From contig JAFZHB010000012.1 in NCBI GenBank assembly GCA_017555105.1, forward strand, positions 52,283 to 116,282: 64,000 nt of DNA, in the 5' to 3' direction. The DNA comes from Alistipes sp. (GTDB lineage Bacteria; Bacteroidota; Bacteroidia; Bacteroidales; Rikenellaceae). Below the pieces are notes generated by a model, which was not told the DNA's origin, did no database searches, and saw only the letters and a program-made list of their open reading frames with translations. The position numbers and the translations under genes were made by a program. Of this stretch, positions 1 through 64,000 are shown one piece after another (position 1 is the stretch's first letter; each line of letters starts with the position of its first letter).

Positions 1-291
1 AAGGGGTGAGTGTCGAAAAGCAACATAACGATTGAGCCAAAAGCCGTTGAAGAAGGTGATCGGGAAGACCAAACACATCGAGGCGATGTGCGGCGAGATC
101 ACCACCACACCCAAATCGAAGAAGCGCTCCGCCACGATATAGTGGTAGAGCACAAAGTACCACACGGCATCGAGCACCATATTGATCCCTCCGCAGCAGG
201 CGTAGCGATAGGTCTGCAACGGGATCACTGCCGCCACAGGGCGGAGGTAGAAGAGATCCAACAGACGAGTTATCCGTTCAGCCAGGCGCAT
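1..291 (-). CDS. GtrA-like membrane protein (N-terminal part; runs off left edge)
   Basis: Reading leftward from ATG at 291, 97 codons stay open to the window edge. The fragment is very hydrophobic, with helices at about residues 24-48 and 56-78, and ends in NGFWLNRYVAF. That Asn/Trp/Asn-Arg-Tyr-Val pattern is typical of GtrA/DPMS-like proteins, small four-helix membrane proteins thought to move lipid-linked sugars or serve polysaccharide modification. Its start overlaps the stop of the upstream SPOR gene by one base (TAATG), so the two are probably translationally coupled. The second half is outside the window, so family membership rests on the N-terminal part only. The substrate cannot be told. 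Confidence 0.75.
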   Translation of the reverse strand, partial: MRLAERITRLLDLFYLRPVAAVIPLQTYRYACCGGINMVLDAVWYFVLYHYIVAERFFDLGVVVISPHIASMCLVFPITFFNGFWLNRYVAFRHSPL

Positions 292-1226
292 TAGCGTGCT
301 TTATAAACCCAAAGATCGGGGAACGAGGCCTCCTGCGCACGACGGAAAGCGGCACACGACTCCTGGTCGGCTGCGCTGTAGGCCGCCACCATAAACTTCT
401 GACCAAAATAGTAGGCGGCAGCACCCGAAAGGCCCTTCTCGGCAGCTGCCACGAGAGCACGCTCGGCGTTCTCGACCGTCGAATAGACACCTAAAACCAC
501 ATAGTAATGTCCCGACTGCATCGTCTGCACACCCGTAGCACGCGGTGCGGTCGGAGCGGGGGTCGGCTTGGTCGTTATGGGCGCGGGAGTTTCCGCCGTA
601 TTTTGCTCGGCGGGTGCAACCTCTTCTGCTACGGGAGCAGAGGTTTCAGCGGGTTGCTCAGCGGTCTTAGCGACCTCCGTTACGGTCTTCTCTACTTTGG
701 CGTATTTCCAGGGCATCTGCAGCGTGCCACCCCACTCGCGGTAACCATAGAAGCCAATCACCACGGCGGCCACCACAGCAGCTAGCCCCAGCCAGATGGG
801 CCAATCCAACCCACGGCGGCGTGCACGCACCGCAATCGGCTTTCGCCCCTGCGGATTGAGACGGACATCGAAGGCGGGATCGAGGCGGAAGTGTTTCTGT
901 TGCAGCACGCCTACCCCCTCAATCGTGAGCACACCCTCCTTGAGGGTATAGTTCAACCAACGGCCGTAGATCTCCTCGGCCTGCTCAATCGGACAACGGG
1001 CAGCCGCTGCCAGGTGCTCGGCCAGGGTTTGCCCCACGAGGTCGGACTTAAAATCGATCTCGCGCAACGGCGGGAGCACGGCACGCTTCGAGATGCGGCG
1101 TGCGGCACGCTTGAGCGGAAAGAGCGTTCCCACCGAAGGGAATGCTACTGACTCACCGGCCGCAAAGATATTGGCTATGAGGCGATTGACCTCCGCCACC
1201 ATTGGATTCTGCGTCATTTCAATCAT
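291..1226 (-). CDS. HU-like (CCDC81-type) and SPOR domain membrane protein
   Basis: The 311-residue protein has three parts. Residues about 8-125 resemble the bacterial HU/IHF-like CCDC81 domains (FPSVGTLFPL near 29, then an Arg/Lys-rich arm). One membrane helix lies at about 143-162. A Pro/Ala/Thr/Glu linker (180-235) leads to a C-terminal SPOR domain (about 239-309), beginning SGHYYVVLGVYS. SPOR domains bind denuded septal peptidoglycan, so the C-terminus should be periplasmic and the N-terminus cytoplasmic; the topology is inferred. The start overlaps the lgt stop by four bases (ATGA). An alternative start is the Met at residue 4. Whether the HU-like part binds DNA cannot be read from sequence. 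Confidence 0.8.
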   Translation of the reverse strand: MIEMTQNPMVAEVNRLIANIFAAGESVAFPSVGTLFPLKRAARRISKRAVLPPLREIDFKSDLVGQTLAEHLAAAARCPIEQAEEIYGRWLNYTLKEGVLTIEGVGVLQQKHFRLDPAFDVRLNPQGRKPIAVRARRRGLDWPIWLGLAAVVAAVVIGFYGYREWGGTLQMPWKYAKVEKTVTEVAKTAEQPAETSAPVAEEVAPAEQNTAETPAPITTKPTPAPTAPRATGVQTMQSGHYYVVLGVYSTVENAERALVAAAEKGLSGAAAYYFGQKFMVAAYSAADQESCAAFRRAQEASFPDLWVYKAR

Positions 1227-2113
1227 CGTTTTTTAGTCGTTGCCTTGCGCGGCGAGACCGGGCGCTGGTTCTGCAAAACCGGAGCCTGCTCCTGCTGCGG
1301 TACGGTGCGCAACGCCTTTACCAACATATATACACCCAGCGCAATGAAAGGGATGCTGAGCCACTGTCCCATATCGAGCGCCCACCCCTTTTCAAAAGCC
1401 TCCTGCTCGGTCTTGATGAACTCAATCAGGAAACGGGTGAGGAAGATACCGATCAATCCCACACCGAAGATCATACCCGGGCGACGGCGTGCCTCATCGC
1501 GGCCGTAGTAGAGCCAGGTAACCACTACAAAAGTGGCCAAATAGCACAACGCCTCGTAGATCTGCGTCGGGTGCACGGCTTGCGGTGCGAACTCACGCAC
1601 CCACTTACCTGAACGCACAAACTCAAATCCCCAGGGCAGCGAGGTCGCCTGGCCAAAGATCTCCGAGTTAAAGAGGTTGCCGAAGCGCACCACTGCGCCA
1701 CCCACCGCCACACCGATCATGATGCGATCGAGCGACCAGATGTAGGGCAATCTGTTTTTGCGCGAGAAGAGCCACAAGCCGATCAGCAGACCGATAGCAG
1801 CACCGTGGCTGGCCATACCTCCATCACGGAACTCGGTCACAATCGCCCACGGCTGGGTCAGGAAGTAGGCCGGATCGTAGAAGAGGCAGTGTCCCACGCG
1901 TGCACCGATAATCGTGGCGAGCGTTCCATAGAGGAAGACCGACTCGCTCACTTCCGGACGCAAGCCCTCGCGACGCACAAAGTTATCGAAGAACTTTGCG
2001 GCCAATAAAATGGCTACGGCCCACATCAGGCCATAGTAGCGTATCTCGAACGATCCGATGCGAAGCAGCACCGGATCGAAGTCCCAAACAATAGAGAGTG
2101 GTTCAAAAATCAT
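1223..2113 (-). CDS. lgt: Prolipoprotein diacylglyceryl transferase
   Basis: Lgt moves the diacylglyceryl group of phosphatidylglycerol onto the lipobox cysteine of prolipoproteins in the inner membrane, the first step of lipoprotein maturation. The 296-residue protein is a multi-pass membrane protein with the family blocks GARVGHCLFYDP, GGMASHGAAIG (catalytic-loop His region), RFGNLFNSEIFG (lipid-binding Arg/Asn) and HPTQIYEAL. Its Lys/Arg-rich end (about 288-296) is expected to be cytoplasmic. It sits between the sensor kinase (17 bp gap) and the SPOR gene (ATGA overlap). Several lipoproteins in this window (SagB-like, OmpH-like) would be its substrates. Confidence 0.97.
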   Translation of the reverse strand: MIFEPLSIVWDFDPVLLRIGSFEIRYYGLMWAVAILLAAKFFDNFVRREGLRPEVSESVFLYGTLATIIGARVGHCLFYDPAYFLTQPWAIVTEFRDGGMASHGAAIGLLIGLWLFSRKNRLPYIWSLDRIMIGVAVGGAVVRFGNLFNSEIFGQATSLPWGFEFVRSGKWVREFAPQAVHPTQIYEALCYLATFVVVTWLYYGRDEARRRPGMIFGVGLIGIFLTRFLIEFIKTEQEAFEKGWALDMGQWLSIPFIALGVYMLVKALRTVPQQEQAPVLQNQRPVSPRKATTKKR

Positions 2114-2130
2114 CTTGAACGGAGTAATCG

Positions 2131-3180
2131 TTATTTATCAAGTTCGCGGAGGGGTACTTTCTTCAGCGTAAAGGAGAAGGTCGATCCCACGCCCACCTCA
2201 CTGCGCACCGAGATACGCTCGCCGTGAGCCTCAATGATGTGCTTCACGATGGCCAGGCCGAGACCCGTACCACCCTGCTCGCGCGAGCGACCCTTATCCG
2301 TGCGGTAGAAGCGCTCGAAGATGCGCGGCTGATCCTCCTTGGCGATGCCCTGACCGTTATCCTCCACCTCGATCAAGATCTTATCCAGCAGATCGCGGAA
2401 GTGAACACGCGTCAGACCGCCCTCGCGGCCATAGCGGATCGAGTTCACCAACAGATTCACGAGCACCTGACCGATGTAATGCTTATCGGCCTGCACCCAG
2501 AAGGGCGACGGCAGGTTATCTGCCCCCTTCACCTGAATCTTCACGCTACGCTTATCCGCCTCAATTTCGGCCTGCTCGGCAATCTCACGCGTCAAGGCCA
2601 CGATATCGAAACGGTCGGCATTCAAGGCATTCATACTGCTCTCGAGGCGGTTGATCGTCTCCAAATCGTTCACGATATTGATCAGGCGATCGATGCTCTT
2701 CTCGGCTCGCTCGAGGTATTTGCGGTTGATCAGCTCATCCTCCAAACCGCCGTCGAGCAGCGTCGAGATGTAGCCCTGAATGTTGAAGATCGGGGTCTTC
2801 AGCTCATGCGCCACATTGCCCAGGTACTGCTTGCGGAAGCGCTCAGCCTCCTTCAGGCGGGCGATCTCGCGATCGTTCGTATCGGCCCAAGCGGTCAGCT
2901 CCTCGCCCAGGTGCTCCACTCGCTTATCCTGCAGCTCGTTGAAGATCTCGCTCGTATGCACCTCGCGTGCCGAGACGATCGAATAGATCGGGCGCAGCTT
3001 GTAGGCCACATACTTGCGGATCACGAAGAGGGCTCCTACAAAGACAAGGGCAAAAGCTCCGAGCACAATCAGCAGCACGGAGAGCCACGAAAAATGGGTC
3101 ACGATCAGAAGCCCGGCAACCATCGCCGCCACCAGCAGGGCGATGAGCAGTGAGGCAAACTCTTTGGTCTTGATTTTCAT
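2131..3180 (-). CDS. Sensor histidine kinase (PhoR-like HisKA/HATPase_c)
   Basis: Two membrane helices (about 10-28 and 34-56) are followed directly by a coiled linker and the HisKA helix, with the phosphorylated His at 125 in HELKTP. The ATPase shows the N box NLLVNSIRY (242-250), G1 box DNGQGI (274-279) and G2 box GGTGLGL (303-309). The extracellular loop is only a few residues long, so any signal is likely sensed in the membrane or cytoplasm. There is no HAMP domain and no response regulator nearby; the partner is elsewhere. The gene lies between ribE (10 bp gap) and lgt. Function as a kinase is secure; the stimulus is unknown. Confidence 0.92.
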   Translation of the reverse strand: MKIKTKEFASLLIALLVAAMVAGLLIVTHFSWLSVLLIVLGAFALVFVGALFVIRKYVAYKLRPIYSIVSAREVHTSEIFNELQDKRVEHLGEELTAWADTNDREIARLKEAERFRKQYLGNVAHELKTPIFNIQGYISTLLDGGLEDELINRKYLERAEKSIDRLINIVNDLETINRLESSMNALNADRFDIVALTREIAEQAEIEADKRSVKIQVKGADNLPSPFWVQADKHYIGQVLVNLLVNSIRYGREGGLTRVHFRDLLDKILIEVEDNGQGIAKEDQPRIFERFYRTDKGRSREQGGTGLGLAIVKHIIEAHGERISVRSEVGVGSTFSFTLKKVPLRELDK

Positions 3181-3190
3181 ACGAGCAAGG

Positions 3191-3790
3191 CTATTTTTTT
3201 AAGTAGTTTTCCATCAGGCGGGCAATGTATTTACCCACGATATCAAATTCGAGGTTGACCACCGTACCCTCCTCGATGGCACAGAAGTTCGTGTGTTCGA
3301 AGGTATAGGGGATGATCGCCACTCGGAACGACGAGGGGGTCGGATCACACACCGTGAGGCTCACGCCATTCACCGCCACCGAACCCTTCTCCACAGTGGT
3401 CAGACCACCACCCTGGGGCTCATACTCGAAGGTGAAATACCAGCTGCCGTCGGCATCCTCGCGCTTCGTGCAGCGTGCCGTCTGGTCGACATGACCCTGT
3501 ACGATGTGACCGTCGAGCAGGGCATCCGGACGCATCGAACGCTCCACATTCACACGATCTCCCACCTGCAGCAGACCCAGATTGCTGCGATCGAGCGTCT
3601 CCTTCATGGCCGTCACCGTGTAACAGTCGCCCTCGATGGCCACCACCGTCAGGCAGACGCCGTTGTGCGCTACGCTCTGGTCGATCTTCAACTCCTCGGT
3701 GAAGGGCGAGCGAAGCGTGAAATCTTTATTCTGTCGATCAACGCGAATGGCCACCACCTCGGCCATCGCCTCTACAATGCCTGAAAACAT
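3191..3790 (-). CDS. ribE: Riboflavin synthase, alpha subunit
   Basis: Catalyses dismutation of two 6,7-dimethyl-8-ribityllumazine molecules to riboflavin plus the pyrimidinedione precursor, the last step of riboflavin synthesis. The 199-residue protein has the usual two lumazine-binding barrels: MFSGIVE opens the first and GHIVQGHVDQ lies at the start of the second, where the repeat pattern (VNGVSLTV, matching HNGVCLTV in the first) recurs. Length fits the family (about 200-215). I saw no FMN riboswitch upstream, and the other rib genes are not in this window. It lies 15 bp downstream of the S24-like regulator. Confidence 0.96.
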   Translation of the reverse strand: MFSGIVEAMAEVVAIRVDRQNKDFTLRSPFTEELKIDQSVAHNGVCLTVVAIEGDCYTVTAMKETLDRSNLGLLQVGDRVNVERSMRPDALLDGHIVQGHVDQTARCTKREDADGSWYFTFEYEPQGGGLTTVEKGSVAVNGVSLTVCDPTPSSFRVAIIPYTFEHTNFCAIEEGTVVNLEFDIVGKYIARLMENYLKK

Positions 3791-3805
3791 AGCGTAGAAT
3801 CTATT

Positions 3806-4441
3806 TTAGTTGTTACAAATCAATTTACCCGGCACGGCATAGACCGCCTCAATCTCCTGCACCGAGAGGGTCATCTCGTCGTAGTGTTTCGCATCGGCAG
3901 CCACCAGGCGCACCGCATCCTCCTGTTCGGCGAGGCGTACGATACGCAAAGTTACAAAATTTTTCGTTACAATGGCATAGAGCTGCCCCGGAATAAGGGC
4001 CTGCATCTCGATCTTTTTGAGCAGAAGAATTGCACCATTGGGCACAAGCGGCTCCATGGCGTGTCCCTGATAGAGCATGGCGCAGTCGCACGGGCCGACG
4101 GGCGGCACGATCAGCGACGATTCGGGGGTAAGGGTTTCGATGCGGGAGAGCGACTGTTCGAGATCAACGCGGTAGAAGGGAACGGCAGTCGTTGCAGCCT
4201 CGGTCGAGCGCAGCATCTCGCCCTCACCGGTGAGGAGCCACAGCTGATCGATCTCCGGATAAACACGCACGATCCGCTCGGCCAGCTTGAGCGATATGCC
4301 GTTCTTGCCGCGCTTGATCTGGTAGAGGTTCTCACCACGCGACAAGCCGATATGGAGCGCGAAGGCATTGGGGGTCATATTTGCCCACCGAATGACACTC
4401 TCCAATCGTTGCCACTGAGTGTGTTTCTGCTTTTCGTCCAT
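3806..4441 (-). CDS. XRE-type HTH regulator with degenerate S24/LexA-like domain
   Basis: From ATG at 4441 the protein has 211 residues; an in-frame start 13 codons further up is possible, but it lies beside the divergent tRNA promoter. Residues 10-62 form an XRE-like helix-turn-helix and about 105-205 an S24/LexA-type domain. The peptidase dyad looks lost: in the G-x-S-M box the serine position is Ala128 (QGHAME), and the lysine position is Arg166 (VTLRIV). This suggests a DNA-binding protein that uses the fold for dimerisation or ligand sensing rather than self-cleavage. It heads the minus-strand run with ribE, the kinase and lgt. Its targets are unknown. Confidence 0.8.
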   Translation of the reverse strand: MDEKQKHTQWQRLESVIRWANMTPNAFALHIGLSRGENLYQIKRGKNGISLKLAERIVRVYPEIDQLWLLTGEGEMLRSTEAATTAVPFYRVDLEQSLSRIETLTPESSLIVPPVGPCDCAMLYQGHAMEPLVPNGAILLLKKIEMQALIPGQLYAIVTKNFVTLRIVRLAEQEDAVRLVAADAKHYDEMTLSVQEIEAVYAVPGKLICNN

Positions 4442-4446
4442 TTTTC

Positions 4447-4477
4447 TTGCTCCAATAAAAAATATTTTGCATCTTTG
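4447..4477 (+). promoter_or_regulatory. Promoter of tRNA-Arg(CCG)
   Basis: TTG at 4447-4449, 20 nt, then CATCTTTG at 4470-4477, one base off the TAnnTTTG consensus. The predicted RNA start is within a few bases of the tRNA 5' end (4485). Confidence 0.65.
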
Positions 4478-4484
4478 CACGACC

Positions 4485-4556
4485 GGTCCCGTAGTTCAAT
4501 GGATAGAATATAAGATTCCGGTTCTTACGATTGGAGTTCGAGTCTCCACGGGATCA
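4485..4556 (+). tRNA. tRNA-Arg (anticodon CCG)
   Basis: The cloverleaf folds fully. Acceptor GGTCCCG pairs with CGGGATC (one G-T pair). The D stem is GTTC/GAAT. Anticodon stem TAAGA/TCTTA encloses TTCCGGT, giving anticodon CCG (codon CGG). The T stem is TGGAG/CTCCA with TTCGAGT. The discriminator is A at 4556. CCA is not encoded. It has its own promoter and terminator. Confidence 0.95.
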
Positions 4557-4558
4557 CT

Positions 4559-4593
4559 AACCGCCTGGGTGTAAAACCCTTGGCGGTTTTTCT
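4559..4593 (+). terminator. Intrinsic terminator of tRNA-Arg(CCG)
   Basis: AACCGCC (4559-4565) pairs with GGCGGTT (4582-4588), followed by a short T tract. The hairpin starts two bases after the tRNA. Confidence 0.8.
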
Positions 4594-4913
4594 TCATCCT
4601 ACGCAGAGCAACATCAGTTTGCCGCTCATCCCCGCAACTCCTCGCAAAAATGCACCTTCGGATGCTGTTACAAAGATAGATACAAAATTCGGTTTTACAA
4701 GATTTAATACAACATTTCATCCAAAACATTGCATAAACGGATAGATCAGATGCCGTTTTTCGCTCACCTGATCCCCCAAAGCGGAGCACGCTGTTGCCAA
4801 TAGAGGCACACACAAGGAGAAAGCGGTACCAAAGATTCGATTTTTTTCGGCCACGGCGCGGTTATCTGATTTTTTTTTCGTTTCTTTGTTAATCGATTTA
4901 TTACACGCGAACC
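4594..4913 (+). other. Intergenic region upstream of ruvB
   Basis: About 320 bp without a credible gene; short ORFs here have no recognisable features and start in AT-rich DNA. A minus-strand TATCTTTG box sits at 4671-4678, with TTG 19 nt further up (4698-4700 on the plus strand), but no sensible transcript follows it. On the plus strand TTTCTTTG at about 4880 is a weak -7 candidate for ruvB. The last 60 bp are A/T-rich. Confidence 0.5.
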
Positions 4914-5918
4914 ATGTCAATTGTACGCAATACCGAGAGCGATCTCGACTTCGAAAACAAGATCCGTCCACAGGAGTTGGAAAACTTCTCCGGCCAGGAT
5001 AAGATTGTCGAGAACCTACGCATCTTCATCAAGGCAGCCCTGATGCGTGGTGATTCGCTCGACCATGTGCTGCTGCACGGCCCTCCGGGTCTGGGTAAGA
5101 CGACTTTGGCCAACATCATCGCCAACGAGATGGGGGCACAGCTGCGCGTCACCTCGGGTCCCGTGCTCGACAAACCGGGCGACCTGGCCGGCCTGCTGAC
5201 GAACCTTGCTCCGGGCGATGTGCTCTTCATCGACGAGATTCACCGTCTGAGCCCGATCGTGGAGGAGTATCTCTACTCGGCCATGGAGGATTACAAGATC
5301 GACATCGTGCTCGACAAAGGCCCTTCGGCACGCTCGATTCAGATCGAGCTTGCCCCTTTCACGCTCATCGGTGCCACCACGCGCAGCGGTCTCTTGACCT
5401 CGCCCCTGCGTGCCCGTTTCGGCATCAACTGCCACCTCGAGTACTATGACACGCCCGTCCTGGCGGGAATCGTGAAGCGTTCGGCGCGCATCCTCGACAT
5501 CGCCATTGACGACGATGCTGCCATTGAGATCGCTCTGCGTTCGCGCGGCACACCGCGTATCGCCAACGCCCTGCTGCGTCGCGTGCGCGACTTTGCCATG
5601 GTGATGGGCGATGGACACATCGAGCTGAAGATCACGAAGCTGGCGCTTGCTGCGCTCAACATCGACGCACGCGGTCTGGATCAGATGGACAACAAGATTC
5701 TGGCGACGATCATCGAAAAGTTCAAGGGCGGCCCTGTGGGTCTGAATACGATCGCCACGGCCGTAGGCGAAGATCCCGGCACGGTGGAGGAGGTCTACGA
5801 GCCCTTCCTAATCAAGGAGGGCTTCCTCAAACGCACGCCGCGTGGTCGTGAAGCCACGGAGCTGGCCTATACCCACCTGAACTATAACCCCAAGACGAAC
5901 GAAGGGGAATTATTTTAG
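4914..5918 (+). CDS. ruvB: Holliday junction branch migration ATPase RuvB
   Basis: RuvB is the hexameric AAA+ motor that, loaded by RuvA, drives branch migration of Holliday junctions. The 334-residue sequence has Walker [10 protein letters not shown] (56-64), Walker B LFIDEIH (about 104-110), sensor-1 GATTR (153-157) followed by the RARFG arginine region, and a C-terminal winged helix. Length is normal. It is a lone plus-strand gene, separate from ruvA (23742-24326); ruvC is not in the window. Its end is followed by the AT-rich tract and the structured element of the convergent cyuA unit. Confidence 0.98.
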
Positions 5919-5952
5919 GAATTCAAAATTTAGAATTTAGAATTCAAAATTA
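5918..5952. repeat. AT-rich AATTCAAAATT-type tract
   Basis: Just after the ruvB stop, units of the type GAATTCAAAATTTAGAATT alternate in direct and inverted order. Similar tracts lie at 54884-54914, about 11080-11105 and about 63490-63520, always between genes. Confidence 0.6.
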
Positions 5953-6003
5953 TTGAGTTTGCGGATAAAATAAGGGAAGTTAAGGAGTTGCCTTAAAATA
6001 ACC

Positions 6004-6044
6004 CAAAAAACAAGGGCGGCTAAGGAACACCTTAGTCGCCCTTG
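6004..6044 (-). terminator. Strong hairpin with minus-strand T tract (cyuA unit terminator)
   Basis: A 15-bp stem (6011-6025 with 6030-6044, one G-T pair, loop AACA) is followed on the minus strand by TTTTTTGGG. It should end transcription arriving from cyuA and may also stop ruvB readthrough. A smaller TTAAGG/CCTTAA hairpin lies at 5980-5996. Confidence 0.8.
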
Positions 6045-6078
6045 ATAGCCTTTAATAGCCCTTTCTCCCTTCCTTAGG

Positions 6079-6194
6079 AATTGTATAACAAGCGGGATTT
6101 CAAGGCTTGCGAAGCCCGAAAAAGCGCAGTTTACTAAGCGTAAATGAGCATTTTGAGGGCGAGCGTAACGCAGAAAGCCCCTTGTTAGACAATT
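6079..6194 (-). repeat. Structured intergenic element, copy A (3' of cyuA)
   Basis: A roughly 116-nt segment that begins four bases after the cyuA stop and resembles copy B at 54947-55065. Nested pairings: outer stem 6080-6092 with 6181-6194 (one mismatch); GCCC-x-AAAA (6114-6122) with TTTT-xx-GGGC (6151-6160); inner TTTAC (6130-6134) with GTAAA (6140-6144). A GCTTGCGAAGC palindrome and GCGTAACGC are shared with copy B. The stems differ in sequence between copies but still pair, which points to selection for structure. Confidence 0.75.
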
Positions 6195-6198
6195 TCTT

Positions 6199-7488
6199 CT
6201 AGCACTTGTGGGTCATAATATCCAGCACCATACGATCCGTTTCGTTCATACCGTCGCGACCGATACAGGTGAGGTTGCGAATCGACTTATCGACATCCTC
6301 CTCGATGATGCCCTCCACCGAGGTCACAGCGCGGCCCTCCATGGCCATCATGGCCGACATGAGCGCCGTCGAGACACCACTGGCTACCTTCATCGCACAG
6401 CTCGGCTTCGCACCGTCGCAGATCATACCCGTCAGGTTGGCGATCATGTTCTTCACCGCCGAAACCACCTCCGGATAACCACCGCCCATCAGGTAGGTGA
6501 TGCCGCAGCTCGAACCCGTAGCAGCCACCACACAACCACACAGCGCCGAGAGACGACCGAGCGACTGCTTGATGTAGATAACCGCCAGGTGACTCAAAGC
6601 CAGCGCGCGGATCGTCTGCTCCTCGGTAGCCCCCGTATCCTCGGCATAAACCACCACAGGCATCGTAGCCGAGATACCCTGATTACCACTACCCGAGTTA
6701 CTCATCACGGGCACCATAGCTCCCGCCATACGGGCATCACACGCAGCCGAAGTATAGGCCAGAATGTGCGAGAAGATACCGTCACCCATCATGCGCTGGT
6801 TTCGCAACGAGAGCATCGTGCGACCCACCGAGTGGCCATAACTACCCTGCATGGCAACCTCCGCCGCAGCCTTATTCAAACGCTTCGTCTCCAGGATAAA
6901 GCGCAACTCATCGATCGGAGACTCCAAGGCAAACTCCCAAACACGATGGAGCGTCAGCTCCACCTCGCCGCTCTCCGCCTCCTGCTCCGCCGACGGCGTA
7001 CTGCAATCGAGCAACACCTCGCCATCACGCTCCTCATAGACGAAGTTCGTATGGCCACCGGCGATGATCGCCGTAGCGCGGTGTCCCGCTGCTACGACCG
7101 TCACTTCGGCGTAGAGTTTCTCCTCGATGGCCTCCTTCAGACCAATCGAAATACCTTTCTCGTCGATCAGCTGGCGCCCCTGCTCCACAGCCTCCGGCGT
7201 CACATCACGCAGCACCTCCAAACCATAGGCCGACTTACCGATCAACGCACCCAGCGCAACGGCGATCGGCAGACCAATCATGCCCGTTCCGGGGATACCT
7301 ACGCCCATGGCGTTTTTCAAGATATTGGCACTGAGCAGCACCTCGATCTGCTGCGGACGCACACCCAGCAACTCCGTGGCGCGCGCTGCACAGAGGGCCA
7401 CGGCAATCGGTTCGGTACAACCGATAGCGGGGATCACCTCACGCTGAATAAGGTCGATGATTTGTTTGCGTTCGGGTTTTGTAAGCAT
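6199..7488 (-). CDS. CyuA/UPF0597-family protein (L-cysteine desulfidase-like, serine dehydratase alpha fold)
   Basis: The 429-residue protein belongs to the YhaM/CyuA family, related to the catalytic chain of Fe-S L-serine dehydratases; characterised members split L-cysteine to pyruvate, ammonia and sulfide using a [4Fe-4S] cluster. Seen here: AIGCTEPIAVAL near residue 22, the Gly/Ser-rich GSGNQGISATMPV block, and Cys-rich motifs ALCGCVVAATGSSCG and ICDGAKPSCAMK that carry the likely cluster ligands. It follows the SagB-like lipoprotein gene by 22 bp and ends in the structured element (6079-6194). Substrate (cysteine or another beta-substituted amino acid) is inferred from the family. Confidence 0.88.
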   Translation of the reverse strand: MLTKPERKQIIDLIQREVIPAIGCTEPIAVALCAARATELLGVRPQQIEVLLSANILKNAMGVGIPGTGMIGLPIAVALGALIGKSAYGLEVLRDVTPEAVEQGRQLIDEKGISIGLKEAIEEKLYAEVTVVAAGHRATAIIAGGHTNFVYEERDGEVLLDCSTPSAEQEAESGEVELTLHRVWEFALESPIDELRFILETKRLNKAAAEVAMQGSYGHSVGRTMLSLRNQRMMGDGIFSHILAYTSAACDARMAGAMVPVMSNSGSGNQGISATMPVVVYAEDTGATEEQTIRALALSHLAVIYIKQSLGRLSALCGCVVAATGSSCGITYLMGGGYPEVVSAVKNMIANLTGMICDGAKPSCAMKVASGVSTALMSAMMAMEGRAVTSVEGIIEEDVDKSIRNLTCIGRDGMNETDRMVLDIMTHKC

Positions 7489-7510
7489 AGCGCAAAATAG
7501 GGTTTAGCAA

Positions 7511-8185
7511 TTATTTACCAACAGATTGAGCCAAGGCGAAGTTGTAGCGCTCCTCATCCAGACCGAGCGTCTGCAAGAGCTGAGGCGAAGCGCTGCCGCG
7601 CGTAATCGAACGCAGCCCCGTACCTGCCGTATATACATTCACATTCTCGGCGTAGCCCGCAGCATCCTGGCCACAGAGATAAGTCACCTTATCCATCGGA
7701 ATCGGCTTACCGGCATAGACCGAACGATCAGCCACATAGACCAGGTTCAAGGCCGCAGTTCCTACAAAGGGCTGTCCACCCGATACGGCCATGTGATCAC
7801 CCTCCACAACACGCACCAGCTTGTGGCTCTTGGCCTCGTAGCGGTAGATACCCTCCTTGAAGAAGGCATAGACACGAATCGGATAGAGCGCCAGCGCCGA
7901 GGGAGCTGTCAGGTGATCGTTCTCGGGACGATTGATACCCGCAGCAGCGTACAGCACACCCGAAAGCTCCTCCATCGTGAGCGGCTCGGGGTTGTATTCA
8001 CGCCACGAACGACGGTTCTGCAACGCCTCACCTACGGTCATACCGCGGCTCAGGTCGGGTGCCGGGAGAAGGATCTCCGCACCGTGTACTACGGGAGTGG
8101 CAGCCAAAGGCTCCTCCTTCGGCGTTTGGTTCGTGCAGCAAGCCGTCATCACAAGGGCTAAGACTGCCATCAAGCGTGTTTTCAT
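7511..8185 (-). CDS. SagB/nitroreductase-family lipoprotein
   Basis: A 224-residue flavin-reductase-fold protein of the SagB/ThcOx type, which use FMN to oxidise or reduce small substrates. The N-terminus is a lipoprotein signal (ALVMTAC, Cys at about 16), so it should be anchored in the envelope. RRSWREYNPEPLTMEELSGV matches the Arg-Ser-x-Arg FMN phosphate-binding opening of nitroreductases. The C-terminal GTGLRSITRGSA region fits the second half of the fold. It lies between a DEAD-box gene (37 bp) and cyuA (22 bp). The natural substrate is unknown; a link to cysteine breakdown is suggested only by position. Confidence 0.82.
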   Translation of the reverse strand: MKTRLMAVLALVMTACCTNQTPKEEPLAATPVVHGAEILLPAPDLSRGMTVGEALQNRRSWREYNPEPLTMEELSGVLYAAAGINRPENDHLTAPSALALYPIRVYAFFKEGIYRYEAKSHKLVRVVEGDHMAVSGGQPFVGTAALNLVYVADRSVYAGKPIPMDKVTYLCGQDAAGYAENVNVYTAGTGLRSITRGSASPQLLQTLGLDEERYNFALAQSVGK

Positions 8186-8222
8186 CTTATTTCAGTGTTT
8201 TTAGTTGGTTTAACGATTGGAT

Positions 8223-9632
<1,410 letters not shown>

Positions 9633-9720
9633 GGTGTGTATGAATGGTATGAAATGTAAGAGTGGTATGAGTCGTATGACTTCCGTTCACTCTTTTCGTG
9701 AAAAATCTCTTGCCTCTGTT

Positions 9721-11076
9721 TTATCGGATCTCCTCTCCGAGCAGCGTTGCCGAGGTGCAACCCGTCACGCGTACACGGACATAGTCGCCCGCCTTGTGAC
9801 CGTTGCAATCGAACACCACCACCTTATTCTGCGAGGTACGACCAAAGAGCTGTGCCTTGTTGCGGCGCGACTCGCCCTCAACCAGCACCTCGAACTCCTT
9901 GCCCACATCGCGCTTATAGCTCTCCAAGCCCAGCTCATTCTGCAGGGCTATGATCTCCTGCAGACGGCGCGACTTCACCTCATCAGGCACATTGTCAGCC
10001 AGGTGCTTCGATGCGAAGGTGCCCGGGCGCTCTGAGTATTTGAACATAAAGGCAAAGTCATAGCCCACCTCGCGCATGAGCGAGAGTGTATCCTGATGCT
10101 CCTCCTCCGTCTCGCTCGAGAAGCCGGCGATCAGGTCGGTCGTGATGGCGCAGTCGGGCATATAACGACGGATCGCAGCGATGCGATCGAGGTACCACTC
10201 GCGTGTATATTTACGGTTCATACGCTCGAGCATCGAGGTCGAGCCCGACTGTGCGGGCAGGTGGATCGCACGGCAGATGTTGGGCATCGAGGCCATCACC
10301 TCCAGCAAACGATCGCTCATATCCTTCGGATGCGAAGTAGCAAAGCGCACGCGCAGGAGCGGCGAGACCTCGGCCACACGACGGATCAACTCGGGGAAGT
10401 CAACCTCACCGTGGCGGTACGAATTCACATTCTGACCCAGCAGCGTCACCTCGCGATAACCATTCTCAAAGAGCTGGCGTGCCTCGGCCATGATCGTCTC
10501 GCAGTCGCGGCTGCGTTCGCGACCGCGCGTGTAAGGAACCACGCAGTAGGAGCAGAAGTTGTTGCAACCACGCATGATCGAGATAAAGCCGCTCACACCG
10601 TTCTTATCGATGCGTACGGGAGCAATCTCGGCATAGGTCTCTTCGGTCGAGAGGAGCACATTTGCCCCCTTCTGCCCCGCCTCGGCCGTTTTGAGCAGCG
10701 TCGGCAGGTCGCGATAGGTGTCGGGGCCTGCAACCAGATCCACGCCCGTATTTCCCTCGAGCAGCTGCTCCTTGAGGCGCTCGGCCATACAGCCTACAAT
10801 ACCCACCACGAGCGAAGGTTTACGCTTCTTCAGGCGACGCATCTCAGAGAGACGACCCCAGATTCGCTGCTCGGCGTTATCACGCACCGAGCAGGTGTTG
10901 ATCAGGATCACATCCGCCTCGCCGATCGTCTCGGTGTAGACATAACCGTGGTTTTGCAGGATCGAGATGATGATCTCCGTATCACCTACATTCATCTGGC
11001 AACCGTAGGTCTCAATGAAGAGCTTGCGCCCCTCACCGGTCAGCGGTCGTAATTGATTGTATGATGCAGTATTCAA
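9721..11076 (-). CDS. miaB: tRNA-2-methylthio-N6-dimethylallyladenosine synthase
   Basis: Radical-SAM methylthiotransferase that adds the 2-methylthio group to i6A37 of tRNAs reading UNN codons. The N-terminal UPF0004 domain carries the three ligands of the auxiliary [4Fe-4S] cluster: Cys26 (YGCQMN), Cys62 (NTCSVR) and Cys96 (GCMAER). The radical-SAM CX3CX2C is Cys171, Cys175 and Cys178, followed by PYTRGRERSR. A TRAM RNA-binding domain occupies about residues 385-450. The 451-residue length is normal. The short gap to yitT (39 bp) contains an AATTTTGAATTTTGAAT tract. Confidence 0.97.
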   Translation of the reverse strand: MNTASYNQLRPLTGEGRKLFIETYGCQMNVGDTEIIISILQNHGYVYTETIGEADVILINTCSVRDNAEQRIWGRLSEMRRLKKRKPSLVVGIVGCMAERLKEQLLEGNTGVDLVAGPDTYRDLPTLLKTAEAGQKGANVLLSTEETYAEIAPVRIDKNGVSGFISIMRGCNNFCSYCVVPYTRGRERSRDCETIMAEARQLFENGYREVTLLGQNVNSYRHGEVDFPELIRRVAEVSPLLRVRFATSHPKDMSDRLLEVMASMPNICRAIHLPAQSGSTSMLERMNRKYTREWYLDRIAAIRRYMPDCAITTDLIAGFSSETEEEHQDTLSLMREVGYDFAFMFKYSERPGTFASKHLADNVPDEVKSRRLQEIIALQNELGLESYKRDVGKEFEVLVEGESRRNKAQLFGRTSQNKVVVFDCNGHKAGDYVRVRVTGCTSATLLGEEIR

Positions 11077-11115
11077 TGGTTCTAATTTTGAATTTTGAAT
11101 GCTAAATTGTGCAGA

Positions 11116-12105
11116 CTACTCCGCCTGTAAGTCGTTCTCCTCGGGGAAGGCCTTGAAGCCCTCGCCATAGGTGTCGTAGGCGTCGGTCACCACGACAAAG
11201 GCGCGCGGATCGATCTTCTTGATCTGCTGCTGCACGCGGCGCACCTCCTTGCGGCTGACCACCAGGAAGATCATCTCACGCTCGGCATCGGTGTACATAC
11301 CACGCGAACGAATGTAGGTCGCGCTTCGATCGAGGTCGTGAATAATAAACTCCTTCATCACAGCGTGTTGGTCCGAGATGATATAGAGCAGTTTGTCATA
11401 CGAAGCGCCATCGAGTGCGTAAGCCAGCACGCGCGACGAACAGTAGATGATCACGAGCGAATAGATCGTCAGCAACCAACCCGACGGATCGGGCTCGCCG
11501 ATCAGGAAACCGAAGCCGATCACCAACAGACCCGCCACCACGACAAAGCCGTCGGCATAGAAAATTGCCTTCGAGAATTTCACGCCCACATACTTCTGCA
11601 GGAGCATCGCCACGATATCCGTACCGCCCGTAGTTGCCTGCTGGCGCACCACGATACCCATACCGATACCCGTCAGCAAAGCGCCCAGCAAGGCCGCCAT
11701 CAGCAGGTCGTTCGAGAAGTTCAGGTTACCACCCAACAGGAGCGCCGGATCGAGCGACTCGACAGCCGCCTCGTTCGGATAGACCAGATTAGTCAACACA
11801 TTCATGAAACCCGGTGTGTAGGAAGCCGCCACCACGGTGCGGAATCCGAACTTGCTGCCGAAGATCAAAAGGGCGATAATCATCAGCGGGATATCGAACA
11901 TGTAACTGAACGTACCGACCTGAATCGAGGGGAAGATGTTGTGCATGACGATAGCCAAACCGTAGACACCACCCGGCACGAAGTTATAGGGGTTAATAAA
12001 GAGCACATAGGCTGTACCCATGATGCTGCAACCTAAAAAGATCAGCAACATCGCACGCCAAAAGCTCCAAGTTTTCCAAGAAGGTGTATTTAAATTTGCA
12101 TTCAT
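11116..12105 (-). CDS. YitT-family membrane protein (DUF161 + DUF2179)
   Basis: Integral membrane protein with about six helices (residues about 14-215) and a soluble DUF2179 domain (about 235-325) in which VVSRKEVRRVQQQIKKIDP and VVTDAYDTYGEGF are recognisable. The role of YitT proteins is unresolved; some are proposed transporters. The longest ORF would start at 12144, but that codon overlaps the TATCTTTG -7 box at 12144-12151, so the ATG at 12105 (MNANLN, 329 residues) is the better start. It heads the minus-strand run yitT, miaB, helicase, SagB-like, cyuA. Confidence 0.88.
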   Translation of the reverse strand: MNANLNTPSWKTWSFWRAMLLIFLGCSIMGTAYVLFINPYNFVPGGVYGLAIVMHNIFPSIQVGTFSYMFDIPLMIIALLIFGSKFGFRTVVAASYTPGFMNVLTNLVYPNEAAVESLDPALLLGGNLNFSNDLLMAALLGALLTGIGMGIVVRQQATTGGTDIVAMLLQKYVGVKFSKAIFYADGFVVVAGLLVIGFGFLIGEPDPSGWLLTIYSLVIIYCSSRVLAYALDGASYDKLLYIISDQHAVMKEFIIHDLDRSATYIRSRGMYTDAEREMIFLVVSRKEVRRVQQQIKKIDPRAFVVVTDAYDTYGEGFKAFPEENDLQAE

Positions 12106-12143
12106 ATAAAATATGTTGTATCTTCGTATGTTGTAAGACTGCA

Positions 12144-12151
12144 CAAAGATA
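12144..12151 (-). promoter_or_regulatory. -7 box of yitT promoter
   Basis: TATCTTTG on the minus strand, about 40 bp upstream of the chosen yitT start. No clear TTTG at the expected upstream distance. Confidence 0.6.
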
Positions 12152-12223
12152 CGATATTTATCCGAAAACGACGGTTGCGGTGGATATTTTTTCCTTTTGT
12201 GGTCTTTAATGCTGATTTTTTAG

Positions 12224-12231
12224 TATATTTG
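12224..12231 (+). promoter_or_regulatory. -7 box of plsY promoter
   Basis: TATATTTG, an exact TAnnTTTG, 23 bp before the plsY ATG. A TTTG lies at 12196-12199, but the 24-nt spacing is longer than usual. Confidence 0.6.
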
Positions 12232-12254
12232 CACCGATTTTTTCAGAAAAAGTT

Positions 12255-13034
12255 ATGGTATTAACCTATTTTTTTGCTTTTGCCCTGTTGGTAATCGCCT
12301 ACCTGCTCGGCTCGATCCCGAGCGCCGTATGGATTGGTAAGAGATATTATGGTGTTGACATTCGCGAGCACGGCTCGAAGAATGCCGGAACGACCAATAT
12401 GTTGCGAGTACTGGGCAAGCGTGCCGCGCTGCCCGTCTTCGTACTCGACTTTTTGAAGGGTTTTGTGGCCGTTACGCTGGTCGATCTGATCAAGTATGAC
12501 GACTTCTTTGCCACCGCGCCCACCGAAAACTACTTCTACATCATGCGCTTTGCCGCACTCTTCTGCGCCGTACTCGGTCATATCTTTCCGATCTTCGCAG
12601 GCTTCCGCGGCGGCAAAGGTGTCGCTACGATCGTGGGTGGCGTGATGGCACTCAACGCACCGCTCGTGTTGCTCTGCGCCGGTGTATGGCTCTTGGTGCT
12701 GATGGTAACGCACTATGTATCGCTCGCCTCGATGATCGCCGGAGCGTGCTACCCCGTATTTACGCTCATCTCACCCAAGGTGGGCCACCTGCCCCCCTTC
12801 ATCATCTTCTCGTTCATCGTGGCGGCGTTGCTCATCTACACCCACCGCAAGAACATCACGCGTCTGCGTGAGGGTACCGAGTCGAAGATCTATGTCTGGA
12901 AGTCGCGCCGCGTACGCGAGGAGCAGCAGCGTCAGCAGGCTGCTATCGATGGCGACCAGTCGCTCGACGAGGTGGTAGAGGAGCTGGTAGATGAGTATTT
13001 GGAAGATAGCAATTCGGATCAACCGAAGGAATAA
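12255..13034 (+). CDS. plsY: Glycerol-3-phosphate acyltransferase PlsY
   Basis: PlsY acylates glycerol-3-phosphate at sn-1 using acyl-phosphate, the first step of phospholipid synthesis, in the inner membrane. Family motifs are present: GSIPSAVWIGK (about 19-29), the glycine-rich HGSKNAGTTNMLRVLG, and GHIFPIFAGFRGGKGVAT. About five membrane helices end near residue 200. Unusually, a highly charged, Glu/Asp/Gln-rich tail of some 50 residues follows (to 259), making it longer than the usual 190-215. The tail may be a partner-binding extension. The acyl-CoA ligase gene follows after 23 bp, so fatty-acid activation and phospholipid synthesis are probably co-transcribed. Confidence 0.95.
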   Translation: MVLTYFFAFALLVIAYLLGSIPSAVWIGKRYYGVDIREHGSKNAGTTNMLRVLGKRAALPVFVLDFLKGFVAVTLVDLIKYDDFFATAPTENYFYIMRFAALFCAVLGHIFPIFAGFRGGKGVATIVGGVMALNAPLVLLCAGVWLLVLMVTHYVSLASMIAGACYPVFTLISPKVGHLPPFIIFSFIVAALLIYTHRKNITRLREGTESKIYVWKSRRVREEQQRQQAAIDGDQSLDEVVEELVDEYLEDSNSDQPKE

Positions 13035-13057
13035 AATGAACTAAACCATAACAGAAA

Positions 13058-14755
13058 ATGCAAGACAATCTGATTAAGATTTTCGAGAACAGTTTCCGCG
13101 AACACCGCGAGATGTCGGCACTGACCGACTATTTCAAGGGCGAGACCTTCTCGTATTATGAAATGGCCAAAGAGATTGCCAAGTTGCATCTGCTCTACAA
13201 AGAGGCCGGCATCAAGCAGGGCGACAAGATCGCGCTGATCGGTCGTAATACCCCCCGTTGGTGTATCACCTGGCTCGCCACGGTAACCTACGGTGCGGTG
13301 ATTGTCCCCATTCTGCAGGATTTCACCCCGACGGATGTTATTCACATCATCAACCACTCGGAGAGCCGCCTGCTCTTCCTGGGCGATAACTTCTGGGACA
13401 ACATCGAGCCCGAGCAAATTGAGAAGGTCGAGGCGGTCTTCTCGCTGACCGATTTCCACGCCATCTACGAGCGTAAGGGTGAGAAGCTGACCGCCTTCCA
13501 GAAGGATAGCAAGAAGGCCTACCGCAAGGCCTATCCGCGCGGCTTCAATGTCGAGGATATCAAATATGTGGAGGTGGAGAACGACCAGCTCCTCTTGCTG
13601 AACTACACCTCGGGCACGACCGGCTACTCGAAGGGCGTGATGCTCACCTGCGAGAACCTCACGGGTAATGTCATGATGGGCTTCGAGGCCGTGAACCCCG
13701 ATACGGGCGAGCTCTATTTCCAGAAGGGCTTCCGCATCCTCTCGTTCCTGCCGCTGGCTCACGCCTTTGGTTGCACCTTCGACTTCATCACCTCGATGGC
13801 TCGCGGTATGCATGTGACGCTGCTGGGCAGAATGCCCTCGCCGAAGATTCTGATCGAGGCGATGAGCAATGTGCGCCCGAACATCGTCCTGACCGTCCCC
13901 CTGATCCTGGATAAGATCTACCGCAAGCAGATTCAGCCGATGCTCGAGCAGGGCCCGATGTCGATTGCCATGAAGGTACCCCTGATCAATACAGCCATCT
14001 ACTCGGTGATCCGCAAGAAGTTGATGGATACCTTTGGTGGCGCCTGCTCCATCTTCATCGTGGGCGGTGCTCCGATGAACCAGGAGACCGAGGCCTTCCT
14101 GCGCAAGATCAACTTCCCGCTGACGGTGGGCTACGGTATGACCGAGTGCGGTCCGCTGATCAGTTTCACCCCCGCCCCGCTCTACAAGTCGGGCTCGTGC
14201 GGTCGCTACATTTCGGCACGCCTCGAGTGTAAGATCGACTCGGACAACCCGGAGAAGGTGGCCGGTGAGATTCTGGTGCGCGGCGGCCATGTCATGAAGG
14301 GCTACTACAAGAACCCCGAGGCCACGAAGAAGGTGCTTGAGAAGGACGGTTGGCTCCACACGGGCGATATGGGTACGATGGATCCCGACGGCACGCTCTA
14401 CATCCGCGGTCGTTCGAAGACGATGATCCTCTCGGCCAGCGGCCAGAACATCTACCCCGAGGAGATCGAGGATCGCCTTAATAATATGTATATGGTATTG
14501 GAGTCGCTCGTCTTGGATTGCGGCGGCGGTCGCCTGAAGGCCCACGTGGTACCCGACTATGAGTTGGCCGAGAAGGAGGGCGTAGCCCGCGAGTCGCTTC
14601 CCGAGATTATGCAGGAGAACATGACGGAGCTCAACAAGCAGCTGGCAGCCTACGAGCGCCTGGCCGAGGTGGTGCTCCACCCAAAGGAGTTCGAGAAGAC
14701 CCCGAAGCGTTCGATCAAGCGTTATCTCTACGACCAGACGCTCTTGAGCAAATAA
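13058..14755 (+). CDS. Long-chain acyl-CoA ligase (AMP-binding)
   Basis: A 565-residue ANL-superfamily adenylating enzyme expected to activate fatty acids via acyl-AMP to acyl-CoA. Seen: P-loop YTSGTTGYSKGVML (about 181-194), GYGMTECGPL (A5 region), LHTGDMGTMD with Arg in IRGRSK, and the C-terminal catalytic Lys in TPKRSIKRYLY. It is shorter than the plant/animal ACSL type and resembles bacterial FadD-like ligases common in Bacteroidota. Co-transcription with plsY and the terminator at its end suggest recycling of exogenous or released fatty acids into phospholipid. Chain-length preference cannot be told. Confidence 0.92.
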   Translation: MQDNLIKIFENSFREHREMSALTDYFKGETFSYYEMAKEIAKLHLLYKEAGIKQGDKIALIGRNTPRWCITWLATVTYGAVIVPILQDFTPTDVIHIINHSESRLLFLGDNFWDNIEPEQIEKVEAVFSLTDFHAIYERKGEKLTAFQKDSKKAYRKAYPRGFNVEDIKYVEVENDQLLLLNYTSGTTGYSKGVMLTCENLTGNVMMGFEAVNPDTGELYFQKGFRILSFLPLAHAFGCTFDFITSMARGMHVTLLGRMPSPKILIEAMSNVRPNIVLTVPLILDKIYRKQIQPMLEQGPMSIAMKVPLINTAIYSVIRKKLMDTFGGACSIFIVGGAPMNQETEAFLRKINFPLTVGYGMTECGPLISFTPAPLYKSGSCGRYISARLECKIDSDNPEKVAGEILVRGGHVMKGYYKNPEATKKVLEKDGWLHTGDMGTMDPDGTLYIRGRSKTMILSASGQNIYPEEIEDRLNNMYMVLESLVLDCGGGRLKAHVVPDYELAEKEGVARESLPEIMQENMTELNKQLAAYERLAEVVLHPKEFEKTPKRSIKRYLYDQTLLSK

Positions 14756-14761
14756 CAAAAA

Positions 14762-14797
14762 AGAGAGTTGTTCCCGCAGAACAGCTCTTTTTTTTAT
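14762..14797 (+). terminator. Terminator after the acyl-CoA ligase
   Basis: GAGTTGTTC (14766-14774) pairs with GAACAGCTC (14780-14788; one G-T pair), then eight or more T. It overlaps the upstream part of the promoter of the next gene. Confidence 0.85.
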
Positions 14798-14805
14798 TAC
14801 CTTTG
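14798..14805 (+). promoter_or_regulatory. -7 box of LytS-like kinase promoter
   Basis: TACCTTTG directly after the T tract of the preceding terminator and 25 bp before the chosen ATG. No TTTG at the normal distance. Confidence 0.55.
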
Positions 14806-14830
14806 TCTATCGGATGCAAACAAATCGACT

Positions 14831-15892
14831 ATGAAAATCGGAAATAAACAAGCCATTGGTGAGAACCTCCTCTACTTTTTGGTGTGGTCGGCGGTGATTC
14901 TCGTGCCGGTGCTCAACTCGCAGATGCTGGCGCAGTACCCCATCAACCTGCAGGCTGCGTGGGTGGTGTGGCGACAGATCATCCCCTACATTTCGATCTT
15001 CATCGTACACAACTACTGGATTGCGCCCCAATTCCTGATTCGGCGCGAGTATCTGAAATACCTGGCGGCCAACATCGTGCTGGTGACGATCGTCTTCTCG
15101 ATCGTAGGGCTCTACGAGCGGTTCGTCGTGGTGGATTACGCCCTCGACCCCACCCGACTCTCCTTCACGAACTATGAGGCCTACTGGAACATCCTCTTTG
15201 CCCTCTTCATGAACGGCACGAACGGCGGCATCAAGCTCCTCTACCAATCGCTGCGCGATGAGCAGCAGATGGAGCTCCTCAAGCAGGAGAGCCTGCGCGC
15301 CGAGATGGATGCCTTGAAGTACCAGATCAACCCGCACTTCTTCATGAACACGCTCAACAACATCCACGCGCTGATCGACATCGACGCCGAGGCTGCCAAG
15401 CGAGCCGTGATCGACCTCTCGAAGATGATGCGCTATGTGCTCTACGACTCGGAGCGCGAGGCGATCTCGCTCACGAACGATATCCGCTTTCTGAAGAACT
15501 ACATCGATCTGATGCGCATCCGCTACACGGACGAGGTGGAGATCACGCTCGACTACCCGCACGAGCTTCCCGAGAAGGTGGCCATCCCGCCGCTGTTGCT
15601 GATCGTCTTCGTGGAGAACGCCTTCAAATATGGCGTGAGCTACAACGAACGCTCCTACATCCACATCTCGGTCTTCTACGCCGAGGGATCGCTCACGGCG
15701 CTGATTAGCAACAGCCGCCCCGCCATCGAAGAAAAGCCCCTCTCGACGGGTGTCGGGCTGGAGAATGTGCGCAAGCGCCTCGACCTGACCTATGGCCCGG
15801 GGAACTACACGCTCGCCATCCACCAGGAGGCCAGCAACTATACCATAAAATTAGTAATACCGACGCTCCATGTTGAAATGTCTGGCCATTGA
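14831..15892 (+). CDS. LytS/YehU-type sensor histidine kinase
   Basis: Start chosen at ATG 14831 (MKIGNKQ, 353 residues); the open frame extends upstream only into the promoter and terminator. Four membrane helices (about 10-130) are followed by a coiled segment and the His_kinase (PF06580) core QINPHFFMNTLNNIHALID, where the His is the phosphoacceptor. The ATPase shows ENAFKYGV and GVGLENVRKRL. The gene overlaps the LytTR regulator by 23 bp, defining a two-component pair. The short periplasmic loops suggest sensing of membrane or cell-wall state, by analogy with LytS; the signal is unknown. Confidence 0.93.
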   Translation: MKIGNKQAIGENLLYFLVWSAVILVPVLNSQMLAQYPINLQAAWVVWRQIIPYISIFIVHNYWIAPQFLIRREYLKYLAANIVLVTIVFSIVGLYERFVVVDYALDPTRLSFTNYEAYWNILFALFMNGTNGGIKLLYQSLRDEQQMELLKQESLRAEMDALKYQINPHFFMNTLNNIHALIDIDAEAAKRAVIDLSKMMRYVLYDSEREAISLTNDIRFLKNYIDLMRIRYTDEVEITLDYPHELPEKVAIPPLLLIVFVENAFKYGVSYNERSYIHISVFYAEGSLTALISNSRPAIEEKPLSTGVGLENVRKRLDLTYGPGNYTLAIHQEASNYTIKLVIPTLHVEMSGH

Positions 15893-16646
15893 TGACGAGC
15901 CACTGGCGCTGCGTCAGCTGGCTGCCTACATCGCTAAAACGCCCTATTTGGAACTTGCCGCCTCGACAACCAACGCCCTGGAGGCGCAACGCATCGTGGG
16001 CACACAGCCGATCGACCTGCTCTTCTGCGACATCAACATGCCCGACCTGAACGGGCTCGATCTGGTACGCTCACTACCCCACCCGCCGATGGTGATCTTC
16101 ACCACGGCCTACTCCGAGCACGCCATCGAGGGTTTCCGCCTCGATGCGATCGACTACCTGCTCAAGCCCTTCGACTTTGCCGAGTTCAGCCGCGCAGCCA
16201 CCAAGGCCTACTCGCTCTACGAGCTCCGTCAGCAGGCCGCCAAACAGCAGGAAGCACCCGCCGCGGAGCCGACCATCGAGCCCGTGATTGAGCCCGCCTC
16301 GATCGAGGGCGAAGAGAAGGAGTACCTCTCGGTGAAGGCTGACTACAAGGTCTCGCTCGTGCGCACGAGCGATATCCTCTACATCGAAAGCGAGGGTGAG
16401 TATGTGCGGTTGCACCTGGCCGACGGATCGAAGATCATGACCCTCTTCCGCATGAAAAAGATGGAGGATGCGTTGCCCGCCGACTCGTTCATGCGCATCC
16501 ATCGCTGCTACATCGTCAACCTAAACCGCATCAAGAGCTTTGTGCGTGGGCGTGTCTATTTAAATGAAAAGGAGTATCTACCCATCGGCGAACGCTATAA
16601 GGAAGAGTTCCGCCACCATGTGGAGCAGAAGTACAAGACCCTATAA
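15870..16646 (+). CDS. LytTR-family response regulator
   Basis: 258 residues. The receiver (1-118) has the acidic pair DDE (8-10), phosphoacceptor Asp54 (FCDINMPD) and Lys99 (LLKPF). A Pro/Glu/Ala-rich linker (about 124-148) joins it to a LytTR DNA-binding domain (157-255) with YIESEGEYVRLHL and RIHRCYIVNLNRI. LytTR proteins bind direct repeats upstream of targets. It is co-translated with the LytS-like kinase through a 23-bp overlap, so this pair should work together. A strong terminator follows. No neighbouring target gene is evident. Confidence 0.95.
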   Translation: MLKCLAIDDEPLALRQLAAYIAKTPYLELAASTTNALEAQRIVGTQPIDLLFCDINMPDLNGLDLVRSLPHPPMVIFTTAYSEHAIEGFRLDAIDYLLKPFDFAEFSRAATKAYSLYELRQQAAKQQEAPAAEPTIEPVIEPASIEGEEKEYLSVKADYKVSLVRTSDILYIESEGEYVRLHLADGSKIMTLFRMKKMEDALPADSFMRIHRCYIVNLNRIKSFVRGRVYLNEKEYLPIGERYKEEFRHHVEQKYKTL

Positions 16647-16660
16647 TAAATAAGTATGGA

Positions 16661-16697
16661 AAAAGAGGAGCCTGCGACGATCGACGCAGGCTCTTTT
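16661..16697 (+). terminator. Terminator after the LytTR regulator (possibly bidirectional)
   Basis: GAGCCTGCG (16668-16676) pairs with CGCAGGCTC (16685-16693) and is followed by TTTTG. The convergent HsdR_N gene ends three bases further on. Confidence 0.8.
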
Positions 16698-16699
16698 GC

Positions 16700-17149
16700 T
16701 TATTGTTCATGCAACAGAGGCATCGGACAAGGGGTTGCCACCCCATCGACCACCTCGTAACAGTAGTGGCGTTCGCCATTGGTTAGGAAGAGGTAGCGCG
16801 CTCCGAGCACCGAGTTGTAGCGCACCGCCTGATCGAGCACCGCCTGATCGATCTTCACCCCATGCGCCTTGCACTCAGCCACCAAAAGCGGCTTCCCACT
16901 GCGGCCGAGCAGCACGAGGTCTGCACGCTGAGCCTGTCCGTTGAGCTGCACGGGATACTCCTCGACAAGTTGCAGACGCTGGCAGCCATAATGTTCGATG
17001 AGGCAGGCGACCAAGTGGCGACGCACCCACTCCTCGGGCGTCAGCACCACCCACTGCTGGCGCAGTTCATCCCACACCTCCTGTCCCTGCGCGGTGCGAC
17101 GCCCCCGCAGGCGAATCGGTGGAAAATTGAGTTTTGGCAAGGTCGGCAT
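16700..17149 (-). CDS. Orphan HsdR N-terminal-like (PD-(D/E)xK) protein
   Basis: A 149-residue protein matching the N-terminal domain of type I restriction HsdR (HSDR_N). The nuclease core is intact: Asp77 (RADLVLL), then Glu92-x-Lys94 (VAECKA) and QAVRYNSVLGARYLFLTNG after it. There is no helicase part and no hsdM or hsdS nearby, so this is a stand-alone domain, a type found widely in Bacteroidota with unknown role. The start at 17149 gives MPTLPKLNFPP. It is transcribed divergently from the GH2-like gene, with facing -7 boxes at 17171-17193. A DNA or RNA cleaving role is possible but not shown. Confidence 0.82.
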   Translation of the reverse strand: MPTLPKLNFPPIRLRGRRTAQGQEVWDELRQQWVVLTPEEWVRRHLVACLIEHYGCQRLQLVEEYPVQLNGQAQRADLVLLGRSGKPLLVAECKAHGVKIDQAVLDQAVRYNSVLGARYLFLTNGERHYCYEVVDGVATPCPMPLLHEQ

Positions 17150-17170
17150 GCGCGATAAGAAAAAAATGAG

Positions 17171-17193
17171 TATCTTTGTCGAAAGCAAAGATA
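17171..17193. promoter_or_regulatory. Facing -7 boxes for two divergent genes
   Basis: TATCTTTG (17171-17178, plus) and CAAAGATA (17186-17193, i.e. TATCTTTG on the minus strand) form an inverted repeat with a 7-base centre. The plus box serves the gene at 17201 and the minus box the HsdR_N gene at 17149. The two complexes would sit on top of each other, so the promoters probably exclude one another. Confidence 0.65.
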
Positions 17194-17200
17194 CAAAACT

Positions 17201-18487
17201 ATGCGTAAAATACTCGCTATCCTGGCATTTTTTTCGTGCTTCACCCTCGCAGCACAGCCCTATACCACCACCGAGCAGCGTGAGGCCGCTCGTGGTTTCA
17301 TCATGCCCTATGCCACCGCCGAAGAGGCTGTCGCAGCCGCAGCCGAGCACCGCTACGGTGCGCTCGTCGAGGAGTGGAGCGCCGAGGGCGAGCACTTCAC
17401 TGCTTCGTTCACCGTGCCCTTTGCCTGGACGAACCGCCAGGTGCTGATGCGCATCGCATCGGCCTCGGCCGACTATGAGCTTTGGATCAACGGCCGCCGT
17501 GCCGCCTACAATGCCGATGGCAACACCACGGCCGACTACAACATCACGAAGCTCGTAAAGGAGGGTCGCAACGAGGCGGAGATTCGCCTCATGAGCCCCT
17601 CGGCCATGACGCCGCTGGAGAGCTGGAAAGAGAGACAGAAGCCCGCTATCGGTCGCGTGGAGCTGCTCTCCAGCCCGACTATGGGCGTGCGCGATGTGCT
17701 GGTGGAGACTACCCGCCACGAGGCGAGCATCCTCTCCGAGATCGGCATCGTAGTCAAGAGCTACGCCCTCAACCCACGCACCGTACAGCTGCACTACGAA
17801 CTCATCGACCCGAATGGGCGCAGCATCACGGCCGGCTCGAGCGAGCTGACGCTCCGCATGCGTGGCGAGGATACGATCCGCTTTGTAGCTCCCGTGGTCG
17901 ACTCGCTCTGCTGGAGCCGCGAGCGTCCGCAGCACCACACGCTCCTCATCCGCACGCAGCGCGAGGGACGCAATATGGAGTTCCATCGCTATCCTCTCGG
18001 CCTGCGTTCGGTCGAGCTGCAGGAGGGCAACCTACTCATCAACGGACACAAGGAGACGCTCCACAGTGCCGTGGTTGACCCCACTACCCCGATCAGTGAG
18101 TTGCAGGCGCTGCGTGAGCGTGGTATCAATACGCTCCGCGTAAAGGCCGGCACGATCGACCCTCAGCTCTATGCAGCATGCGACACGCTGGGGCTCTACC
18201 TCATTGCACAGGCGCCGATCAACACCCACAAGAGCGGCACCTCGCGCGCCAAGGGTGGTAATCCCTCGAACAACCCTGCCTGGCGTGCCGCCTTCATCGA
18301 GCGCGTGGAGAACTGCTACCACACCACCAAGCGCCACCCCTCGGTGATCGCCTTCTCGATAGCGGAGGATTCGGCCAACGGCATCTGCCTCTACGAGAGT
18401 TACCGCACGTTGAAGCGTTTTGGCGAGGAGCGCCCCATTATTTATCCGGCGGCCGGCGGCGAGTGGAATAATGATGTTATCAAATAG
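17201..18487 (+). CDS. Secreted truncated GH2-like protein, probably catalytically inactive
   Basis: 428 residues with a signal peptide (about 1-19, cleavage near LAAQ). Residues about 45-165 look like a GH2 sugar-binding jelly roll (DYELWINGRRAAYNADG), 165-275 like the Ig-like middle domain, and 280-428 like the first part of the TIM barrel (LRERGINTLRV, PQLYAACDTLGLYLIAQ). The acid/base motif that should read roughly W-S-L-G-N-E is FSIAED at 385-390, so the Asn-Glu pair is changed to Glu-Asp. The protein stops before the nucleophile strand. It may bind carbohydrate without cleaving it. No frameshift is visible at its end; the stop is followed by normal intergenic DNA. Confidence 0.72.
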   Translation: MRKILAILAFFSCFTLAAQPYTTTEQREAARGFIMPYATAEEAVAAAAEHRYGALVEEWSAEGEHFTASFTVPFAWTNRQVLMRIASASADYELWINGRRAAYNADGNTTADYNITKLVKEGRNEAEIRLMSPSAMTPLESWKERQKPAIGRVELLSSPTMGVRDVLVETTRHEASILSEIGIVVKSYALNPRTVQLHYELIDPNGRSITAGSSELTLRMRGEDTIRFVAPVVDSLCWSRERPQHHTLLIRTQREGRNMEFHRYPLGLRSVELQEGNLLINGHKETLHSAVVDPTTPISELQALRERGINTLRVKAGTIDPQLYAACDTLGLYLIAQAPINTHKSGTSRAKGGNPSNNPAWRAAFIERVENCYHTTKRHPSVIAFSIAEDSANGICLYESYRTLKRFGEERPIIYPAAGGEWNNDVIK

Positions 18488-18567
18488 ATAATCAGCGAGT
18501 TGCAAACACATATTGCCTCAATGCGCCATCCTTATTAAAAATTTTTGCAATTTTTTTGCTGAAAAAA

Positions 18568-18599
18568 TTTGCACGAACAAACTTTTGTCCTTATCTTTG
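18568..18599 (+). promoter_or_regulatory. Promoter of tRNA-Lys(CTT)
   Basis: TTTG (18568-18571), exactly 20 nt, TATCTTTG (18592-18599). The leader before the tRNA contains a CGAGG/CCTCG hairpin. Confidence 0.85.
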
Positions 18600-18632
18600 C
18601 ATCGCAATCGAGGGATAACCTCGGACGCAAAT

Positions 18633-18705
18633 GCCTCTTTAGCTCAGTTGGTAGAGCACGACACTCTTAATGTTGGGGTCCAGGGTTCGAGCCCCTGAGG
18701 GGGTA
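18633..18705 (+). tRNA. tRNA-Lys (anticodon CTT)
   Basis: Acceptor GCCTCTT/AGGGGGT (with G-T pairs), D stem GCTC/GAGC, anticodon stem CGACA/TGTTG enclosing CTCTTAA (anticodon CTT, codon AAG), T stem CAGGG/CCCTG with TTCGAGC, discriminator A at 18705. CCA is not encoded. Confidence 0.95.
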
Positions 18706-18707
18706 CG

Positions 18708-18738
18708 AAGCGAGAACCGAAAGGTTCTCGCTTTTTTT
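18708..18738 (+). terminator. Terminator of tRNA-Lys(CTT)
   Basis: AAGCGAGAACC (18708-18718), GAAA loop, GGTTCTCGCTT (18723-18733), then a T run. Confidence 0.92.
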
Positions 18739-18786
18739 GTTATATGGCTTAAACTTCATCGCAAGAGATTCTAAAAAACATACAAC

Positions 18787-19731
18787 ATGGAAGCAATCAT
18801 CAAGACCAATTTCCAGCTCCCCGGCCAGCAGAGCCACTATGTGGGCAAGGTACGCGATGTCTACAGCATCGAGGGCGACTATCTCGTAATGGTCGTATCG
18901 GACCGCATCTCGGCATTTGATGTCGTACTGCCGAAGGGTATTCCCTTCAAGGGTCAGGTGCTAAACCAGATCGCAGCGAAGTTCCTCGACGCGACGACCG
19001 ACATCCTCCCCAACTGGAAGATCGCCGTACCCGATCCGATGGTGACCATCGGCCACAAGTGTGAGCCCTTCAAGGTGGAGATGGTGATCCGCGGCTACCT
19101 CTCGGGCCACGCTTGGCGCGAGTACAAGGCCGGCAAGCGCACGATCTGCGGCGTAGAGATGCCCGAGGGCATGGTGGAGAACCAGCGTTTCCCCGAGCCG
19201 ATCATCACCCCCACGACCAAGGCCGATGAGGGTCACGATGAGGATATCTCGAAGGAGGAGATCATCGCCAAGGGTATCGTGAGCCGTGAGGATTACGAGC
19301 AGCTCGAGGCCTACACGCGTGCTATCTTCCAGCGCGGTACGGAGATTGCAGCCAAGATGGGTCTGATTCTGGTTGACACGAAGTATGAGTTCGGTAAGAA
19401 GAACGGCCAGATCTACCTGATGGATGAGATCCACACCCCCGACTCGTCGCGTTACTTCTACGCCGAGGGCTACGAGGAGCGCCTGGCCAAGGGCGAGAAG
19501 CAGAAGCAGCTCTCGAAGGAGTTTGTGCGTGAGTGGCTCATGGCAAACGGCTTCCAGGGTCAGGATGGCCAGCAGGTGCCCGAGATGACCGAGGAGATCG
19601 TAGCAAGCATCACCGAGCGCTACATCGAGCTCTACGAGCAGATTGTAGGCGAGCCCTTCGTGAAGGCTGAGGGTGAGGGTGTGCTGGCGCGCATCGAGAA
19701 GAATGTAACGGAGTGCCTCGCATCGTTGTAG
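18787..19731 (+). CDS. purC: SAICAR synthetase (phosphoribosylaminoimidazole-succinocarboxamide synthase)
   Basis: Joins aspartate to CAIR with ATP to make SAICAR, step 8 of purine synthesis. The 314-residue protein shows [26 protein letters not shown] (ATP-grasp start, near 20-45) read here as KVRDVY and SDRISAFDV, then [20 protein letters not shown] and LVDTKYEFG with [13 protein letters not shown] carrying metal and substrate residues. It is the longer, roughly 310-residue type common in Bacteroidota rather than the 237-residue E. coli type. It stands alone between tRNA-Lys and a convergent glycosidase gene. Confidence 0.97.
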
Positions 19732-19746
19732 TCAACTCCTTTACAC

Positions 19747-19790
19747 CAATAAGAACGCCCGTCTGAGAGTTCAGACGGGCGTTCTTATTT
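19747..19790. terminator. Bidirectional terminator between purC and the DUF5060 gene
   Basis: A long perfect stem, AATAAGAACGCCCGTCTGA with its complement around GAGT, flanked by A tracts on one side and T tracts on the other, suits both converging transcripts. Confidence 0.92.
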
Positions 19791-19802
19791 CATCATAAAG
19801 CG

Positions 19803-21404
19803 CTACTCCACCTTGCGAATGCGCAGCAGAAGATAGGGCGCGTCGGGCAAGCGCACATCGCGGTGGTGCTTGTCATAGACGCGGTAGTCGATCACCTCCG
19901 TAGCCTCGAAGAGGTGGGGATACTCCTGGATGGTCATCTCCCAGAGGTTGATGATGTCGACCTTATACTTCGTGCCTGCCTTCGGGCGGGGGTAGTAGCC
20001 ATTCGAGCGCGGCAGGTTGAAACGCCATGCCGACTGGATATTCTTGCCCAAGTTGACGAAGTAGTAACCATCGCCACAGGTGGTCGTCACCTCGTCGCGG
20101 CTGATGTCGGCCATCATCGGAGCGTTCGGCGCCTCCTCCATGATCGAGCGCAGGAAGGCGATGCGTTTCCAACTCTCGCCCTTCAACTCACCACCGTCCG
20201 ACCAATAGATAAACTCCTGCTCGACGGGATCGCGGTAGCACTCTCCGTGCGTCACATAGATACCGCCCAACACGCCATTCGTCACGAAGTAGGTCATCTG
20301 CTGACCACTCAAGCGTGCCCAGCGCTCCTTGATGTTACCCTCGTAGCCGATCTCGTCGCAGATGATCGGCTTGTGGTAGATCTGACGCAGCGTAGCCGAG
20401 GCGGTCGAGGTGAAGACCGGGCCCTCATCCTGAATGCTGACATGGGTATATTCAGGCATCCAATAGTCGAAATAGACCGCCGTGCCGCCATGGATCGAGC
20501 AGAGGTGACGATAGGGGTCGGCCGCCACTACGGCACGCGTGAGGATCTTCCAATCCTCCTTGGTTTTGGTCTTCACCAAATCCCACTCGTTAGCCAGCGA
20601 CCACCACACATTGCGGTAGGCGCCCACGCGGGCAATCAGATACTCCAAATAGCGGATATGCACCTCATTCGAGAAGGCATCTATGCCCCACATACCGCGG
20701 TCGTAGGGGTGGAAGAGGATCAGATCAGCCTCGATGCCGAGCGCCAGAAGCTGCTCGATACGGTGATCCAGATTCTGGAAGTAGACCGGGTCGAAGCGCT
20801 CGGTGTCCCATTCAAAACAATCCTTTCCATCGGCGTCCTTCGTGCGGCTCTTCAAGAGGAAGGGGTAGCTCATCGGCTCCTCCTCGGGACAGGGAAAATC
20901 CTTCGGCAGGATGCAGAAACGAGTTTTGTTGAAGCCCGACTTCGAGAGCGTCTCGATGGTCTTCTCCTGGGTCTTGGGACGGAACTGTGCCAGGGCGTAG
21001 TTCGTCGTACCGAAGGGCATATAGCGCGTACCGTCAGCATAGGCAAAGCCGAGCCCCTTGGTCTGCACCATACCGTGGTTATCGCCCGTAGGCGCTGTGG
21101 CCACGAGCGAGCCCTGCTGACGATTCAAGGCGCGCACCGAACTGCGCGTCGTGTAGCGCCACTCTCCCTCCGCAGTCGGCATGAAGCGGATGCGATAGGT
21201 GTCATCGCCGTCGTAGAAGCCGCGAACGGTGATCTGCTGCGCGCCGTTGGTAAAGGTAGCCGAGAGTTCCACATCGAAGGGATTACCCTTGGCTGCGTGG
21301 GTAAAGCTCACCTCGAAGCGATCCCAGCACTCGAGGGTCGCTTGGGCGCGTGCCGCAACGGCCACGCTGAGCATCAAAAGAAGAATCAGATGGCGTAGGT
21401 TCAT
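19803..21404 (-). CDS. Secreted DUF5060/DUF4038-type glycoside hydrolase
   Basis: 533 residues with a signal peptide (about 1-20, cut at ARAQ). Residues about 23-100 match the DUF5060 beta-sandwich (WDRFEVSF, GEWRYTTRSS). Residues 115-420 form a clan GH-A-like barrel (DUF4038). The last 100 or so (about 430-533) resemble DUF5605. Two likely catalytic acids are visible: Glu273 in WSLANEW (acid/base) and Glu351 in CDEIGYEG (nucleophile), so it should be active. Polysaccharide substrate is unknown. It is not within a SusCD locus. The minus-strand neighbour PAP2-like gene lies 24 bp away. Confidence 0.85.
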   Translation of the reverse strand: MNLRHLILLLMLSVAVAARAQATLECWDRFEVSFTHAAKGNPFDVELSATFTNGAQQITVRGFYDGDDTYRIRFMPTAEGEWRYTTRSSVRALNRQQGSLVATAPTGDNHGMVQTKGLGFAYADGTRYMPFGTTNYALAQFRPKTQEKTIETLSKSGFNKTRFCILPKDFPCPEEEPMSYPFLLKSRTKDADGKDCFEWDTERFDPVYFQNLDHRIEQLLALGIEADLILFHPYDRGMWGIDAFSNEVHIRYLEYLIARVGAYRNVWWSLANEWDLVKTKTKEDWKILTRAVVAADPYRHLCSIHGGTAVYFDYWMPEYTHVSIQDEGPVFTSTASATLRQIYHKPIICDEIGYEGNIKERWARLSGQQMTYFVTNGVLGGIYVTHGECYRDPVEQEFIYWSDGGELKGESWKRIAFLRSIMEEAPNAPMMADISRDEVTTTCGDGYYFVNLGKNIQSAWRFNLPRSNGYYPRPKAGTKYKVDIINLWEMTIQEYPHLFEATEVIDYRVYDKHHRDVRLPDAPYLLLRIRKVE

Positions 21405-21428
21405 AGTTATTGAAGGTTTTAGGTTAGG

Positions 21429-22052
21429 CTAAAAGAAAAAGATGGCGGTAATCGTGATCGCAAAACCACCCACAAAGCCGGCCAGCACCTGCCACGGGTT
21501 GTGGCGACCCAGATAGAGGCGAGCCGAGGCCAAGAGCCCCGTTGCGGCCACACCCCACAAGAGGGGCATAAACATCCCGGGAAGCGCCAAGAGGTTCATC
21601 ACCACGAGGAGTGCCACGGCCGCACCCATACCCGTCAGGTGGAGGCTGATCTGCCATCGGGTGGTCACCAGCGCACACATCAACTCACAGCAGGCCGAAG
21701 CGATCATAAACTTACGCAGGAAGAGCGCCGAATCGATGCGTCCGATCGTCACGGCGCAGAGCACATAGCAGCAGGTGCCGATCAGCAGGGGTGTAATGCG
21801 CTGGCTACGCTCGCCAATCTTCCAATCGGGCAGGTAGCCGCGGTAGCGCAACACACAGATAGCGAAAACGGGCAACAGTACTCCATAGAGGAGCACCGAG
21901 CCCGCTAAATACCACTTCACCGCCGAGGGAAAGTGTGCAAATGCCGTCTGCGAGAAGAGCAGCAGCACCAGATATATGGGCAACACCAGCGGATGCAGCG
22001 CCCACGAAAGGGCCTGCGCCAAAGCTCCGATGATGCGCGTCGGGTGTTTCAT
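21429..22052 (-). CDS. PAP2-like membrane protein, degenerate phosphatase motifs
   Basis: 207 residues with about six membrane helices. Remnants of the PAP2 acid phosphatase motifs can be traced: ERSQRITP (for K-x6-RP), SLHLTG (for PSGH) and ARLYLGRHNPWQVLAG (for SR-x5-H-x3-D, with the Asp replaced by Gln). The fold is therefore likely, while the classical catalytic set is incomplete. It starts directly at the end of the diadenylate cyclase gene (no gap), so the two are co-translated. Roles in undecaprenyl or lipid phosphate handling are possible by family only. Confidence 0.7.
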   Translation of the reverse strand: MKHPTRIIGALAQALSWALHPLVLPIYLVLLLFSQTAFAHFPSAVKWYLAGSVLLYGVLLPVFAICVLRYRGYLPDWKIGERSQRITPLLIGTCCYVLCAVTIGRIDSALFLRKFMIASACCELMCALVTTRWQISLHLTGMGAAVALLVVMNLLALPGMFMPLLWGVAATGLLASARLYLGRHNPWQVLAGFVGGFAITITAIFFF

Positions 22053-22862
22053 CTACTTCTTCTCCTCTCCCCTCTTCTTACGGCGCGGCAACTCCGGCTT
22101 GGTGAAGAGGTGTTGCAGGGTTTGTTGCAAGCGCGCCGGCTCAATGTCGCGGCGCATCTGTCCATTATGCGCTACCGAGATACCGCCCGTCTCCTCCGAG
22201 ACCACTACGACCACAGCATCGGTCGTCTCGCTCATGCCGATAGCAGCACGGTGGCGCGTACCATAATCCTTCGGCACATCGCTCTGCGTCACGGGAAGGA
22301 TACACTTGGCTGCCACGATGCGATCGCCCTCGACGAGCACCGCGCCGTCGTGCAACGGAGCATTCTTGAAGAAGATGTTCTTCAACAGCGACACCGAGAT
22401 CTTCGCCTCGATCGTGATGCCCGTCTCGGCAATGTGGCTCAGATCGCTCTCGCGGCGGATCACGATCAGGGCGCCGGTCTTCGTCTCGGCCATATCGCGA
22501 CAAGCGGTGGCGATCGGAGCGAGGTTGGTCTGTGCCTGCTCATCCTCGGTGATCGAGAAGATGCGCGTGATGAAATTGAAGTGCTTCTGACGCAGGCCAA
22601 TCAGCTGCAAGAATCGACGCAATTCGGGTTGGAAGAGGATGATCAGGGCGATAACACCCACCGAGATCACCTGACCCAGGATCGAGGAGAGCAGTTCCAT
22701 GTTGAGCGTGCGCACCACCACCCACAAGAGGTAGATCACCACGATACCCGAGAGGATATAGGGTGCACTCGTACCGCGCGTCATGCGATAGATCCAATAC
22801 ATGATAGCGGCCACCAGAAAGATGTCGACCAGATCAATGAGTGTAAAGGGGATAAAACCCAT
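22053..22862 (-). CDS. dacA: Diadenylate cyclase (CdaA/DacA type)
   Basis: Makes c-di-AMP from two ATP. The 269-residue protein has three N-terminal membrane helices (about 8-75) and a DAC domain with the catalytic DGA (172-174) and RHR (203-205) motifs, plus ETGGISVAHNG near the end. It is the membrane CdaA type found throughout Firmicutes and Bacteroidota. It abuts the PAP2-like gene. Targets of c-di-AMP are typically potassium and osmolyte transporters; a K+/H+ antiporter with a TrkA_C domain and TrkA are encoded in this window. A basic tail (RRKKRGEEKK) ends the protein. Confidence 0.96.
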   Translation of the reverse strand: MGFIPFTLIDLVDIFLVAAIMYWIYRMTRGTSAPYILSGIVVIYLLWVVVRTLNMELLSSILGQVISVGVIALIILFQPELRRFLQLIGLRQKHFNFITRIFSITEDEQAQTNLAPIATACRDMAETKTGALIVIRRESDLSHIAETGITIEAKISVSLLKNIFFKNAPLHDGAVLVEGDRIVAAKCILPVTQSDVPKDYGTRHRAAIGMSETTDAVVVVVSEETGGISVAHNGQMRRDIEPARLQQTLQHLFTKPELPRRKKRGEEKK

Positions 22863-22979
22863 ATTCCGAAACCGTTTTTGTGTTTATTGGCGGAGGGATG
22901 CAATCTGCACAGCCACTCCTCATAAAAAAGCGCCGGCTCACAAGAAACCGGCGCAAAGTTCACTTCCCGTCGGGAACGA

Positions 22980-23546
22980 CTACTTCTTCTCAGCAGCGTA
23001 GAACTCGTTCACCTTGGCCAGCACGGCGGGGGTGATGTTGAGCGTCGTGTCTGCCTGCAAGAGGGCCGAAGCGTTGACGATCATCGCGTAGTTGTTCTCC
23101 TCGTTCACAGCCTGGATAGCGCGAGCGATCAGATCCTGTGCACGGTTCGAGAAAACAACATTCTCCTCCTCAAGCGTAGCAGCCTCCTTCTGAGCCGTAG
23201 CCTGGAACGAAGCTACACGCTTCTGCAGGCTCTCCTGCTTGGTCTGGGCGTCACGCGTCGTGATCAGACCCTTCTCATACTTCTCCTGCAGCTGAGCAGC
23301 CTCGGCCTGGAACGAACGCTCCTTCTTAGCCCAGCTCTCCTGAGCCTTCTGCGTCTTCTCAGCCAGGGGCAGACCCTCCTTCTGGTAGAGGTCGCACTCG
23401 GCCATTACCTGTTCAACATGTACATAAACAATGCCCGACGAAGCGGTCGTTGCAGCTGCACCAGCAGCCTCCGTTGCGGCAGGTTTCGTATCGCAAGCGG
23501 TCAATGCGAAGGCAGCAGCCAACGCGAAAAGATAGATTTTTTTCAT
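22980..23546 (-). CDS. OmpH/Skp-like periplasmic lipoprotein
   Basis: 188 residues with a lipobox (LTAC, Cys18), then a short Ala/Thr linker and an OmpH-type core: GIVYVHVEQVM opens it, a long coiled coil spans about 60-145 (Lys/Gln/Glu-rich), and NNYAMIVNASALLQAD closes the beta part. Skp/OmpH proteins are trimeric chaperones for outer-membrane proteins; Bacteroidota often carry lipidated or paralogous forms. It is monocistronic with a strong own promoter at 23601-23633. Confidence 0.85.
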   Translation of the reverse strand: MKKIYLFALAAAFALTACDTKPAATEAAGAAATTASSGIVYVHVEQVMAECDLYQKEGLPLAEKTQKAQESWAKKERSFQAEAAQLQEKYEKGLITTRDAQTKQESLQKRVASFQATAQKEAATLEEENVVFSNRAQDLIARAIQAVNEENNYAMIVNASALLQADTTLNITPAVLAKVNEFYAAEKK

Positions 23547-23600
23547 GTTAGGTTTATTCTTTTTATGTAAATTTTCGTTTAAAAATCGTCAAACGATTGA

Positions 23601-23633
23601 CAAAGGTAAATAAATTTGATGATATATCCCAAA
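23601..23633 (-). promoter_or_regulatory. Promoter of the OmpH-like gene
   Basis: On the minus strand TTTG (23633-23630), 21 nt, TACCTTTG (23608-23601). Confidence 0.8.
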
Positions 23634-23695
23634 AGATAAGCAACCTTTTTTATAGATTCTTGTACGCGTTCTGCGCGTTTTTGGGCACAAAATTG

Positions 23696-23703
23696 TATCT
23701 TTG
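23696..23703 (+). promoter_or_regulatory. -7 box of ruvA promoter
   Basis: TATCTTTG, 38 bp before the ruvA ATG; no TTTG at the usual distance. Confidence 0.6.
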
Positions 23704-23741
23704 CATCAGCTAAACGCATAACCCGAAAATCAGATCGATCC

Positions 23742-24326
23742 ATGTACGAATATATTAGAGGAAAAGTTGTTGAAAAGGCGCCCGCCTACGCCGTAATCGA
23801 CGCCTGTGGCGTGGGTTACTACCTCCACATCTCACTCGAGACCTACTCGGCCATCGAGCACGCCGACGAGGCCAAGCTCTGGGTGCACTACATCGTACGC
23901 GAAGATGCACAGCTACTCTACGGCTTCTCCTCGCGCGAGGAGCGTGAGCTCTTCCGCCTGCTGATCGGTGTCTCGGGCGTGGGTGGCAACACCGCGCGCA
24001 CGATCCTCTCGACCTACTCTCCCCGCGAGTTGCAGGGGATCATCTCGGCCGGGAACGCCGTGCTGCTCAAGAATGTCAAGGGTCTGGGCATCAAGACCGC
24101 GCAGAAGATCATCGTCGAGCTGAGCGGCAAGATGATTGAGCTGGGCGCAGAGCAGGCCACGGCGCAGATCTCGACGCAGGAGGTCGACCTGAGCGAGGCG
24201 TTGCAGGCATTGCAGATGCTCGGCTTTGCAAAGAGCGCCGCCGAGAAGGTGCTGCGCACCATTGTGCGCGAAGAGCCCACGGCTACGGTCGAGGAGCTAA
24301 TCCGCATGGCGCTCAAACGACTCTAA
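23742..24326 (+). CDS. ruvA: Holliday junction DNA helicase subunit RuvA
   Basis: RuvA tetramers bind four-way junctions and load RuvB. 194 residues: N-terminal OB fold (MYEYIRGKVVEKAPAYAVID), two helix-hairpin-helix motifs (LIGVSGVGGNTARTIL and LKNVKGLGIKTAQKII), and the C-terminal three-helix domain III (about 148-194) that contacts RuvB. Length and domains are normal. It is unlinked to ruvB (4914-5918). An 11-bp hairpin follows. Confidence 0.98.
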   Translation: MYEYIRGKVVEKAPAYAVIDACGVGYYLHISLETYSAIEHADEAKLWVHYIVREDAQLLYGFSSREERELFRLLIGVSGVGGNTARTILSTYSPRELQGIISAGNAVLLKNVKGLGIKTAQKIIVELSGKMIELGAEQATAQISTQEVDLSEALQALQMLGFAKSAAEKVLRTIVREEPTATVEELIRMALKRL

Positions 24327-24370
24327 AGCAGAGAATGGGGTCACTTCGATCCACACAAGCGATAAATATG

Positions 24371-24408
24371 CCCAAATTTTGGCTTAACTCGTCAAAATTT
24401 GGGTATTT
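24371..24408 (+). terminator. Hairpin after ruvA
   Basis: CCCAAATTTTG (24371-24381) is a perfect inverted repeat of CAAAATTTGGG (24393-24403), loop 11 nt, then TATTTCGTTT. It lies just before the promoter of the small ORF. Confidence 0.7.
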
Positions 24409-24410
24409 CG

Positions 24411-24442
24411 TTTGTCAGTGCGCCCGCTTTACGCTATCTTTG
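24411..24442 (+). promoter_or_regulatory. Promoter of small ORF 24458
   Basis: TTTG (24411-24414), 20 nt, TATCTTTG (24435-24442): a full consensus promoter. RNA should start at about 24448-24450. Confidence 0.82.
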
Positions 24443-24457
24443 TAGGCGATGTATCTG

Positions 24458-24829
24458 ATGCGTAAAATAGCATTTCTGACGCTTTTGTTTGTTGTTCTCT
24501 TTCATGTAAAAGAGAGCGACAAGCGATCTGTTGAGTTGCCGTATGCACACCTCCAAGCCGACCATTCGGATTTGGATTTGGTCGTTGCACGCCATCATGC
24601 CAAGATGCTTCTCCCTACATCGTTCGAAGCTCCGGCCCCCTCCGTGCAGCTTGTCTCTCGAACAACAGGGAAGCACCTCACCTCGCGCAGCTATATTGGA
24701 CATGCTACGCAGTTGCTATCTACGCATCACCCACCTATCCATCTTGTCGGGGGACTACTATGCCCTAAGGCCGCCATATCCGTCGCGCCTCGCAGGGCGT
24801 TCGTGCGGTTGTGTCGGTGGATTATTTAG
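24458..24829 (+). CDS. Small secreted or membrane-anchored protein of unknown function
   Basis: I do not recognise this 123-residue product. From ATG 24458 it starts MRKIAFLTLLFVVLF, a signal-like or single-helix N-terminus, and continues as a polar, His-rich chain (several His in about 25-85) ending basic (FVRLCRWII). Another ATG lies at 24449, only seven bases after the -7 box. The strong promoter argues for a real transcript, but the coding character of the second half is weak. It may be a short gene, or partly a small RNA. The next gene starts 63 bp after its end. Confidence 0.45.
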   Translation: MRKIAFLTLLFVVLFHVKESDKRSVELPYAHLQADHSDLDLVVARHHAKMLLPTSFEAPAPSVQLVSRTTGKHLTSRSYIGHATQLLSTHHPPIHLVGGLLCPKAAISVAPRRAFVRLCRWII

Positions 24830-24892
24830 TATGAGGAAGAGTTACTATACTTTTTCCTTTAAACACATACTATAATAATCGAAACTAACAAT

Positions 24893-25390
24893 ATGGATAA
24901 AAACTTACTGTGCGAGGCGATGTATGCCTTGCAGAGCGGTGTAGTGGTACGCCGCAAAAAGAGCCTTCTGCCCTCAATTGCTGTTTTGGGTGCAGGCATT
25001 GCGCTCATTGTTCTCTACTTTTTGATGCGTGCAAATTGGTCGAATAATTTCGCCTCGTCAATGGTGCTCCTTGCCGGAATGGTCGCTCTGATAGGGTTGT
25101 TGATGGTCATCTCTCGCCTGACCGATAGCGAAGGATGCCCCTGGTTCTCAACCACCAATGAGCCATTACGCTACATGGAGCGATACTTCCCCATAGAGCG
25201 GCGCGGCGAGATTCAGCGGCTGGTTAACGAAGGGGCTTTCAAGCGCCTTTTAGCCATGGACAGCAACGATGTCTCAGGTATTGCGGTCGCTATTTATCAC
25301 TCGAAAGATGGTTCATTTGCCACCATGCAGGCTTACGAGTATATCGACTTTGAGTATCGCCCAATTACCAACATCAAGATCGTAGAGTAA
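24893..25390 (+). CDS. Two-helix membrane protein of unknown function
   Basis: 165 residues. Two membrane helices (about 26-47 and 54-76) separate a short cytoplasmic N-terminus (with VVRRKKS before helix 1, positive-inside) from a soluble C-terminal domain of about 85 residues (YMERYFPIERRGEIQRLVNEG, YEYIDFEYRP). No catalytic motif is evident and I cannot name a family. Its base composition is slightly richer in A/T than the flanking genes. It may share transcription with the small ORF upstream. A 10-bp hairpin follows before the antiporter gene. Confidence 0.7.
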   Translation: MDKNLLCEAMYALQSGVVVRRKKSLLPSIAVLGAGIALIVLYFLMRANWSNNFASSMVLLAGMVALIGLLMVISRLTDSEGCPWFSTTNEPLRYMERYFPIERRGEIQRLVNEGAFKRLLAMDSNDVSGIAVAIYHSKDGSFATMQAYEYIDFEYRPITNIKIVE

Positions 25391-25422
25391 CCAAAGAACT
25401 GATTTAATTAGATGATCAAGGT

Positions 25423-25450
25423 GTGGAGTGAAGGTTTGCTTTCACTCCAC
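25423..25450 (+). other. Hairpin in the antiporter leader
   Basis: GTGGAGTGAA (25423-25432) pairs perfectly with TTCACTCCAC (25441-25450), loop 8 nt. No T tract follows, so it is not a typical terminator. It precedes an unusual AGGAGG sequence at 25464-25469; CTCC of the 3' arm could alternatively pair with GGAG. Confidence 0.55.
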
Positions 25451-25478
25451 CCTTAAAAAAATAGGAGGAAAGAAGCTG

Positions 25479-26972
25479 ATGTTTAATTTAAGCGGAGAAC
25501 ACTTCATGTTGGTGGGAGCCCTGCTCCTGTTTGTAGCGGTGACGGCCGGTAAGGTCGCCTACAAATTTGGTGCGCCAGCGCTGTTGCTCTTCCTGGCCGT
25601 AGGTATGCTCTTCGGCTGGGAGTTCATCTCGTTCAACTCGCCCCAATTGACGCAGTTTATCGGCATGATCGCCCTCTGCATCATCCTCTTCTCGGGTGGT
25701 ATGGACACCCAATTCAAGGATATCCGCCCCGTGATCGGCCCGGGTCTGGTGCTAGCCACGCTCGGTGTAATCTTCACGGCGCTGATCCTCGCCGGCTTCG
25801 TCTACCTGGCTGCCCCCTGGATCGGTTTTGAACTCTCGTTCCCCGCATCGCTGCTCCTGGCCGCCACGATGTCCTCGACCGACTCGGCCTCCGTCTTCTC
25901 GATCCTGCGCTCGAAGAAGCAGGGTCTGCAGCAGAACCTCCGTCCGTTGCTGGAGCTCGAAAGCGGATCGAACGACCCGATGGCCTACATGCTCACCGTG
26001 CTGATGGTGGCCGTACTCTCCCACTCGGGCAACACGGGCATCGGTCCCAACATCTTCTACCTCATCATTCAGCTCGTGATGGGTGCCCTGATGGGCTTCC
26101 TGATCGGACGCGCAGCCGTATGGGCCATCAACCGCATCCACCTGCAGAACACCTCGCTCTACTCGGTGCTGCTCCTGGCCTTCATCTTCTTCTCGTTCGC
26201 CTTCACCGACCTGCTGCACGGAAACGGCTACCTGGCGGTCTACATCGCCGGCCTGGTTGTGGGCAACAACCGCATCACGCAAAAGCATACGCTCACGGTC
26301 TTCTTCGACGGTTTCACCTGGCTCATGCAGATCGTTATGTTCCTCATGCTGGGTCTGTTGGTCAATACGCGTGAGCTGATCGAGCCGCGCGTGCTGCTGC
26401 TCAGCGGTATGGTGGGCTGCTTCATGATCCTCATCGCACGCCCCGCGTCGGTGTGGCTCTGCCTGCTCCCCTTCCGTCGCTTCACCTCGAAGGCGCGACT
26501 CTATGTCTCGTGGGTGGGTCTGCGCGGCGCCGTACCGATCCTCTTCGCCACCTATCCGCTCATCGCCGAGATCGAGGGGGCAGATCTGCTCTTCAATGTG
26601 GTCTTCATCTCGACGATCATTTCGCTCATGGTGCAGGGTACAACCGTTAGTGGCATGGCCAACGCCCTCGGCCTGGCCTACACCGAGCAAGAGGCCTCGT
26701 TTGAGGTCAATCTCCACGAGGATATCAGCTCAGCACTGACCGAGGTAGAGGTAGGTCACGCCATGCTCTCGTCGGGCCGCACCCTGAAGGAGATCACGCT
26801 GCCCGAGCACACGCTCGTAATGATGATCTACCGCGAGGGAAGCTACTTCGTGCCGCAAGGCAACACGGAGCTCTTCGTGGGCGACAAGTTGCTCGTGATC
26901 TCCGACCGCAGCGAGGAGCTCGCCTCCACCTATCGCGAGATGGGTATCGACCAGGTGATGAAACACCACTAA
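25479..26972 (+). CDS. K+(Na+)/H+ antiporter, CPA1 family with TrkA_C domain (CvrA/NhaP2-like)
   Basis: Start placed at ATG 25479 (MFNLSGEHFML), preceded by AGGAGG at 10 bp; a GTG at 25428 would put the leader hairpin inside the gene. The 497-residue protein has about 12 membrane helices (residues 5-395), with the transport-core signatures MSSTDSASVFSIL and ELESGSNDPMAYML (the Asn-Asp pair of cation/proton antiporters). A TrkA_C/RCK_C-type domain (about 410-485; VMMIYREGSYFVPQGNTELFVGDKLLV) follows. Such domains bind nucleotides, and in some Gram-positive antiporters c-di-AMP. Likely role: potassium export and pH homeostasis. mutY begins 14 bp after the stop. Confidence 0.9.
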   Translation: MFNLSGEHFMLVGALLLFVAVTAGKVAYKFGAPALLLFLAVGMLFGWEFISFNSPQLTQFIGMIALCIILFSGGMDTQFKDIRPVIGPGLVLATLGVIFTALILAGFVYLAAPWIGFELSFPASLLLAATMSSTDSASVFSILRSKKQGLQQNLRPLLELESGSNDPMAYMLTVLMVAVLSHSGNTGIGPNIFYLIIQLVMGALMGFLIGRAAVWAINRIHLQNTSLYSVLLLAFIFFSFAFTDLLHGNGYLAVYIAGLVVGNNRITQKHTLTVFFDGFTWLMQIVMFLMLGLLVNTRELIEPRVLLLSGMVGCFMILIARPASVWLCLLPFRRFTSKARLYVSWVGLRGAVPILFATYPLIAEIEGADLLFNVVFISTIISLMVQGTTVSGMANALGLAYTEQEASFEVNLHEDISSALTEVEVGHAMLSSGRTLKEITLPEHTLVMMIYREGSYFVPQGNTELFVGDKLLVISDRSEELASTYREMGIDQVMKHH

Positions 26973-26973
26973 T

Positions 26974-26982
26974 CCCCCCCCC
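26974..26982 (+). repeat. C9 homopolymer before mutY
   Basis: Nine C in a row between the antiporter stop and the mutY ATG (26987). A second C9 tract is at 42510-42518. Confidence 0.9.
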
Positions 26983-26986
26983 ACCC

Positions 26987-28030
26987 ATGCAGCAGCACAT
27001 CGCCCCCGCCCTGATTGCGTGGTACGCCGCCGAAGGTCGTCGTCTGCCGTGGCGTGAGACGCGCGATCCCTATCGCATTTGGCTCTCGGAGGTGATCCTG
27101 CAGCAGACCCGCGTACAGCAGGGGTTGGCCTACTACGAACGCTTCATCGCGCAATTCCCGACCATCGATCGGCTGGCTGCGGCCTCCGAAGATGAAGTGT
27201 TGAAGCTCTGGCAGGGGTTGGGTTATTACAGTCGTGCACGCAACCTACACGCCGCCGCGCGCCAGATCATGGCGCAGTTCGGCGGTCAATTTCCCACCAC
27301 CTATGCCGAGATCCGCACCCTGCGTGGTGTAGGCGACTATACGGCAGCCGCCATCGCCTCGATGGCCTTCGACCTGCCACACGCTGTGGTGGATGGCAAT
27401 GTCTATCGCGTCCTGGCACGCCTCTTCGACCTCGCCACGCCCATCGACTCCACCGAGGGGAAAAAGAGCTTCTCCACGCTGGCTCAATCGCTACTCGATC
27501 TGCGCCACCCCGCTACCTATAACCAGGCGATCATGGATTTCGGTGCGCTCTGCTGCACGCCACAGCGTCCCTCCTGCGATCGTTGTCCGCTGGCAGATCG
27601 ATGCCTGGCCTATGCCGCCAACACCCACCTCGAACGCCCCGTGAAGCAGGGACGCACCACGCAGCGCGACCGCTACTTCCACTACCTCCACCTAAGCGAT
27701 GGCCGCCATACGCTCCTTGTGCGTCGCGGAGCGAACGATATTTGGCAGGGGCTCTACGAGTTCCCGCTCATCGAGCAGGAGCATCTCTGCGAGGCCACCG
27801 AACTGCTACACAACCAATCGCGTACTCCGTGGTTGAAGGGGCTTTCCGTTCGACTCATCGAGCAGGTGAGTATGCCCTGCCACATCCTCTCCCACCAACG
27901 CATCCACGCCCGTTTCTTCCGTTTGCAGGTGGATCATCTGCCGCAGATCGAGGGGGCTGTGTGCATCGACGAGGAGGCGCTGGGCGACTACGCCATCTCG
28001 CGCCTTACGGAGCGCTATCTCGAGCGATAA
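26987..28030 (+). CDS. mutY: A/G-specific adenine glycosylase MutY
   Basis: Removes adenine mispaired with 8-oxoguanine. 347 residues: catalytic Glu35 (LSEVILQQTR), helix-hairpin-helix LRGVGDYTAAAI (112-123), catalytic Asp136 (VVDGNVYRV), [4Fe-4S] ligands Cys190, Cys197, Cys200 and Cys206 (CX6CX2CX5C), and a C-terminal NUDIX-like 8-oxoG recognition domain (about 225-345). All key residues are present. It has no Shine-Dalgarno; its leader is the C9 tract. It is probably co-transcribed with the antiporter. Confidence 0.97.
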   Translation: MQQHIAPALIAWYAAEGRRLPWRETRDPYRIWLSEVILQQTRVQQGLAYYERFIAQFPTIDRLAAASEDEVLKLWQGLGYYSRARNLHAAARQIMAQFGGQFPTTYAEIRTLRGVGDYTAAAIASMAFDLPHAVVDGNVYRVLARLFDLATPIDSTEGKKSFSTLAQSLLDLRHPATYNQAIMDFGALCCTPQRPSCDRCPLADRCLAYAANTHLERPVKQGRTTQRDRYFHYLHLSDGRHTLLVRRGANDIWQGLYEFPLIEQEHLCEATELLHNQSRTPWLKGLSVRLIEQVSMPCHILSHQRIHARFFRLQVDHLPQIEGAVCIDEEALGDYAISRLTERYLER

Positions 28031-28046
28031 GCCACCGCATCTCAAC

Positions 28047-28074
28047 AAAAAACGACCCGAAGGTCGTTTTTTCT
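28047..28074. terminator. Bidirectional terminator between mutY and the flippase gene
   Basis: AAAAAACGACC, loop CGAA, GGTCGTTTTTT. It serves both converging genes. Confidence 0.92.
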
Positions 28075-29527
28075 ATCGTTTACCAAGTTGATTCTTCACC
28101 AATTGAGTCAACTCCCGCAGTGCCTCCAGGCGGAAGATCCACGAGACTCCCAGATAGGCAATCACGCCGACCAACATCTCGATCAACATGCGGAGCAACG
28201 AGCTCTCCGGCCAGAAAATCTTCACGCTGCAGACCACCAGATACATCACTATGCCAGTCGCAAAGATCGGCAGCAGCGTCCGCACCACACGGCTAAAGCG
28301 CAGCTGCGCCAACGGGAGCGAAGCCGCAAGATTCACCGCACAATCGAACACCGCCGAGACAACCAACGCCCAGATTACAGCCTCGACCGAGTGCGGAATC
28401 GAGAACGCCAGAAGCAGGGTCATCATTCCCTTTTTCAGCACCTCGAGGCGAACAATCAGACGCCCCTCAGCCTTCACCTTCAAGACATTGTAGGAGATCA
28501 TGGCCAGCGGCGTAAAGATACCCGCCAGGCAGATCACCTCGAAGAGGGGCACGGTCGGCAGCCACTGCTCACCGAGCAGCACGGCAAAGAGGTCGTAGGC
28601 CACGGCCGACATGCCGAGCATCACGGGCGTAATGGCATAGGCCACCACCATCAGCACCTGCCGATAGCTCTCCGAGAATTTGGGTTGTTCGTCGGCAATC
28701 TTGGCCAACGCCGGGAAGGTCACCACCTGCACCGACTGCAAAGCCGACTGCACGGGCAGATCCTTGAGTTTAATCGCCTGATCGTAGTAGGCCAGCGTGG
28801 CATCGGGATAGATCTTGCCGAGCATCAACTGCGGTGCTTTGTTGTAGAGCGCCGTGATCAGGTCGGTGGCCATCACACTCAAGCTATAGGGTGCCATCTC
28901 CCGCAGCGCTGTCATCGAGCCTCGCTCGCGCGGACGCCAAGTGCTGCACCCCCACAGCAGAATAGCTCGCACACCCATTAGCAACACCTGCTGCCAAATA
29001 AGCGCCCAAACACCCATTCCCCACCACGCCAACGCAATGGCGGCGACGCCACTCACACACTGCGCCACGAAGGTAATCTTTGAGATCAGCGCAAAGCGAA
29101 ATTCGCGTGTAAAGAGGGTCTGCTGAATCACGCAGAGGGCATTCAGCGGCACCATCAGGAAGAACACTGCCGCCACCTCGCCCAACGCCGGCATGGCGTA
29201 ATAATGGGCCAGGGAGGGCATCACAGCCACCAACAGGGCGTAGATCAGCGTCGAAATCGTGATGTTGTAGAGGAAGACCGATTTCAGATCGGTCTGTGTC
29301 GGTGCACTTTTACGCACCAACATCTGCGAAAAGCCACTATCGACCAGCACCAATGCAAACGAAGCGAAGGCCATCAGGATGGCCAGCACCTTCAGATCAT
29401 CGGGCATCAGGAGACGCAGGATCACAATGCGTACGACCAACTGCACAAGGGCCGTGGCGATCTTCTCGCCCAGCGTCCACTGCGTAGCGGTGGCCACACG
29501 CATTTTGAGTTGGCTCTTCACGGTCAA
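28073..29527 (-). CDS. Polysaccharide flippase-like membrane protein (MOP/WzxC type)
   Basis: 484 residues with about 12-14 membrane helices, of the lipopolysaccharide biosynthesis/O-antigen flippase branch of the MOP superfamily. The N-terminus (ATQWTLGEKIATALVQLVVRIVILRLL) and DSGFSQMLVRK segment are typical of WzxC-like proteins. It would translocate lipid-linked sugar units across the inner membrane. There are no glycosyltransferase genes beside it, so its substrate cannot be inferred. aroQ lies five bases upstream and is probably transcribed with it. Confidence 0.88.
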   Translation of the reverse strand: MTVKSQLKMRVATATQWTLGEKIATALVQLVVRIVILRLLMPDDLKVLAILMAFASFALVLVDSGFSQMLVRKSAPTQTDLKSVFLYNITISTLIYALLVAVMPSLAHYYAMPALGEVAAVFFLMVPLNALCVIQQTLFTREFRFALISKITFVAQCVSGVAAIALAWWGMGVWALIWQQVLLMGVRAILLWGCSTWRPRERGSMTALREMAPYSLSVMATDLITALYNKAPQLMLGKIYPDATLAYYDQAIKLKDLPVQSALQSVQVVTFPALAKIADEQPKFSESYRQVLMVVAYAITPVMLGMSAVAYDLFAVLLGEQWLPTVPLFEVICLAGIFTPLAMISYNVLKVKAEGRLIVRLEVLKKGMMTLLLAFSIPHSVEAVIWALVVSAVFDCAVNLAASLPLAQLRFSRVVRTLLPIFATGIVMYLVVCSVKIFWPESSLLRMLIEMLVGVIAYLGVSWIFRLEALRELTQLVKNQLGKR

Positions 29528-29532
29528 TAGGT

Positions 29533-29955
29533 CTATTTATGCATCAACAGCGCCTCGACACCCAGGCGGTAGCTGTCGAGTCCGAAACCCATGATCGAGC
29601 CACACGCCACCGAAGCTAGCAGCGAGGTATGGCGGAACTCCTCACGCGCCAGGATCGACGAAATGTGCACCTCAACGACCGGCGTCGAGATGGCCGAAAC
29701 GGCATCGCGCAGTGCAACCGAGGTGTGGGTGTAACCGCCGGCATTGAACACCACACCCTGCTGTACCCCGTCAGCAGCGTGCAAAGCATTGATCAACTCG
29801 CCCTCGACATTGGACTGAAAGTAGGTGAACTCCACCTCAGGATAGATCTCCTGCAGCTCCGCAAGGAACTCCTCAAAGCTCTTCGTGCCGTAGATATTGG
29901 TGTCGCGACGACCCTGCAAATTGAGATTCGGGCCGTTCAAAATCAAAATTTTCAT
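29533..29955 (-). CDS. aroQ: Type II 3-dehydroquinate dehydratase
   Basis: Dehydrates 3-dehydroquinate to 3-dehydroshikimate (shikimate pathway step 3), a dodecameric enzyme. 140 residues with NGPNLNLQG, the active-site Arg/Tyr loop RRDTNIYG, SNVEGELI, NAGGYTHTSVALRDA and VEVHIS-x-AREEFRHTS, all as in the family. Other shikimate genes aroA and aroC are at 58161-60391. Promoter box at 29971-29978. Confidence 0.97.
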   Translation of the reverse strand: MKILILNGPNLNLQGRRDTNIYGTKSFEEFLAELQEIYPEVEFTYFQSNVEGELINALHAADGVQQGVVFNAGGYTHTSVALRDAVSAISTPVVEVHISSILAREEFRHTSLLASVACGSIMGFGLDSYRLGVEALLMHK

Positions 29956-29970
29956 CGGAATAAATTTTTA

Positions 29971-29978
29971 CAAAGATA
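29971..29978 (-). promoter_or_regulatory. -7 box of aroQ promoter
   Basis: TATCTTTG on the minus strand, 16 bp before the aroQ ATG. Confidence 0.6.
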
Positions 29979-30014
29979 AGAATTTTTTATTTTTGTCCAT
30001 CTATTTCCGTGCAA

Positions 30015-30965
30015 ATGAAAGAATTTGATCTCATAGCCGCCATTCGGCAGATGACCACGACGCTCCCCGCCAATGGATTCGAGGGGATCGGCGATGATTG
30101 CGCTGTGCTTCCTCTGGGTGAGGAGGCCTTGGTCTTCACGACCGATGCGCTGATGGAGGGGGTGCACTTCCTGCGCCACACCACCTCGGCCTACGACCTG
30201 GGACACAAGGCGCTGGCGGTCAACCTGAGTGATGTGGCCGCCATGGGTGTTACCCCCGTGGCTGTATTGCTCTCCCTCTCGCTCACGGCCAAAGCTACCG
30301 AGCGTTGGGCTCACGACTTCATGGAGGGGTTCACCGACCTGGCACGCCAACATGGCGTCGCGCTGATTGGTGGAGATACAACCCGCTCCGAAGGGGGGAT
30401 CTCCATCGCAGTGACAGCCATTGGTCGCGGTGCGCTCCGTGACCTAAAGCGCCGCAAGGATGCCCGTGAGGGGGATCTCATCCTCGTGTCGGCTCCATTG
30501 GGCGGATCGGCTCACGGCTTGCAGCAACTTATGGAGGGAATCGAGGAGGGTCACTGCGTCGAGGCGCATCGCCGCCCGCAACCCGAGATCGAGGCCGGCT
30601 GCTGGCTCGGCAAGCGCGAGGAGGTGCACGCCATGATGGATCTATCGGACGGCATTCACTCCGACCTGCGCCACATCGTGGAGGCGTCGGGCATGGATGC
30701 CGAGGTGGATGTAGCGCGGATCCCCGTGGCGGAGGGTGCTACGCGCGACGAGGCGATCGTCGGCGGCGAGGAGTACAAGCTGTTGCTCACGGCCGACGGA
30801 GCGAGCGCCGAGGCGCTCTGCCGAGCCTTTACAGAGCAGTTCGGACGCCCCCTCTACCCCATCGGACGCATCACCAACGCATCGGAGAGCCCATCCATTG
30901 CCTGGTTCGACGGCGGCGAGCCATTTAATTGCACGAAGAAGGGGTTTGAACACTTTTCCGAATGA
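30015..30965 (+). CDS. thiL: Thiamine-monophosphate kinase
   Basis: Phosphorylates thiamine monophosphate to the active cofactor thiamine diphosphate. From ATG 30015 the protein has 316 residues (a GTG two codons upstream is possible). Family marks: IGDDCAVLP (metal-binding Asp), FTTDALMEGVHF, HKALAVNLSDVAAMG, GGDTTRSEGGISIAVTAIG, and MDLSDGIHSDLRHI. No TPP riboswitch is visible upstream. It is divergent from aroQ, sharing a 60-bp gap. Confidence 0.96.
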   Translation: MKEFDLIAAIRQMTTTLPANGFEGIGDDCAVLPLGEEALVFTTDALMEGVHFLRHTTSAYDLGHKALAVNLSDVAAMGVTPVAVLLSLSLTAKATERWAHDFMEGFTDLARQHGVALIGGDTTRSEGGISIAVTAIGRGALRDLKRRKDAREGDLILVSAPLGGSAHGLQQLMEGIEEGHCVEAHRRPQPEIEAGCWLGKREEVHAMMDLSDGIHSDLRHIVEASGMDAEVDVARIPVAEGATRDEAIVGGEEYKLLLTADGASAEALCRAFTEQFGRPLYPIGRITNASESPSIAWFDGGEPFNCTKKGFEHFSE

Positions 30966-30976
30966 AATAAATTTTA

Positions 30977-30984
30977 TACCTTTG
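30977..30984 (+). promoter_or_regulatory. -7 box of hpt promoter
   Basis: TACCTTTG, 26 bp before the hpt ATG; a TTTG at 30945-30948 is too far (28 nt) to be a good partner. Confidence 0.6.
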
Positions 30985-31010
30985 TTTTTTCAAACAAACC
31001 ATTCAATACT

Positions 31011-31553
31011 ATGAAGGAGACTATCCAACTCCATGACCGCAAATTCAAGATCATGATTCCGGCCGAAGAGATCGACCGTGCCGTAACGGCTGTAGCCGAG
31101 CGCATCAACCGCGACTATGCCGAGCGCGAGACCCCGATCTTTTTGGGTGTGCTGAACGGTTCGTTCATGTTCTTCTCTGACCTGATCAAGAAGGTGGAGT
31201 TTATGAACGAAATCTCGTTCGTTAAATTGGCCTCTTATGCCGGTACCGCCTCCACGGGTGAGGTGCAGCAGCTCATCGGTCTGAACAACTCGATCGAGGG
31301 TCGCCACATCATCATCGTAGAGGACATCGTCGATACGGGCGAGAGCATCGACCACATGTACCACACGCTGCTCGAGAAGAACCCTGCGTCGGTCGAGGTC
31401 TGCACGCTCTTCTTCAAGCCCAACTCCTACCGCAAGGAAGTGCCGATCAAGTACCGCGCCATGGAGATTGGCAATGAGTTCATCGTGGGCTACGGTTTGG
31501 ACTACGACCAGCTGGGTCGCTCGTTGAAGGATATCTATGTCGTAACCGAATAA
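31011..31553 (+). CDS. hpt: Hypoxanthine phosphoribosyltransferase
   Basis: Purine salvage: hypoxanthine (and guanine) plus PRPP give IMP/GMP. 180 residues, type I PRTase fold, with the PRPP loop IIIVEDIVDTGESI (about 102-115), the flexible loop KLASYAGT, and the purine-binding FIVGYGLDYD near 163. Its stop codon overlaps the queE start (TAATG), implying coupled translation. Confidence 0.96.
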   Translation: MKETIQLHDRKFKIMIPAEEIDRAVTAVAERINRDYAERETPIFLGVLNGSFMFFSDLIKKVEFMNEISFVKLASYAGTASTGEVQQLIGLNNSIEGRHIIIVEDIVDTGESIDHMYHTLLEKNPASVEVCTLFFKPNSYRKEVPIKYRAMEIGNEFIVGYGLDYDQLGRSLKDIYVVTE

Positions 31554-32188
31554 TGCAGCAGTACGACCATAACACGCTGCTCGAAGGTGGTCGCAAGCTC
31601 CCCCTCGTGGAGGATTTCTACACGATTCAGGGAGAGGGATTCCACGCCGGCAAGCCTGCCTACTTCATCCGTTTGGGCGGATGCGATGTAGGCTGTCGCT
31701 GGTGCGATGCGAAGTACACCTGGAACCCAAAACTCTACCCGCCGACCGAGATCGAAACGGTGGTAGAGCGAGCCGCCTCCTACCCTGCTCAGGCCATTGT
31801 GCTGACGGGCGGTGAACCGCTACTCTATCCGCTCGATCCGCTCACCGATGCGCTCCACGCACGCGGATTGGAGATCTTTCTCGAGACCTCCGGTTCGCAC
31901 CCCTTTAGCGGACGCTTCGACTGGGTGTGTCTTTCGCCCAAGCGCCAGCAGCCCCCGTTGAAGGAGGCCTATGGTCAGGCCGACGAGCTGAAGGTGATCA
32001 TCGAGAGCGAGGAGGACTTCGCCTGGGCCGAGGAGAATGCCCGCGAGGTGAGCAAGCACTGTCGCCTCTACCTGCAGCCCGAGTGGAGTCGCTCGGAGCA
32101 GATGATGCCCCTGCTGGTGGAGTACGCCAAGGCGCATCCGCGTTGGAACATCTCGATCCAGACCCATAAGTACATGCACATTCCCTAA
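31553..32188 (+). CDS. queE: 7-carboxy-7-deazaguanine synthase
   Basis: Radical-SAM enzyme that contracts 6-carboxytetrahydropterin to CDG, an intermediate of queuosine. 211 residues. The cluster motif is CX3CX2C: Cys44, Cys48, Cys51 (GGCDVGCRWCD). TIQGEGFHAGKPAYFIRLGG precedes it, and TGGEPLLYP and ETSGS follow as in the family. The other queuosine genes are not in this window. It overlaps hpt by one base and is followed 11 bp later by the divIC-like gene. Confidence 0.95.
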   Translation: MQQYDHNTLLEGGRKLPLVEDFYTIQGEGFHAGKPAYFIRLGGCDVGCRWCDAKYTWNPKLYPPTEIETVVERAASYPAQAIVLTGGEPLLYPLDPLTDALHARGLEIFLETSGSHPFSGRFDWVCLSPKRQQPPLKEAYGQADELKVIIESEEDFAWAEENAREVSKHCRLYLQPEWSRSEQMMPLLVEYAKAHPRWNISIQTHKYMHIP

Positions 32189-32199
32189 TCCTGCGCCCG

Positions 32200-32472
32200 A
32201 TGCAGATCGAATTTGGCCGCCGCTTTTGGATCACCACCACGGTGATCATCGTCCTCTTTACGCTCTTTTTCGTGGGACGAAACCTGCTGCACGCCATCGA
32301 GATTCGCTACGACATTCGGGAGTTGGAGCGCGAAGAGGAGCACTATCGCACGCGCATTGCGGCCGACAGCACACTGGTCGAACAGTTGCAGTACGACGAC
32401 TACCTCGAGGAGTATGCCCGCGAGAAATTCCGCATGCAACGCTCCGACGAAAAGGTCTATCTGATCAAATAG
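32200..32472 (+). CDS. DivIC/FtsB-like septum formation initiator
   Basis: 90 residues: one membrane helix (about 10-26), then a coiled coil rich in Glu/Arg (about 34-65), then the conserved end EEYAREKFRMQRSDEKVYLIK. This is the FtsB/DivIC layout. Such proteins bridge FtsL and FtsQ in the divisome and act from the periplasmic side. It closes the hpt-queE-divIC run and is followed by a strong hairpin. Confidence 0.9.
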   Translation: MQIEFGRRFWITTTVIIVLFTLFFVGRNLLHAIEIRYDIRELEREEEHYRTRIAADSTLVEQLQYDDYLEEYAREKFRMQRSDEKVYLIK

Positions 32473-32477
32473 CACAC

Positions 32478-32509
32478 ACGAGGGCTGAACTTCATCGTTC
32501 AGCCCTCGT
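32478..32509. terminator. Hairpin between convergent divIC-like and DUF4252 genes
   Basis: ACGAGGGCTGAAC (32478-32490) pairs perfectly with GTTCAGCCCTCGT (32497-32509). T tract is weak, but the position suits both converging transcripts. Confidence 0.8.
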
Positions 32510-32515
32510 ACTTAT

Positions 32516-33127
32516 TTAGCGGGGTCGGATGCTCGACAACCGCGATATATCTTTCACGGAGAAGTAGCCCATGATGTGGAGCACCACCTGCTCCTGTGCC
32601 CCAAAGGAGACGAGCACGAAGGTCGAGGAGCTGTAGCGCCCACCATCGACCAAATAGGTATCGGTCGTCTGCCCCTCTTCGACCACATGCGAGAGCTGCT
32701 GATCCTCTACGAAGGTGTGGTCGATCCACCAGCGGGTATCAAGCTCGAAGTCGGCGTGCAGTCTCTGTGTCGAGATGATGCGAATCGAGCGAATCCCCTC
32801 CAAGAGCTTGGCCAACTCCTTATCCTCGCCTCGCACACGATCGGCCATCATCTCCATCATGCGCTTGCCGTAGATCACCGACGAGAAGCCCTCCTGAGTG
32901 CCATAGCGATCGTAAAGTTCTGTCATTGTCGAGCAGTAGCTACGCTTCTTATCGGGAGCAGACGCAGTACGCTTCTCCCCCACAGCCGCGAAATCAACCT
33001 GCTCGCCCCGCTCCAACTGTTCGAGCATCGCCTGCTGCTCGGCGGGAGTAAACTCGCGACTCTTCACCTGTGCTTGGGCTGTCGTGCCAAGGGCAACGAG
33101 CAGCCAAATCACCATCCAACGCTTCAT
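32516..33127 (-). CDS. DUF4252-like secreted protein
   Basis: 203 residues with a signal peptide (about 1-19, TAQAQ). The core (about 75-195) has GKRMMEMMADRVRGEDKELAKLLEGI and IRIISTQ, features I associate with DUF4252, a Bacteroidota family of unknown function often found with ECF-sigma genes. It is the last gene of the sigma operon (14 bp after the barrel gene). There is no lipobox. Confidence 0.75.
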   Translation of the reverse strand: MKRWMVIWLLVALGTTAQAQVKSREFTPAEQQAMLEQLERGEQVDFAAVGEKRTASAPDKKRSYCSTMTELYDRYGTQEGFSSVIYGKRMMEMMADRVRGEDKELAKLLEGIRSIRIISTQRLHADFELDTRWWIDHTFVEDQQLSHVVEEGQTTDTYLVDGGRYSSSTFVLVSFGAQEQVVLHIMGYFSVKDISRLSSIRPR

Positions 33128-33141
33128 AGTTCGCTACCGAT

Positions 33142-33984
33142 TTAGAAACCCCACGCGATACCGACCGAGATCGGATAGCACTTCGGGCCTACACCCGACT
33201 CGAAGAGCGGTGTGAAGGAGTGTTTGTAATAGATACCTATATTCTTCCAAGTGGCCGCTGCCTCCACGCCGAAGCGCACATCATTCAGGCCGTGAAGCTC
33301 GTTCTTCACCTTTGGTTTCTTCACCTTCGTGCGGGCATTGGTGATCAGCTCGGCGTAGCCGAAGAGCGAGAGCTCAACCTTGCGCGACGGACGGAACTTC
33401 AGCCCCACAGGGAGGCCGATGGCCGTGGTAGCCATCTTCGACTTCTTCTTGCCCGCCTCCAGGGCTACGGGGCGAATCACGCCATCAACCTTCTCGAGCG
33501 ACCAGGCGGGATCGAAGCGGTAGTTGTCAAAAGATACCGAGACTCCCGTAACAAAGTTGACCGAGCGAAAGCGGTTGAGCCCCACCTCCAACTCCAAGAC
33601 TCGCCAGCCGACATGGAACGACTTTCCGATGCGCTGATCCATAAATCCGTGCTCCTCGGGCGCAAAACCGGCATAGTCAATCGGAGTGAGGAGGCTGTAA
33701 CCGAGCTCAAAGGCACTCAAACCAAAGGCAATGCGGTTCTTCTTCGCCTTGACGGTCGCATTCCCCTCCGCGCGCTGTTTGCTCGATGCCGAGCCGAGCG
33801 TGATCTGCTGGCTACCCACGGTGAGCACCAGCTCGCCGCGCTCTGTGCCACGGCTCAAAATGGACTCCTGCTGTTCGGCATCGATCGGGGCGGGGCTATC
33901 AGTGCCCGACTGCGTATCGACCGTTTGAGCAAAGGTTGCCACGCCCATAAGAAGGGCGGCCAAAAATAAAAGTTGCTTTTTCAT
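33142..33984 (-). CDS. Outer-membrane beta-barrel-like protein
   Basis: Start placed at ATG 33984 (MKKQLLFLAALLMGVATFAQ signal, 280 residues); a GTG two codons upstream overlaps the previous stop. After the signal peptide and an acidic linker come alternating hydrophobic strands (RIAFGLSAFELGY, FHVGWRVLELEVGLN, VELSLFGYAELI) and a final Phe (GIAWGF), typical for a small beta-barrel inserted by BAM. Function is unknown. It belongs to the ECF-sigma operon, so it may be an envelope-stress or transport component controlled by that sigma factor. Confidence 0.75.
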   Translation of the reverse strand: MKKQLLFLAALLMGVATFAQTVDTQSGTDSPAPIDAEQQESILSRGTERGELVLTVGSQQITLGSASSKQRAEGNATVKAKKNRIAFGLSAFELGYSLLTPIDYAGFAPEEHGFMDQRIGKSFHVGWRVLELEVGLNRFRSVNFVTGVSVSFDNYRFDPAWSLEKVDGVIRPVALEAGKKKSKMATTAIGLPVGLKFRPSRKVELSLFGYAELITNARTKVKKPKVKNELHGLNDVRFGVEAAATWKNIGIYYKHSFTPLFESGVGPKCYPISVGIAWGF

Positions 33985-33989
33985 CTTCA

Positions 33990-34412
33990 CTATTCGTTCG
34001 TTTCGGTTTGTATCAGTTGATCAAAGAGCTCCATCGTGCGATCGAGGTGCTCAAGGTAGGCCAGGCACTCCGTGCTGGCCAAGGCGCGTTCGGAGTCATA
34101 GACCGCCACGCCGTCGATATAACAATAGGGCGTTGCCGTACGATCCACCACCCAAAAGAGTCCGACAACGGCTGCGGCTGCCACCGCCCAACCCCACCAA
34201 CGACGACCGGCGCGTACGATCGAATGGCGTGGTGGCATTTGCTCCTCGCGAAGTGCTGCAAAGCCCTCAAAGAGCGTCGCCGCAGCCTGCAGATCGGCAG
34301 GCAGTGCCTCCACATCGGCAAGCAGGTCGCGTAACCGCAGCTCCTCCTCGGCCGTAGCCAGTCCCTCATCGTAGCGTGCAAGCAAGGCTCGTATCTCTTG
34401 TTCATTTCTCAT
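33990..34412 (-). CDS. Probable anti-sigma-like membrane protein
   Basis: 140 residues from ATG 34412, which overlaps the sigma stop by four bases (ATGA). The N-terminal 60 residues are acidic and helical (LARYDEGLATAEEELRLRDLL), a single membrane helix lies at about 72-92, and a short periplasmic tail with two Cys follows. The layout and position after an ECF sigma gene fit an anti-sigma factor, though no zinc-binding HxxxCxxC is present. It may be a divergent type. Confidence 0.7.
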   Translation of the reverse strand: MRNEQEIRALLARYDEGLATAEEELRLRDLLADVEALPADLQAAATLFEGFAALREEQMPPRHSIVRAGRRWWGWAVAAAAVVGLFWVVDRTATPYCYIDGVAVYDSERALASTECLAYLEHLDRTMELFDQLIQTETNE

Positions 34413-34894
34413 CGCTCTCCCATCAATTTTTCCACCTCCTCGCGGAGTGCCTTGCGGCCTCGCGAAAGGATTGTTCGTACTTGGTTCTCCTCTACGCCGA
34501 TCAGTTCGGCAATCTCGTGGGTCGCGTACCCCTCGATCTCTTTCAGATGCAGCACCTCGCGTTGTCGAAGCGGCAGCCGTGCCATTGCCGTGCGTACCAA
34601 CTCTCGACTCGACCAACGCTCCACCGGATCCCCCGTCGTGGGAAGTTGCTCACTCGGCTCGGTGGTCATGTGCCGCCTGCGCAGCCGGTCGATACACCCG
34701 TTGCGGAGTGCCGTGAGTGCAAAGGCCTCGACGCTGCGACAGAGAGCCAGCTCCGTGCGTCGTCGCCAAAGGCGCTCGATCGTATCGTGCGTGGCATCCT
34801 CCGCCTCGATCGCATTGCCTAATAGGCTGCGAGCGAAGCGGTACAAGCGATCACACAACCGCACCAGTTCTCTATCAAATTGGGTCTCTTCCAT
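34409..34894 (-). CDS. ECF-type RNA polymerase sigma factor
   Basis: 161 residues. Region 2 (about 10-75: LCDRLYRFARSLLGNAIEAEDATHDTIERLW) and region 4 (about 105-158: MARLPLRQREVLHLKEIEGYATHEIAELI, then the recognition helix around VRTILSRGR) are clear. It heads a four-gene operon: sigma, anti-sigma-like, beta-barrel, DUF4252, whose overlaps point to one transcript. Promoter box TACCTTTG at 34919-34926. The stimulus is unknown; by context an envelope signal is likely. Confidence 0.93.
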   Translation of the reverse strand: MEETQFDRELVRLCDRLYRFARSLLGNAIEAEDATHDTIERLWRRRTELALCRSVEAFALTALRNGCIDRLRRRHMTTEPSEQLPTTGDPVERWSSRELVRTAMARLPLRQREVLHLKEIEGYATHEIAELIGVEENQVRTILSRGRKALREEVEKLMGER

Positions 34895-34918
34895 GGGTCT
34901 TTACAGTGATAAGACGAA

Positions 34919-34926
34919 CAAAGGTA
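34919..34926 (-). promoter_or_regulatory. -7 box of ECF sigma operon promoter
   Basis: TACCTTTG on the minus strand, about 25 bp upstream of the sigma gene; the -33 part is not clear. It lies right after the rnf terminator. Confidence 0.6.
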
Positions 34927-34950
34927 GCAAAACGCAACACCGCAACGAAA

Positions 34951-34990
34951 AAAAACACAAAAAAAAGGAGCTATCCCGTGGGACAGCTCC
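34951..34990 (-). terminator. Terminator of the rnf operon
   Basis: On the minus strand GGAGCTGTCCC (34990-34980) pairs with GGGATAGCTCC (34977-34967, one G-T), followed by eight or more T. Confidence 0.9.
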
Positions 34991-35010
34991 TCGATAAAGT
35001 AGGCGATCTC

Positions 35011-35589
35011 TTAAACCAGACCCGAGAAACCCATGAATGCCATGGCCAAGATGCTGGCCGTGATCAAAGCGATGGGCACACCCTTGAAAGCCTTGGGAAC
35101 ATCCTCAAAGTCGAGGCGCTCGCGCAGACCAGCAAAGAGCACCAATGCCAAGGCGAAACCGATTGCGGTAGCCACCGCAAAGGCAACACTCTGCAGGAGG
35201 GTGAACTCCTTCTGGATCATCGTAATGGCCACACCAAGCACGGCGCAGTTGGTCGTGATCAGCGGCAGGAATACACCCAGTGCCTGGTAGAGCGAGGGCG
35301 AGACCTTCTTCAAGATGATCTCCACCATCTGTACGAGGGCTGCGATCACCAGAATGAAGACAATCGTCTGCATGTACTGGATACCAAAGGCGTTGAGCAC
35401 ATAGGTCTGCAAAGGCCAGCAGACGAGTGCCGTAAGAGCCATCACAAAGGTTACGGCAGCACCCATACCCAGCGAAGTCTCCACCTTCGACGAAACGCCC
35501 AAGAAGGGGCAGATGCCGAGGAACTGTGCCAGCACGACATTATTGACGAAGATGGCACCGATGATGATTGCGAAATATGTAATCTCCAT
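35011..35589 (-). CDS. rnfA: Ion-translocating oxidoreductase subunit RnfA
   Basis: 192-residue, six-helix membrane subunit of the Rnf complex, which couples electron flow between ferredoxin and NAD+ to Na+ or H+ movement. [20 protein letters not shown] and [13 protein letters not shown] are hallmark stretches around the inter-membrane [2Fe-2S] cysteines, together with the paired subunit RnfE. It is the last gene of rseC-rnfBCDGEA and begins three bases after rnfE. Confidence 0.96.
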
Positions 35590-35591
35590 AA

Positions 35592-36176
35592 CTACTTCTT
35601 GGCTAATTTGTTAAACAATACCATCAGATAGCCCAGCGTGAGGAAGCCACCCGGAGCCAATACAAATACCAACGGCATATAGTCGGCTACACCGAGCGAC
35701 ACACCGAAGATAGCACCACTACCGAGGATCTCGCGCACAGCACCAATGGCCGTGAGTGCAAGCGTAAAGCCCAAACCGATACCAATACCGTCGAAGATCG
35801 AATCCACAGGCGTGTTCTTCGAAGCAAAGGCCTCGGCACGACCCAAGATGATACAGTTCACCACGATCAGCGGGATGAAGACACCCAGCGAAGCGTACAA
35901 CGCCGGCACGAAGGCCTCCATCAACATCTGAATAATCGTCACGAACGAAGCGATCACCACGATAAAGGCCGGAATACGCACCTTATCGGGAATCAGGTTC
36001 TTGATGAGCGAAATCACGAGGTTTGACATGATCAATACCGCCATCGTAGCCAGACCCATACCCATACCATTCGAGGCCGAGGTGGTCGTACCCAGCGTAG
36101 GACACATACCCAACACCAGCACAAAAACGGGGTTGCTCTTCAAAATGCCATTAATGGCAATCTGTAACTTATTCAT
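35592..36176 (-). CDS. rnfE: Ion-translocating oxidoreductase subunit RnfE
   Basis: Start at ATG 36176 ([12 protein letters not shown], 194 residues), overlapping the rnfG stop by eight bases; a longer open frame reaches into rnfG and lacks family similarity. Six helices. [17 protein letters not shown] and [19 protein letters not shown] are the conserved half-motifs that mirror RnfA in inverted topology. Confidence 0.95.
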
Positions 36177-36822
36177 TTTGACCTCCTTCCTGAGCCGCAG
36201 GCTCCTTTTGTTCTGCATTCTCGGCCACCGTTGCCGTAGCACCCGAAGCTACATCCGTAGGCTCCGAACCCGATACCACGCTCGTCATGGCCATCCAGGC
36301 GCGATTTACAGCATCCACATAGGCACGCGACGAGATCGTCGCAGCCGTCAGTGCATCTACATCGCCACCATCCTTCTTCACAGCCAACTGCTTGTCGAGC
36401 TTACGATGCTGGATCGAGCTGATGAGCGGGTTGCCCTCATCACACATCTTCGTACCCAAGCCCGGCGTCTCGGCCTGCTGCAAGACATTGATGTTATTTA
36501 CCGTACCATCGGGCAGGAAGCCTACCATCAGCTTCACCACACCGCTGAAACCCTGCTTGGTCATCGTCTCCACGGCATAACCAACAACCTCGTCGCCCGA
36601 CTTGGCCGTATAGACCACGATCGGCATCTCGTCGATCAGAAGATCGGTCGTCTCCGTAGCATCGAATGCGGGCAGCACCTGACCCAATGCCTGCTGCGTA
36701 GCGGCAGCCTTAGCGGCTGCGATCGGCGCCTCGGTGATCATGTTCACTGCACCAACACCGGCCGATGCGATGAGCGTGATCGAGAAGAGCACCGCTACCA
36801 TATTAAAAAGTGTACTTTTCAT
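36169..36822 (-). CDS. rnfG: Ion-translocating oxidoreductase subunit RnfG
   Basis: 217 residues: one N-terminal membrane helix (about 8-28) and a periplasmic FMN-binding domain. The flavinylation motif, usually D-x-x-(S/T)-G-A-T, reads DALTAATIS (156-164), with Thr162 as the probable covalent FMN site and Ala in place of Gly. ETPGLGTKM (118-126) is a second family mark. A C-terminal low-complexity tail (Glu/Ala/Gln) ends it. FMN attachment needs ApbE, not in this window. Confidence 0.94.
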   Translation of the reverse strand: MKSTLFNMVAVLFSITLIASAGVGAVNMITEAPIAAAKAAATQQALGQVLPAFDATETTDLLIDEMPIVVYTAKSGDEVVGYAVETMTKQGFSGVVKLMVGFLPDGTVNNINVLQQAETPGLGTKMCDEGNPLISSIQHRKLDKQLAVKKDGGDVDALTAATISSRAYVDAVNRAWMAMTSVVSGSEPTDVASGATATVAENAEQKEPAAQEGGQNE

Positions 36823-36839
36823 CTTATACCCTCCTTAGA

Positions 36840-37805
36840 TTATTTCACGCCAAAGCGCTTGGGTTTGATATACTTGTTGATCAGGGGCACCACAGCATTC
36901 ATGATCAAGATTGCGAACGACATACCCTCGGGATAAGCACCCCAGAGGCGGATGCACATCGTGATCAGACCGATACCCACGGCAAAGATCACACAACCCT
37001 TCGTCGTCATAGGCGAGGTTGCGTAGTCCGTAGCCATGAAGATAGCACCGAGCATAGCACCACCGGCCAGCACATGGAAGAGCGGGAACTGCCACAGCAA
37101 CGCCGCGTCACCACCGCGCGCCAGCGCCACCACAAAGGCAAATACAGCCATCGTAGCGAGCACCGTTACGGGGATGTGCCAGGTAATGACCTTGCGCCAC
37201 AAGAGGTAGATAAAGCCGAGGATCAACGCAGCAGCTGCCACCTCACCGAGCGAACCGGGCATGTTACCCAACAGCAGGTCGGTCATCGGAAGCTCACCTG
37301 CCGAAGCACCAAACTTCACAGCCGCCAGCGGCGTAGCACCCGAAAGGGCGTCGAGGTTGTCGTTAGCAACCGCAGGGAACGAGGTCATCTGCACGGGGTA
37401 GGCAATCAGCAGGAAGACACGACCCACCAATGCGGGGTTGAAGGGGTTCTTACCCAGACCGCCGAAGGTCATCTTCGCCACACCGATCGCTACGAACGCA
37501 CCGATCACAACGATCCACCAGGGAATCGAGGCGGGGAGGTTGAAGGCCAGGAGCAGACCCGTAACAACTGCCGACCAGTTGTTGATCGTGCAACCACCCT
37601 TGACCACAAATTTCTGAATCAGGTACTCAAAAAGCACGCACGCAGCAATCGAGAGTGCCGTTACAAAGAGTACGCTTGCGCCAAACACCACCACCGATAC
37701 GACCAGTGCGGGGAGCAGTGCGATGACTACATCGCGCATGATCGAGGAGGTCGACTGGGTCGACTGCACATGGGGCGAAGGCGAAACAATAAGTTTATTA
37801 GCCAT
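36840..37805 (-). CDS. rnfD: Ion-translocating oxidoreductase subunit RnfD
   Basis: 321 residues, about nine membrane helices. The covalent FMN motif SGATPLAAV (155-163; Thr158) is intact, and the periplasmic-side blocks NNWSAVVTGLLLAFNLP and GGLGKNPFNPALVGRVFL are typical of RnfD/NqrB. It forms the membrane core with RnfA and RnfE. Confidence 0.96.
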   Translation of the reverse strand: MANKLIVSPSPHVQSTQSTSSIMRDVVIALLPALVVSVVVFGASVLFVTALSIAACVLFEYLIQKFVVKGGCTINNWSAVVTGLLLAFNLPASIPWWIVVIGAFVAIGVAKMTFGGLGKNPFNPALVGRVFLLIAYPVQMTSFPAVANDNLDALSGATPLAAVKFGASAGELPMTDLLLGNMPGSLGEVAAAALILGFIYLLWRKVITWHIPVTVLATMAVFAFVVALARGGDAALLWQFPLFHVLAGGAMLGAIFMATDYATSPMTTKGCVIFAVGIGLITMCIRLWGAYPEGMSFAILIMNAVVPLINKYIKPKRFGVK

Positions 37806-37825
37806 AGTTTATCTCACTTTTTCGA

Positions 37826-39175
37826 TTACTTTTTAGGAGCTTGTGCAGCCATGCGGGCACGAATCAAGCCCATGACGGTCTGCTTACCCAGGCGTACCCA
37901 GTCAAGCAGCGGCAGGTAGGCCGGGCAGGTCGACTGGCAGCAACCACACTCGATACACGAGGTGATCATCTGCTCCTCCATCGCCTCCCAATTCTGCTTC
38001 TTAGCCATCTTAGCCAGCCAATAGGGCTCCAGACCCATCGGGCACGCCGTAACGCACTTGGCGCACTTCATGCACTGACCGATCTCCTTACGCTCGGCAT
38101 CCTTGCCACTCATGACCGTGATACCCGAGCAACCCTTCGTGACGGGCGAGTCGAGGTTGATCATCGCGCGACCCATCATCGGACCACCGTTGATCACCTT
38201 ACCGGCATCCTCCGGCAGACCGCCTGCAGCCTCGATGAGCGCCGAGATGGGCGTACCCATACGCGTCAGAAGGTTCTTCGGCTCCTTCAAGCCCTTACCC
38301 GTGATCGTCACTACGCGCTCGATGAGCGGCATATTCTTCTGCACGGCACGGTATACGGCATAGGTCGTCGAGGCGTTGCATACCACCGCACCTACATCGA
38401 TTGGCAGTGCCGGCGGAGGAGGTACCTGGCGGCCCGTGATGGCAGTGATGAGCTGCTTCTCACCACCCTGCGGGTACATCACCTTCAGGGGTACGATCTC
38501 CACGCCCTTGAAGTCAGCAGCGAGTTTCGTGAGGTGAGCTATGGCATCGGGCTTGTTGTTCTCAATACCAACATAGGCCTTCTCGACACCAATCGCCTTC
38601 ATCAGGATCTCCACACCGATGAGCATCTCCTCGCCCAGCTCGAGCATCGTGCGGTGGTCCGAGGTGAGGTAGGGCTCACACTCTACACCATTGATGATCA
38701 GGCACTCAGCCTTCTTGCCCGGGGGAATCGAGAGCTTTACCTGCGTCGGGAAGGTAGCACCACCCATACCCACGATACCGGCCTCCTTGATAGCAGCGAT
38801 GATCGCTGCGCTATCCAGCTCGCAAGCACGCTTAATCTCCGTCGAGCGGTCGATCGTCTCAACCCACTCATCGCCCTCGCGCTTGATGGTGATCATCATC
38901 TGACGCAGACCCTGACCGTTGAGCTGCATATCGACCGACTGCACCGTACCCGAAATCGGGCTGTGGATGTTCGCCGACATGAAACCCGTAGCCTCGGCAA
39001 TCTTCTGACCCGTGAGCACCTTGTCGCCCTTGGCCACGATGGCCGTAGCGGGTGCTCCGATGTGTTGGCCGAGCGGGATCTGTACCACCTCGGGCAGAGG
39101 CAGCACCTCGATCGCCTTGGCGCGGCTCAACTTATTTTCCTGCGGATGAACTCCGCCTATGGGAAATGTCTTCAT
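37826..39175 (-). CDS. rnfC: Ion-translocating oxidoreductase subunit RnfC
   Basis: 449-residue peripheral subunit that binds NADH and FMN. The N-terminal part has the glycine-rich GIVGMGGATFPTQVKL and INGVECEPYLTSDHR. Two [4Fe-4S] sites follow: CX2CX2CX3C at Cys368/371/374/378 and at Cys407/410/413/417. Length is close to the minimal RnfC, without the long Ala/Lys-rich tail seen in some proteobacteria. Confidence 0.97.
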   Translation of the reverse strand: MKTFPIGGVHPQENKLSRAKAIEVLPLPEVVQIPLGQHIGAPATAIVAKGDKVLTGQKIAEATGFMSANIHSPISGTVQSVDMQLNGQGLRQMMITIKREGDEWVETIDRSTEIKRACELDSAAIIAAIKEAGIVGMGGATFPTQVKLSIPPGKKAECLIINGVECEPYLTSDHRTMLELGEEMLIGVEILMKAIGVEKAYVGIENNKPDAIAHLTKLAADFKGVEIVPLKVMYPQGGEKQLITAITGRQVPPPPALPIDVGAVVCNASTTYAVYRAVQKNMPLIERVVTITGKGLKEPKNLLTRMGTPISALIEAAGGLPEDAGKVINGGPMMGRAMINLDSPVTKGCSGITVMSGKDAERKEIGQCMKCAKCVTACPMGLEPYWLAKMAKKQNWEAMEEQMITSCIECGCCQSTCPAYLPLLDWVRLGKQTVMGLIRARMAAQAPKK

Positions 39176-39208
39176 ATCTTTTCTCTTCGTTTGTCGATGG
39201 TTAATTGA

Positions 39209-40270
39209 TTAGGCCTTCTTGCCGCGTACTAGGATCAACGGGTTCTTACCCGACTCCTTCAACTCCACGACTGCACCGGCAACCGAGGTTGCAGCCTTCG
39301 ACTCCATGACAGCCTTCTTCTTATTGACCAGCACGAGCGGGTTGTTACCCGTCTCCTTCAGGGCAATCGTCGGACGACCCTCTGCCTGCTTCGGAGCAGC
39401 CTCAGCAGCCTCGCTCTTCTTGGCAGCAGGAGCAGCCTTTGCTACCTTCGGCAGCGGCTCCATACCTACCAGCGTGATGGCACCCGTCGGGCACTCGTTC
39501 ACACACTTGCGGCACAACTTACACTTCAACGGATCGATGTAGGCCAGGTTGTTCTCAACCGTGATGGCACCAAAGGCACACACCTTCTCGCACTTACCGC
39601 AAGCGATGCAACCCGCCTTGCAGGCCTTCATCACCTGAGCGCCCTTGTCCTTCGACACGCACGATACATAGACCGCACGGTTCTTCGGCCACTTCTTACG
39701 CAGCTCGATCACCAGCTTCGGACAAGCCTTCACGCAGGCACCACATGCCGTACACTTGTCGGCATCCACCTCCGGAAGACCCGTTGCAGGATTGATCTGG
39801 ATGGCATCAAAGTTACATACTGCTACGCAGTCGCCGTAACCCAAGCAACCAAAAGCACACCCCGTCTCGCCTACATAGAGCGATGCAGCCACGGCGCACG
39901 ACTTCGCACCATCGTACTTGTTAGTACGGGCACGCTTCTCGCACGAACCACCACAACGCACCGTAGCCGTCTGCGGCTCCTTCTCTGCCGCGGCCTTACC
40001 CAGATAGGCAGCCACAGCCTTCATCGTTTCGCCACCACCGACCGGGCAGTAGAGCGACGAGATGTCGTCGTTCTTCACCAACGCCTCCGAAAGACCACGG
40101 CAACCGGCAAAACCGCAACCGCCGCAGTTAGCTCCCGGGAGCATCTTCTCCACATCGTCGATGCGCGGATCCTCCACCACCTTGAACTTTTGAGCTACAA
40201 AGTAGAGGATTACCGCAGCGAGGACTCCCAACACACACAGCGTCAGAATCGTGTAAAGTAATACTTCCAT
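39209..40270 (-). CDS. rnfB: Ion-translocating oxidoreductase subunit RnfB, with repeated C-terminal peptide
   Basis: 353 residues. One N-terminal helix (about 4-24); the Rnf 4Fe-4S motif with Cys49, Cys52, Cys57 and Cys75; then a run of ferredoxin-like clusters (CX2CX2CX3C around 173-183, 221-231, 250-260). RnfB is the ferredoxin entry point of the complex. The tail is unusual: after an Ala/Lys/Pro-rich linker (275-298), a 20-residue unit at 301-320 is repeated at 334-353 with 12 identical positions (core LKE-x-G-x-NPL-x-LV). rseC ends at the base before its start. Confidence 0.95.
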   Translation of the reverse strand: MEVLLYTILTLCVLGVLAAVILYFVAQKFKVVEDPRIDDVEKMLPGANCGGCGFAGCRGLSEALVKNDDISSLYCPVGGGETMKAVAAYLGKAAAEKEPQTATVRCGGSCEKRARTNKYDGAKSCAVAASLYVGETGCAFGCLGYGDCVAVCNFDAIQINPATGLPEVDADKCTACGACVKACPKLVIELRKKWPKNRAVYVSCVSKDKGAQVMKACKAGCIACGKCEKVCAFGAITVENNLAYIDPLKCKLCRKCVNECPTGAITLVGMEPLPKVAKAAPAAKKSEAAEAAPKQAEGRPTIALKETGNNPLVLVNKKKAVMESKAATSVAGAVVELKESGKNPLILVRGKKA

Positions 40271-40690
40271 TTAATTTTTTGTTATTGAGAATTGAATTGT
40301 GTTGTCAATCCGTTTGCGCAGCAACCACAAGAGCGCGTAGTAAAGAGCCACCGCTGCCAACGTCACCCCGACAGCTACCCCTTCATCCAAACCCAGCACC
40401 TCGATCGAAATCACCAGCGCCAAGAGCAGCACCACCAGAGCGCCGACATAGGCCAAAGCCACAGCCTTGCCACCTACACGCTTCTTCACACCCACCTGCA
40501 CCGCATCACCGGCCTGAAAGTCGACCGCTGCATCGCTCCACACCTCGACCAACTTTTCGGTTGCCTCGGCCAGACCACACGCCTGGCGCGCAGCACACGA
40601 GCCGCAGGCACTGCGCGAGGTGATGCGTACGACCACCTTGCGTCCCTCGACGCGATCGACAGTACCACTATGCCAGATCTCTTGCGACAT
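40271..40690 (-). CDS. rseC: RseC/MucC-family protein
   Basis: 139 residues. The cytoplasmic N-terminal half carries a cysteine motif (SACGSCAARQACG, about 28-40) in an OB-like fold, and two membrane helices follow (about 77-95 and 101-118). RseC-like proteins are regularly encoded first in rnf operons and may help deliver or protect iron-sulfur or electron-transfer parts. Here it is fused tightly to rnfB (no gap). Confidence 0.93.
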   Translation of the reverse strand: MSQEIWHSGTVDRVEGRKVVVRITSRSACGSCAARQACGLAEATEKLVEVWSDAAVDFQAGDAVQVGVKKRVGGKAVALAYVGALVVLLLALVISIEVLGLDEGVAVGVTLAAVALYYALLWLLRKRIDNTIQFSITKN

Positions 40691-40745
40691 GAGTAGAAAA
40701 GAGTGCTAAGGGCTATTCGTGAAAACTCAAAAAGTTTGAATTCGC

Positions 40746-42323
40746 TTAGTCGCCGTACTTGTTCGTGAGCGGCATCAGACGCTCGTGGCCGAAGGCACAC
40801 GACGAGAGGCGCAACACAGGCGGGAACTGATAGCGTTTCTTCTCGTTGCGCATAATCATGCCGTGGATCTTCTCCACCACCTCCGAGTCGAAACCGGCGT
40901 TGATGATCTCCTCACGGTGCTGGCTCTCCTCGATCATACGGTTCAGGATGGCATCCACCACCTCATAAGGAGGCAGGATATCGCTATCCTTCTGGCCGAT
41001 GTGCAGCTCCGACGAGGGCTCCTTCGTCAGAATATTCTCGGGGATCACCTCCTCGTGGATGCGATTGATGTAGCGCGCGATGTCGTACATCTCGCTCTTG
41101 TAGATATCACCCGTCGGGCTGAATGCACCCGCCGTATCGCCATAGAGCGTACAGAGACCCAGTGCATTCTCACTCTTATTCGACGAGTTGAGCAGCATAT
41201 AGCCATTCTTATTCTGCAGGGCCATCAGGAGCACGGTACGGATACGCGTCTGGATATTCTCCTCCGTAAAGTCGAACTCCGTACCACCGATCACCGGTTT
41301 GAGGGTATCGAGCACCGTATTGTAGATATCCGAAATGGGGATCACATTGTAGGAGATACCGAGGTTCTCGGCCAACGCCTTCGCATCCTCAACCGACATA
41401 TCGGGCGAGAAGGGCGACGGCATCAGCAGGGCGTGCACCTGCTCCTTACCCAGCGCCTCAACGGCCATGCAGGCCACCACCGCCGAGTCGATACCACCCG
41501 ACAAACCCACGCAGGCCTTGCGGTAGCCGTTCTTCACGAAAAAGTCGCGCAGACCGCAGCAGGCAGCCTCGTAGACCATCTGCGTACGATTCAACGACTC
41601 GGGCACCTCGATCGGTACACCTGCACACTCCGTATCGTAGATCTGGAAATCCTCCTCGAAGCTCTTCAGGATGATCATCAGCTCACCACGGCGGTTGAAT
41701 GCGCCCGAAGTACCATCGTAGACGATCTCGGTCGAGCCTCCCACCTGATTGATCAGCACGAGGTGCTTGTTCTCCACAAACGAGATCTGACGCATCGTCT
41801 CATAGCGGTAGGTCATCGCTCCCTTGCTGTATTTGCGAGCATTGATCGATATGATCACCTCGGTCGAGGGGTCAAACTCACCCTCGCGACGAATATCGTC
41901 GCCTACCACCACCACGCACTTCGTGCCCTTGATGGTCACATACTCGTAGCCCTTTGCGGGGTTGATGAAGCCCATCTCACGGCGCGCCGTAATGGTGCGC
42001 TTCGTGGCATACTTCACCACCTCACCCCGATCGATCACCACAGCGGCACTCACCGTGCCCTCTTCGGTCAGGAGCGGCATGCCGACAATGGCTGCCACCG
42101 TATCACAGTGTGAGGCGATCTTCTCGAGAGCCTCTTCGCAAAGTTCCAGGAAGGTTGTCTTGCGCAACAGGTCAAAGGCGGGCGTACCGCTTACTGCCTG
42201 CTCGGCAAAAATGACCAAATCGGCCTGAGCCTCTTTGGCGCGTTCGATCGAAGCGATGATCTTGGCGGTGTTGCCATCAATATCGCCAATGGTATAATTC
42301 AATTGGGCCAGTGCAATTTTCAT
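40746..42323 (-). CDS. nadE: Glutamine-type NAD+ synthetase with altered glutaminase site
   Basis: Final step of NAD synthesis: amidation of NaAD. 525 residues: N-terminal nitrilase-like glutaminase domain (1-245) and C-terminal synthetase with ATP loop GLSGGIDSAVVA (about 272-283). In the nitrilase triad Glu41 (FAEQAV) and Lys108 (ATKRTI) are seen, but the nucleophile position, usually I-C-E-D, reads VGDD (140-143), so Cys is Gly141. The domain is otherwise well kept (NQVGGSTEIVYDG). If correct, the enzyme must use free ammonia. The gene lies 55 bp upstream of rseC on the same strand; promoter box 42359-42366. Confidence 0.92.
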   Translation of the reverse strand: MKIALAQLNYTIGDIDGNTAKIIASIERAKEAQADLVIFAEQAVSGTPAFDLLRKTTFLELCEEALEKIASHCDTVAAIVGMPLLTEEGTVSAAVVIDRGEVVKYATKRTITARREMGFINPAKGYEYVTIKGTKCVVVVGDDIRREGEFDPSTEVIISINARKYSKGAMTYRYETMRQISFVENKHLVLINQVGGSTEIVYDGTSGAFNRRGELMIILKSFEEDFQIYDTECAGVPIEVPESLNRTQMVYEAACCGLRDFFVKNGYRKACVGLSGGIDSAVVACMAVEALGKEQVHALLMPSPFSPDMSVEDAKALAENLGISYNVIPISDIYNTVLDTLKPVIGGTEFDFTEENIQTRIRTVLLMALQNKNGYMLLNSSNKSENALGLCTLYGDTAGAFSPTGDIYKSEMYDIARYINRIHEEVIPENILTKEPSSELHIGQKDSDILPPYEVVDAILNRMIEESQHREEIINAGFDSEVVEKIHGMIMRNEKKRYQFPPVLRLSSCAFGHERLMPLTNKYGD

Positions 42324-42358
42324 CGTCCAGCTTTTTATAAGGTCGGTTTATATCGCAA

Positions 42359-42366
42359 CAAAGTTA
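42359..42366 (-). promoter_or_regulatory. -7 box of nadE promoter
   Basis: TAACTTTG on the minus strand, about 36 bp before the nadE start; no TTTG partner seen. Confidence 0.5.
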
Positions 42367-42449
42367 TAGAAAGTTTACTAAAAAAGGAAATAAAAAAGCC
42401 ACTATTTATTAAAATAAGGTATGCTTTTCTGAACAAAGTTTGGACAAAA

Positions 42450-42484
42450 TAAAAAAAAAGCCCGTTCACTTTCATGAACGGACT
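42450..42484 (-). terminator. Terminator of the trkA-to-zinc-ribbon run
   Basis: On the minus strand GTCCGTTCA pairs with TGAACGGGC around a short loop (42460-42484, one mismatch), followed by nine T (42459-42450 complement). Confidence 0.88.
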
Positions 42485-42509
42485 TCACTTTTTGAGAACA
42501 GAATGGGAT

Positions 42510-42518
42510 CCCCCCCCC
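42510..42518 (-). repeat. G9/C9 homopolymer after the zinc-ribbon gene
   Basis: Nine C on the plus strand (nine G in the transcript), 15 bases beyond the stop codon of the gene at 42534. Confidence 0.9.
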
Positions 42519-42533
42519 TCTCTCCAACGGATG

Positions 42534-43298
42534 CTACTCGGCAGCCTCCTCCTCGGCATCTGCAACCAAGATACGGCCGCAGTACTCGCAAACGATCAGT
42601 TTCTTACCCTGACGGATATCGGCCTGACGCTGGGGAGGAATGTGGTTGAAGCAACCGCCGCACGAATCACGCTTCACGGTCACCACAGCCAAACCATTGC
42701 GTACATTGCTGCGGATACGGTTGTAAGCAGCGAGCAGACGCGCCTCGATCTTCTCCTTTGCCTGAGCAGCCTGAGCCTCATACTCAGCCACCTGCGGAGC
42801 GGTCTCAGCCTCGATACCCTCGAGCTCGTTGCGCTTGAGTTTCAGGTCGGCAGCACGCTCTGCAGCAGCAGCCTCGGCCGTCTCCTGAAGGCTCTTCTTG
42901 GTCTTCATGGCTGCGGCATACTCGCGCAGACGCTTCTCGGCCAACTCGATCTCCAACTCCTGGTACTCAATCTCCTTCGTAATGGCATCGTACTCACGGT
43001 TGTTGCGCACATTGTTCTGCTGCTCCTTGTAGTTGCCAATCTGGATGCGAGCCTGATCCACCTCGCGCTTACGCTGGCGGGTCAGCGTGTTGAGCTCCTC
43101 GATCTCGGCGTTGATATTCTCAATGCGGGTCGTCAGGCCGGCCATCTCATCCTCGAGGTCCTGAACCTCCAAGGGCAGCTCGCCCTTCACCTTGTTGATC
43201 GCGTCGATCTTGCTGTCGATCTTCTGCAACTCGTAGAGCGCCTGGATCGTCGTCTGCATCGAATAATCGATTTCGGCAGTCTTCTTCTGTGTAGCCAT
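42534..43298 (-). CDS. Coiled-coil C4-type zinc ribbon protein
   Basis: 254 residues: a long coiled coil (about 15-195, heptads rich in Glu/Ile/Leu/Lys) followed by a zinc ribbon with CX2C (CGGC) and CX2C (CEYC) spaced by 21 residues, containing IPPQ. This is the DUF164/zf-RING_7 family common in Bacteroidota and Actinobacteria; function is unknown, with nucleic acid or partner binding presumed. It is co-directional with nif3-like, 24 bp apart, and also has a possible own promoter inside that gene (43373-43406). Confidence 0.9.
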   Translation of the reverse strand: MATQKKTAEIDYSMQTTIQALYELQKIDSKIDAINKVKGELPLEVQDLEDEMAGLTTRIENINAEIEELNTLTRQRKREVDQARIQIGNYKEQQNNVRNNREYDAITKEIEYQELEIELAEKRLREYAAAMKTKKSLQETAEAAAAERAADLKLKRNELEGIEAETAPQVAEYEAQAAQAKEKIEARLLAAYNRIRSNVRNGLAVVTVKRDSCGGCFNHIPPQRQADIRQGKKLIVCEYCGRILVADAEEEAAE

Positions 43299-43322
43299 TA
43301 TATCGTATGTTTTTAGTTTGTC

Positions 43323-44108
43323 TTATTTGAGGTAACTGATCGGATTGCGCGTGGCTTTACTTCTCAGAACCGCAAAGGTACATAAATTTTTTGATAAAAT
43401 ATCAAATAAAATTTCAATTGCGCAATATTCGCTCTCAAAATGACCGATATCGGCCACCGTAAAGGCGCCATCGGGCGTCATAAAGTCGTTATACTTAAGA
43501 TCGGCCGTCAGGTAAAGATCCGCTCCTGCGCTGCGCGCTGCGCCCATCAGCGAGGCTCCCGCACCCGTGCAAACCGCCACACGACGCACCTTGCGGGCAA
43601 TCGGATCGCTATGGCGCACTACCCCCACCGCGAGGCGCTCCTGGATCTCGCGCAGCAGGGGAATCAGCTCACGCTCCTCGGCAAGGTTACCTACCACGCC
43701 AAAGCCTACGCCCTCGCCCTTGGCGGAGGATTCGAGCAGCTCCAAATCGCCAATGCCAAGCTGCTCGGCCAGGCGCCAACTCATCCCGTGCGGTGCACTG
43801 TCGAGATTCGTATGGCAGGCATAGAGTGCGATGCCGCTGCGAATAGCTCGCTCGACACAGCGCTCTACGGGGGTTGCCGAGTTGAAACGCTTGAGCGGAT
43901 GGAAGATGATCGGATGGTGCGTAATCACCAAATCGCACTCCTCGCGCTCCGCCTCATCAAGCACCTCCTCCGTCACATCAACCGCCAGCAGGGCGCGATG
44001 CACCTCCTGATCGGGGCGACCAACCACCAACCCGGCATTGTCGTACGACTCCTGCCAGGCAAGCGGAGCAAACTGCTCGATCAGCGTTGTGATGTCACTG
44101 ATTTTCAT
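43323..44108 (-). CDS. Nif3/YbgI-family dinuclear metal-binding protein
   Basis: 261 residues of the Nif3-like family, toroidal hexamers with a two-metal centre per chain. Metal ligands visible: His-His in VITHHPIIFHP, YACHTNLD, and HFESE near the end. It is the short form without the inserted CutA-like domain found in many relatives (about 365 residues). A role in GTP cyclohydrolase-like or tRNA-related chemistry has been proposed for the family but not settled. The last 30 codons are strikingly A/T-rich and hold a promoter-like sequence. Confidence 0.9.
   Translation of the reverse strand: MKISDITTLIEQFAPLAWQESYDNAGLVVGRPDQEVHRALLAVDVTEEVLDEAEREECDLVITHHPIIFHPLKRFNSATPVERCVERAIRSGIALYACHTNLDSAPHGMSWRLAEQLGIGDLELLESSAKGEGVGFGVVGNLAEERELIPLLREIQERLAVGVVRHSDPIARKVRRVAVCTGAGASLMGAARSAGADLYLTADLKYNDFMTPDGAFTVADIGHFESEYCAIEILFDILSKNLCTFAVLRSKATRNPISYLK
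43373..43406 (-). promoter_or_regulatory. Possible promoter inside the nif3-like gene
   Basis: On the minus strand TTTG (43406-43403), 22 nt, TACCTTTG (43380-43373), about 75 bp upstream of the zinc-ribbon gene start. The surrounding coding stretch is A/T-rich, unlike the rest of the gene. Confidence 0.5.
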
Positions 44109-44132
44109 AGATCAAGATCTGTTTCAATTCGA

Positions 44133-44651
44133 CTAAAAAAGCGACTGCTCAAAGAAGGCGAAGAGCTCCTTATCCTCACCATCACGCTTGCGACGCGGAC
44201 GACGCACACGCGGTTTCTCCTCCTCGGCCGGCTTCTCCACGATGCTGACAACTGCCTTGCCTCCCTTATCAATCGTCGGAGCGGACTCGGCCATCTCCTC
44301 ATCCGAAATCAGCTCTCCCTCCTCGGCCTTCAGGTCCTCACGCACCTCCTCCAAGAGGGCGCGGATGCGCTGCAGACGCTCCATCAACTCCGTGTTGCGT
44401 TGCACCTCACCCGAGCGCGACTGCTCTCGCAAGGCACGCTTCGCGCCCTCGATCTTCATGCCACGCTCCTTCACCAGGTGGTAGATCGTCTTAATCAATT
44501 CGAGATCCTGCGGCGTGTAGTGGCGATTACCCTTGCGGTTGCGCTTCGGTTTGAGCATCGGAAACTGCTCCTCCCAATAACGCAGCAACGAGGGGTTCAC
44601 ATCGAACATCTCGGACACTTCGCCCATCGAATAAAAGAGTTTTTCAGCCAT
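44133..44651 (-). CDS. MerR-family transcription regulator
   Basis: 172 residues. A MerR winged-helix domain occupies 5-75 (YSMGEVSEMFDVNPSLLRYWEEQF, NRHYTPQDLELIKTIYHLV). A helical segment (about 95-125) precedes an acidic, then very basic tail (VRRPRRKRDGE). No Cys pair or effector domain is present, so the ligand is unknown. It is the common one-per-genome Bacteroidota MerR, three bases downstream of the methyltransferase. Confidence 0.92.
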   Translation of the reverse strand: MAEKLFYSMGEVSEMFDVNPSLLRYWEEQFPMLKPKRNRKGNRHYTPQDLELIKTIYHLVKERGMKIEGAKRALREQSRSGEVQRNTELMERLQRIRALLEEVREDLKAEEGELISDEEMAESAPTIDKGGKAVVSIVEKPAEEEKPRVRRPRRKRDGEDKELFAFFEQSLF

Positions 44652-44654
44652 ATC

Positions 44655-46031
44655 TTATTCTGTTTTCAATATGCGTAATACATTGGGGTATAGATTGTTC
44701 ACACGAGCCCCGATGCGCTTGGCAAATCCCAGCGGACGCCCCTCGCAGCAAACCAGATTCAACCCCTCCGCGCAGCGCTCGGCTGCAATATCCTGTTTGC
44801 GCAGGTAGGCCAACGCCTCCTCACGCTCGAGCTCCACCGCAGGCAGCGCCGCGCGATTCAGCCCGACAAAGTGAGCCAAGGCCTGATCGGGCTTCAAGCG
44901 CCCCTTGAAGAGCTGACCAAAGGCCACACCCGAGTAGACCACAGGAAGCACCTCCGAGAGGAGTTTCACCGCCTCATACTGCTCCTTATACCAGCCGTAG
45001 CAGAGTTCACCGGCCTGCGCAAAGGTCATCGCATCGGGCTCCTTCACCCAGCGACGCAACTCAGCCATTGAGGCCTTATCGAGCGGCGTCAGGAGGCTTC
45101 GCTTTGCACGCGGAAGGCGCGCTTTACCACCCTCCTCGCCCTTGCAGGCCACAGCCGCAAAGAAACCCTCTCCCTCCGCCTTATGCGGAAAGAGGCGGAA
45201 GGTCTGAAACGCCCCGACGCGCCCCGCAACCACACCCCACTCCTCCGAGAGGGCACACGCTGGCGCTTCGACCACCTCATCCCCGGCCCAGGCCAGGAAA
45301 CGTTCGAGCGTACCCTCGTCCTCCTGACGATTAAAGGTGCAGGTGCTATAGATGAGTCGTCCACCCGCCTTCAGGGATCGCCACGCCTCCCGCAGGATCT
45401 CATCCTGACGCGCAGCGCAGAGGTGAACATGCTGTTCGCTCCACTCCCCGCGCGCCTCGTGATCCTTACGGAACATACCCTCGCCCGAGCAGGGAGCATC
45501 CACCGCCACCACATCGAACCACCCCTCCAGTTGGGCGATACGCGCCGCATCGCAGCAGCTCACGACCACATTGCCCGTACCCCATTTACGGACATTGTCG
45601 GCCAAGATGCGTACACGCTTGCGGTCAATCTCATTTGCCACGACCAACCCCGTACGCCCCACCTTCGAGGCATAGAGCGTGGTCTTACCACCCGGAGCAG
45701 CACAGAGGTCGAGCACGCGCCCGCCCTCCATCTCCGCAGGGAGCAACTGCTCGACAAACTGCGACGAGGCCTCCTGCACATAGTATGCACCGCTGTGAAA
45801 AGCGGGATCGAGCGTAAAGGAGGGTCGCTCGCCGAGGTAGTAGCCCAAGCTATTCCACCCGATCGGTCGCTCGGCCTTGAGCGCACGCAGCAGCTCCTCC
45901 GAATCCCCATGCGTAGGATTCAGGCGGATTGAGGTGGGAGGTACACCCTCCAGGGCAGCACAGAGTTGTGCGGCCTGCTCCTCTCCGAGTTCAGCCTCGA
46001 TCGAGGCGACAAAGCGTTCGGGCAGTTGCAT
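44655..46031 (-). CDS. RNA 5-methylcytosine methyltransferase (RsmF/NOL1-NOP2-sun type)
   Basis: 458 residues. SAM-binding motif DLCAAPGGKTTLYAS (about 107-121), motif IV VDAPCSGEGMFRKD with one catalytic Cys and motif VI STCTFNRQEDEGT with the other. The C-terminal third (about 300-458) resembles the RsmF PUA-like RNA-binding part. Likely target is 16S rRNA C1407 or a tRNA, but the site cannot be fixed by eye. Confidence 0.93.
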   Translation of the reverse strand: MQLPERFVASIEAELGEEQAAQLCAALEGVPPTSIRLNPTHGDSEELLRALKAERPIGWNSLGYYLGERPSFTLDPAFHSGAYYVQEASSQFVEQLLPAEMEGGRVLDLCAAPGGKTTLYASKVGRTGLVVANEIDRKRVRILADNVRKWGTGNVVVSCCDAARIAQLEGWFDVVAVDAPCSGEGMFRKDHEARGEWSEQHVHLCAARQDEILREAWRSLKAGGRLIYSTCTFNRQEDEGTLERFLAWAGDEVVEAPACALSEEWGVVAGRVGAFQTFRLFPHKAEGEGFFAAVACKGEEGGKARLPRAKRSLLTPLDKASMAELRRWVKEPDAMTFAQAGELCYGWYKEQYEAVKLLSEVLPVVYSGVAFGQLFKGRLKPDQALAHFVGLNRAALPAVELEREEALAYLRKQDIAAERCAEGLNLVCCEGRPLGFAKRIGARVNNLYPNVLRILKTE

Positions 46032-46047
46032 CGTGCTAAATCGCTAA

Positions 46048-46671
46048 TTAAAAGAGTCGCTTCTGCACATCGAGTTTATCCAATTCGGCACAGATGCGCT
46101 CAAAGACCGCCGGATCCTCGACAAAATCCTCTGTATCCTTCTCGATGACCAGAACGGGGCCCTCGTAGATCTCCTCGATCCAGCTGTTATACTTACGGTT
46201 AAGGCGCTCCAGGTACTCGACATCGATATTCTGCTCATAATCGCGACCACGCTTGTGGATCTGACGCACAAGGGTCGGCACCGAGGCCTTCAGGTAGATC
46301 AACAGATCGGGCTTCTGCACCAGATTGGTCACCAGCTTGAAGATCTGCATATAGGTCTCAATGTCGCGCGAGGACATGAGCCCCATCTCGTGGAGGTTGC
46401 CGGCAAAGATGTGAGCATCCTCGTAGATCGTGCGGTCCTGAATGATGTGGTTCGACTTGCCGTCGGCCAACATCTGCATCGTCTGCTCGATGCGGCTGGC
46501 CAAGAAGCGGGTTTGCAAATGGAACGACCAGCGGCGCATATCCTCATAGAAATCGCCCAGATAAGGGTTGTCGATATTCTCGAGGTAGGCCTTCGCTCCG
46601 TAGCGTTCGGTCAGCATCTCGGTCAAGGTTGTCTTGCCGCTGCCGATGTTTCCTGCGATAGCTATATACAT
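46048..46671 (-). CDS. Deoxynucleoside kinase
   Basis: 207 residues of the dNK family (deoxyadenosine/deoxyguanosine kinase-like). P-loop GNIGSGKTT (7-15), DRTIYEDAHIF (DRS-type catalytic and substrate-binding region), and the lid Arg-rich HKRGRDYE. Provides salvage of deoxynucleosides. Which base is preferred cannot be decided. Confidence 0.93.
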   Translation of the reverse strand: MYIAIAGNIGSGKTTLTEMLTERYGAKAYLENIDNPYLGDFYEDMRRWSFHLQTRFLASRIEQTMQMLADGKSNHIIQDRTIYEDAHIFAGNLHEMGLMSSRDIETYMQIFKLVTNLVQKPDLLIYLKASVPTLVRQIHKRGRDYEQNIDVEYLERLNRKYNSWIEEIYEGPVLVIEKDTEDFVEDPAVFERICAELDKLDVQKRLF

Positions 46672-46701
46672 GATTTATGGGGTTTTTATCTATTTTCAGT
46701 T

Positions 46702-48195
46702 TTAGTTATTCGTTCCGGTCGTCTGCTCGCGCTCCTCCATAAAGCGGATCAAGTCATCAGCAATGCGGCGATCGTTAACCAGACGCGGCACCTTATTCTT
46801 GCCCCGCTCGCGCAACCAACGACGGAAGAATCCCTGCTCAACCACCGTCAGCTGCTGACGCTCGATCGTCGAGCGACGCTTCGCCTCGTAGTCCGAGTTG
46901 GCAGCACGCAACGCGCGATCAAGCTCCTCGGCAAAGTGCTCCAGGTCGTCAGGCTCGCGATCGAACTCGACAAACCACTCGTGCGCACCGCTCTGTTCGA
47001 TGGTCATATAGCGCGGTGCCACCGAGTATTCGGTCACCTCCGCCCCCGTACGACGACACGCCTCAACCAGCGCTTTGTCGGCATTCTCCACCACCAACTC
47101 CTCGCCGAAGACATTGATAAACTGGCGCGTGCGCCCCGCAAAACGAATGCGATAGGGGTCGGTCGAGGTGAAGGTCACTGTATCGCCAATCTCATAGCGC
47201 CACAAGCCGTTGTTCGAGGTGATCAGCATGGCGTAGGTCTTTCCCACTTCGACACCCTCCAGCGGCACGATGCAATCGCCCTCACGGAATTCGTAGTAGG
47301 TGCCATAGTCGAGCATCAGAAGCATATCGTCGCGCGAGAGGTCGTCTGCCGCCGCAAAGAAGCCCTCCGAAGCGTTGTAGGTCTGCAGGTAGTGCATATC
47401 CGGCGAGGGAATCAGCTGTGCATAGGCCGAGCGATAGGGAGCGAACTCCATACCTCCGTAGAGAAAGAGCTCCAAATCGGGCCACACCTGCAAGAGGTGC
47501 TCCTTGCCCGTATACTCCAACACGCGGCGCATCAGTTCCAAATTCCACGAAGGCACACCGGCAAAGGCACGAATCGACTGCGTGGAGCACTCCTCGGCGA
47601 TGCGGCTGAACTTGTGGTCGATATCGGCGATGAGCGCCGTCTCCGTGCGCGGAGCTCGCAGAGGCTGTCCCCAACGAGCCGTTTCGTGGAGCAGGATGCC
47701 CGAAAGATCTCCCACGATGTTCTTCCCCTCGGGGGCGCAAGTGCCACCAAAGGTGAGCGTCTTACCCGAAAGGAGCTTCGAGTGGGGGCAGTTATCCAGA
47801 TAGAGCGCCACCACATCACGCATACCGAGCGTATGATTCCATAGGATCGACTGTCGCGTGATGGGTACATACTTGCTGCGATCGGAGGTCGTACCCGACG
47901 AGCGAGCATAGAAGGGAACACGCCCCCGCGTCGTCACATCGTGCTCTCCCGAGAGCATTCGCTCGACATAGGGCTTGAAAGCCTCGTAGTCGAACGCAGG
48001 AACTGCCGCTGCAAACTCCTCGGCCGTACGCACGCGTTGCAGGCCGTATTCGCGACCGAATGCGGTGTTGCGACCCTCGCGAAGGCGCTTCTCGAGCTGC
48101 TCTGCCTGCACCTCGTGCGGGTGACGGCGGAAGTGATCGATGCAGCGCATGCGATGATCGAGGTATAGACGAAATAGTTTGCTTGTCAGCGACAT
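46702..48195 (-). CDS. GH3-family acyl-acid-amido synthetase-like protein
   Basis: 497 residues similar over full length to GH3 auxin-responsive proteins, an ANL-like group that in plants conjugates hormones to amino acids. Seen: adenylate-binding SSGTTSDRSKYVPIT (about 107-121), YNASEGFFA and LWRYEIGDTVTFTS (motif 3 region). Bacteroidota carry it broadly without a known substrate; ligation of a carboxylate to an amine is the expected chemistry. It lies 13 bp after trkA in the same run. Confidence 0.92.
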   Translation of the reverse strand: MSLTSKLFRLYLDHRMRCIDHFRRHPHEVQAEQLEKRLREGRNTAFGREYGLQRVRTAEEFAAAVPAFDYEAFKPYVERMLSGEHDVTTRGRVPFYARSSGTTSDRSKYVPITRQSILWNHTLGMRDVVALYLDNCPHSKLLSGKTLTFGGTCAPEGKNIVGDLSGILLHETARWGQPLRAPRTETALIADIDHKFSRIAEECSTQSIRAFAGVPSWNLELMRRVLEYTGKEHLLQVWPDLELFLYGGMEFAPYRSAYAQLIPSPDMHYLQTYNASEGFFAAADDLSRDDMLLMLDYGTYYEFREGDCIVPLEGVEVGKTYAMLITSNNGLWRYEIGDTVTFTSTDPYRIRFAGRTRQFINVFGEELVVENADKALVEACRRTGAEVTEYSVAPRYMTIEQSGAHEWFVEFDREPDDLEHFAEELDRALRAANSDYEAKRRSTIERQQLTVVEQGFFRRWLRERGKNKVPRLVNDRRIADDLIRFMEEREQTTGTNN

Positions 48196-48208
48196 ATCTT
48201 AATCTCCG

Positions 48209-49546
48209 TTAGTTAAAGAAGTGACCAACCTTCGCCACCGACGCCGGCATCGAGAAGACCACCACACGGTCATAGGGGTGGATCTCGGTATTACCCTCAG
48301 CAATGAAGACCTTGTCACCACGCACAATACCGCCCACAATCACATCGGCCGGAAGCCCCAGGTCGCGGATGCGCGCCTTGGTAGCCGGCGAATTGGGCTT
48401 GACAATAAACTCCAGCACCTCGGCATCGCTACCCGTGAGGCACTTAATCGCCTGCACATCGGTCGACATCGTGAAGCGGAAGATATTCGAGGCCGTCACC
48501 AACTTCTTGTTGATGATCGTATCGATACCCATCGACTCGGCCAGGTTGATGTAGTTCATGTTCTCCACCTCGGCAATCACCTTCTTCACACCCATACGCT
48601 TGGCCAGCATAGCTGCCAGGATATTGGTCTCGCTGCGACCCGTAACGGCCACAAAGGCGTCCATATTTGAAAGACCCTCCTCGAGCATCGCCTCCGTATT
48701 GCGGCCATCCTCATTGATAATGAGCGTCTTCTCGAGCATCTCCGCCAGGCGATAGGCCTTCTCGGCGTTGTAATCGATCAGTTTAATGTTCACCTCGTCC
48801 TGCAGCTCGAGCGCAATACGAATGGCGATGCGCGAGCCGCCCAAGATCATCAGGTTCTTCACCTCGATATTCGATTGGCCGGAGAGCTCCATCACCTGCG
48901 ACACCATATCGTGACGAGCAATCACATAGGCCACATCGCCCTCCATAAAACGGGAGTTGCGATCCGGAATAATTGTCTGTCCATCGCGCATGATGGCCAC
49001 CGTACGATACGAGAGCGCCTCCACGGCATCGAAGCCCGTAGGCGGACGGCCGATCAGCTGCGAAGTGGGCTCGAGGTGGAAGACCACCAACGAGAGCTTA
49101 CCGCCCGAGAAATCGACATACTCGGTCGTCGAGGTGTGACCCAACAGGTTGATCACCTCGCGGGCTGCGATCTTCTCGGGATAGAAGAGGTAGTCGATAC
49201 CCATGTCAATGAAGATCTCCTTGTTGTTCGGCTCGAGGTACTCGTTGTTATCAATGCGGGCGATCGACTTCTTGGCACCGAGTTTTTTAGCCAAGACAGC
49301 AGCCACAATGTTGTCGTTCTCTTCGTGGTTCACGGCGATAAAGAGGTCACACTTGCGCACGGCGGCACGACGCAACACCGCCATCGTGGTCGAGTCACCC
49401 TCCACCGTGAGCACATCGGCCAGGCTGGCCACCTCCTGCAGGAGTTTCTGGTCACTATCCACCACTGTGATGTCGTGGTTGTTTCCACTCAACATACGCG
49501 CCAGATGGCTACCCATCTCACCGGCACCTGCAATAACGATCCTCAT
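48209..49546 (-). CDS. trkA: Trk potassium uptake regulator TrkA
   Basis: 445 residues with two RCK_N (NAD/ATP-binding) domains starting GAGEMGSHLARML (7-19) and GGSRIAIRIALEL (about 235-247), each followed by a TrkA_C domain. TrkA gates the TrkH/TrkG channel according to nucleotide state; trkH is not in this window. It heads a seven-gene minus-strand run (gaps 3-30 bp). Its promoter mirrors that of the divergent small gene (49607-49654). TrkA_C domains are potential c-di-AMP sites, relevant because dacA is in the window. Confidence 0.95.
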   Translation of the reverse strand: MRIVIAGAGEMGSHLARMLSGNNHDITVVDSDQKLLQEVASLADVLTVEGDSTTMAVLRRAAVRKCDLFIAVNHEENDNIVAAVLAKKLGAKKSIARIDNNEYLEPNNKEIFIDMGIDYLFYPEKIAAREVINLLGHTSTTEYVDFSGGKLSLVVFHLEPTSQLIGRPPTGFDAVEALSYRTVAIMRDGQTIIPDRNSRFMEGDVAYVIARHDMVSQVMELSGQSNIEVKNLMILGGSRIAIRIALELQDEVNIKLIDYNAEKAYRLAEMLEKTLIINEDGRNTEAMLEEGLSNMDAFVAVTGRSETNILAAMLAKRMGVKKVIAEVENMNYINLAESMGIDTIINKKLVTASNIFRFTMSTDVQAIKCLTGSDAEVLEFIVKPNSPATKARIRDLGLPADVIVGGIVRGDKVFIAEGNTEIHPYDRVVVFSMPASVAKVGHFFN

Positions 49547-49606
49547 ACGCTTGAACTGTTGATTCTTGATCGGCCGAAGCGCCCAAAGCGATCCATCGGC
49601 CGAGTA

Positions 49607-49654
49607 TTTGCATTTTAACTGACAAATGTATACATTTGTGCTCGAAAGAACAAA
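49607..49654. promoter_or_regulatory. Symmetrical divergent promoter (trkA / small Cys-rich protein)
   Basis: The 16-base palindrome CAAATGTATACATTTG (49623-49638) supplies TACATTTG as the -7 box on each strand, back to back. Plus strand: TTTG 49607-49610, 20 nt, box 49631-49638. Minus strand: TTTG 49654-49651, 20 nt, box 49630-49623. Both elements lie at equal distance from the centre. Confidence 0.8.
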
Positions 49655-49680
49655 TTTAGACCTAAAAAAAAGCTGCTTCT

Positions 49681-49938
49681 ATGTCAAATACACTGATTGT
49701 AATCGGTATTGCGATCCTCGCAGTCGGTTTTTTCGTATTGGGACTCTCGCTGACACTCATCATCAAGGGACATCACATCGACTCGGAGATCTCCACCAAC
49801 AAGGAGATGCAGCGACGCGGCATCAAATGCGCCGTGCAGGAGACACGCGAAATGGACGGTACGGCCTCCTGCTCGGAGAGTAGCTCCCCGCTGCAGGGTT
49901 GCGCCGGAAATTGCAGCGCCTGCGACATCGAAAAATAG
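49681..49938 (+). CDS. Small Cys-rich single-span membrane protein
   Basis: 85 residues: an N-terminal membrane helix (about 4-26), a polar middle, and a C-terminal cysteine cluster with CX3C then CX2C (GCAGNCSACD) plus two earlier Cys. The motif recalls small proteins such as NqrM or FeoB-associated Cys-rich proteins, which handle metal or Fe-S delivery, but I cannot assign it. It has a consensus promoter shared with trkA and its own terminator, so it is probably a real, separately expressed gene. Confidence 0.78.
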   Translation: MSNTLIVIGIAILAVGFFVLGLSLTLIIKGHHIDSEISTNKEMQRRGIKCAVQETREMDGTASCSESSSPLQGCAGNCSACDIEK

Positions 49939-49997
49939 GCGGTTTAGAGCCCATCGATCCCCTTCGGGAAGCCCCTCACCGCCTCACAAAAGCCTCC

Positions 49998-50034
49998 GCC
50001 CCACACAACCTTACGGATGTGTGGGGCTCTTTTG
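49998..50034 (+). terminator. Terminator after the small Cys-rich gene
   Basis: GCCCCACACA (49998-50007) pairs perfectly with TGTGTGGGGC (50018-50027), then TCTTTTG. Confidence 0.85.
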
Positions 50035-50077
50035 AACTTTCTATTTACTATTACCTCCTTAAAATGTCGCTTCGTCG

Positions 50078-50926
50078 TTACAATTTGTTACTAAACTTTG
50101 AGCAGCAGTAGAACCACGGATTGCGCAGATCCACCTCGTTGTATCGCAGCTGACGCTCCTCTCCCAGCACGCGGGTTTTTCCTCCCGCCTCGGCAAGAAT
50201 CAACTCACCGGCCGCTGTATCCCACTCATAGGTGGGCGAAGTGCGTACATAGTAGTCGACCACACCCTCGGCCAACATACAAAACTTATACGAACTACCC
50301 TGCATAACCACCTCCAAATCGGGGTGTTCGGCACGCAATGTATCGATGTGCGCCAGCGTTTCATCGGTGCAATGCAGACGCGATACAGCCACCTTAAAAT
50401 GAGCATGTTGACGCATTGGCTCGAGAGGCAGCTGCCGTGCTCCGGCAAAGAGCTCCTCGTAGGTAAAAGCTGCAGCCGAATCCACCGCCACACCCTCCTT
50501 CATAAAGGCGCCGGCACCCTCGCCCGCAAGGTAAATCTTCTCAAAGTAGGGGACATAAACCACCGCCCCCACACAACGATTCTCCGACATCAAGGCAATA
50601 TTGACCGTAAATTCGTTGTATCCCTCGATGAACTCGGTAGTACCATCGAGCGGATCGACCAAAAAGTATAGCTCCCAATTGCGACGCTCATCGTAGAGCA
50701 TCTCACGCCCCTCCTCACTCAAGATCGGGATGCGGGTCGAGCCGAGTGTCTCGCGAATAATGCGGTGCGCCTCGCGGTCGGCCATCGTGATGGGAGTATG
50801 GTCATTTTTGAGCGTAATCTGGTAGTCATCCCGACACCCATGAATGGCCATAATGGCCGCTCCGGCACGCAAGGCCGCATTGTACATCGGGGGCAACAAG
50901 ATTTGAAGCACTTCGGCTTGGCTCAT
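50078..50926 (-). CDS. cysQ: 3'(2'),5'-bisphosphate nucleotidase (CysQ-like)
   Basis: Start at ATG 50926 (MSQAEVLQILL, 282 residues); the frame extends upstream 34 codons through low-complexity DNA without similarity. FIG/inositol-phosphatase superfamily: PITMADREAH, then the metal site DPLDGTTEF (Asp-Pro-Leu-Asp-Gly-Thr) and WDTAAGELILAEAGG. Likely removes PAP, the by-product of sulfate activation, and needs Mg2+. A weak promoter (TAACTTTA) is at 50966-50973. Confidence 0.92.
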   Translation of the reverse strand: MSQAEVLQILLPPMYNAALRAGAAIMAIHGCRDDYQITLKNDHTPITMADREAHRIIRETLGSTRIPILSEEGREMLYDERRNWELYFLVDPLDGTTEFIEGYNEFTVNIALMSENRCVGAVVYVPYFEKIYLAGEGAGAFMKEGVAVDSAAAFTYEELFAGARQLPLEPMRQHAHFKVAVSRLHCTDETLAHIDTLRAEHPDLEVVMQGSSYKFCMLAEGVVDYYVRTSPTYEWDTAAGELILAEAGGKTRVLGEERQLRYNEVDLRNPWFYCCSKFSNKL

Positions 50927-51080
50927 GATTTCGATCGTTTTTTGCACTGTGATCTGTTCGTGTAGTAAAGTTAAGCATTTTTTTTGAATAGGCAACACCC
51001 CATTGCATCTTTTTGCATTTTTTTTCATCTTTTTGACAACAAAGCGACCGAATCGGATGAACGAGGTCTATGCACTACGG

Positions 51081-51935
51081 TCAGGAGCGGGTCATCTGAC
51101 CAATCCGCACCGCCGCCAAGAGGAGCAGCAGAAGCAGCGTCACCACCAACACCGCCGCTAAGATCCCGAAGTAGGCCGTCACCACACCAACCCCCACAGC
51201 CACCCCTAAAAGCAAGAGCGGAAGCAGGCGACGCAGTGCCGAGCGACGCGGTTCGGCACGCACCAAAATCGGTGCATGGAGCAACCGTCCGGCAAATCGA
51301 CGCGGATAGTGCGCAAAACCACCCGCGCGCACCAGTGCTTCACGCGCACAGAGCAGGGTACGCACCCCCACCGTAGAGCGCAACAAGGGCGATGGCTGAG
51401 GCTCACTTGCCAAGAGGGCCGCCAGGCGTTCGATCACTCCCTCGGCCAGGCGATCGCCACACCCCACCAGCAGCAGGTAGTCACCTGCAGCCACATCGGC
51501 CGCCGCATTGCGACGCGCCGTGCGATCCCCCACACACTGATCAAGCAGCACCAACCGTCTAAAACGCCGTTTGCGCGAGCGATAGAGCCCCACCACCCCC
51601 TCAACCGGAAGATCGCCCGTAGGAAGATACTCCACGCGGATCAGGTGGTAGCGCTCCACCAACAGATCGAAGAGCGTCTGCTCGCGCAAGCGATCCAAGA
51701 CCACCACTACCTCATAGCAAGCATACTCAACCGAGAGGAGGTGCAACAATTGTTCGGGATCGACCCCCTCGGCCAATAAGAGCGACACAGATATCCGATC
51801 CGGAGCGTCGCACTGCTCCCCCTGCATACGCCCGGCCAGACGCAGTCGCCGCACCGCACGCCGCACAAAGGAGAGGCGCGCAAAAAGCAACAGAAGAATT
51901 AAACTCACAATCATCATATACGCTTTATTTTTCAA
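51081..51935 (-). CDS. Degenerate GT-A-like membrane protein
   Basis: 284 residues. Helix at about 7-22; a soluble GT-A-like domain (about 46-235) with ISVSLLLAEG, VVVVLD and RRNAAADVAAGDYLLLVGCGD (141-161); two C-terminal helices (about 236-258 and 259-277). The last segment matches the NxGxxxAxGdyixfLDxDD region of family-2 glycosyltransferases, but the metal-binding LDxDD is LVGCGD, and the catalytic second half is missing. Probably a non-catalytic partner. It ends a three-gene run with the HEAT-like protein (6 bp gap). Confidence 0.6.
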   Translation of the reverse strand: MKNKAYMMIVSLILLLLFARLSFVRRAVRRLRLAGRMQGEQCDAPDRISVSLLLAEGVDPEQLLHLLSVEYACYEVVVVLDRLREQTLFDLLVERYHLIRVEYLPTGDLPVEGVVGLYRSRKRRFRRLVLLDQCVGDRTARRNAAADVAAGDYLLLVGCGDRLAEGVIERLAALLASEPQPSPLLRSTVGVRTLLCAREALVRAGGFAHYPRRFAGRLLHAPILVRAEPRRSALRRLLPLLLLGVAVGVGVVTAYFGILAAVLVVTLLLLLLLAAVRIGQMTRS

Positions 51936-51941
51936 ATAGGA

Positions 51942-52895
51942 TCATCGCCCGAGCGCCGCCGCAAGCGTGCGTTTATAGGTGGCAGCCATGCGCGCATAGC
52001 AGGCTCGCTCCTCCCCATCAAAAAGGGGTGCGATCTGCCGCTGGCTATACCCTTCGCGTACCAATCGCCGCAAGAGGCCGCGCCGTTCACACGGCGTCAA
52101 CTGATCCAGCAACGGAGCAACCAAGCGCCTCGGCAGGGGGCGATGGAGTTGCACCAGAAGGAAGAGCGCCCGCAGCGCAGCCTCTCGATCATCCCGCTGC
52201 AAGATCGCCTGCAGATAGGGCTCAGCCTCCTCAATCCCAAACTGCGCCACCAGCGCCATCGCCAACCGCTCGAGGTTCTCGCTCCCCGACTCAAAGAGCG
52301 GCCTATACGCGATCGGCAAGAGGCTATGGCGCATCAGCGCGAGCACCTCACCCCGCTCCACCGAAGTAAAAGGATAAGCATAGCTCGCAGCAAGGCGAAG
52401 GATCTGCGCCGGCTCGGCGGCCATCTCCACCAACAGCACAGCGAAGCACACCACACGAGTCGTGCTTCGACGATGGCGCACCGCCTCCGCCACCACCCGC
52501 GGCATGGAGGGGAGATCAGCCGCCAACTTCAGGAGGAGCGCTCGCTTCGCACCATGCGCCCAACGCAGTTGCCTCGCCAGCCAACGATCCACCCCCTCGG
52601 CCAGCAACAGCGCACGCAAGGGCTCCGGATTGAGTCCATAGACCGTTACACGCAGCGCAGCAACCACCTCCGCGAGCAGCCGCTTGCGCCCAACCACAGC
52701 GCCCTGCGGCAACTCAAAGCGACACGGTTCATCGTTAAGTAGCGCCACCAACAGCGATTGCGCCACCCGGTGCGACCACTGCTTCTCCCGCTCTCGGCGT
52801 CGTGCGCGCAGCGCAGCCAGGAGCGCACCACCCGCCAGAGCGAGCAAGGCCACCACAAGCAACGCCACCGATAACCAACTAATCACCAAGCTCAT
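51942..52895 (-). CDS. Membrane-anchored HEAT/alpha-helical repeat-like protein
   Basis: 317 residues: one N-terminal helix (about 5-27), a basic stretch (ALRARRREREK), and then about 270 residues of leucine/alanine-rich helix pairs (for instance EPYLQAILQRDDREAALRALFLLVQL), which read as HEAT-like repeats. These act as binding scaffolds. Its start overlaps the stop of the receiver-like gene by four bases (ATGA) and the GT-like gene follows after 6 bp. I do not recognise an ortholog. Confidence 0.6.
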   Translation of the reverse strand: MSLVISWLSVALLVVALLALAGGALLAALRARRREREKQWSHRVAQSLLVALLNDEPCRFELPQGAVVGRKRLLAEVVAALRVTVYGLNPEPLRALLLAEGVDRWLARQLRWAHGAKRALLLKLAADLPSMPRVVAEAVRHRRSTTRVVCFAVLLVEMAAEPAQILRLAASYAYPFTSVERGEVLALMRHSLLPIAYRPLFESGSENLERLAMALVAQFGIEEAEPYLQAILQRDDREAALRALFLLVQLHRPLPRRLVAPLLDQLTPCERRGLLRRLVREGYSQRQIAPLFDGEERACYARMAATYKRTLAAALGR

Positions 52896-53260
52896 GCACG
52901 CTCTAACGCCCCGATCACCTTGGCCCGCAGACGAGCCAAGTTAAGCGGGAAGGTCATATATTGATCCACGCCGCACTCCAAGAGCCCCATCACCGTCTGC
53001 TCACTCTGTTGATGGGTGATGAGGTAAATCTCCGGGCGACGCATCGGCCGCGGCCGCACCCGCCGAAAGAAGGCATCGCCCGAGAGCAGATAGCCCACCC
53101 CGACCACAATCACCAGATCGAAGATGAGCCGCTCGGTGAGTCGCCGAAAGGCAGGCGCATCGACCGCCACACGCACCTCGACATCGAGCCCCGCAAGCGC
53201 CGTCTCCACCACGGCCGTCTCGACCACACAGGTCGAAAAGATTAAAATACGCTGTTTCAT
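52892..53260 (-). CDS. Pseudo-receiver domain protein
   Basis: Start at ATG 53260 (MKQRILIFSTC, 122 residues); 12 upstream codons in the frame lack family character. It reads as a single CheY-like receiver: strand ILIFST (5-10), FDLVIVVGVG (47-56), EIYLITHQQ (77-85), GVDQYMTFPLN (97-107). The acidic pair at the N-terminus is absent, the phosphoacceptor Asp is Val53, and the invariant Lys is Phe104; only Thr82 remains. It therefore cannot be phosphorylated in the normal way. It is co-translated with the HEAT-like gene. Confidence 0.68.
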   Translation of the reverse strand: MKQRILIFSTCVVETAVVETALAGLDVEVRVAVDAPAFRRLTERLIFDLVIVVGVGYLLSGDAFFRRVRPRPMRRPEIYLITHQQSEQTVMGLLECGVDQYMTFPLNLARLRAKVIGALERA

Positions 53261-53345
53261 ACACCTCGCATTGCACCCCGAAGGGCCGCTGCTCATTGCC
53301 TAAAACCGTGCCAAAGGCGAAGATTGGAAAAAAGTTTACAGAATA

Positions 53346-53377
53346 TTTGGCAGAGTGGGAAATATGGTCTATATTTG
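53346..53377 (+). promoter_or_regulatory. Promoter of rplU-rpmA
   Basis: TTTG (53346-53349), 20 nt, TATATTTG (53370-53377), 41 bp before rplU. Confidence 0.85.
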
Positions 53378-53418
53378 CAGTCCAAATTGTGTTTTAAACA
53401 CGAATCATTACAAATTAA

Positions 53419-53730
53419 ATGTACGTTATCGTAGAAATCGCAGGTCAGCAATTTAAGGCTGAGAAAGGTCGCAAGCTCTATGTTCACCGTCTCCAGGGCG
53501 ATGTAGAGTCGTCCATTAGCTTCGACAAGGTCCTGCTCGCAGACAACGACGGTCAGGTTAAAGTTGGCGCACCTGTAGTAGAAGGCGCCGTAGTAAAGTG
53601 CAAGATCCTGAAGCACCTGAAGGACGACAAGGTCCTGGTGTTCAAGAAGAAGCGCAGAACGGGTTATCAGAAGTGTAATGGCCACCGCCAGTACCTGACC
53701 CAGATTCTCGTGGAGGAGATTGTTGCGTAA
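53419..53730 (+). CDS. rplU: 50S ribosomal protein L21
   Basis: 103 residues, full-length L21 ([22 protein letters not shown] start; [18 protein letters not shown] end), binding 23S rRNA in the large subunit. It is followed 21 bp later by rpmA, the universal order. Confidence 0.98.
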
Positions 53731-53751
53731 CCCTTAAAAAACTGAGAAAAC

Positions 53752-54012
53752 ATGGCACACAAGAAAGGTGTAGGTAGTTCGAAGAACGGCCGTGAGTCGG
53801 AGAGCAAGCGACTCGGCATCAAATTGTTCGGCGGTCAGTTCGCAAAGGCGGGCAACATCATCGTACGCCAGCGCGGTACGGTACACAACGCCGGTGAGAA
53901 TGTAGGTATGGGCAAGGACCACACGCTCTTTGCTCTCGTTGACGGCACGGTTTCGTTCTGCAAGAAGGGCGAGAACAAGTCGTATGTAAGCGTTACTCCG
54001 CTTGCAGAGTAA
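53752..54012 (+). CDS. rpmA: 50S ribosomal protein L27
   Basis: 86 residues. L27 reaches the peptidyl-transferase centre with its N-terminus. It begins [20 protein letters not shown] directly, so no N-terminal cleavage extension of the Firmicutes type. [22 protein letters not shown] is diagnostic. A strong terminator follows. Confidence 0.98.
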
Positions 54013-54024
54013 GCTTTTTAGCAC

Positions 54025-54067
54025 TGAACAGAAAAAAAGGAACCTTTCGAGGTTCCTTTTTTTGTTC
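54025..54067. terminator. Bidirectional terminator between rpmA and ksgA
   Basis: GAACAGAAAAAAAGGAACC with its near-perfect complement around TTTCGA, ending in T7. Suits both converging genes. Confidence 0.92.
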
Positions 54068-54084
54068 TATCCTGGGTGGATGAT

Positions 54085-54870
54085 CTACAGATGCGCCTCC
54101 ACCCACTTTGTCAGCTCTACAAACTCGGCCACCGAAAGTTGCTCGGCGCGCTTCGAGAAGAACTCGTGCTCCGCACCGCCAAAGTTACCAAAGACAGCCT
54201 TGAGCGAGTTGCGAATCATCTTGCGACGCTGACCAAAAGAGGCCTTCACCACCTTTATATATAACGCCTCGTCGCAATCCAGGTGCTCAACCCCGTTTCT
54301 GCGCAGACGAATCACCGCACTCTTCACCTTCGGGGGCGGGTTGAAGACCGACTCACTCACCGTAAAAAGGTACTCAATATCATACCACGCCTGCAGCAAG
54401 ACCGAGAGAATACCATACTCACGCGAGCCGGGAGGCTCAGCGATGCGCACCGCCACCTCCTTCTGAATCATACCCACGCACTCGGGGATCAGATCGCGAT
54501 TCTCCAAGAGCTTGAAGAAGATCTGCGAAGAGATATTATAGGGAAAGTTACCGATGAGCAACAAGCCATCGGGGAAAATTTCACGCAAATTGAGTTTGAG
54601 AAAGTCACCCTCAATCAGACGCGGTGTAAAATCGGGATAGTGGTTGTGGAGATACTCCACGCTCTCCGTGTCGATCTCGGCACCCCAGGTCACCAAGTCA
54701 TCGCGCTGCAGCAAGAACTGCGTCAGCACACCCATACCACAACCCACCTCCAAGGCGGTCTTGGGGGCATCGGGCGTACCTCCAGAGAGGGCATTACAGA
54801 TCTTACGAGAGATATTCAGATCGACCAAAAAATGTTGGCCGAGGGCTTTTTTGGCTTTTACTTCCGGCAT
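54085..54870 (-). CDS. rsmA: 16S rRNA dimethyladenosine transferase
   Basis: Also called KsgA: dimethylates A1518 and A1519 of 16S rRNA with SAM. 261 residues: GQHFLVDLNISRKI, SAM loop EVGCGMGVLTQFLL, NFPYNIS (catalytic motif IV) and VFNPPPKVKSAV, then a C-terminal helical domain. Length is standard. The 193-bp gap to recQ upstream holds the AT tract and copy B of the structured element. Confidence 0.97.
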   Translation of the reverse strand: MPEVKAKKALGQHFLVDLNISRKICNALSGGTPDAPKTALEVGCGMGVLTQFLLQRDDLVTWGAEIDTESVEYLHNHYPDFTPRLIEGDFLKLNLREIFPDGLLLIGNFPYNISSQIFFKLLENRDLIPECVGMIQKEVAVRIAEPPGSREYGILSVLLQAWYDIEYLFTVSESVFNPPPKVKSAVIRLRRNGVEHLDCDEALYIKVVKASFGQRRKMIRNSLKAVFGNFGGAEHEFFSKRAEQLSVAEFVELTKWVEAHL

Positions 54871-54883
54871 TGGTATTTCAAAT

Positions 54884-54914
54884 GCAAAATTTAGAATTCA
54901 AAATTCGAAATGAA
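54884..54914. repeat. AT-rich AATTCAAAATT-type tract
   Basis: Contains AAAATTTAGAATTCAAAATTCG, like the tract at 5918-5952, and again lies between a structured element and the next gene. Confidence 0.6.
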
Positions 54915-54946
54915 GGCTTTGCAACAAAAAAGCAATTCACTTCCTG

Positions 54947-55065
54947 AAAATTCGTATGATGCGGGAAGTGCAAGGCTTGCGAAGCGGGAAAATGCGGAGC
55001 ATACAAGCGTATGTGAGCAGTTTTCCCGCAAGCGTAACGCAGCAATTCCCCATCAGACGGATTTT
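54947..55065 (-). repeat. Structured intergenic element, copy B (3' of recQ)
   Basis: Starts at the recQ stop codon. Outer stem: AAAATTCGTATGATG (54947-54961) with CATCAGACGGATTTT (55051-55065), one G-T pair and one mismatch. Middle stem: GCGGGAAAA (54984-54992) with TTTTCCCGC (55021-55029). Inner stem: CATAC (55000-55004) with GTATG (55009-55013), loop AAGC. The GCTTGCGAAGC and GCGTAACGC segments match copy A at 6079-6194. Stem bases differ from copy A in a pairing-preserving way. Confidence 0.75.
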
Positions 55066-57256
55066 AGTTACCCTGTTCGCAGATAAACTTGATACGAATC
55101 AGGCGAATCTCCTCCTCGGTGTAGTCCGAGCCGAGCTCCTCGACAGCAGCATCGAGCGAATCACTCTCGGCGTCCTCCTTGAAGTAGAGGTAGATATCTT
55201 CAGCCTTCTCCTCATCCATCACCGTATCGATGTAGTAGGAGAGGTCGAGTCGCGTACCCGAGTTGACGATGGCCTCAATCTCCGTCAGTAGCTCATCCGA
55301 ATCGAGGTTCTTGGCACGAGCGATATCCTCGAGATCCATCTTGCGGTCGATGGCCTGGATGATGAAGATCTTGTTGCCGGACTTCGCGCCGACGCTCTTC
55401 ACCACCATATCCTGTGGACGGATGATCTCCTTCTCCTCGACATAAGCCTTGATCAGTTTGATGAACTCGGCACCAAACTTACGCGCCTTACCGACACCGA
55501 CACCCGTAATGTTCTGCATCTCCTCGATCGTGATCGGATACTGCACCGACATATCCTCCAACGAGGGATCCTGGAAGATGACAAAGGGAGGCAGACCCTG
55601 CTGCTTAGCCACCTTCTTACGCAGGTCCTTGAGCATAGCAAAGAGCTCCTCGTCGGCCGCTCCGCCACGGTTCATGGCGCCCGGCTGCTCGGAGGGGGCC
55701 TCCACCTCGTCGTAGTTATGGTCGAGTGCAATCAACACCGCGTGCGGCTTCTTAATAAAGAGTTCACCACGCTTGTTGAGCGAGATCAGACCATAGTTCT
55801 CGATATTCTTATCAATCAGGCCGAGGATCTGCGCCTGGCGCATCACCGCACCCCAGAAGCGTGCATCATGCTCCTCACCTGCCCCAAACCACTTGAGTTC
55901 GTGGTGGTCATAGCTCTTCACCATGGCATTCGAGCGACCCACCAAGACATTGATCAGGTGATCCACCTTGAACTTATCGCCCAGCTCACCCAAAGCCTCC
56001 AAGGCCATCTTAAGCTGCGCTTTGACATCCACCTTCGGTTTGGGATTCAAGCAGTTGTCGCAGTTTCCACAGTTCATCTCGGTATACTCCTCACCAAAGT
56101 AGTGCAGCAGCGACTTGCGACGGCACATCGAGCTCTCGGCATAGGAAACCGTCTCGAGCAGAAGCAGTTTACCGATCTCCTGTTCGGCAATCGGCTTACC
56201 GTGCATAAACTTCTCGAGCTTCTGGATATCCTTATAACTATAGAAGGTCAGGCAGTGCCCCTCGCCACCATCGCGGCCGGCACGACCCGTCTCCTGGTAG
56301 TAGCCCTCGAGCGACTTCGGGATGTCGTAGTGGATCACATAGCGCACATCGGGCTTATCGATACCCATACCAAAGGCGATCGTGGCCACAATCACATCGA
56401 CCTGCTCCATCAGGAAGTCGTCCTGGTTAGCGGCACGCGTGGCTGCATCCATACCGGCGTGGTAGGCGCGTGCCTTGATGCCGTTGGCCAGCAGCAGTTC
56501 GGTGAGTTCCTCCACCTTCTTGCGGCTCAAGCAGTAGATAATACCGCTCTTGCCCTCGTTCTGCTTGATGTAGAGGATAATATCGTGATCGACATTGTGC
56601 TTCGGACGGATCTCGTAGTAGAGGTTCGAGCGGTTGAACGACGAGCGGAAGACCGCAGCATCGTTCATACCGAGGTTCTTCTGGATATCCATCTGCACCT
56701 TCGGCGTAGCCGTCGCCGTAAGGGCGATCAGCGGTGCCGAACCAATCTCATTGATAATCGGGCGAATACGGCGATACTCCGGACGGAAGTCGTGACCCCA
56801 CTCCGAGATACAGTGTGCCTCGTCGATGGCGTAGAACGACACCTTGATCTTACGCAGGAAGGCGACATTATCCTCCTTGGTGAGCGACTCGGGAGCGAAG
56901 TAGAGCAGCTTGGTTTTGCCGTCGAGAACATCCTGACGCACCTGCTGCACGGCCGTCTTATTGAGCGACGAATTGAGGAAGTGCGCAATCCCCGGATTAT
57001 CCGAGAAGGTGCGCATCGAATCGACCTGATTCTTCATCAGGGCGATCAGGGGCGAAATGACGATCGCCACGCCCTCCATAAGCAGGGCCGGCATCTGGTA
57101 GCAGAGCGATTTACCGCCTCCGGTCGGCATCAAGACAAAGGTATCGTTGCCTTCAAGCACATTGCGAATTACAGCCTCCTGGTTACCCTTGAAGGCCGAA
57201 AAACCGAAGTACTCCTTCAGTTTCGCATGCAAAAGTGCCGAATCATACTGTTTCAT
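55064..57256 (-). CDS. recQ: ATP-dependent DNA helicase RecQ
   Basis: 3'-5' helicase for repair and recombination. 730 residues: Walker A TGGGKSLCYQMP (about 45-56), IDEAHCISEWGHDFRPEYRRI (motif II and RecQ loop), QETGRAGRDG (motif VI), zinc site Cys in MCRRKSLLHYFG and CGNCDNCLNP, a winged-helix RQC domain, and an HRDC domain (about 530-610). It has an additional C-terminal helix-rich segment (about 635-730) common in Bacteroidota RecQ. It is divergent from lptB. Confidence 0.97.
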   Translation of the reverse strand: MKQYDSALLHAKLKEYFGFSAFKGNQEAVIRNVLEGNDTFVLMPTGGGKSLCYQMPALLMEGVAIVISPLIALMKNQVDSMRTFSDNPGIAHFLNSSLNKTAVQQVRQDVLDGKTKLLYFAPESLTKEDNVAFLRKIKVSFYAIDEAHCISEWGHDFRPEYRRIRPIINEIGSAPLIALTATATPKVQMDIQKNLGMNDAAVFRSSFNRSNLYYEIRPKHNVDHDIILYIKQNEGKSGIIYCLSRKKVEELTELLLANGIKARAYHAGMDAATRAANQDDFLMEQVDVIVATIAFGMGIDKPDVRYVIHYDIPKSLEGYYQETGRAGRDGGEGHCLTFYSYKDIQKLEKFMHGKPIAEQEIGKLLLLETVSYAESSMCRRKSLLHYFGEEYTEMNCGNCDNCLNPKPKVDVKAQLKMALEALGELGDKFKVDHLINVLVGRSNAMVKSYDHHELKWFGAGEEHDARFWGAVMRQAQILGLIDKNIENYGLISLNKRGELFIKKPHAVLIALDHNYDEVEAPSEQPGAMNRGGAADEELFAMLKDLRKKVAKQQGLPPFVIFQDPSLEDMSVQYPITIEEMQNITGVGVGKARKFGAEFIKLIKAYVEEKEIIRPQDMVVKSVGAKSGNKIFIIQAIDRKMDLEDIARAKNLDSDELLTEIEAIVNSGTRLDLSYYIDTVMDEEKAEDIYLYFKEDAESDSLDAAVEELGSDYTEEEIRLIRIKFICEQGN

Positions 57257-57325
57257 TTCACCCGATTTGTTCGTAAAAACTCAAATAACAATGTAAAGAT
57301 AAAAATTTTTTTCGAAAAAAACTGC

Positions 57326-57333
57326 TATCTTTG
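57326..57333 (+). promoter_or_regulatory. -7 box of the lptB operon promoter
   Basis: TATCTTTG, ending where a GTG-initiated longer ORF would begin; this argues for the ATG at 57360 as the true lptB start. Confidence 0.65.
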
Positions 57334-57359
57334 TGAAAATTTTTATCGCAAACGAGATT

Positions 57360-58154
57360 ATGCGCCTTTACACCAGCGAACTTGTCAAGAAATACAAATC
57401 GCGCACGGTGGTGAACCATGTTACCATCGATGTCAAGCAGGGTGAGATTGTCGGTCTGCTCGGTCCGAACGGAGCGGGTAAGACAACCACCTTTTATATG
57501 ATTGTGGGTCTGATTAAGCCCAACGAGGGCGAGATCTACCTCGAGAACGACGAGGGTCAGATCACCAACCTCACAAAGTTGGCCGTCTATCAGCGTGCCC
57601 AGCTCGGCGTGGGTTATCTGGCACAGGAGGCCTCGGTCTTCCGCAACCTCTCGGTCGAGGATAACATTCGCGGTGTGTTGGAGATGACCAATTTCACGAA
57701 GGAGTACCAGCGCGAGCGCCTGGAGTCGCTCATCGAGGAGTTCCGCCTGCAGAAGGTGCGCAAGAGCTATGGTAACCAGCTCTCGGGTGGCGAGCGTCGC
57801 CGCACGGAGATTGCTCGCGCCGTAGCCATCAACCCCTCGTTTATTCTCTTGGACGAGCCCTTTGCCGGTGTCGACCCGATCGCCGTGGAGGATATCCAGT
57901 CGATTGTCGCCACCCTCAAACACAAGAATATCGGCGTGATCATCACCGACCACAATGTCGATGAGACGCTCGCCATCACCGACCGCACCTATCTGCTCTA
58001 CGAAGGTAAGATCCTCAAGACCGGTTCGGCCGAGGAACTCGCAGCCGACCCCATGGTGCGCAAGCTCTACCTGGGTCAGAACTTCGAGCTCAAGAAGAGC
58101 CACCACCAGACGCAGGAGATGTTGCTGCGCGGCGGTAAATTTGAGGTAAAGTAG
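57360..58154 (+). CDS. lptB: LPS export ABC transporter ATP-binding protein
   Basis: 264 residues from ATG 57360. ATPase of the LptB2FGC complex that extracts lipopolysaccharide from the inner membrane. Walker A GPNGAGKTT (about 38-46), Q-loop, signature LSGGERRRTEIARA, Walker B FILLDEPFAGVDP, switch His in ITDHNVDET, and KSRTVVNHV at the N-terminus, all diagnostic for LptB. It leads a compact plus-strand run, with aroA only 6 bp downstream. Confidence 0.95.
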   Translation: MRLYTSELVKKYKSRTVVNHVTIDVKQGEIVGLLGPNGAGKTTTFYMIVGLIKPNEGEIYLENDEGQITNLTKLAVYQRAQLGVGYLAQEASVFRNLSVEDNIRGVLEMTNFTKEYQRERLESLIEEFRLQKVRKSYGNQLSGGERRRTEIARAVAINPSFILLDEPFAGVDPIAVEDIQSIVATLKHKNIGVIITDHNVDETLAITDRTYLLYEGKILKTGSAEELAADPMVRKLYLGQNFELKKSHHQTQEMLLRGGKFEVK

Positions 58155-58160
58155 GCCTGC

Positions 58161-59405
58161 ATGGAGCGAATCATCCCCCCGGGGCGCCTCCATGGCACAC
58201 TAACCCCACCCTGTTCGAAGAGTTATGCCCAACGCGCATTGGCACTCTCGCTTCTGAGCGAGGGCACGAGCATTCTGCGCAACATCGAGTTCTGTCAGGA
58301 CACCCGCTCGGCCTTGAGTTGCATCCGCACTTTGGGTGCACGCGTCGAGGAGTTGGACGAGTCGACCCTGCGCATTCAGGGCGGTCTGCGCCCGCTCGAC
58401 CTGCGCTTGCAGGTGGGCGAATCGGGACTCGCATCGCGCCTCTTCACCCCCATTGCTGCGCTGTGGAATCGCCCGATCCGCATCGAGGGCACAGGCTCGC
58501 TCCTGCAACGCCCCATGCAGATGATGATCGACCCGCTGCGTCGCCTCGGAGCCTCCGTGAGCGACACGCTCGGACACCTTCCCTTCGAGGTGTGTGGCCC
58601 GCTGCGTGGCGGTGAGATCGAGGTGGACGGATCGCTCTCCTCGCAATTTATCACCGGCCTGCTGCTCGCTCTGCCGCTGGCCGATGAGGACACCACGCTG
58701 CATGTCGATCGGGCGGTCTCAACCCCCTACTTAGATATGACGATCGACACCGCCGCCCGTTTCGGCGTGGAGATTTTCCATAAGGAGTATCGCGAATTCT
58801 ACATCCCCGGCAGCCAATGCTATGTTGCACAGGATCTGGCCATCGAGGGGGATTGGAGTGCCGCTGCGATGCTGCTCGTGGCCGGTGCAGTAGCCGGCCA
58901 GGTGCGCGTGGAGAACATCTCCGCACTCTCGAAGCAGGCTGATACGGCTATTCTCGACGCCTTGACCCATGCCGGGGCGCGCATCGAGGTGGAACCCACG
59001 GCCGTCACAGCCACCCACCGCGAACTGCACGCCTTTGAGTTCGATGCTACAAACTGTCCTGATCTCTTCCCGGCGTTGGCCACGCTGGCCGCCTGCTCGG
59101 AGGGAGAGACGATTCTGCACGGTGCATCGCGCCTGCGCCACAAGGAGTCGGATCGCGCCGAAGCCATCCAGAGCGAGTTCCGCAAGCTCGGCATTCGCGT
59201 CGAGGTGGATGGCGACACGATGCGCATCACGGGAGGCACGATCCACGGTGCACGCGTCAAGAGCCACAACGACCATCGCATGGCCATGACGCTGGCCGTC
59301 GCCGCACTCCGCTCGGAGGGCGAGGTAACCATCGAGGAGTGCGAATCGGTTGCCAAGAGCTACCCCGATTTCTTCGAAGATTTGGAACGAATCCGCGAAA
59401 AATAA
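58161..59405 (+). CDS. aroA: 3-phosphoshikimate 1-carboxyvinyltransferase (EPSP synthase)
   Basis: 414 residues. Transfers enolpyruvyl from PEP to shikimate-3-phosphate. Substrate Lys/Ser in SKSYAQRALAL (about 19-29), GESGLASRLFTPIAAL, SSQFITGLLLALPL, RLRHKESDRAEAI (Lys/Arg of PEP site) and NDHRMAMTLAVAAL are all seen. The spacing and Ala/Gly pattern at the glyphosate loop (GESGLASR) differs from the E. coli type. Followed 5 bp later by aroC. Confidence 0.96.
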   Translation: MERIIPPGRLHGTLTPPCSKSYAQRALALSLLSEGTSILRNIEFCQDTRSALSCIRTLGARVEELDESTLRIQGGLRPLDLRLQVGESGLASRLFTPIAALWNRPIRIEGTGSLLQRPMQMMIDPLRRLGASVSDTLGHLPFEVCGPLRGGEIEVDGSLSSQFITGLLLALPLADEDTTLHVDRAVSTPYLDMTIDTAARFGVEIFHKEYREFYIPGSQCYVAQDLAIEGDWSAAAMLLVAGAVAGQVRVENISALSKQADTAILDALTHAGARIEVEPTAVTATHRELHAFEFDATNCPDLFPALATLAACSEGETILHGASRLRHKESDRAEAIQSEFRKLGIRVEVDGDTMRITGGTIHGARVKSHNDHRMAMTLAVAALRSEGEVTIEECESVAKSYPDFFEDLERIREK

Positions 59406-59410
59406 GCGAT

Positions 59411-60391
59411 ATGAACACTTTTGGGAATGCATTGCGCCTCTCGATCTGGGGCGAATCTCACGGAGCCGCTGTCGGCATCACGCTCGATGGCGTGCCCGCC
59501 GGCATTGCTCTCTCGGAGGAGGATTTCGAGCACGACCTGGCTCGCCGCCGCAGTGGTGCACAGGGGACAACCCCGCGTCGCGAGAGCGACCGCCCGCAGC
59601 TCCTTTCGGGCATCTACGAGGGGGTGACAACGGGAGCTCCGCTCACGATCCTCTTTCAGAACGAGGATACCCGTTCGCGCGACTACACAGTGCTGACCCA
59701 TCACTTCCGTCCTTCGCACGCCGACCGAGTGGCGCAGGTGAAGTTCGACGGCAAAAACGACCCGCGCGGTGGCGGACACTTCTCGGCTCGCCTGACCGTC
59801 GCATTGGTCGCAGCGGGCGTCGTAGCCAAGAAGATGCTTCCCGCCGAGGTGCAGTTCTCGACCCGCCTGACCGCTGTTGGCGGCGAGCGTGACGCAGAAC
59901 GCTTCGAGCAGGTGATCGCTGCCGCCCAGGCCGAGGGGGACTCGGTAGGCGGCGTGATCGAGTGCCGCGTCGAGGGACTTCCGACCGGTTGGGGAGAGCC
60001 CTTCTTTGACAGTGCCGAGAGCCTCATTGCCCATCTGCTTTTTGCCATTCCCGCCATCAAAGGGGTGGAGTTTGGTGACGGCTTTGCCGTAGCCGCTCGC
60101 CGCGGTTCGGAGAACAACGATCCGATCCTCGACAGCCACGGCACAACCGCCAGCAACCACGCCGGAGGTATTGACGGCGGCATCACCAACGGCAACCCGC
60201 TCATCGTGCGCGCTGCCATGAAACCCACGCCCAGCATCGCCCGCGAGCAGCTGACCTACGACGCAGAGTGCGACTGCGTAGCCCCTTTGCAGATCAAGGG
60301 CCGCCACGACGCCTGCGTAGCCCTGCGCGGTGCGGTGGTAGTCGAAGCAGCCGTAGCTTTGGCGCTCGCTGATCTCTCACGCCGCGCCTAA
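59411..60391 (+). CDS. aroC: Chorismate synthase
   Basis: Start at ATG 59411 (MNTFGNALRLSIWGESHG, 326 residues); the open frame upstream is inside aroA. Converts EPSP to chorismate with reduced FMN. Signature GESHG, RPSHAD, PRGGGHFSARLT (Bacteroidota variant of the usual GGGRSSAR) and NHAGGIDGGITNGNP. It is some 25-30 residues shorter than the typical 350-360, mainly at its C-terminus. Confidence 0.95.
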   Translation: MNTFGNALRLSIWGESHGAAVGITLDGVPAGIALSEEDFEHDLARRRSGAQGTTPRRESDRPQLLSGIYEGVTTGAPLTILFQNEDTRSRDYTVLTHHFRPSHADRVAQVKFDGKNDPRGGGHFSARLTVALVAAGVVAKKMLPAEVQFSTRLTAVGGERDAERFEQVIAAAQAEGDSVGGVIECRVEGLPTGWGEPFFDSAESLIAHLLFAIPAIKGVEFGDGFAVAARRGSENNDPILDSHGTTASNHAGGIDGGITNGNPLIVRAAMKPTPSIAREQLTYDAECDCVAPLQIKGRHDACVALRGAVVVEAAVALALADLSRRA

Positions 60392-60395
60392 GACC

Positions 60396-61256
60396 ATGAA
60401 GGCACGCCATCTGATCAACCATTTAAGCAACGCCCTCACGCCACTCTACGATGCGCGTGAGGCGATGCAGATTGCCCGTTACATCACGGCCGACCAGGCC
60501 GGTCTGGGCGACCAAATCAGTCAACTCATCGCCGATCCTGACCGTGAGATCCCTCTCTCCGAGGAGGCACTGCAGGAGCTCACCGAACGCCTTTGTGCGG
60601 GAGAGCCGATGCAGTATGTGATCGGCTCGACCGACTTCTACGGCCGCTCGTTTCGGGTCGATCCCCGCGTACTGATTCCTCGCCCCGAGACCGAGGAGTT
60701 GGTCGATTGGATCCGTCGCGACGAACCGCAGGCACGCCGCCTGCTCGATGTCGGCACGGGAAGCGGCTGCATCGCCATCTCGCTAGCGCTCGAACTGCCC
60801 GAAGCGGAGGTGATCGCCCTCGATCGATCGGCCGAGGCTTTGTCCGTAGCGGGCGAGAATGCCCGCTTGTTAGGTGCTCACAATATCATCTTGCGCGAGG
60901 CCGATGCGCTGCACGAGTTGGAGACTACCTTTGCCGAGGAGGAGCGGTTTGATCTCATCGTCTCCAATCCGCCCTACATCCCCGCCAGCGACCGAGCCAC
61001 GATGCATTGCAATGTGGTAGAGCACGAGCCGCAGATGGCGCTCTTCGTTCCCGACGAGGATTGGTTGCTCTTCTACCGCGCCATTGCCCGCGCCGGCCAA
61101 GTACTATTGTGCACGGGAGGAAAACTCTATTTTGAAATTTACAGCGAAGCCGCCGACGCGATGCACACGCTGCTCCACGACGAGGGGTACGAGGCGATCG
61201 AGGTTCGGTGCGACATGCAGGATAAAGCGCGTATGGTATGTGCCCGAAAAAGATAG
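60396..61256 (+). CDS. prmC: Release factor glutamine methyltransferase
   Basis: Methylates the GGQ glutamine of RF1/RF2. 286 residues: helical N-terminal domain (1-90), VIGSTDFYGRSFRVDPRVLIPRPETEELVD, SAM motif LDVGTGSGCIAIS (about 111-123) and catalytic NPPYIP (about 190-195). The aroC stop is four bases upstream. It overlaps recX by 19 bp. Confidence 0.96.
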   Translation: MKARHLINHLSNALTPLYDAREAMQIARYITADQAGLGDQISQLIADPDREIPLSEEALQELTERLCAGEPMQYVIGSTDFYGRSFRVDPRVLIPRPETEELVDWIRRDEPQARRLLDVGTGSGCIAISLALELPEAEVIALDRSAEALSVAGENARLLGAHNIILREADALHELETTFAEEERFDLIVSNPPYIPASDRATMHCNVVEHEPQMALFVPDEDWLLFYRAIARAGQVLLCTGGKLYFEIYSEAADAMHTLLHDEGYEAIEVRCDMQDKARMVCARKR

Positions 61257-61774
61257 AGAAGGAGCAGAAACCACGCACCCGCACCGCCGACGAGGCTGTT
61301 GCCGCCCTGATGCGTCTCTGCGCCCGTGCCGAGAAGTGCACGGCCGACGCCCGCCGTCTGATGCGCGGCTGGGGCGTAGCCGAGGGGGAGATCGAGGGGG
61401 TCGTGGCACGGTTGGTGCGCGACCGCTTTATCGACGACAGCCGCTACGCTGCGATGTATGTCCGCGAGAAGAGCCGCCTGGCCGGCTGGGGCGTCTATAA
61501 AATCCGTACGGCACTCACCCGCAAGCAGATCGACCGCACGATCATCGAGGAGGCGCTCGCCCAACTCGATGCCGCCCAAAGCCGCGAACGACTCGCCGAA
61601 CGACTACAACGCAAGGTGCGCACGCTGCGGGCTAAAACTCCTTATGAACTAAAGACCAAGCTGATTCGCTACGGGCTCTCGCTTGGCTATCCCTACGAGG
61701 CTGTCATGGAGGTTGCGCCGACCTGTCTGCCCGAAAACACCGAACACGAACCATGCGACGAATACTTCGACTAA
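61238..61774 (+). CDS. recX: Regulatory protein RecX
   Basis: RecX limits RecA filament extension. 178 residues in three-helix repeats: AVAALMRLCARAEKC, VARLVRDRFIDDSRYAAMYVREK (the family signature) and GWGVYKIRTALTRKQIDRTIIEEAL. It starts inside prmC and ends inside the M23 gene (22 bp overlap), so translation of the three is probably coupled. Confidence 0.93.
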   Translation: MCPKKIEKEQKPRTRTADEAVAALMRLCARAEKCTADARRLMRGWGVAEGEIEGVVARLVRDRFIDDSRYAAMYVREKSRLAGWGVYKIRTALTRKQIDRTIIEEALAQLDAAQSRERLAERLQRKVRTLRAKTPYELKTKLIRYGLSLGYPYEAVMEVAPTCLPENTEHEPCDEYFD

Positions 61775-63486
61775 TCCTGATACTCGCCCCGCTCTACGGC
61801 TTTGCGCAGACGATCGATCCGACCGCCTACCGCTATCCGATCGAGGATGTATTGGGGCTCTATGCCGCTAACTTTGGCGAGGTGCGCCCCGGCCACTTTC
61901 ACGCTGGCATCGACATCAAAACCGAGCTAGAGGAGGGCAAGCCCCTCGTAGCAGCCATGGATGGCTACATCTCGCGTGTAGCGATTCAGGCCGGAGGCTA
62001 TGGCCGCGCGCTCTACCTCACGCTAACAAACGGCACGACAGCCGTCTATGCCCACATGCAGCGTTTTACCGAGCCAATCGAAGCGCACATCCGATCCGAA
62101 CGCTACCGCCGCCGCACCAATGCCATCGACCTCTACTTCACCCCCGACCGCTTCCCCGTGCGTCAGGGCGAGGTAATCGGCTACTCGGGCAACAGCGGCT
62201 CCTCGTCGGGTCCCCACCTCCACTATGAGATTCGCAACACGGCCGATCAGTCGCCACGCAACCTGGTGCGCGACGGGATCATCCGCCCCGTGGACTCCCT
62301 GCCGCCGCGCTTCATGAAACTGCACTACATCGAACTGGATACCCTGCCCAACGGAATTGTCCAGCGCCGCCCGATGGAGAGCTACTCGGTGCTTTGCACT
62401 GCGCCCGGCAACTACCGCCTCACCCACGCCGAACCGCTCCCCGTGGGACGCAAGGGCTATTTCATCGCCGAGGTAACCGACCGCCGCAACGGTGTGCAGA
62501 ACACCTTTGCCATCTACCGCCTGCGCGGATGGCTCGACGGCAAGGCCTACTTCGAGTTCCGCATGGAGAACTTCTCCTACGCCATTTCACGCACATCGGA
62601 TGCCGTGAGCCACTACCCGCTACAGCTCGACTCGCGCAACGAGGTGCTCCGCCTGGCTCGCCTGGAGGGTGCTCCCGAGTGCTTCTACCCCACGCTTGAG
62701 GAGCGCGGCCTGGTGCGCACTGAGCCCGGGCAGCGCCGCACTGTGGAGCTGCTGATCGAGGACGACTGCAACAACCAATCCACGCTCCGCTTCGAGGTGG
62801 TGGGTCGCACCGATTCCTTCACAGCCGAGCTACCCACGGACTCGCTTGCTGTGCCTCTCCACCGCAACCGAGCCACCACGCTCCGCATGGGTGAGTTCTC
62901 CGCGCACATTCCTGCAGGCGCGCTCTACGAGGGTCAATACGCCAAAGCCGAGGCTGGTCTGGTAGCCCCGGTCGATTCGGGTACTGTGGTACTCTCGCCC
63001 GCTTATCGTATCTTCGACGATCCGCGCGTAGCCCTCTTCAAGCCTGTCACGATCACCATCCATACCCATGTACCAAAGGAGCTGCAGGAGCGTACGCTGC
63101 TCGCCCTCACCAACCGCAAGGGGCGCGCTGCCGCAGCCGGTGGAAGCTACAAGGATGGGGAGGTGAGCGCCACCACCCGCTCCGTGGGTGATTGGTTTGT
63201 CGTGGCCGACACGCTTGCCCCGCAGATCACACCGCTCTTCACCCCCACAACCCCGCTCGCTCAAAACAAGCGACTTACCTTCCGCGTAGCAGATAACTTC
63301 TCGGGCATCGCCTCGTGGAGGCTGGAGATCGACGGAAAGTGGGTACCCTGCGACCGCTACCCCAGCCGCGGCCAGCTCATCTGGCACATCGACGAGCCGG
63401 CCGCCGGCAAGCAGCGTCGTGCGGTGCTCACCGTGTGCGATGCCGTCGGCAACGAACAGCGCTGGGAGGGGAAGTTTACCTGGTAA
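61753..63486 (+). CDS. Secreted M23-family zinc metallopeptidase
   Basis: 577 residues with a signal peptide (about 1-18). The LytM-type peptidase lies at about 25-190: zinc ligands His50 and Asp54 (HFHAGIDIK) and His157 in GPHLHYEI, with His101 and His155 as catalytic neighbours. All are present, so it should cut peptidoglycan cross-bridges. The other 380 residues form beta-rich domains (about 225-570) of unknown role, perhaps envelope partner binding. It ends the lptB-aroA-aroC-prmC-recX run. Confidence 0.9.
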   Translation: MRRILRLILILAPLYGFAQTIDPTAYRYPIEDVLGLYAANFGEVRPGHFHAGIDIKTELEEGKPLVAAMDGYISRVAIQAGGYGRALYLTLTNGTTAVYAHMQRFTEPIEAHIRSERYRRRTNAIDLYFTPDRFPVRQGEVIGYSGNSGSSSGPHLHYEIRNTADQSPRNLVRDGIIRPVDSLPPRFMKLHYIELDTLPNGIVQRRPMESYSVLCTAPGNYRLTHAEPLPVGRKGYFIAEVTDRRNGVQNTFAIYRLRGWLDGKAYFEFRMENFSYAISRTSDAVSHYPLQLDSRNEVLRLARLEGAPECFYPTLEERGLVRTEPGQRRTVELLIEDDCNNQSTLRFEVVGRTDSFTAELPTDSLAVPLHRNRATTLRMGEFSAHIPAGALYEGQYAKAEAGLVAPVDSGTVVLSPAYRIFDDPRVALFKPVTITIHTHVPKELQERTLLALTNRKGRAAAAGGSYKDGEVSATTRSVGDWFVVADTLAPQITPLFTPTTPLAQNKRLTFRVADNFSGIASWRLEIDGKWVPCDRYPSRGQLIWHIDEPAAGKQRRAVLTVCDAVGNEQRWEGKFTW

Positions 63487-63509
63487 GAGCCCAAATTCAA
63501 ATCGTAAAT

Positions 63510-63539
63510 TTTGATTTTAGATTATTTTTCGTAATTTTG
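63510..63539 (+). promoter_or_regulatory. Promoter of tRNA-Arg(TCT)
   Basis: TTTG (63510-63513), 18 nt, TAATTTTG (63532-63539), 17 bp before the tRNA. Confidence 0.7.
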
Positions 63540-63556
63540 TGCCGCAAAATAGCGAT

Positions 63557-63630
63557 GGTCGCGTAGCTCAGTTGGATAGAGCAGCAGCCTTCTAAGCTGC
63601 CGGTCGAGCGTTCGAGCCGCTCCGCGATCA
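63557..63630 (+). tRNA. tRNA-Arg (anticodon TCT)
   Basis: Acceptor GGTCGCG/CGCGATC, D stem GCTC/GAGC, anticodon stem GCAGC/GCTGC enclosing CTTCTAA (anticodon TCT, codon AGA), T stem GAGCG/CGCTC with TTCGAGC, discriminator A at 63630. The next three bases are CCA, so the 3' end may be encoded here, unlike the other two tRNAs. Confidence 0.95.
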
Positions 63631-63633
63631 CCA

Positions 63634-63668
63634 AAACAGACCGTCCTCGGGCGGTCTGTTTCTCTTTC
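63634..63668 (+). terminator. Terminator of tRNA-Arg(TCT)
   Basis: AAACAGACCG (63634-63643) pairs with CGGTCTGTTT (63652-63661), then TCTCTTTC. Confidence 0.85.
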
Positions 63669-63736
63669 AAAATGCACTTTTTCAAGCCAAAAGCGCAAAA
63701 AAGCGGAGAAAAATTTCCTGTTCCAATTTTTTTTCG

Positions 63737-63744
63737 TACATTTG
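63737..63744 (+). promoter_or_regulatory. -7 box of rpsP promoter
   Basis: TACATTTG, 61 bp before the rpsP ATG; a weak TTTC lies about 20 nt upstream. Confidence 0.6.
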
Positions 63745-63805
63745 CGCGCTAATTAGGCCGAAAGGCTGAGCGTTTTTTATTAACCTTTTCAAAATTTTAT
63801 AGCAA

Positions 63806-64000
63806 ATGGCTGTTAAAATTCGTCTGGCACGCCACGGTAAGAAGGGCTACGCTTTCTACCACATCGTTGCCGCAGATAGCAGAGCGCCACGTGATGGTAA
63901 ATTCATCGAGAAGTTGGGTACCTACAACCCCAACACGAATCCTGCTACGATCGACCTGAACTTCGAGCAAGCACTGGGTTGGTTACTCAAAGGCGCACAA
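63806..64000 (+). CDS. rpsP: 30S ribosomal protein S16 (N-terminal part; runs off right edge)
   Basis: 65 codons from ATG 63806 are open to the window end. [20 protein letters not shown], then [18 protein letters not shown], are diagnostic for S16, which binds 16S rRNA early in 30S assembly. Bacteroidota S16 usually has a longer C-terminal tail; that part is outside the window. Confidence 0.97.

Follow-up and report, generated by a model that had tools for sequence, protein, structure and literature searches.

A palindromic element present in two copies within the 64,000-nucleotide stretch of an Alistipes sp. contig analysed here (hereafter the window) is, with a probability that we put at roughly 75%, a non-autonomous MITE-like mobile palindrome of an ERIC superfamily that spans proteobacteria to Bacteroidota and favours gene ends. 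The element is repetitive across the genus, its base pairing is under constraint, it occupies gene ends in a preferred orientation in gut Bacteroidales, it is present at some sites and absent from their counterparts in related genomes, and it carries an ERIC-like core found across phyla.

Two copies of the element lie at stop codons in the window

An earlier note on this DNA described two copies on the minus strand, close to stop codons, and both their positions and this proximity were borne out (Table 1). The gene preceding copy 1 belongs to the serine-dehydratase-alpha family (Pfam PF03313), which is consistent with cyuA, and gave no NCBIfam match, while the recQ assignment is supported by a TIGR01389 match over the cut-off. 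The outer stem of copy 2 includes the final two nucleotides of the recQ stop codon, TAA. Two of the blocks described as shared by the copies, GCTTCGCAAGCCTTG and CTGCGTTACGCTYGC, have zero-mismatch matches in the window only at the two copies, with one additional single-mismatch match to CTGCGTTACGCTYGC at 59883-59897. The differences described between their stems, including inner stems of TTTAC/GTAAA versus CATAC/GTATG, are likewise present in the sequence, as are those of the middle and outer stems.

Table 1. Features of the two element copies in the window
Feature	Position	Strand	Evidence or remark
Copy 1 of the element (paired region)	6079..6194	-	3' of cyuA-like gene; top window match of R2 (133.1 bits) and R3 (65.5 bits)
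Copy 2 of the element	54947..55065	-	3' of recQ, outer stem overlaps stop codon; second match of R2 (114.9 bits) and R3 (56.1 bits)
TAG stop, cyuA-like gene (Pfam SDH_alpha)	6199..6201	-	4 nt before copy 1
TAA stop, recQ	55064..55066	-	overlapped by copy 2
Left core motif CTGCGTTACGCTCGC, conserved, copy 1	6159..6173	-	motif search and alignment
Right core motif GCTTCGCAAGCCTTG, conserved, copy 1	6101..6115	-	motif search and alignment
Apical hairpin TTTAC/GTAAA, copy 1	6130..6144	-	sequence; covarying pairs
Left core motif, conserved, copy 2	55028..55042	-	motif search
Right core motif, conserved, copy 2	54971..54985	-	motif search
Apical hairpin CATAC/GTATG, copy 2	55000..55013	-	sequence; covarying pairs

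On either strand, the predicted fold of each copy is better than those of 200/200 dinucleotide shuffles (z -4.1 to -7.4), and the plus (antisense) strand folds more stably than the minus strand (-47.3 versus -37.2 kcal/mol for copy 1 and -58.6 versus -47.2 kcal/mol for copy 2). A scan for terminator-like structures at the two window sites identified no terminator on the minus strand. The A/T tract AATTCAAAATT occurs at window positions 5918-5972, 11068-11101 and 54872-54926. Although this tract does lie near both copies, as the earlier note had pointed out, it is not specific to them: it is also found without the element, at 11068-11101 and 3' of recQ in genome G024, and was therefore rejected as part of the element and regarded as a separate repeat. 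The window also contains three tRNA genes (4485-4556, 18633-18705 and 63557-63630), and three tRNAs were all that a search of the window against Rfam 15 returned at the gathering thresholds; six element loci gave no Rfam match at E values up to 1.

The element belongs to a repeat family in Bacteroidota

Three models were used for homology searches: R1, built from the two window copies alone; R2, trained on Bacteroidota sequences only; and R3, for which 21 copies from other classes and from proteobacteria were used, and no Bacteroidia sequences. The covariance model from both copies that the earlier note had proposed (R1) recovered further members, with four full copies and a fragment truncated at a contig edge in the genome of origin, and copies in 45/61 sampled genomes of the genus. 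Carrier genomes of the genus hold a median of 27 copies and up to 56, these counts being minimum values wherever scoring was limited to 57 candidates. R2 matched both copies in the window, where the next match scored 11.7 bits, and R3 ranked the same two first (E 4e-15 and 2e-12; next match 11.8 bits), with the proviso that the members of R3 were first found by R2 or by BLAST with related copies, such that the two models are not wholly independent.

The conserved region of the element spans approximately 115-125 bp. Its core pattern was found in at least 119 stretches of a named-genome collection, and among the matches listed, most were from Alistipes sp., Rikenellaceae and Bacteroidaceae MAGs, many of them from ruminant guts. 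Tidjanibacter, Paludibacteraceae, Zodletone Bacteroidales, a Saprospiraceae MAG and two strains of Anaerophaga thermohalophila (Marinilabiliaceae) were also among the matches listed. At E values up to 10, the Anaerophaga strains gave 93 and at least 150 matches (150 candidates were scored), a Zodletone MAG 27 and the Saprospiraceae MAG one. Across a sample of the phylum in which eight candidates were scored per genome, so that a genome without a match may still carry the element, 47/395 genomes from 7/171 genera matched, and 40 of the 47 belong to a single family of another class (f19). An exact pattern search of viral contigs gave 0 matches.

Some loci depart from a simple single copy. Tandem copies were observed at L025, L140 and L163 and 3' of recQ in genome G039, some with identical locus-specific stems, and local duplication therefore also occurs. 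At L254 (positions 1978-2186), the apical part of the copy is interrupted by approximately 80 extra bases. The right flank of one Anaerophaga copy (L290) contains a sequence of about 130 bp that is repetitive in its own right and occurs dozens of times in the genomes of both strains (G455 and G456).

Stems covary and the antisense strand folds better

To the covariation alignment, A4, we admitted 54 diverse copies chosen from those aligned earlier (68 of 193 sequences). Of its cells, 92.6% are paired, and 29/36 pairs are somewhere changed on both sides. The compensatory changes described from two copies are thus also real in the larger set: 433 double-change cells were counted versus 133 in shuffled alignments (0/500 shuffles reach 433) and 74-110 when partners were slid. 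The core motifs are kept while the stems vary, with the outer stem reading GTCTGAT, GAATAAA or GTGTCTGTCC in different copies. This core, CTGCGTT .. SCTCA-YNTAC-N(3-6)-GTANR-CTSCGS .. GCCTTG, can also be seen in copies from other classes and from proteobacteria.

In 67/68 copies, RNA and DNA parameters alike give the antisense strand the greater stability. Within variable pairs, antisense G-U pairs number 56 versus 30 A-C pairs (equivalent to G-U on the sense strand), with a p value of 0.007 that is indicative only because the sequences are related; over all pairs the counts are 156 versus 30, and two positions supply 98 of the 156. This asymmetry suggests that constraint acts on the antisense single strand, and that a single-stranded DNA hairpin is involved, either in place of a 3'-UTR RNA or in addition to it.

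Copies follow stop codons in gut Bacteroidales

Placement was assessed for 149 of 189 distinct copies, namely those flanked on each side by 400 nt or more, with six Anaerophaga, Zodletone and Saprospiraceae loci set apart. We scored a copy as linked to a stop codon when a same-strand frame of at least 100 codons ended anywhere from 8 nt within the copy to 40 nt ahead of its 5' end. In this gut Bacteroidales branch, 115/149 copies have such a stop at the 5' end, whereas the mirror control, an opposite-strand stop at the 3' end, was found for 19/149. Distances from stop to copy cluster at -7 to +7 and at 13 to 39. The link is weak in Anaerophaga and Zodletone (4/23, from 23 of 29 loci) and in f19 (5/19, from 19 of 29 loci, leaving out f25 and short-flanked loci), and the gene-end rule is therefore limited to the gut Bacteroidales branch. 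At L260 and L261, from two f19 genomes, the element appears by eye to follow directly upon the 3' end of an apparent tRNA gene.

Occupied and empty sites indicate insertion

The Valhall and DSM 12881 strains of A. thermohalophila share a 5.4-kb stretch at 97.5% identity. One Valhall copy, L300, corresponds to a contiguous empty site in DSM 12881 and is the one clean case among 13 copies whose flanks were queried; the empty site reads GTGATAATGGTGG, and the filled site GGTAATTA followed by 163 bp and TAATTAGTGG. L292 and L307, read out together with L300, are occupied in both strains, as judged from flank spacing and R2 matches. The Anaerophaga unit consists of the hairpin followed by a short hairpin, and its right end is a repeat of its left end.

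A similar comparison was made between five copies of genome G027 and their counterparts in G024 (flanks 69-97% identical), three of which lack the element in G024. At L023 both flanks are collinear, at L078 the downstream side was matched by eye only, and at L076 the downstream sequence differs, such that this is not a clean empty site. L359 carries the element in both genomes, while at L077 the same stop codon is occupied in both by different subfamilies. Collectively, presence and absence at orthologous sites indicate insertion. Two close genomes thus have different subfamilies at an orthologous site, and some of the divergence between copies therefore stems from re-occupation of sites rather than from point-by-point compensation in place.

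At L023 and L078, the site without the element contains an ordinary terminator, and the filled site contains the element plus another terminator-like hairpin. The second hairpin recurs, by eye, in 14/18 copies of genome G030 and in 7/8 copies of genome G001 with enough flank, and 30 terminator-like hairpins lie just 3' of copies in the genus loci. This suggests that the unit supplies a terminator of its own, which takes the place of the previous one. Terminator hairpins with a TGTCY stem were considered as a constant part of the element, for which the evidence is weak: they are moderately enriched, at 17/30 beside the element versus 28/87 elsewhere in the genus loci.

Persistence at the two window sites was followed in relatives, where 58 and 59 genomes matched for recQ and cyuA, respectively, and 30 loci of each were inspected by eye. 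The recQ site of copy 2 is also occupied in several related genomes, with the element or a decayed form 3' of recQ in 7/30, and the same holds 3' of cyuA in 2/30, with two further half-remnants. The two genes therefore do not need the element. Five well-kept recQ copies have common flanks and loops and largely different, self-complementary stems, for which re-occupation or conversion by other copies accounts equally well as compensatory change.

The element resembles ERIC

ERIC has long been in use for typing bacteria, and to our knowledge the question of what moves it is still open. In Yersinia, ERIC reportedly has a preferred orientation next to stop codons. Like the element, ERIC (also IRU or RU-1; 127 bp; Enterobacteriaceae and Vibrionaceae) is an intergenic imperfect palindrome of about 120 bp. 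It has the same order of motifs (GCTGCGTT .. TCA-NNTAC-N4-GTANN-CTCC .. GCCTTC) and a bottom strand that is the more stable, as found in 6/6 ERIC records. It differs in its outer arms and middle stem; the element, unlike ERIC, is found in Bacteroidota and is followed by a terminator-like hairpin in the most recent Alistipes-type copies.

We searched eight E. coli records representing four ERIC loci. R2 ranked ERIC first in every stretch, at 14.5-28.1 bits versus at most 11.3 bits for other matches: psuT-yeiL scored 23.4-24.2 bits, ybhI-ybhJ 22.3 and 14.5, pgk-fbaA 19.5 and a plasmid copy near btsT 28.1. In two 40-kb stretches, both from the psuT-yeiL region, ERIC had E values of 1.4e-4 and 2.6e-4 (next match 11.3 bits), and the weakest record (14.5 bits) had an E value of 0.016 in 6.3 kb. 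R3 also placed ERIC first, but weakly (E 0.01-0.03). The copy between pgk and fbaA is oriented against its flanking genes, and therefore there is no single-orientation rule for ERIC in general. Further relatives were found in Comamonas, Pseudomonas veronii, Halomonas, Aeromonas, Yersinia frederiksenii and E. coli. The E. coli repeat between qseE and qseG (L352) scored 38.6 bits with R2 (E 7e-10 in 21 kb). Repeats of this type, perhaps those called RSA, occupy 1-8 places per genome (median 5) and differ from the element in having other flanking arms, with the CTGCGTT/GCCTTG arms absent from the copy read.

The element thus has the features of an extragenic imperfect palindrome close to 127 bp, with the core sequence and structure of ERIC at modest scores. 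An orientation preference at stop codons, as reported for ERIC in Yersinia, is present in the gut Bacteroidales branch and weak in Anaerophaga, Zodletone and f19. The available excerpt of PMC10969869 gives the host range of ERIC as Enterobacteriaceae and Vibrionaceae; the element is present in Bacteroidota, outside this range, and we therefore assign it to an ERIC-like superfamily and not to ERIC. In the excerpts available of PMC2229807, PMC2759123, PMC2267715, PMC2864571 and PMC10969869, ERIC is described from gamma-proteobacteria only, and among the papers listed for REP, MITE, ERIC, YPAL and structured RNA, none has a title or abstract opening on ERIC-like elements in Bacteroidota.

YPAL (RU-2; 167-168 bp), described from Yersinia in 2006, is reported to insert directly after stop codons, in many cases at terminators, and to form a robust hairpin. 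In these respects it resembles the element; unlike the element, the RU-2 sequence printed in the part of PMC2759123 available to us is without the core motifs when compared by eye.

Candidate mobilisers and TA ends

Of three candidate mobiliser families sought in the 61 genus genomes (Y1_Tnp, DDE_3 and reverse transcriptase), none could be tied to the element. Y1_Tnp (PF01797) was found in 0/61, many of them incomplete drafts, versus 5/14 control genomes. The IS630-type DDE_3 transposase that would drive a RUP-type MITE was found over the cut-off in 0/61 genomes and below it in 2/61. Reverse transcriptase was present in 13/45 carriers versus 7/16 non-carriers, which is no association. RAYT/Y1, IS630 and reverse transcriptase were accordingly rejected as mobilisers, being either not found or not associated. 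At the ends of the element, TA occurs at equal offsets on the two sides in 11/80 anchored copies, 8 of the 11 at one offset, and Anaerophaga copies have TAATTA-type sequence on their flanks. ERIC has a TA dinucleotide duplicated at its ends, according to the excerpt available of PMC2229807.

Weighing the alternatives

The earlier note had left two options, a 3'-UTR RNA structure or a REP/MITE-like mobile palindrome. The many covarying copies, the gene-end bias and the presence/absence differences uphold the mobile palindrome, while a strict REP does not hold. Were the element instead a cis-acting structured RNA acting on mRNA stability or termination, selected at each gene with mobility incidental, one would expect its same-strand position after stop codons (115/149 copies), its strong stem covariation and the 30 terminator-like hairpins just 3' of copies. 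Changed mRNA levels have also been reported for ERIC at Yersinia 3' ends in the excerpts available of PMC2229807 and PMC10969869. We nevertheless consider this explanation unlikely, given that the better fold and the wobble excess both fall on the antisense strand, that few genomes keep the element at recQ or cyuA, that the subfamily switched at one site (L077) and that Rfam gave no match. The element may or may not act as a 3'-UTR RNA, and the difference between the strands speaks more for a folded antisense strand. Quasi-palindrome template switching during replication could likewise yield paired changes without selection on the fold. Few one-sided wobble states (86/1565 cells in variable pairs) and two-sided switches without intermediates at two apical pairs (UA to CG and UA to AU) agree with such a process, which may contribute to the paired changes; as their sole source we judge it improbable, as the conserved core motifs and the two G-U positions are unexplained by mutation bias alone.

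REP/BIME sequences are extragenic palindromes often close to stop codons, and in these respects, as in its occasional tandem arrangement (L025, L140, L163), the element resembles a repeat spread by the Y1 transposase RAYT. However, a REP unit is much shorter, at 20-40 bp in the available part of PMC3733652, than the approximately 115-125 bp of the element, and the RAYT-associated transposase that the earlier note had suggested looking for is the Y1 family found in none of the 61 genus genomes, many of them incomplete drafts; we give this origin very little credence. A scarcely better case can be made for attC-like sites of an integron-type integrase, which acts on a folded bottom strand directly after an ORF. 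The bottom-strand hairpin bias and the position after stop codons fit, and the GTCTAAC/GTTATAC ends of one subfamily resemble R boxes, for which the consensus is RYYYAAC/GTTRRRY. By eye, however, such boxes occur in that one subfamily only, and with a mismatch, the outer stem is not conserved, and the two window copies neighbour housekeeping genes and are separated by 49 kb, without forming an array.

A model for a mobile palindrome at gene ends

Under the preferred reading of a non-autonomous mobile palindrome, a transposase supplied in trans would recognise the folded single strand, the antisense strand forming the better hairpin. Insertion would take place at the 3' end of a transcription unit, within the stop codon or terminator or adjacent to it, and the element would displace the existing terminator. 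The inserted copy would be co-transcribed as a 3'-UTR hairpin and, by analogy with ERIC in Yersinia, may alter mRNA stability; the excerpts of PMC2229807 and PMC10969869 describe altered mRNA levels for ERIC at 3' ends, an effect that depends on orientation in that of PMC2229807. More tentatively, and as a possibility that we would not yet favour, ERIC could be one branch of an ancient cross-phylum hairpin family represented in proteobacteria, in Bacteroidota and in one or more further classes of that phylum, in which the conserved part would be a single-stranded DNA hairpin of the template strand that is recognised by one mobilising protein and placed where transcription units end; there it would re-occupy the same stop codons and replace the gene's terminator with its own.

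The element is an ERIC-related and probably mobile repeat at the gene ends of a gut bacterium. The cross-phylum alignment, with its strong covariation, reveals which bases and which strand matter, and the genomes with many near-identical copies (G030, G001 and Anaerophaga Valhall) are places in which to seek the missing mobiliser. In many gut Bacteroidales, gene 3' ends thus carry a probably mobile hairpin that is absent from Rfam.
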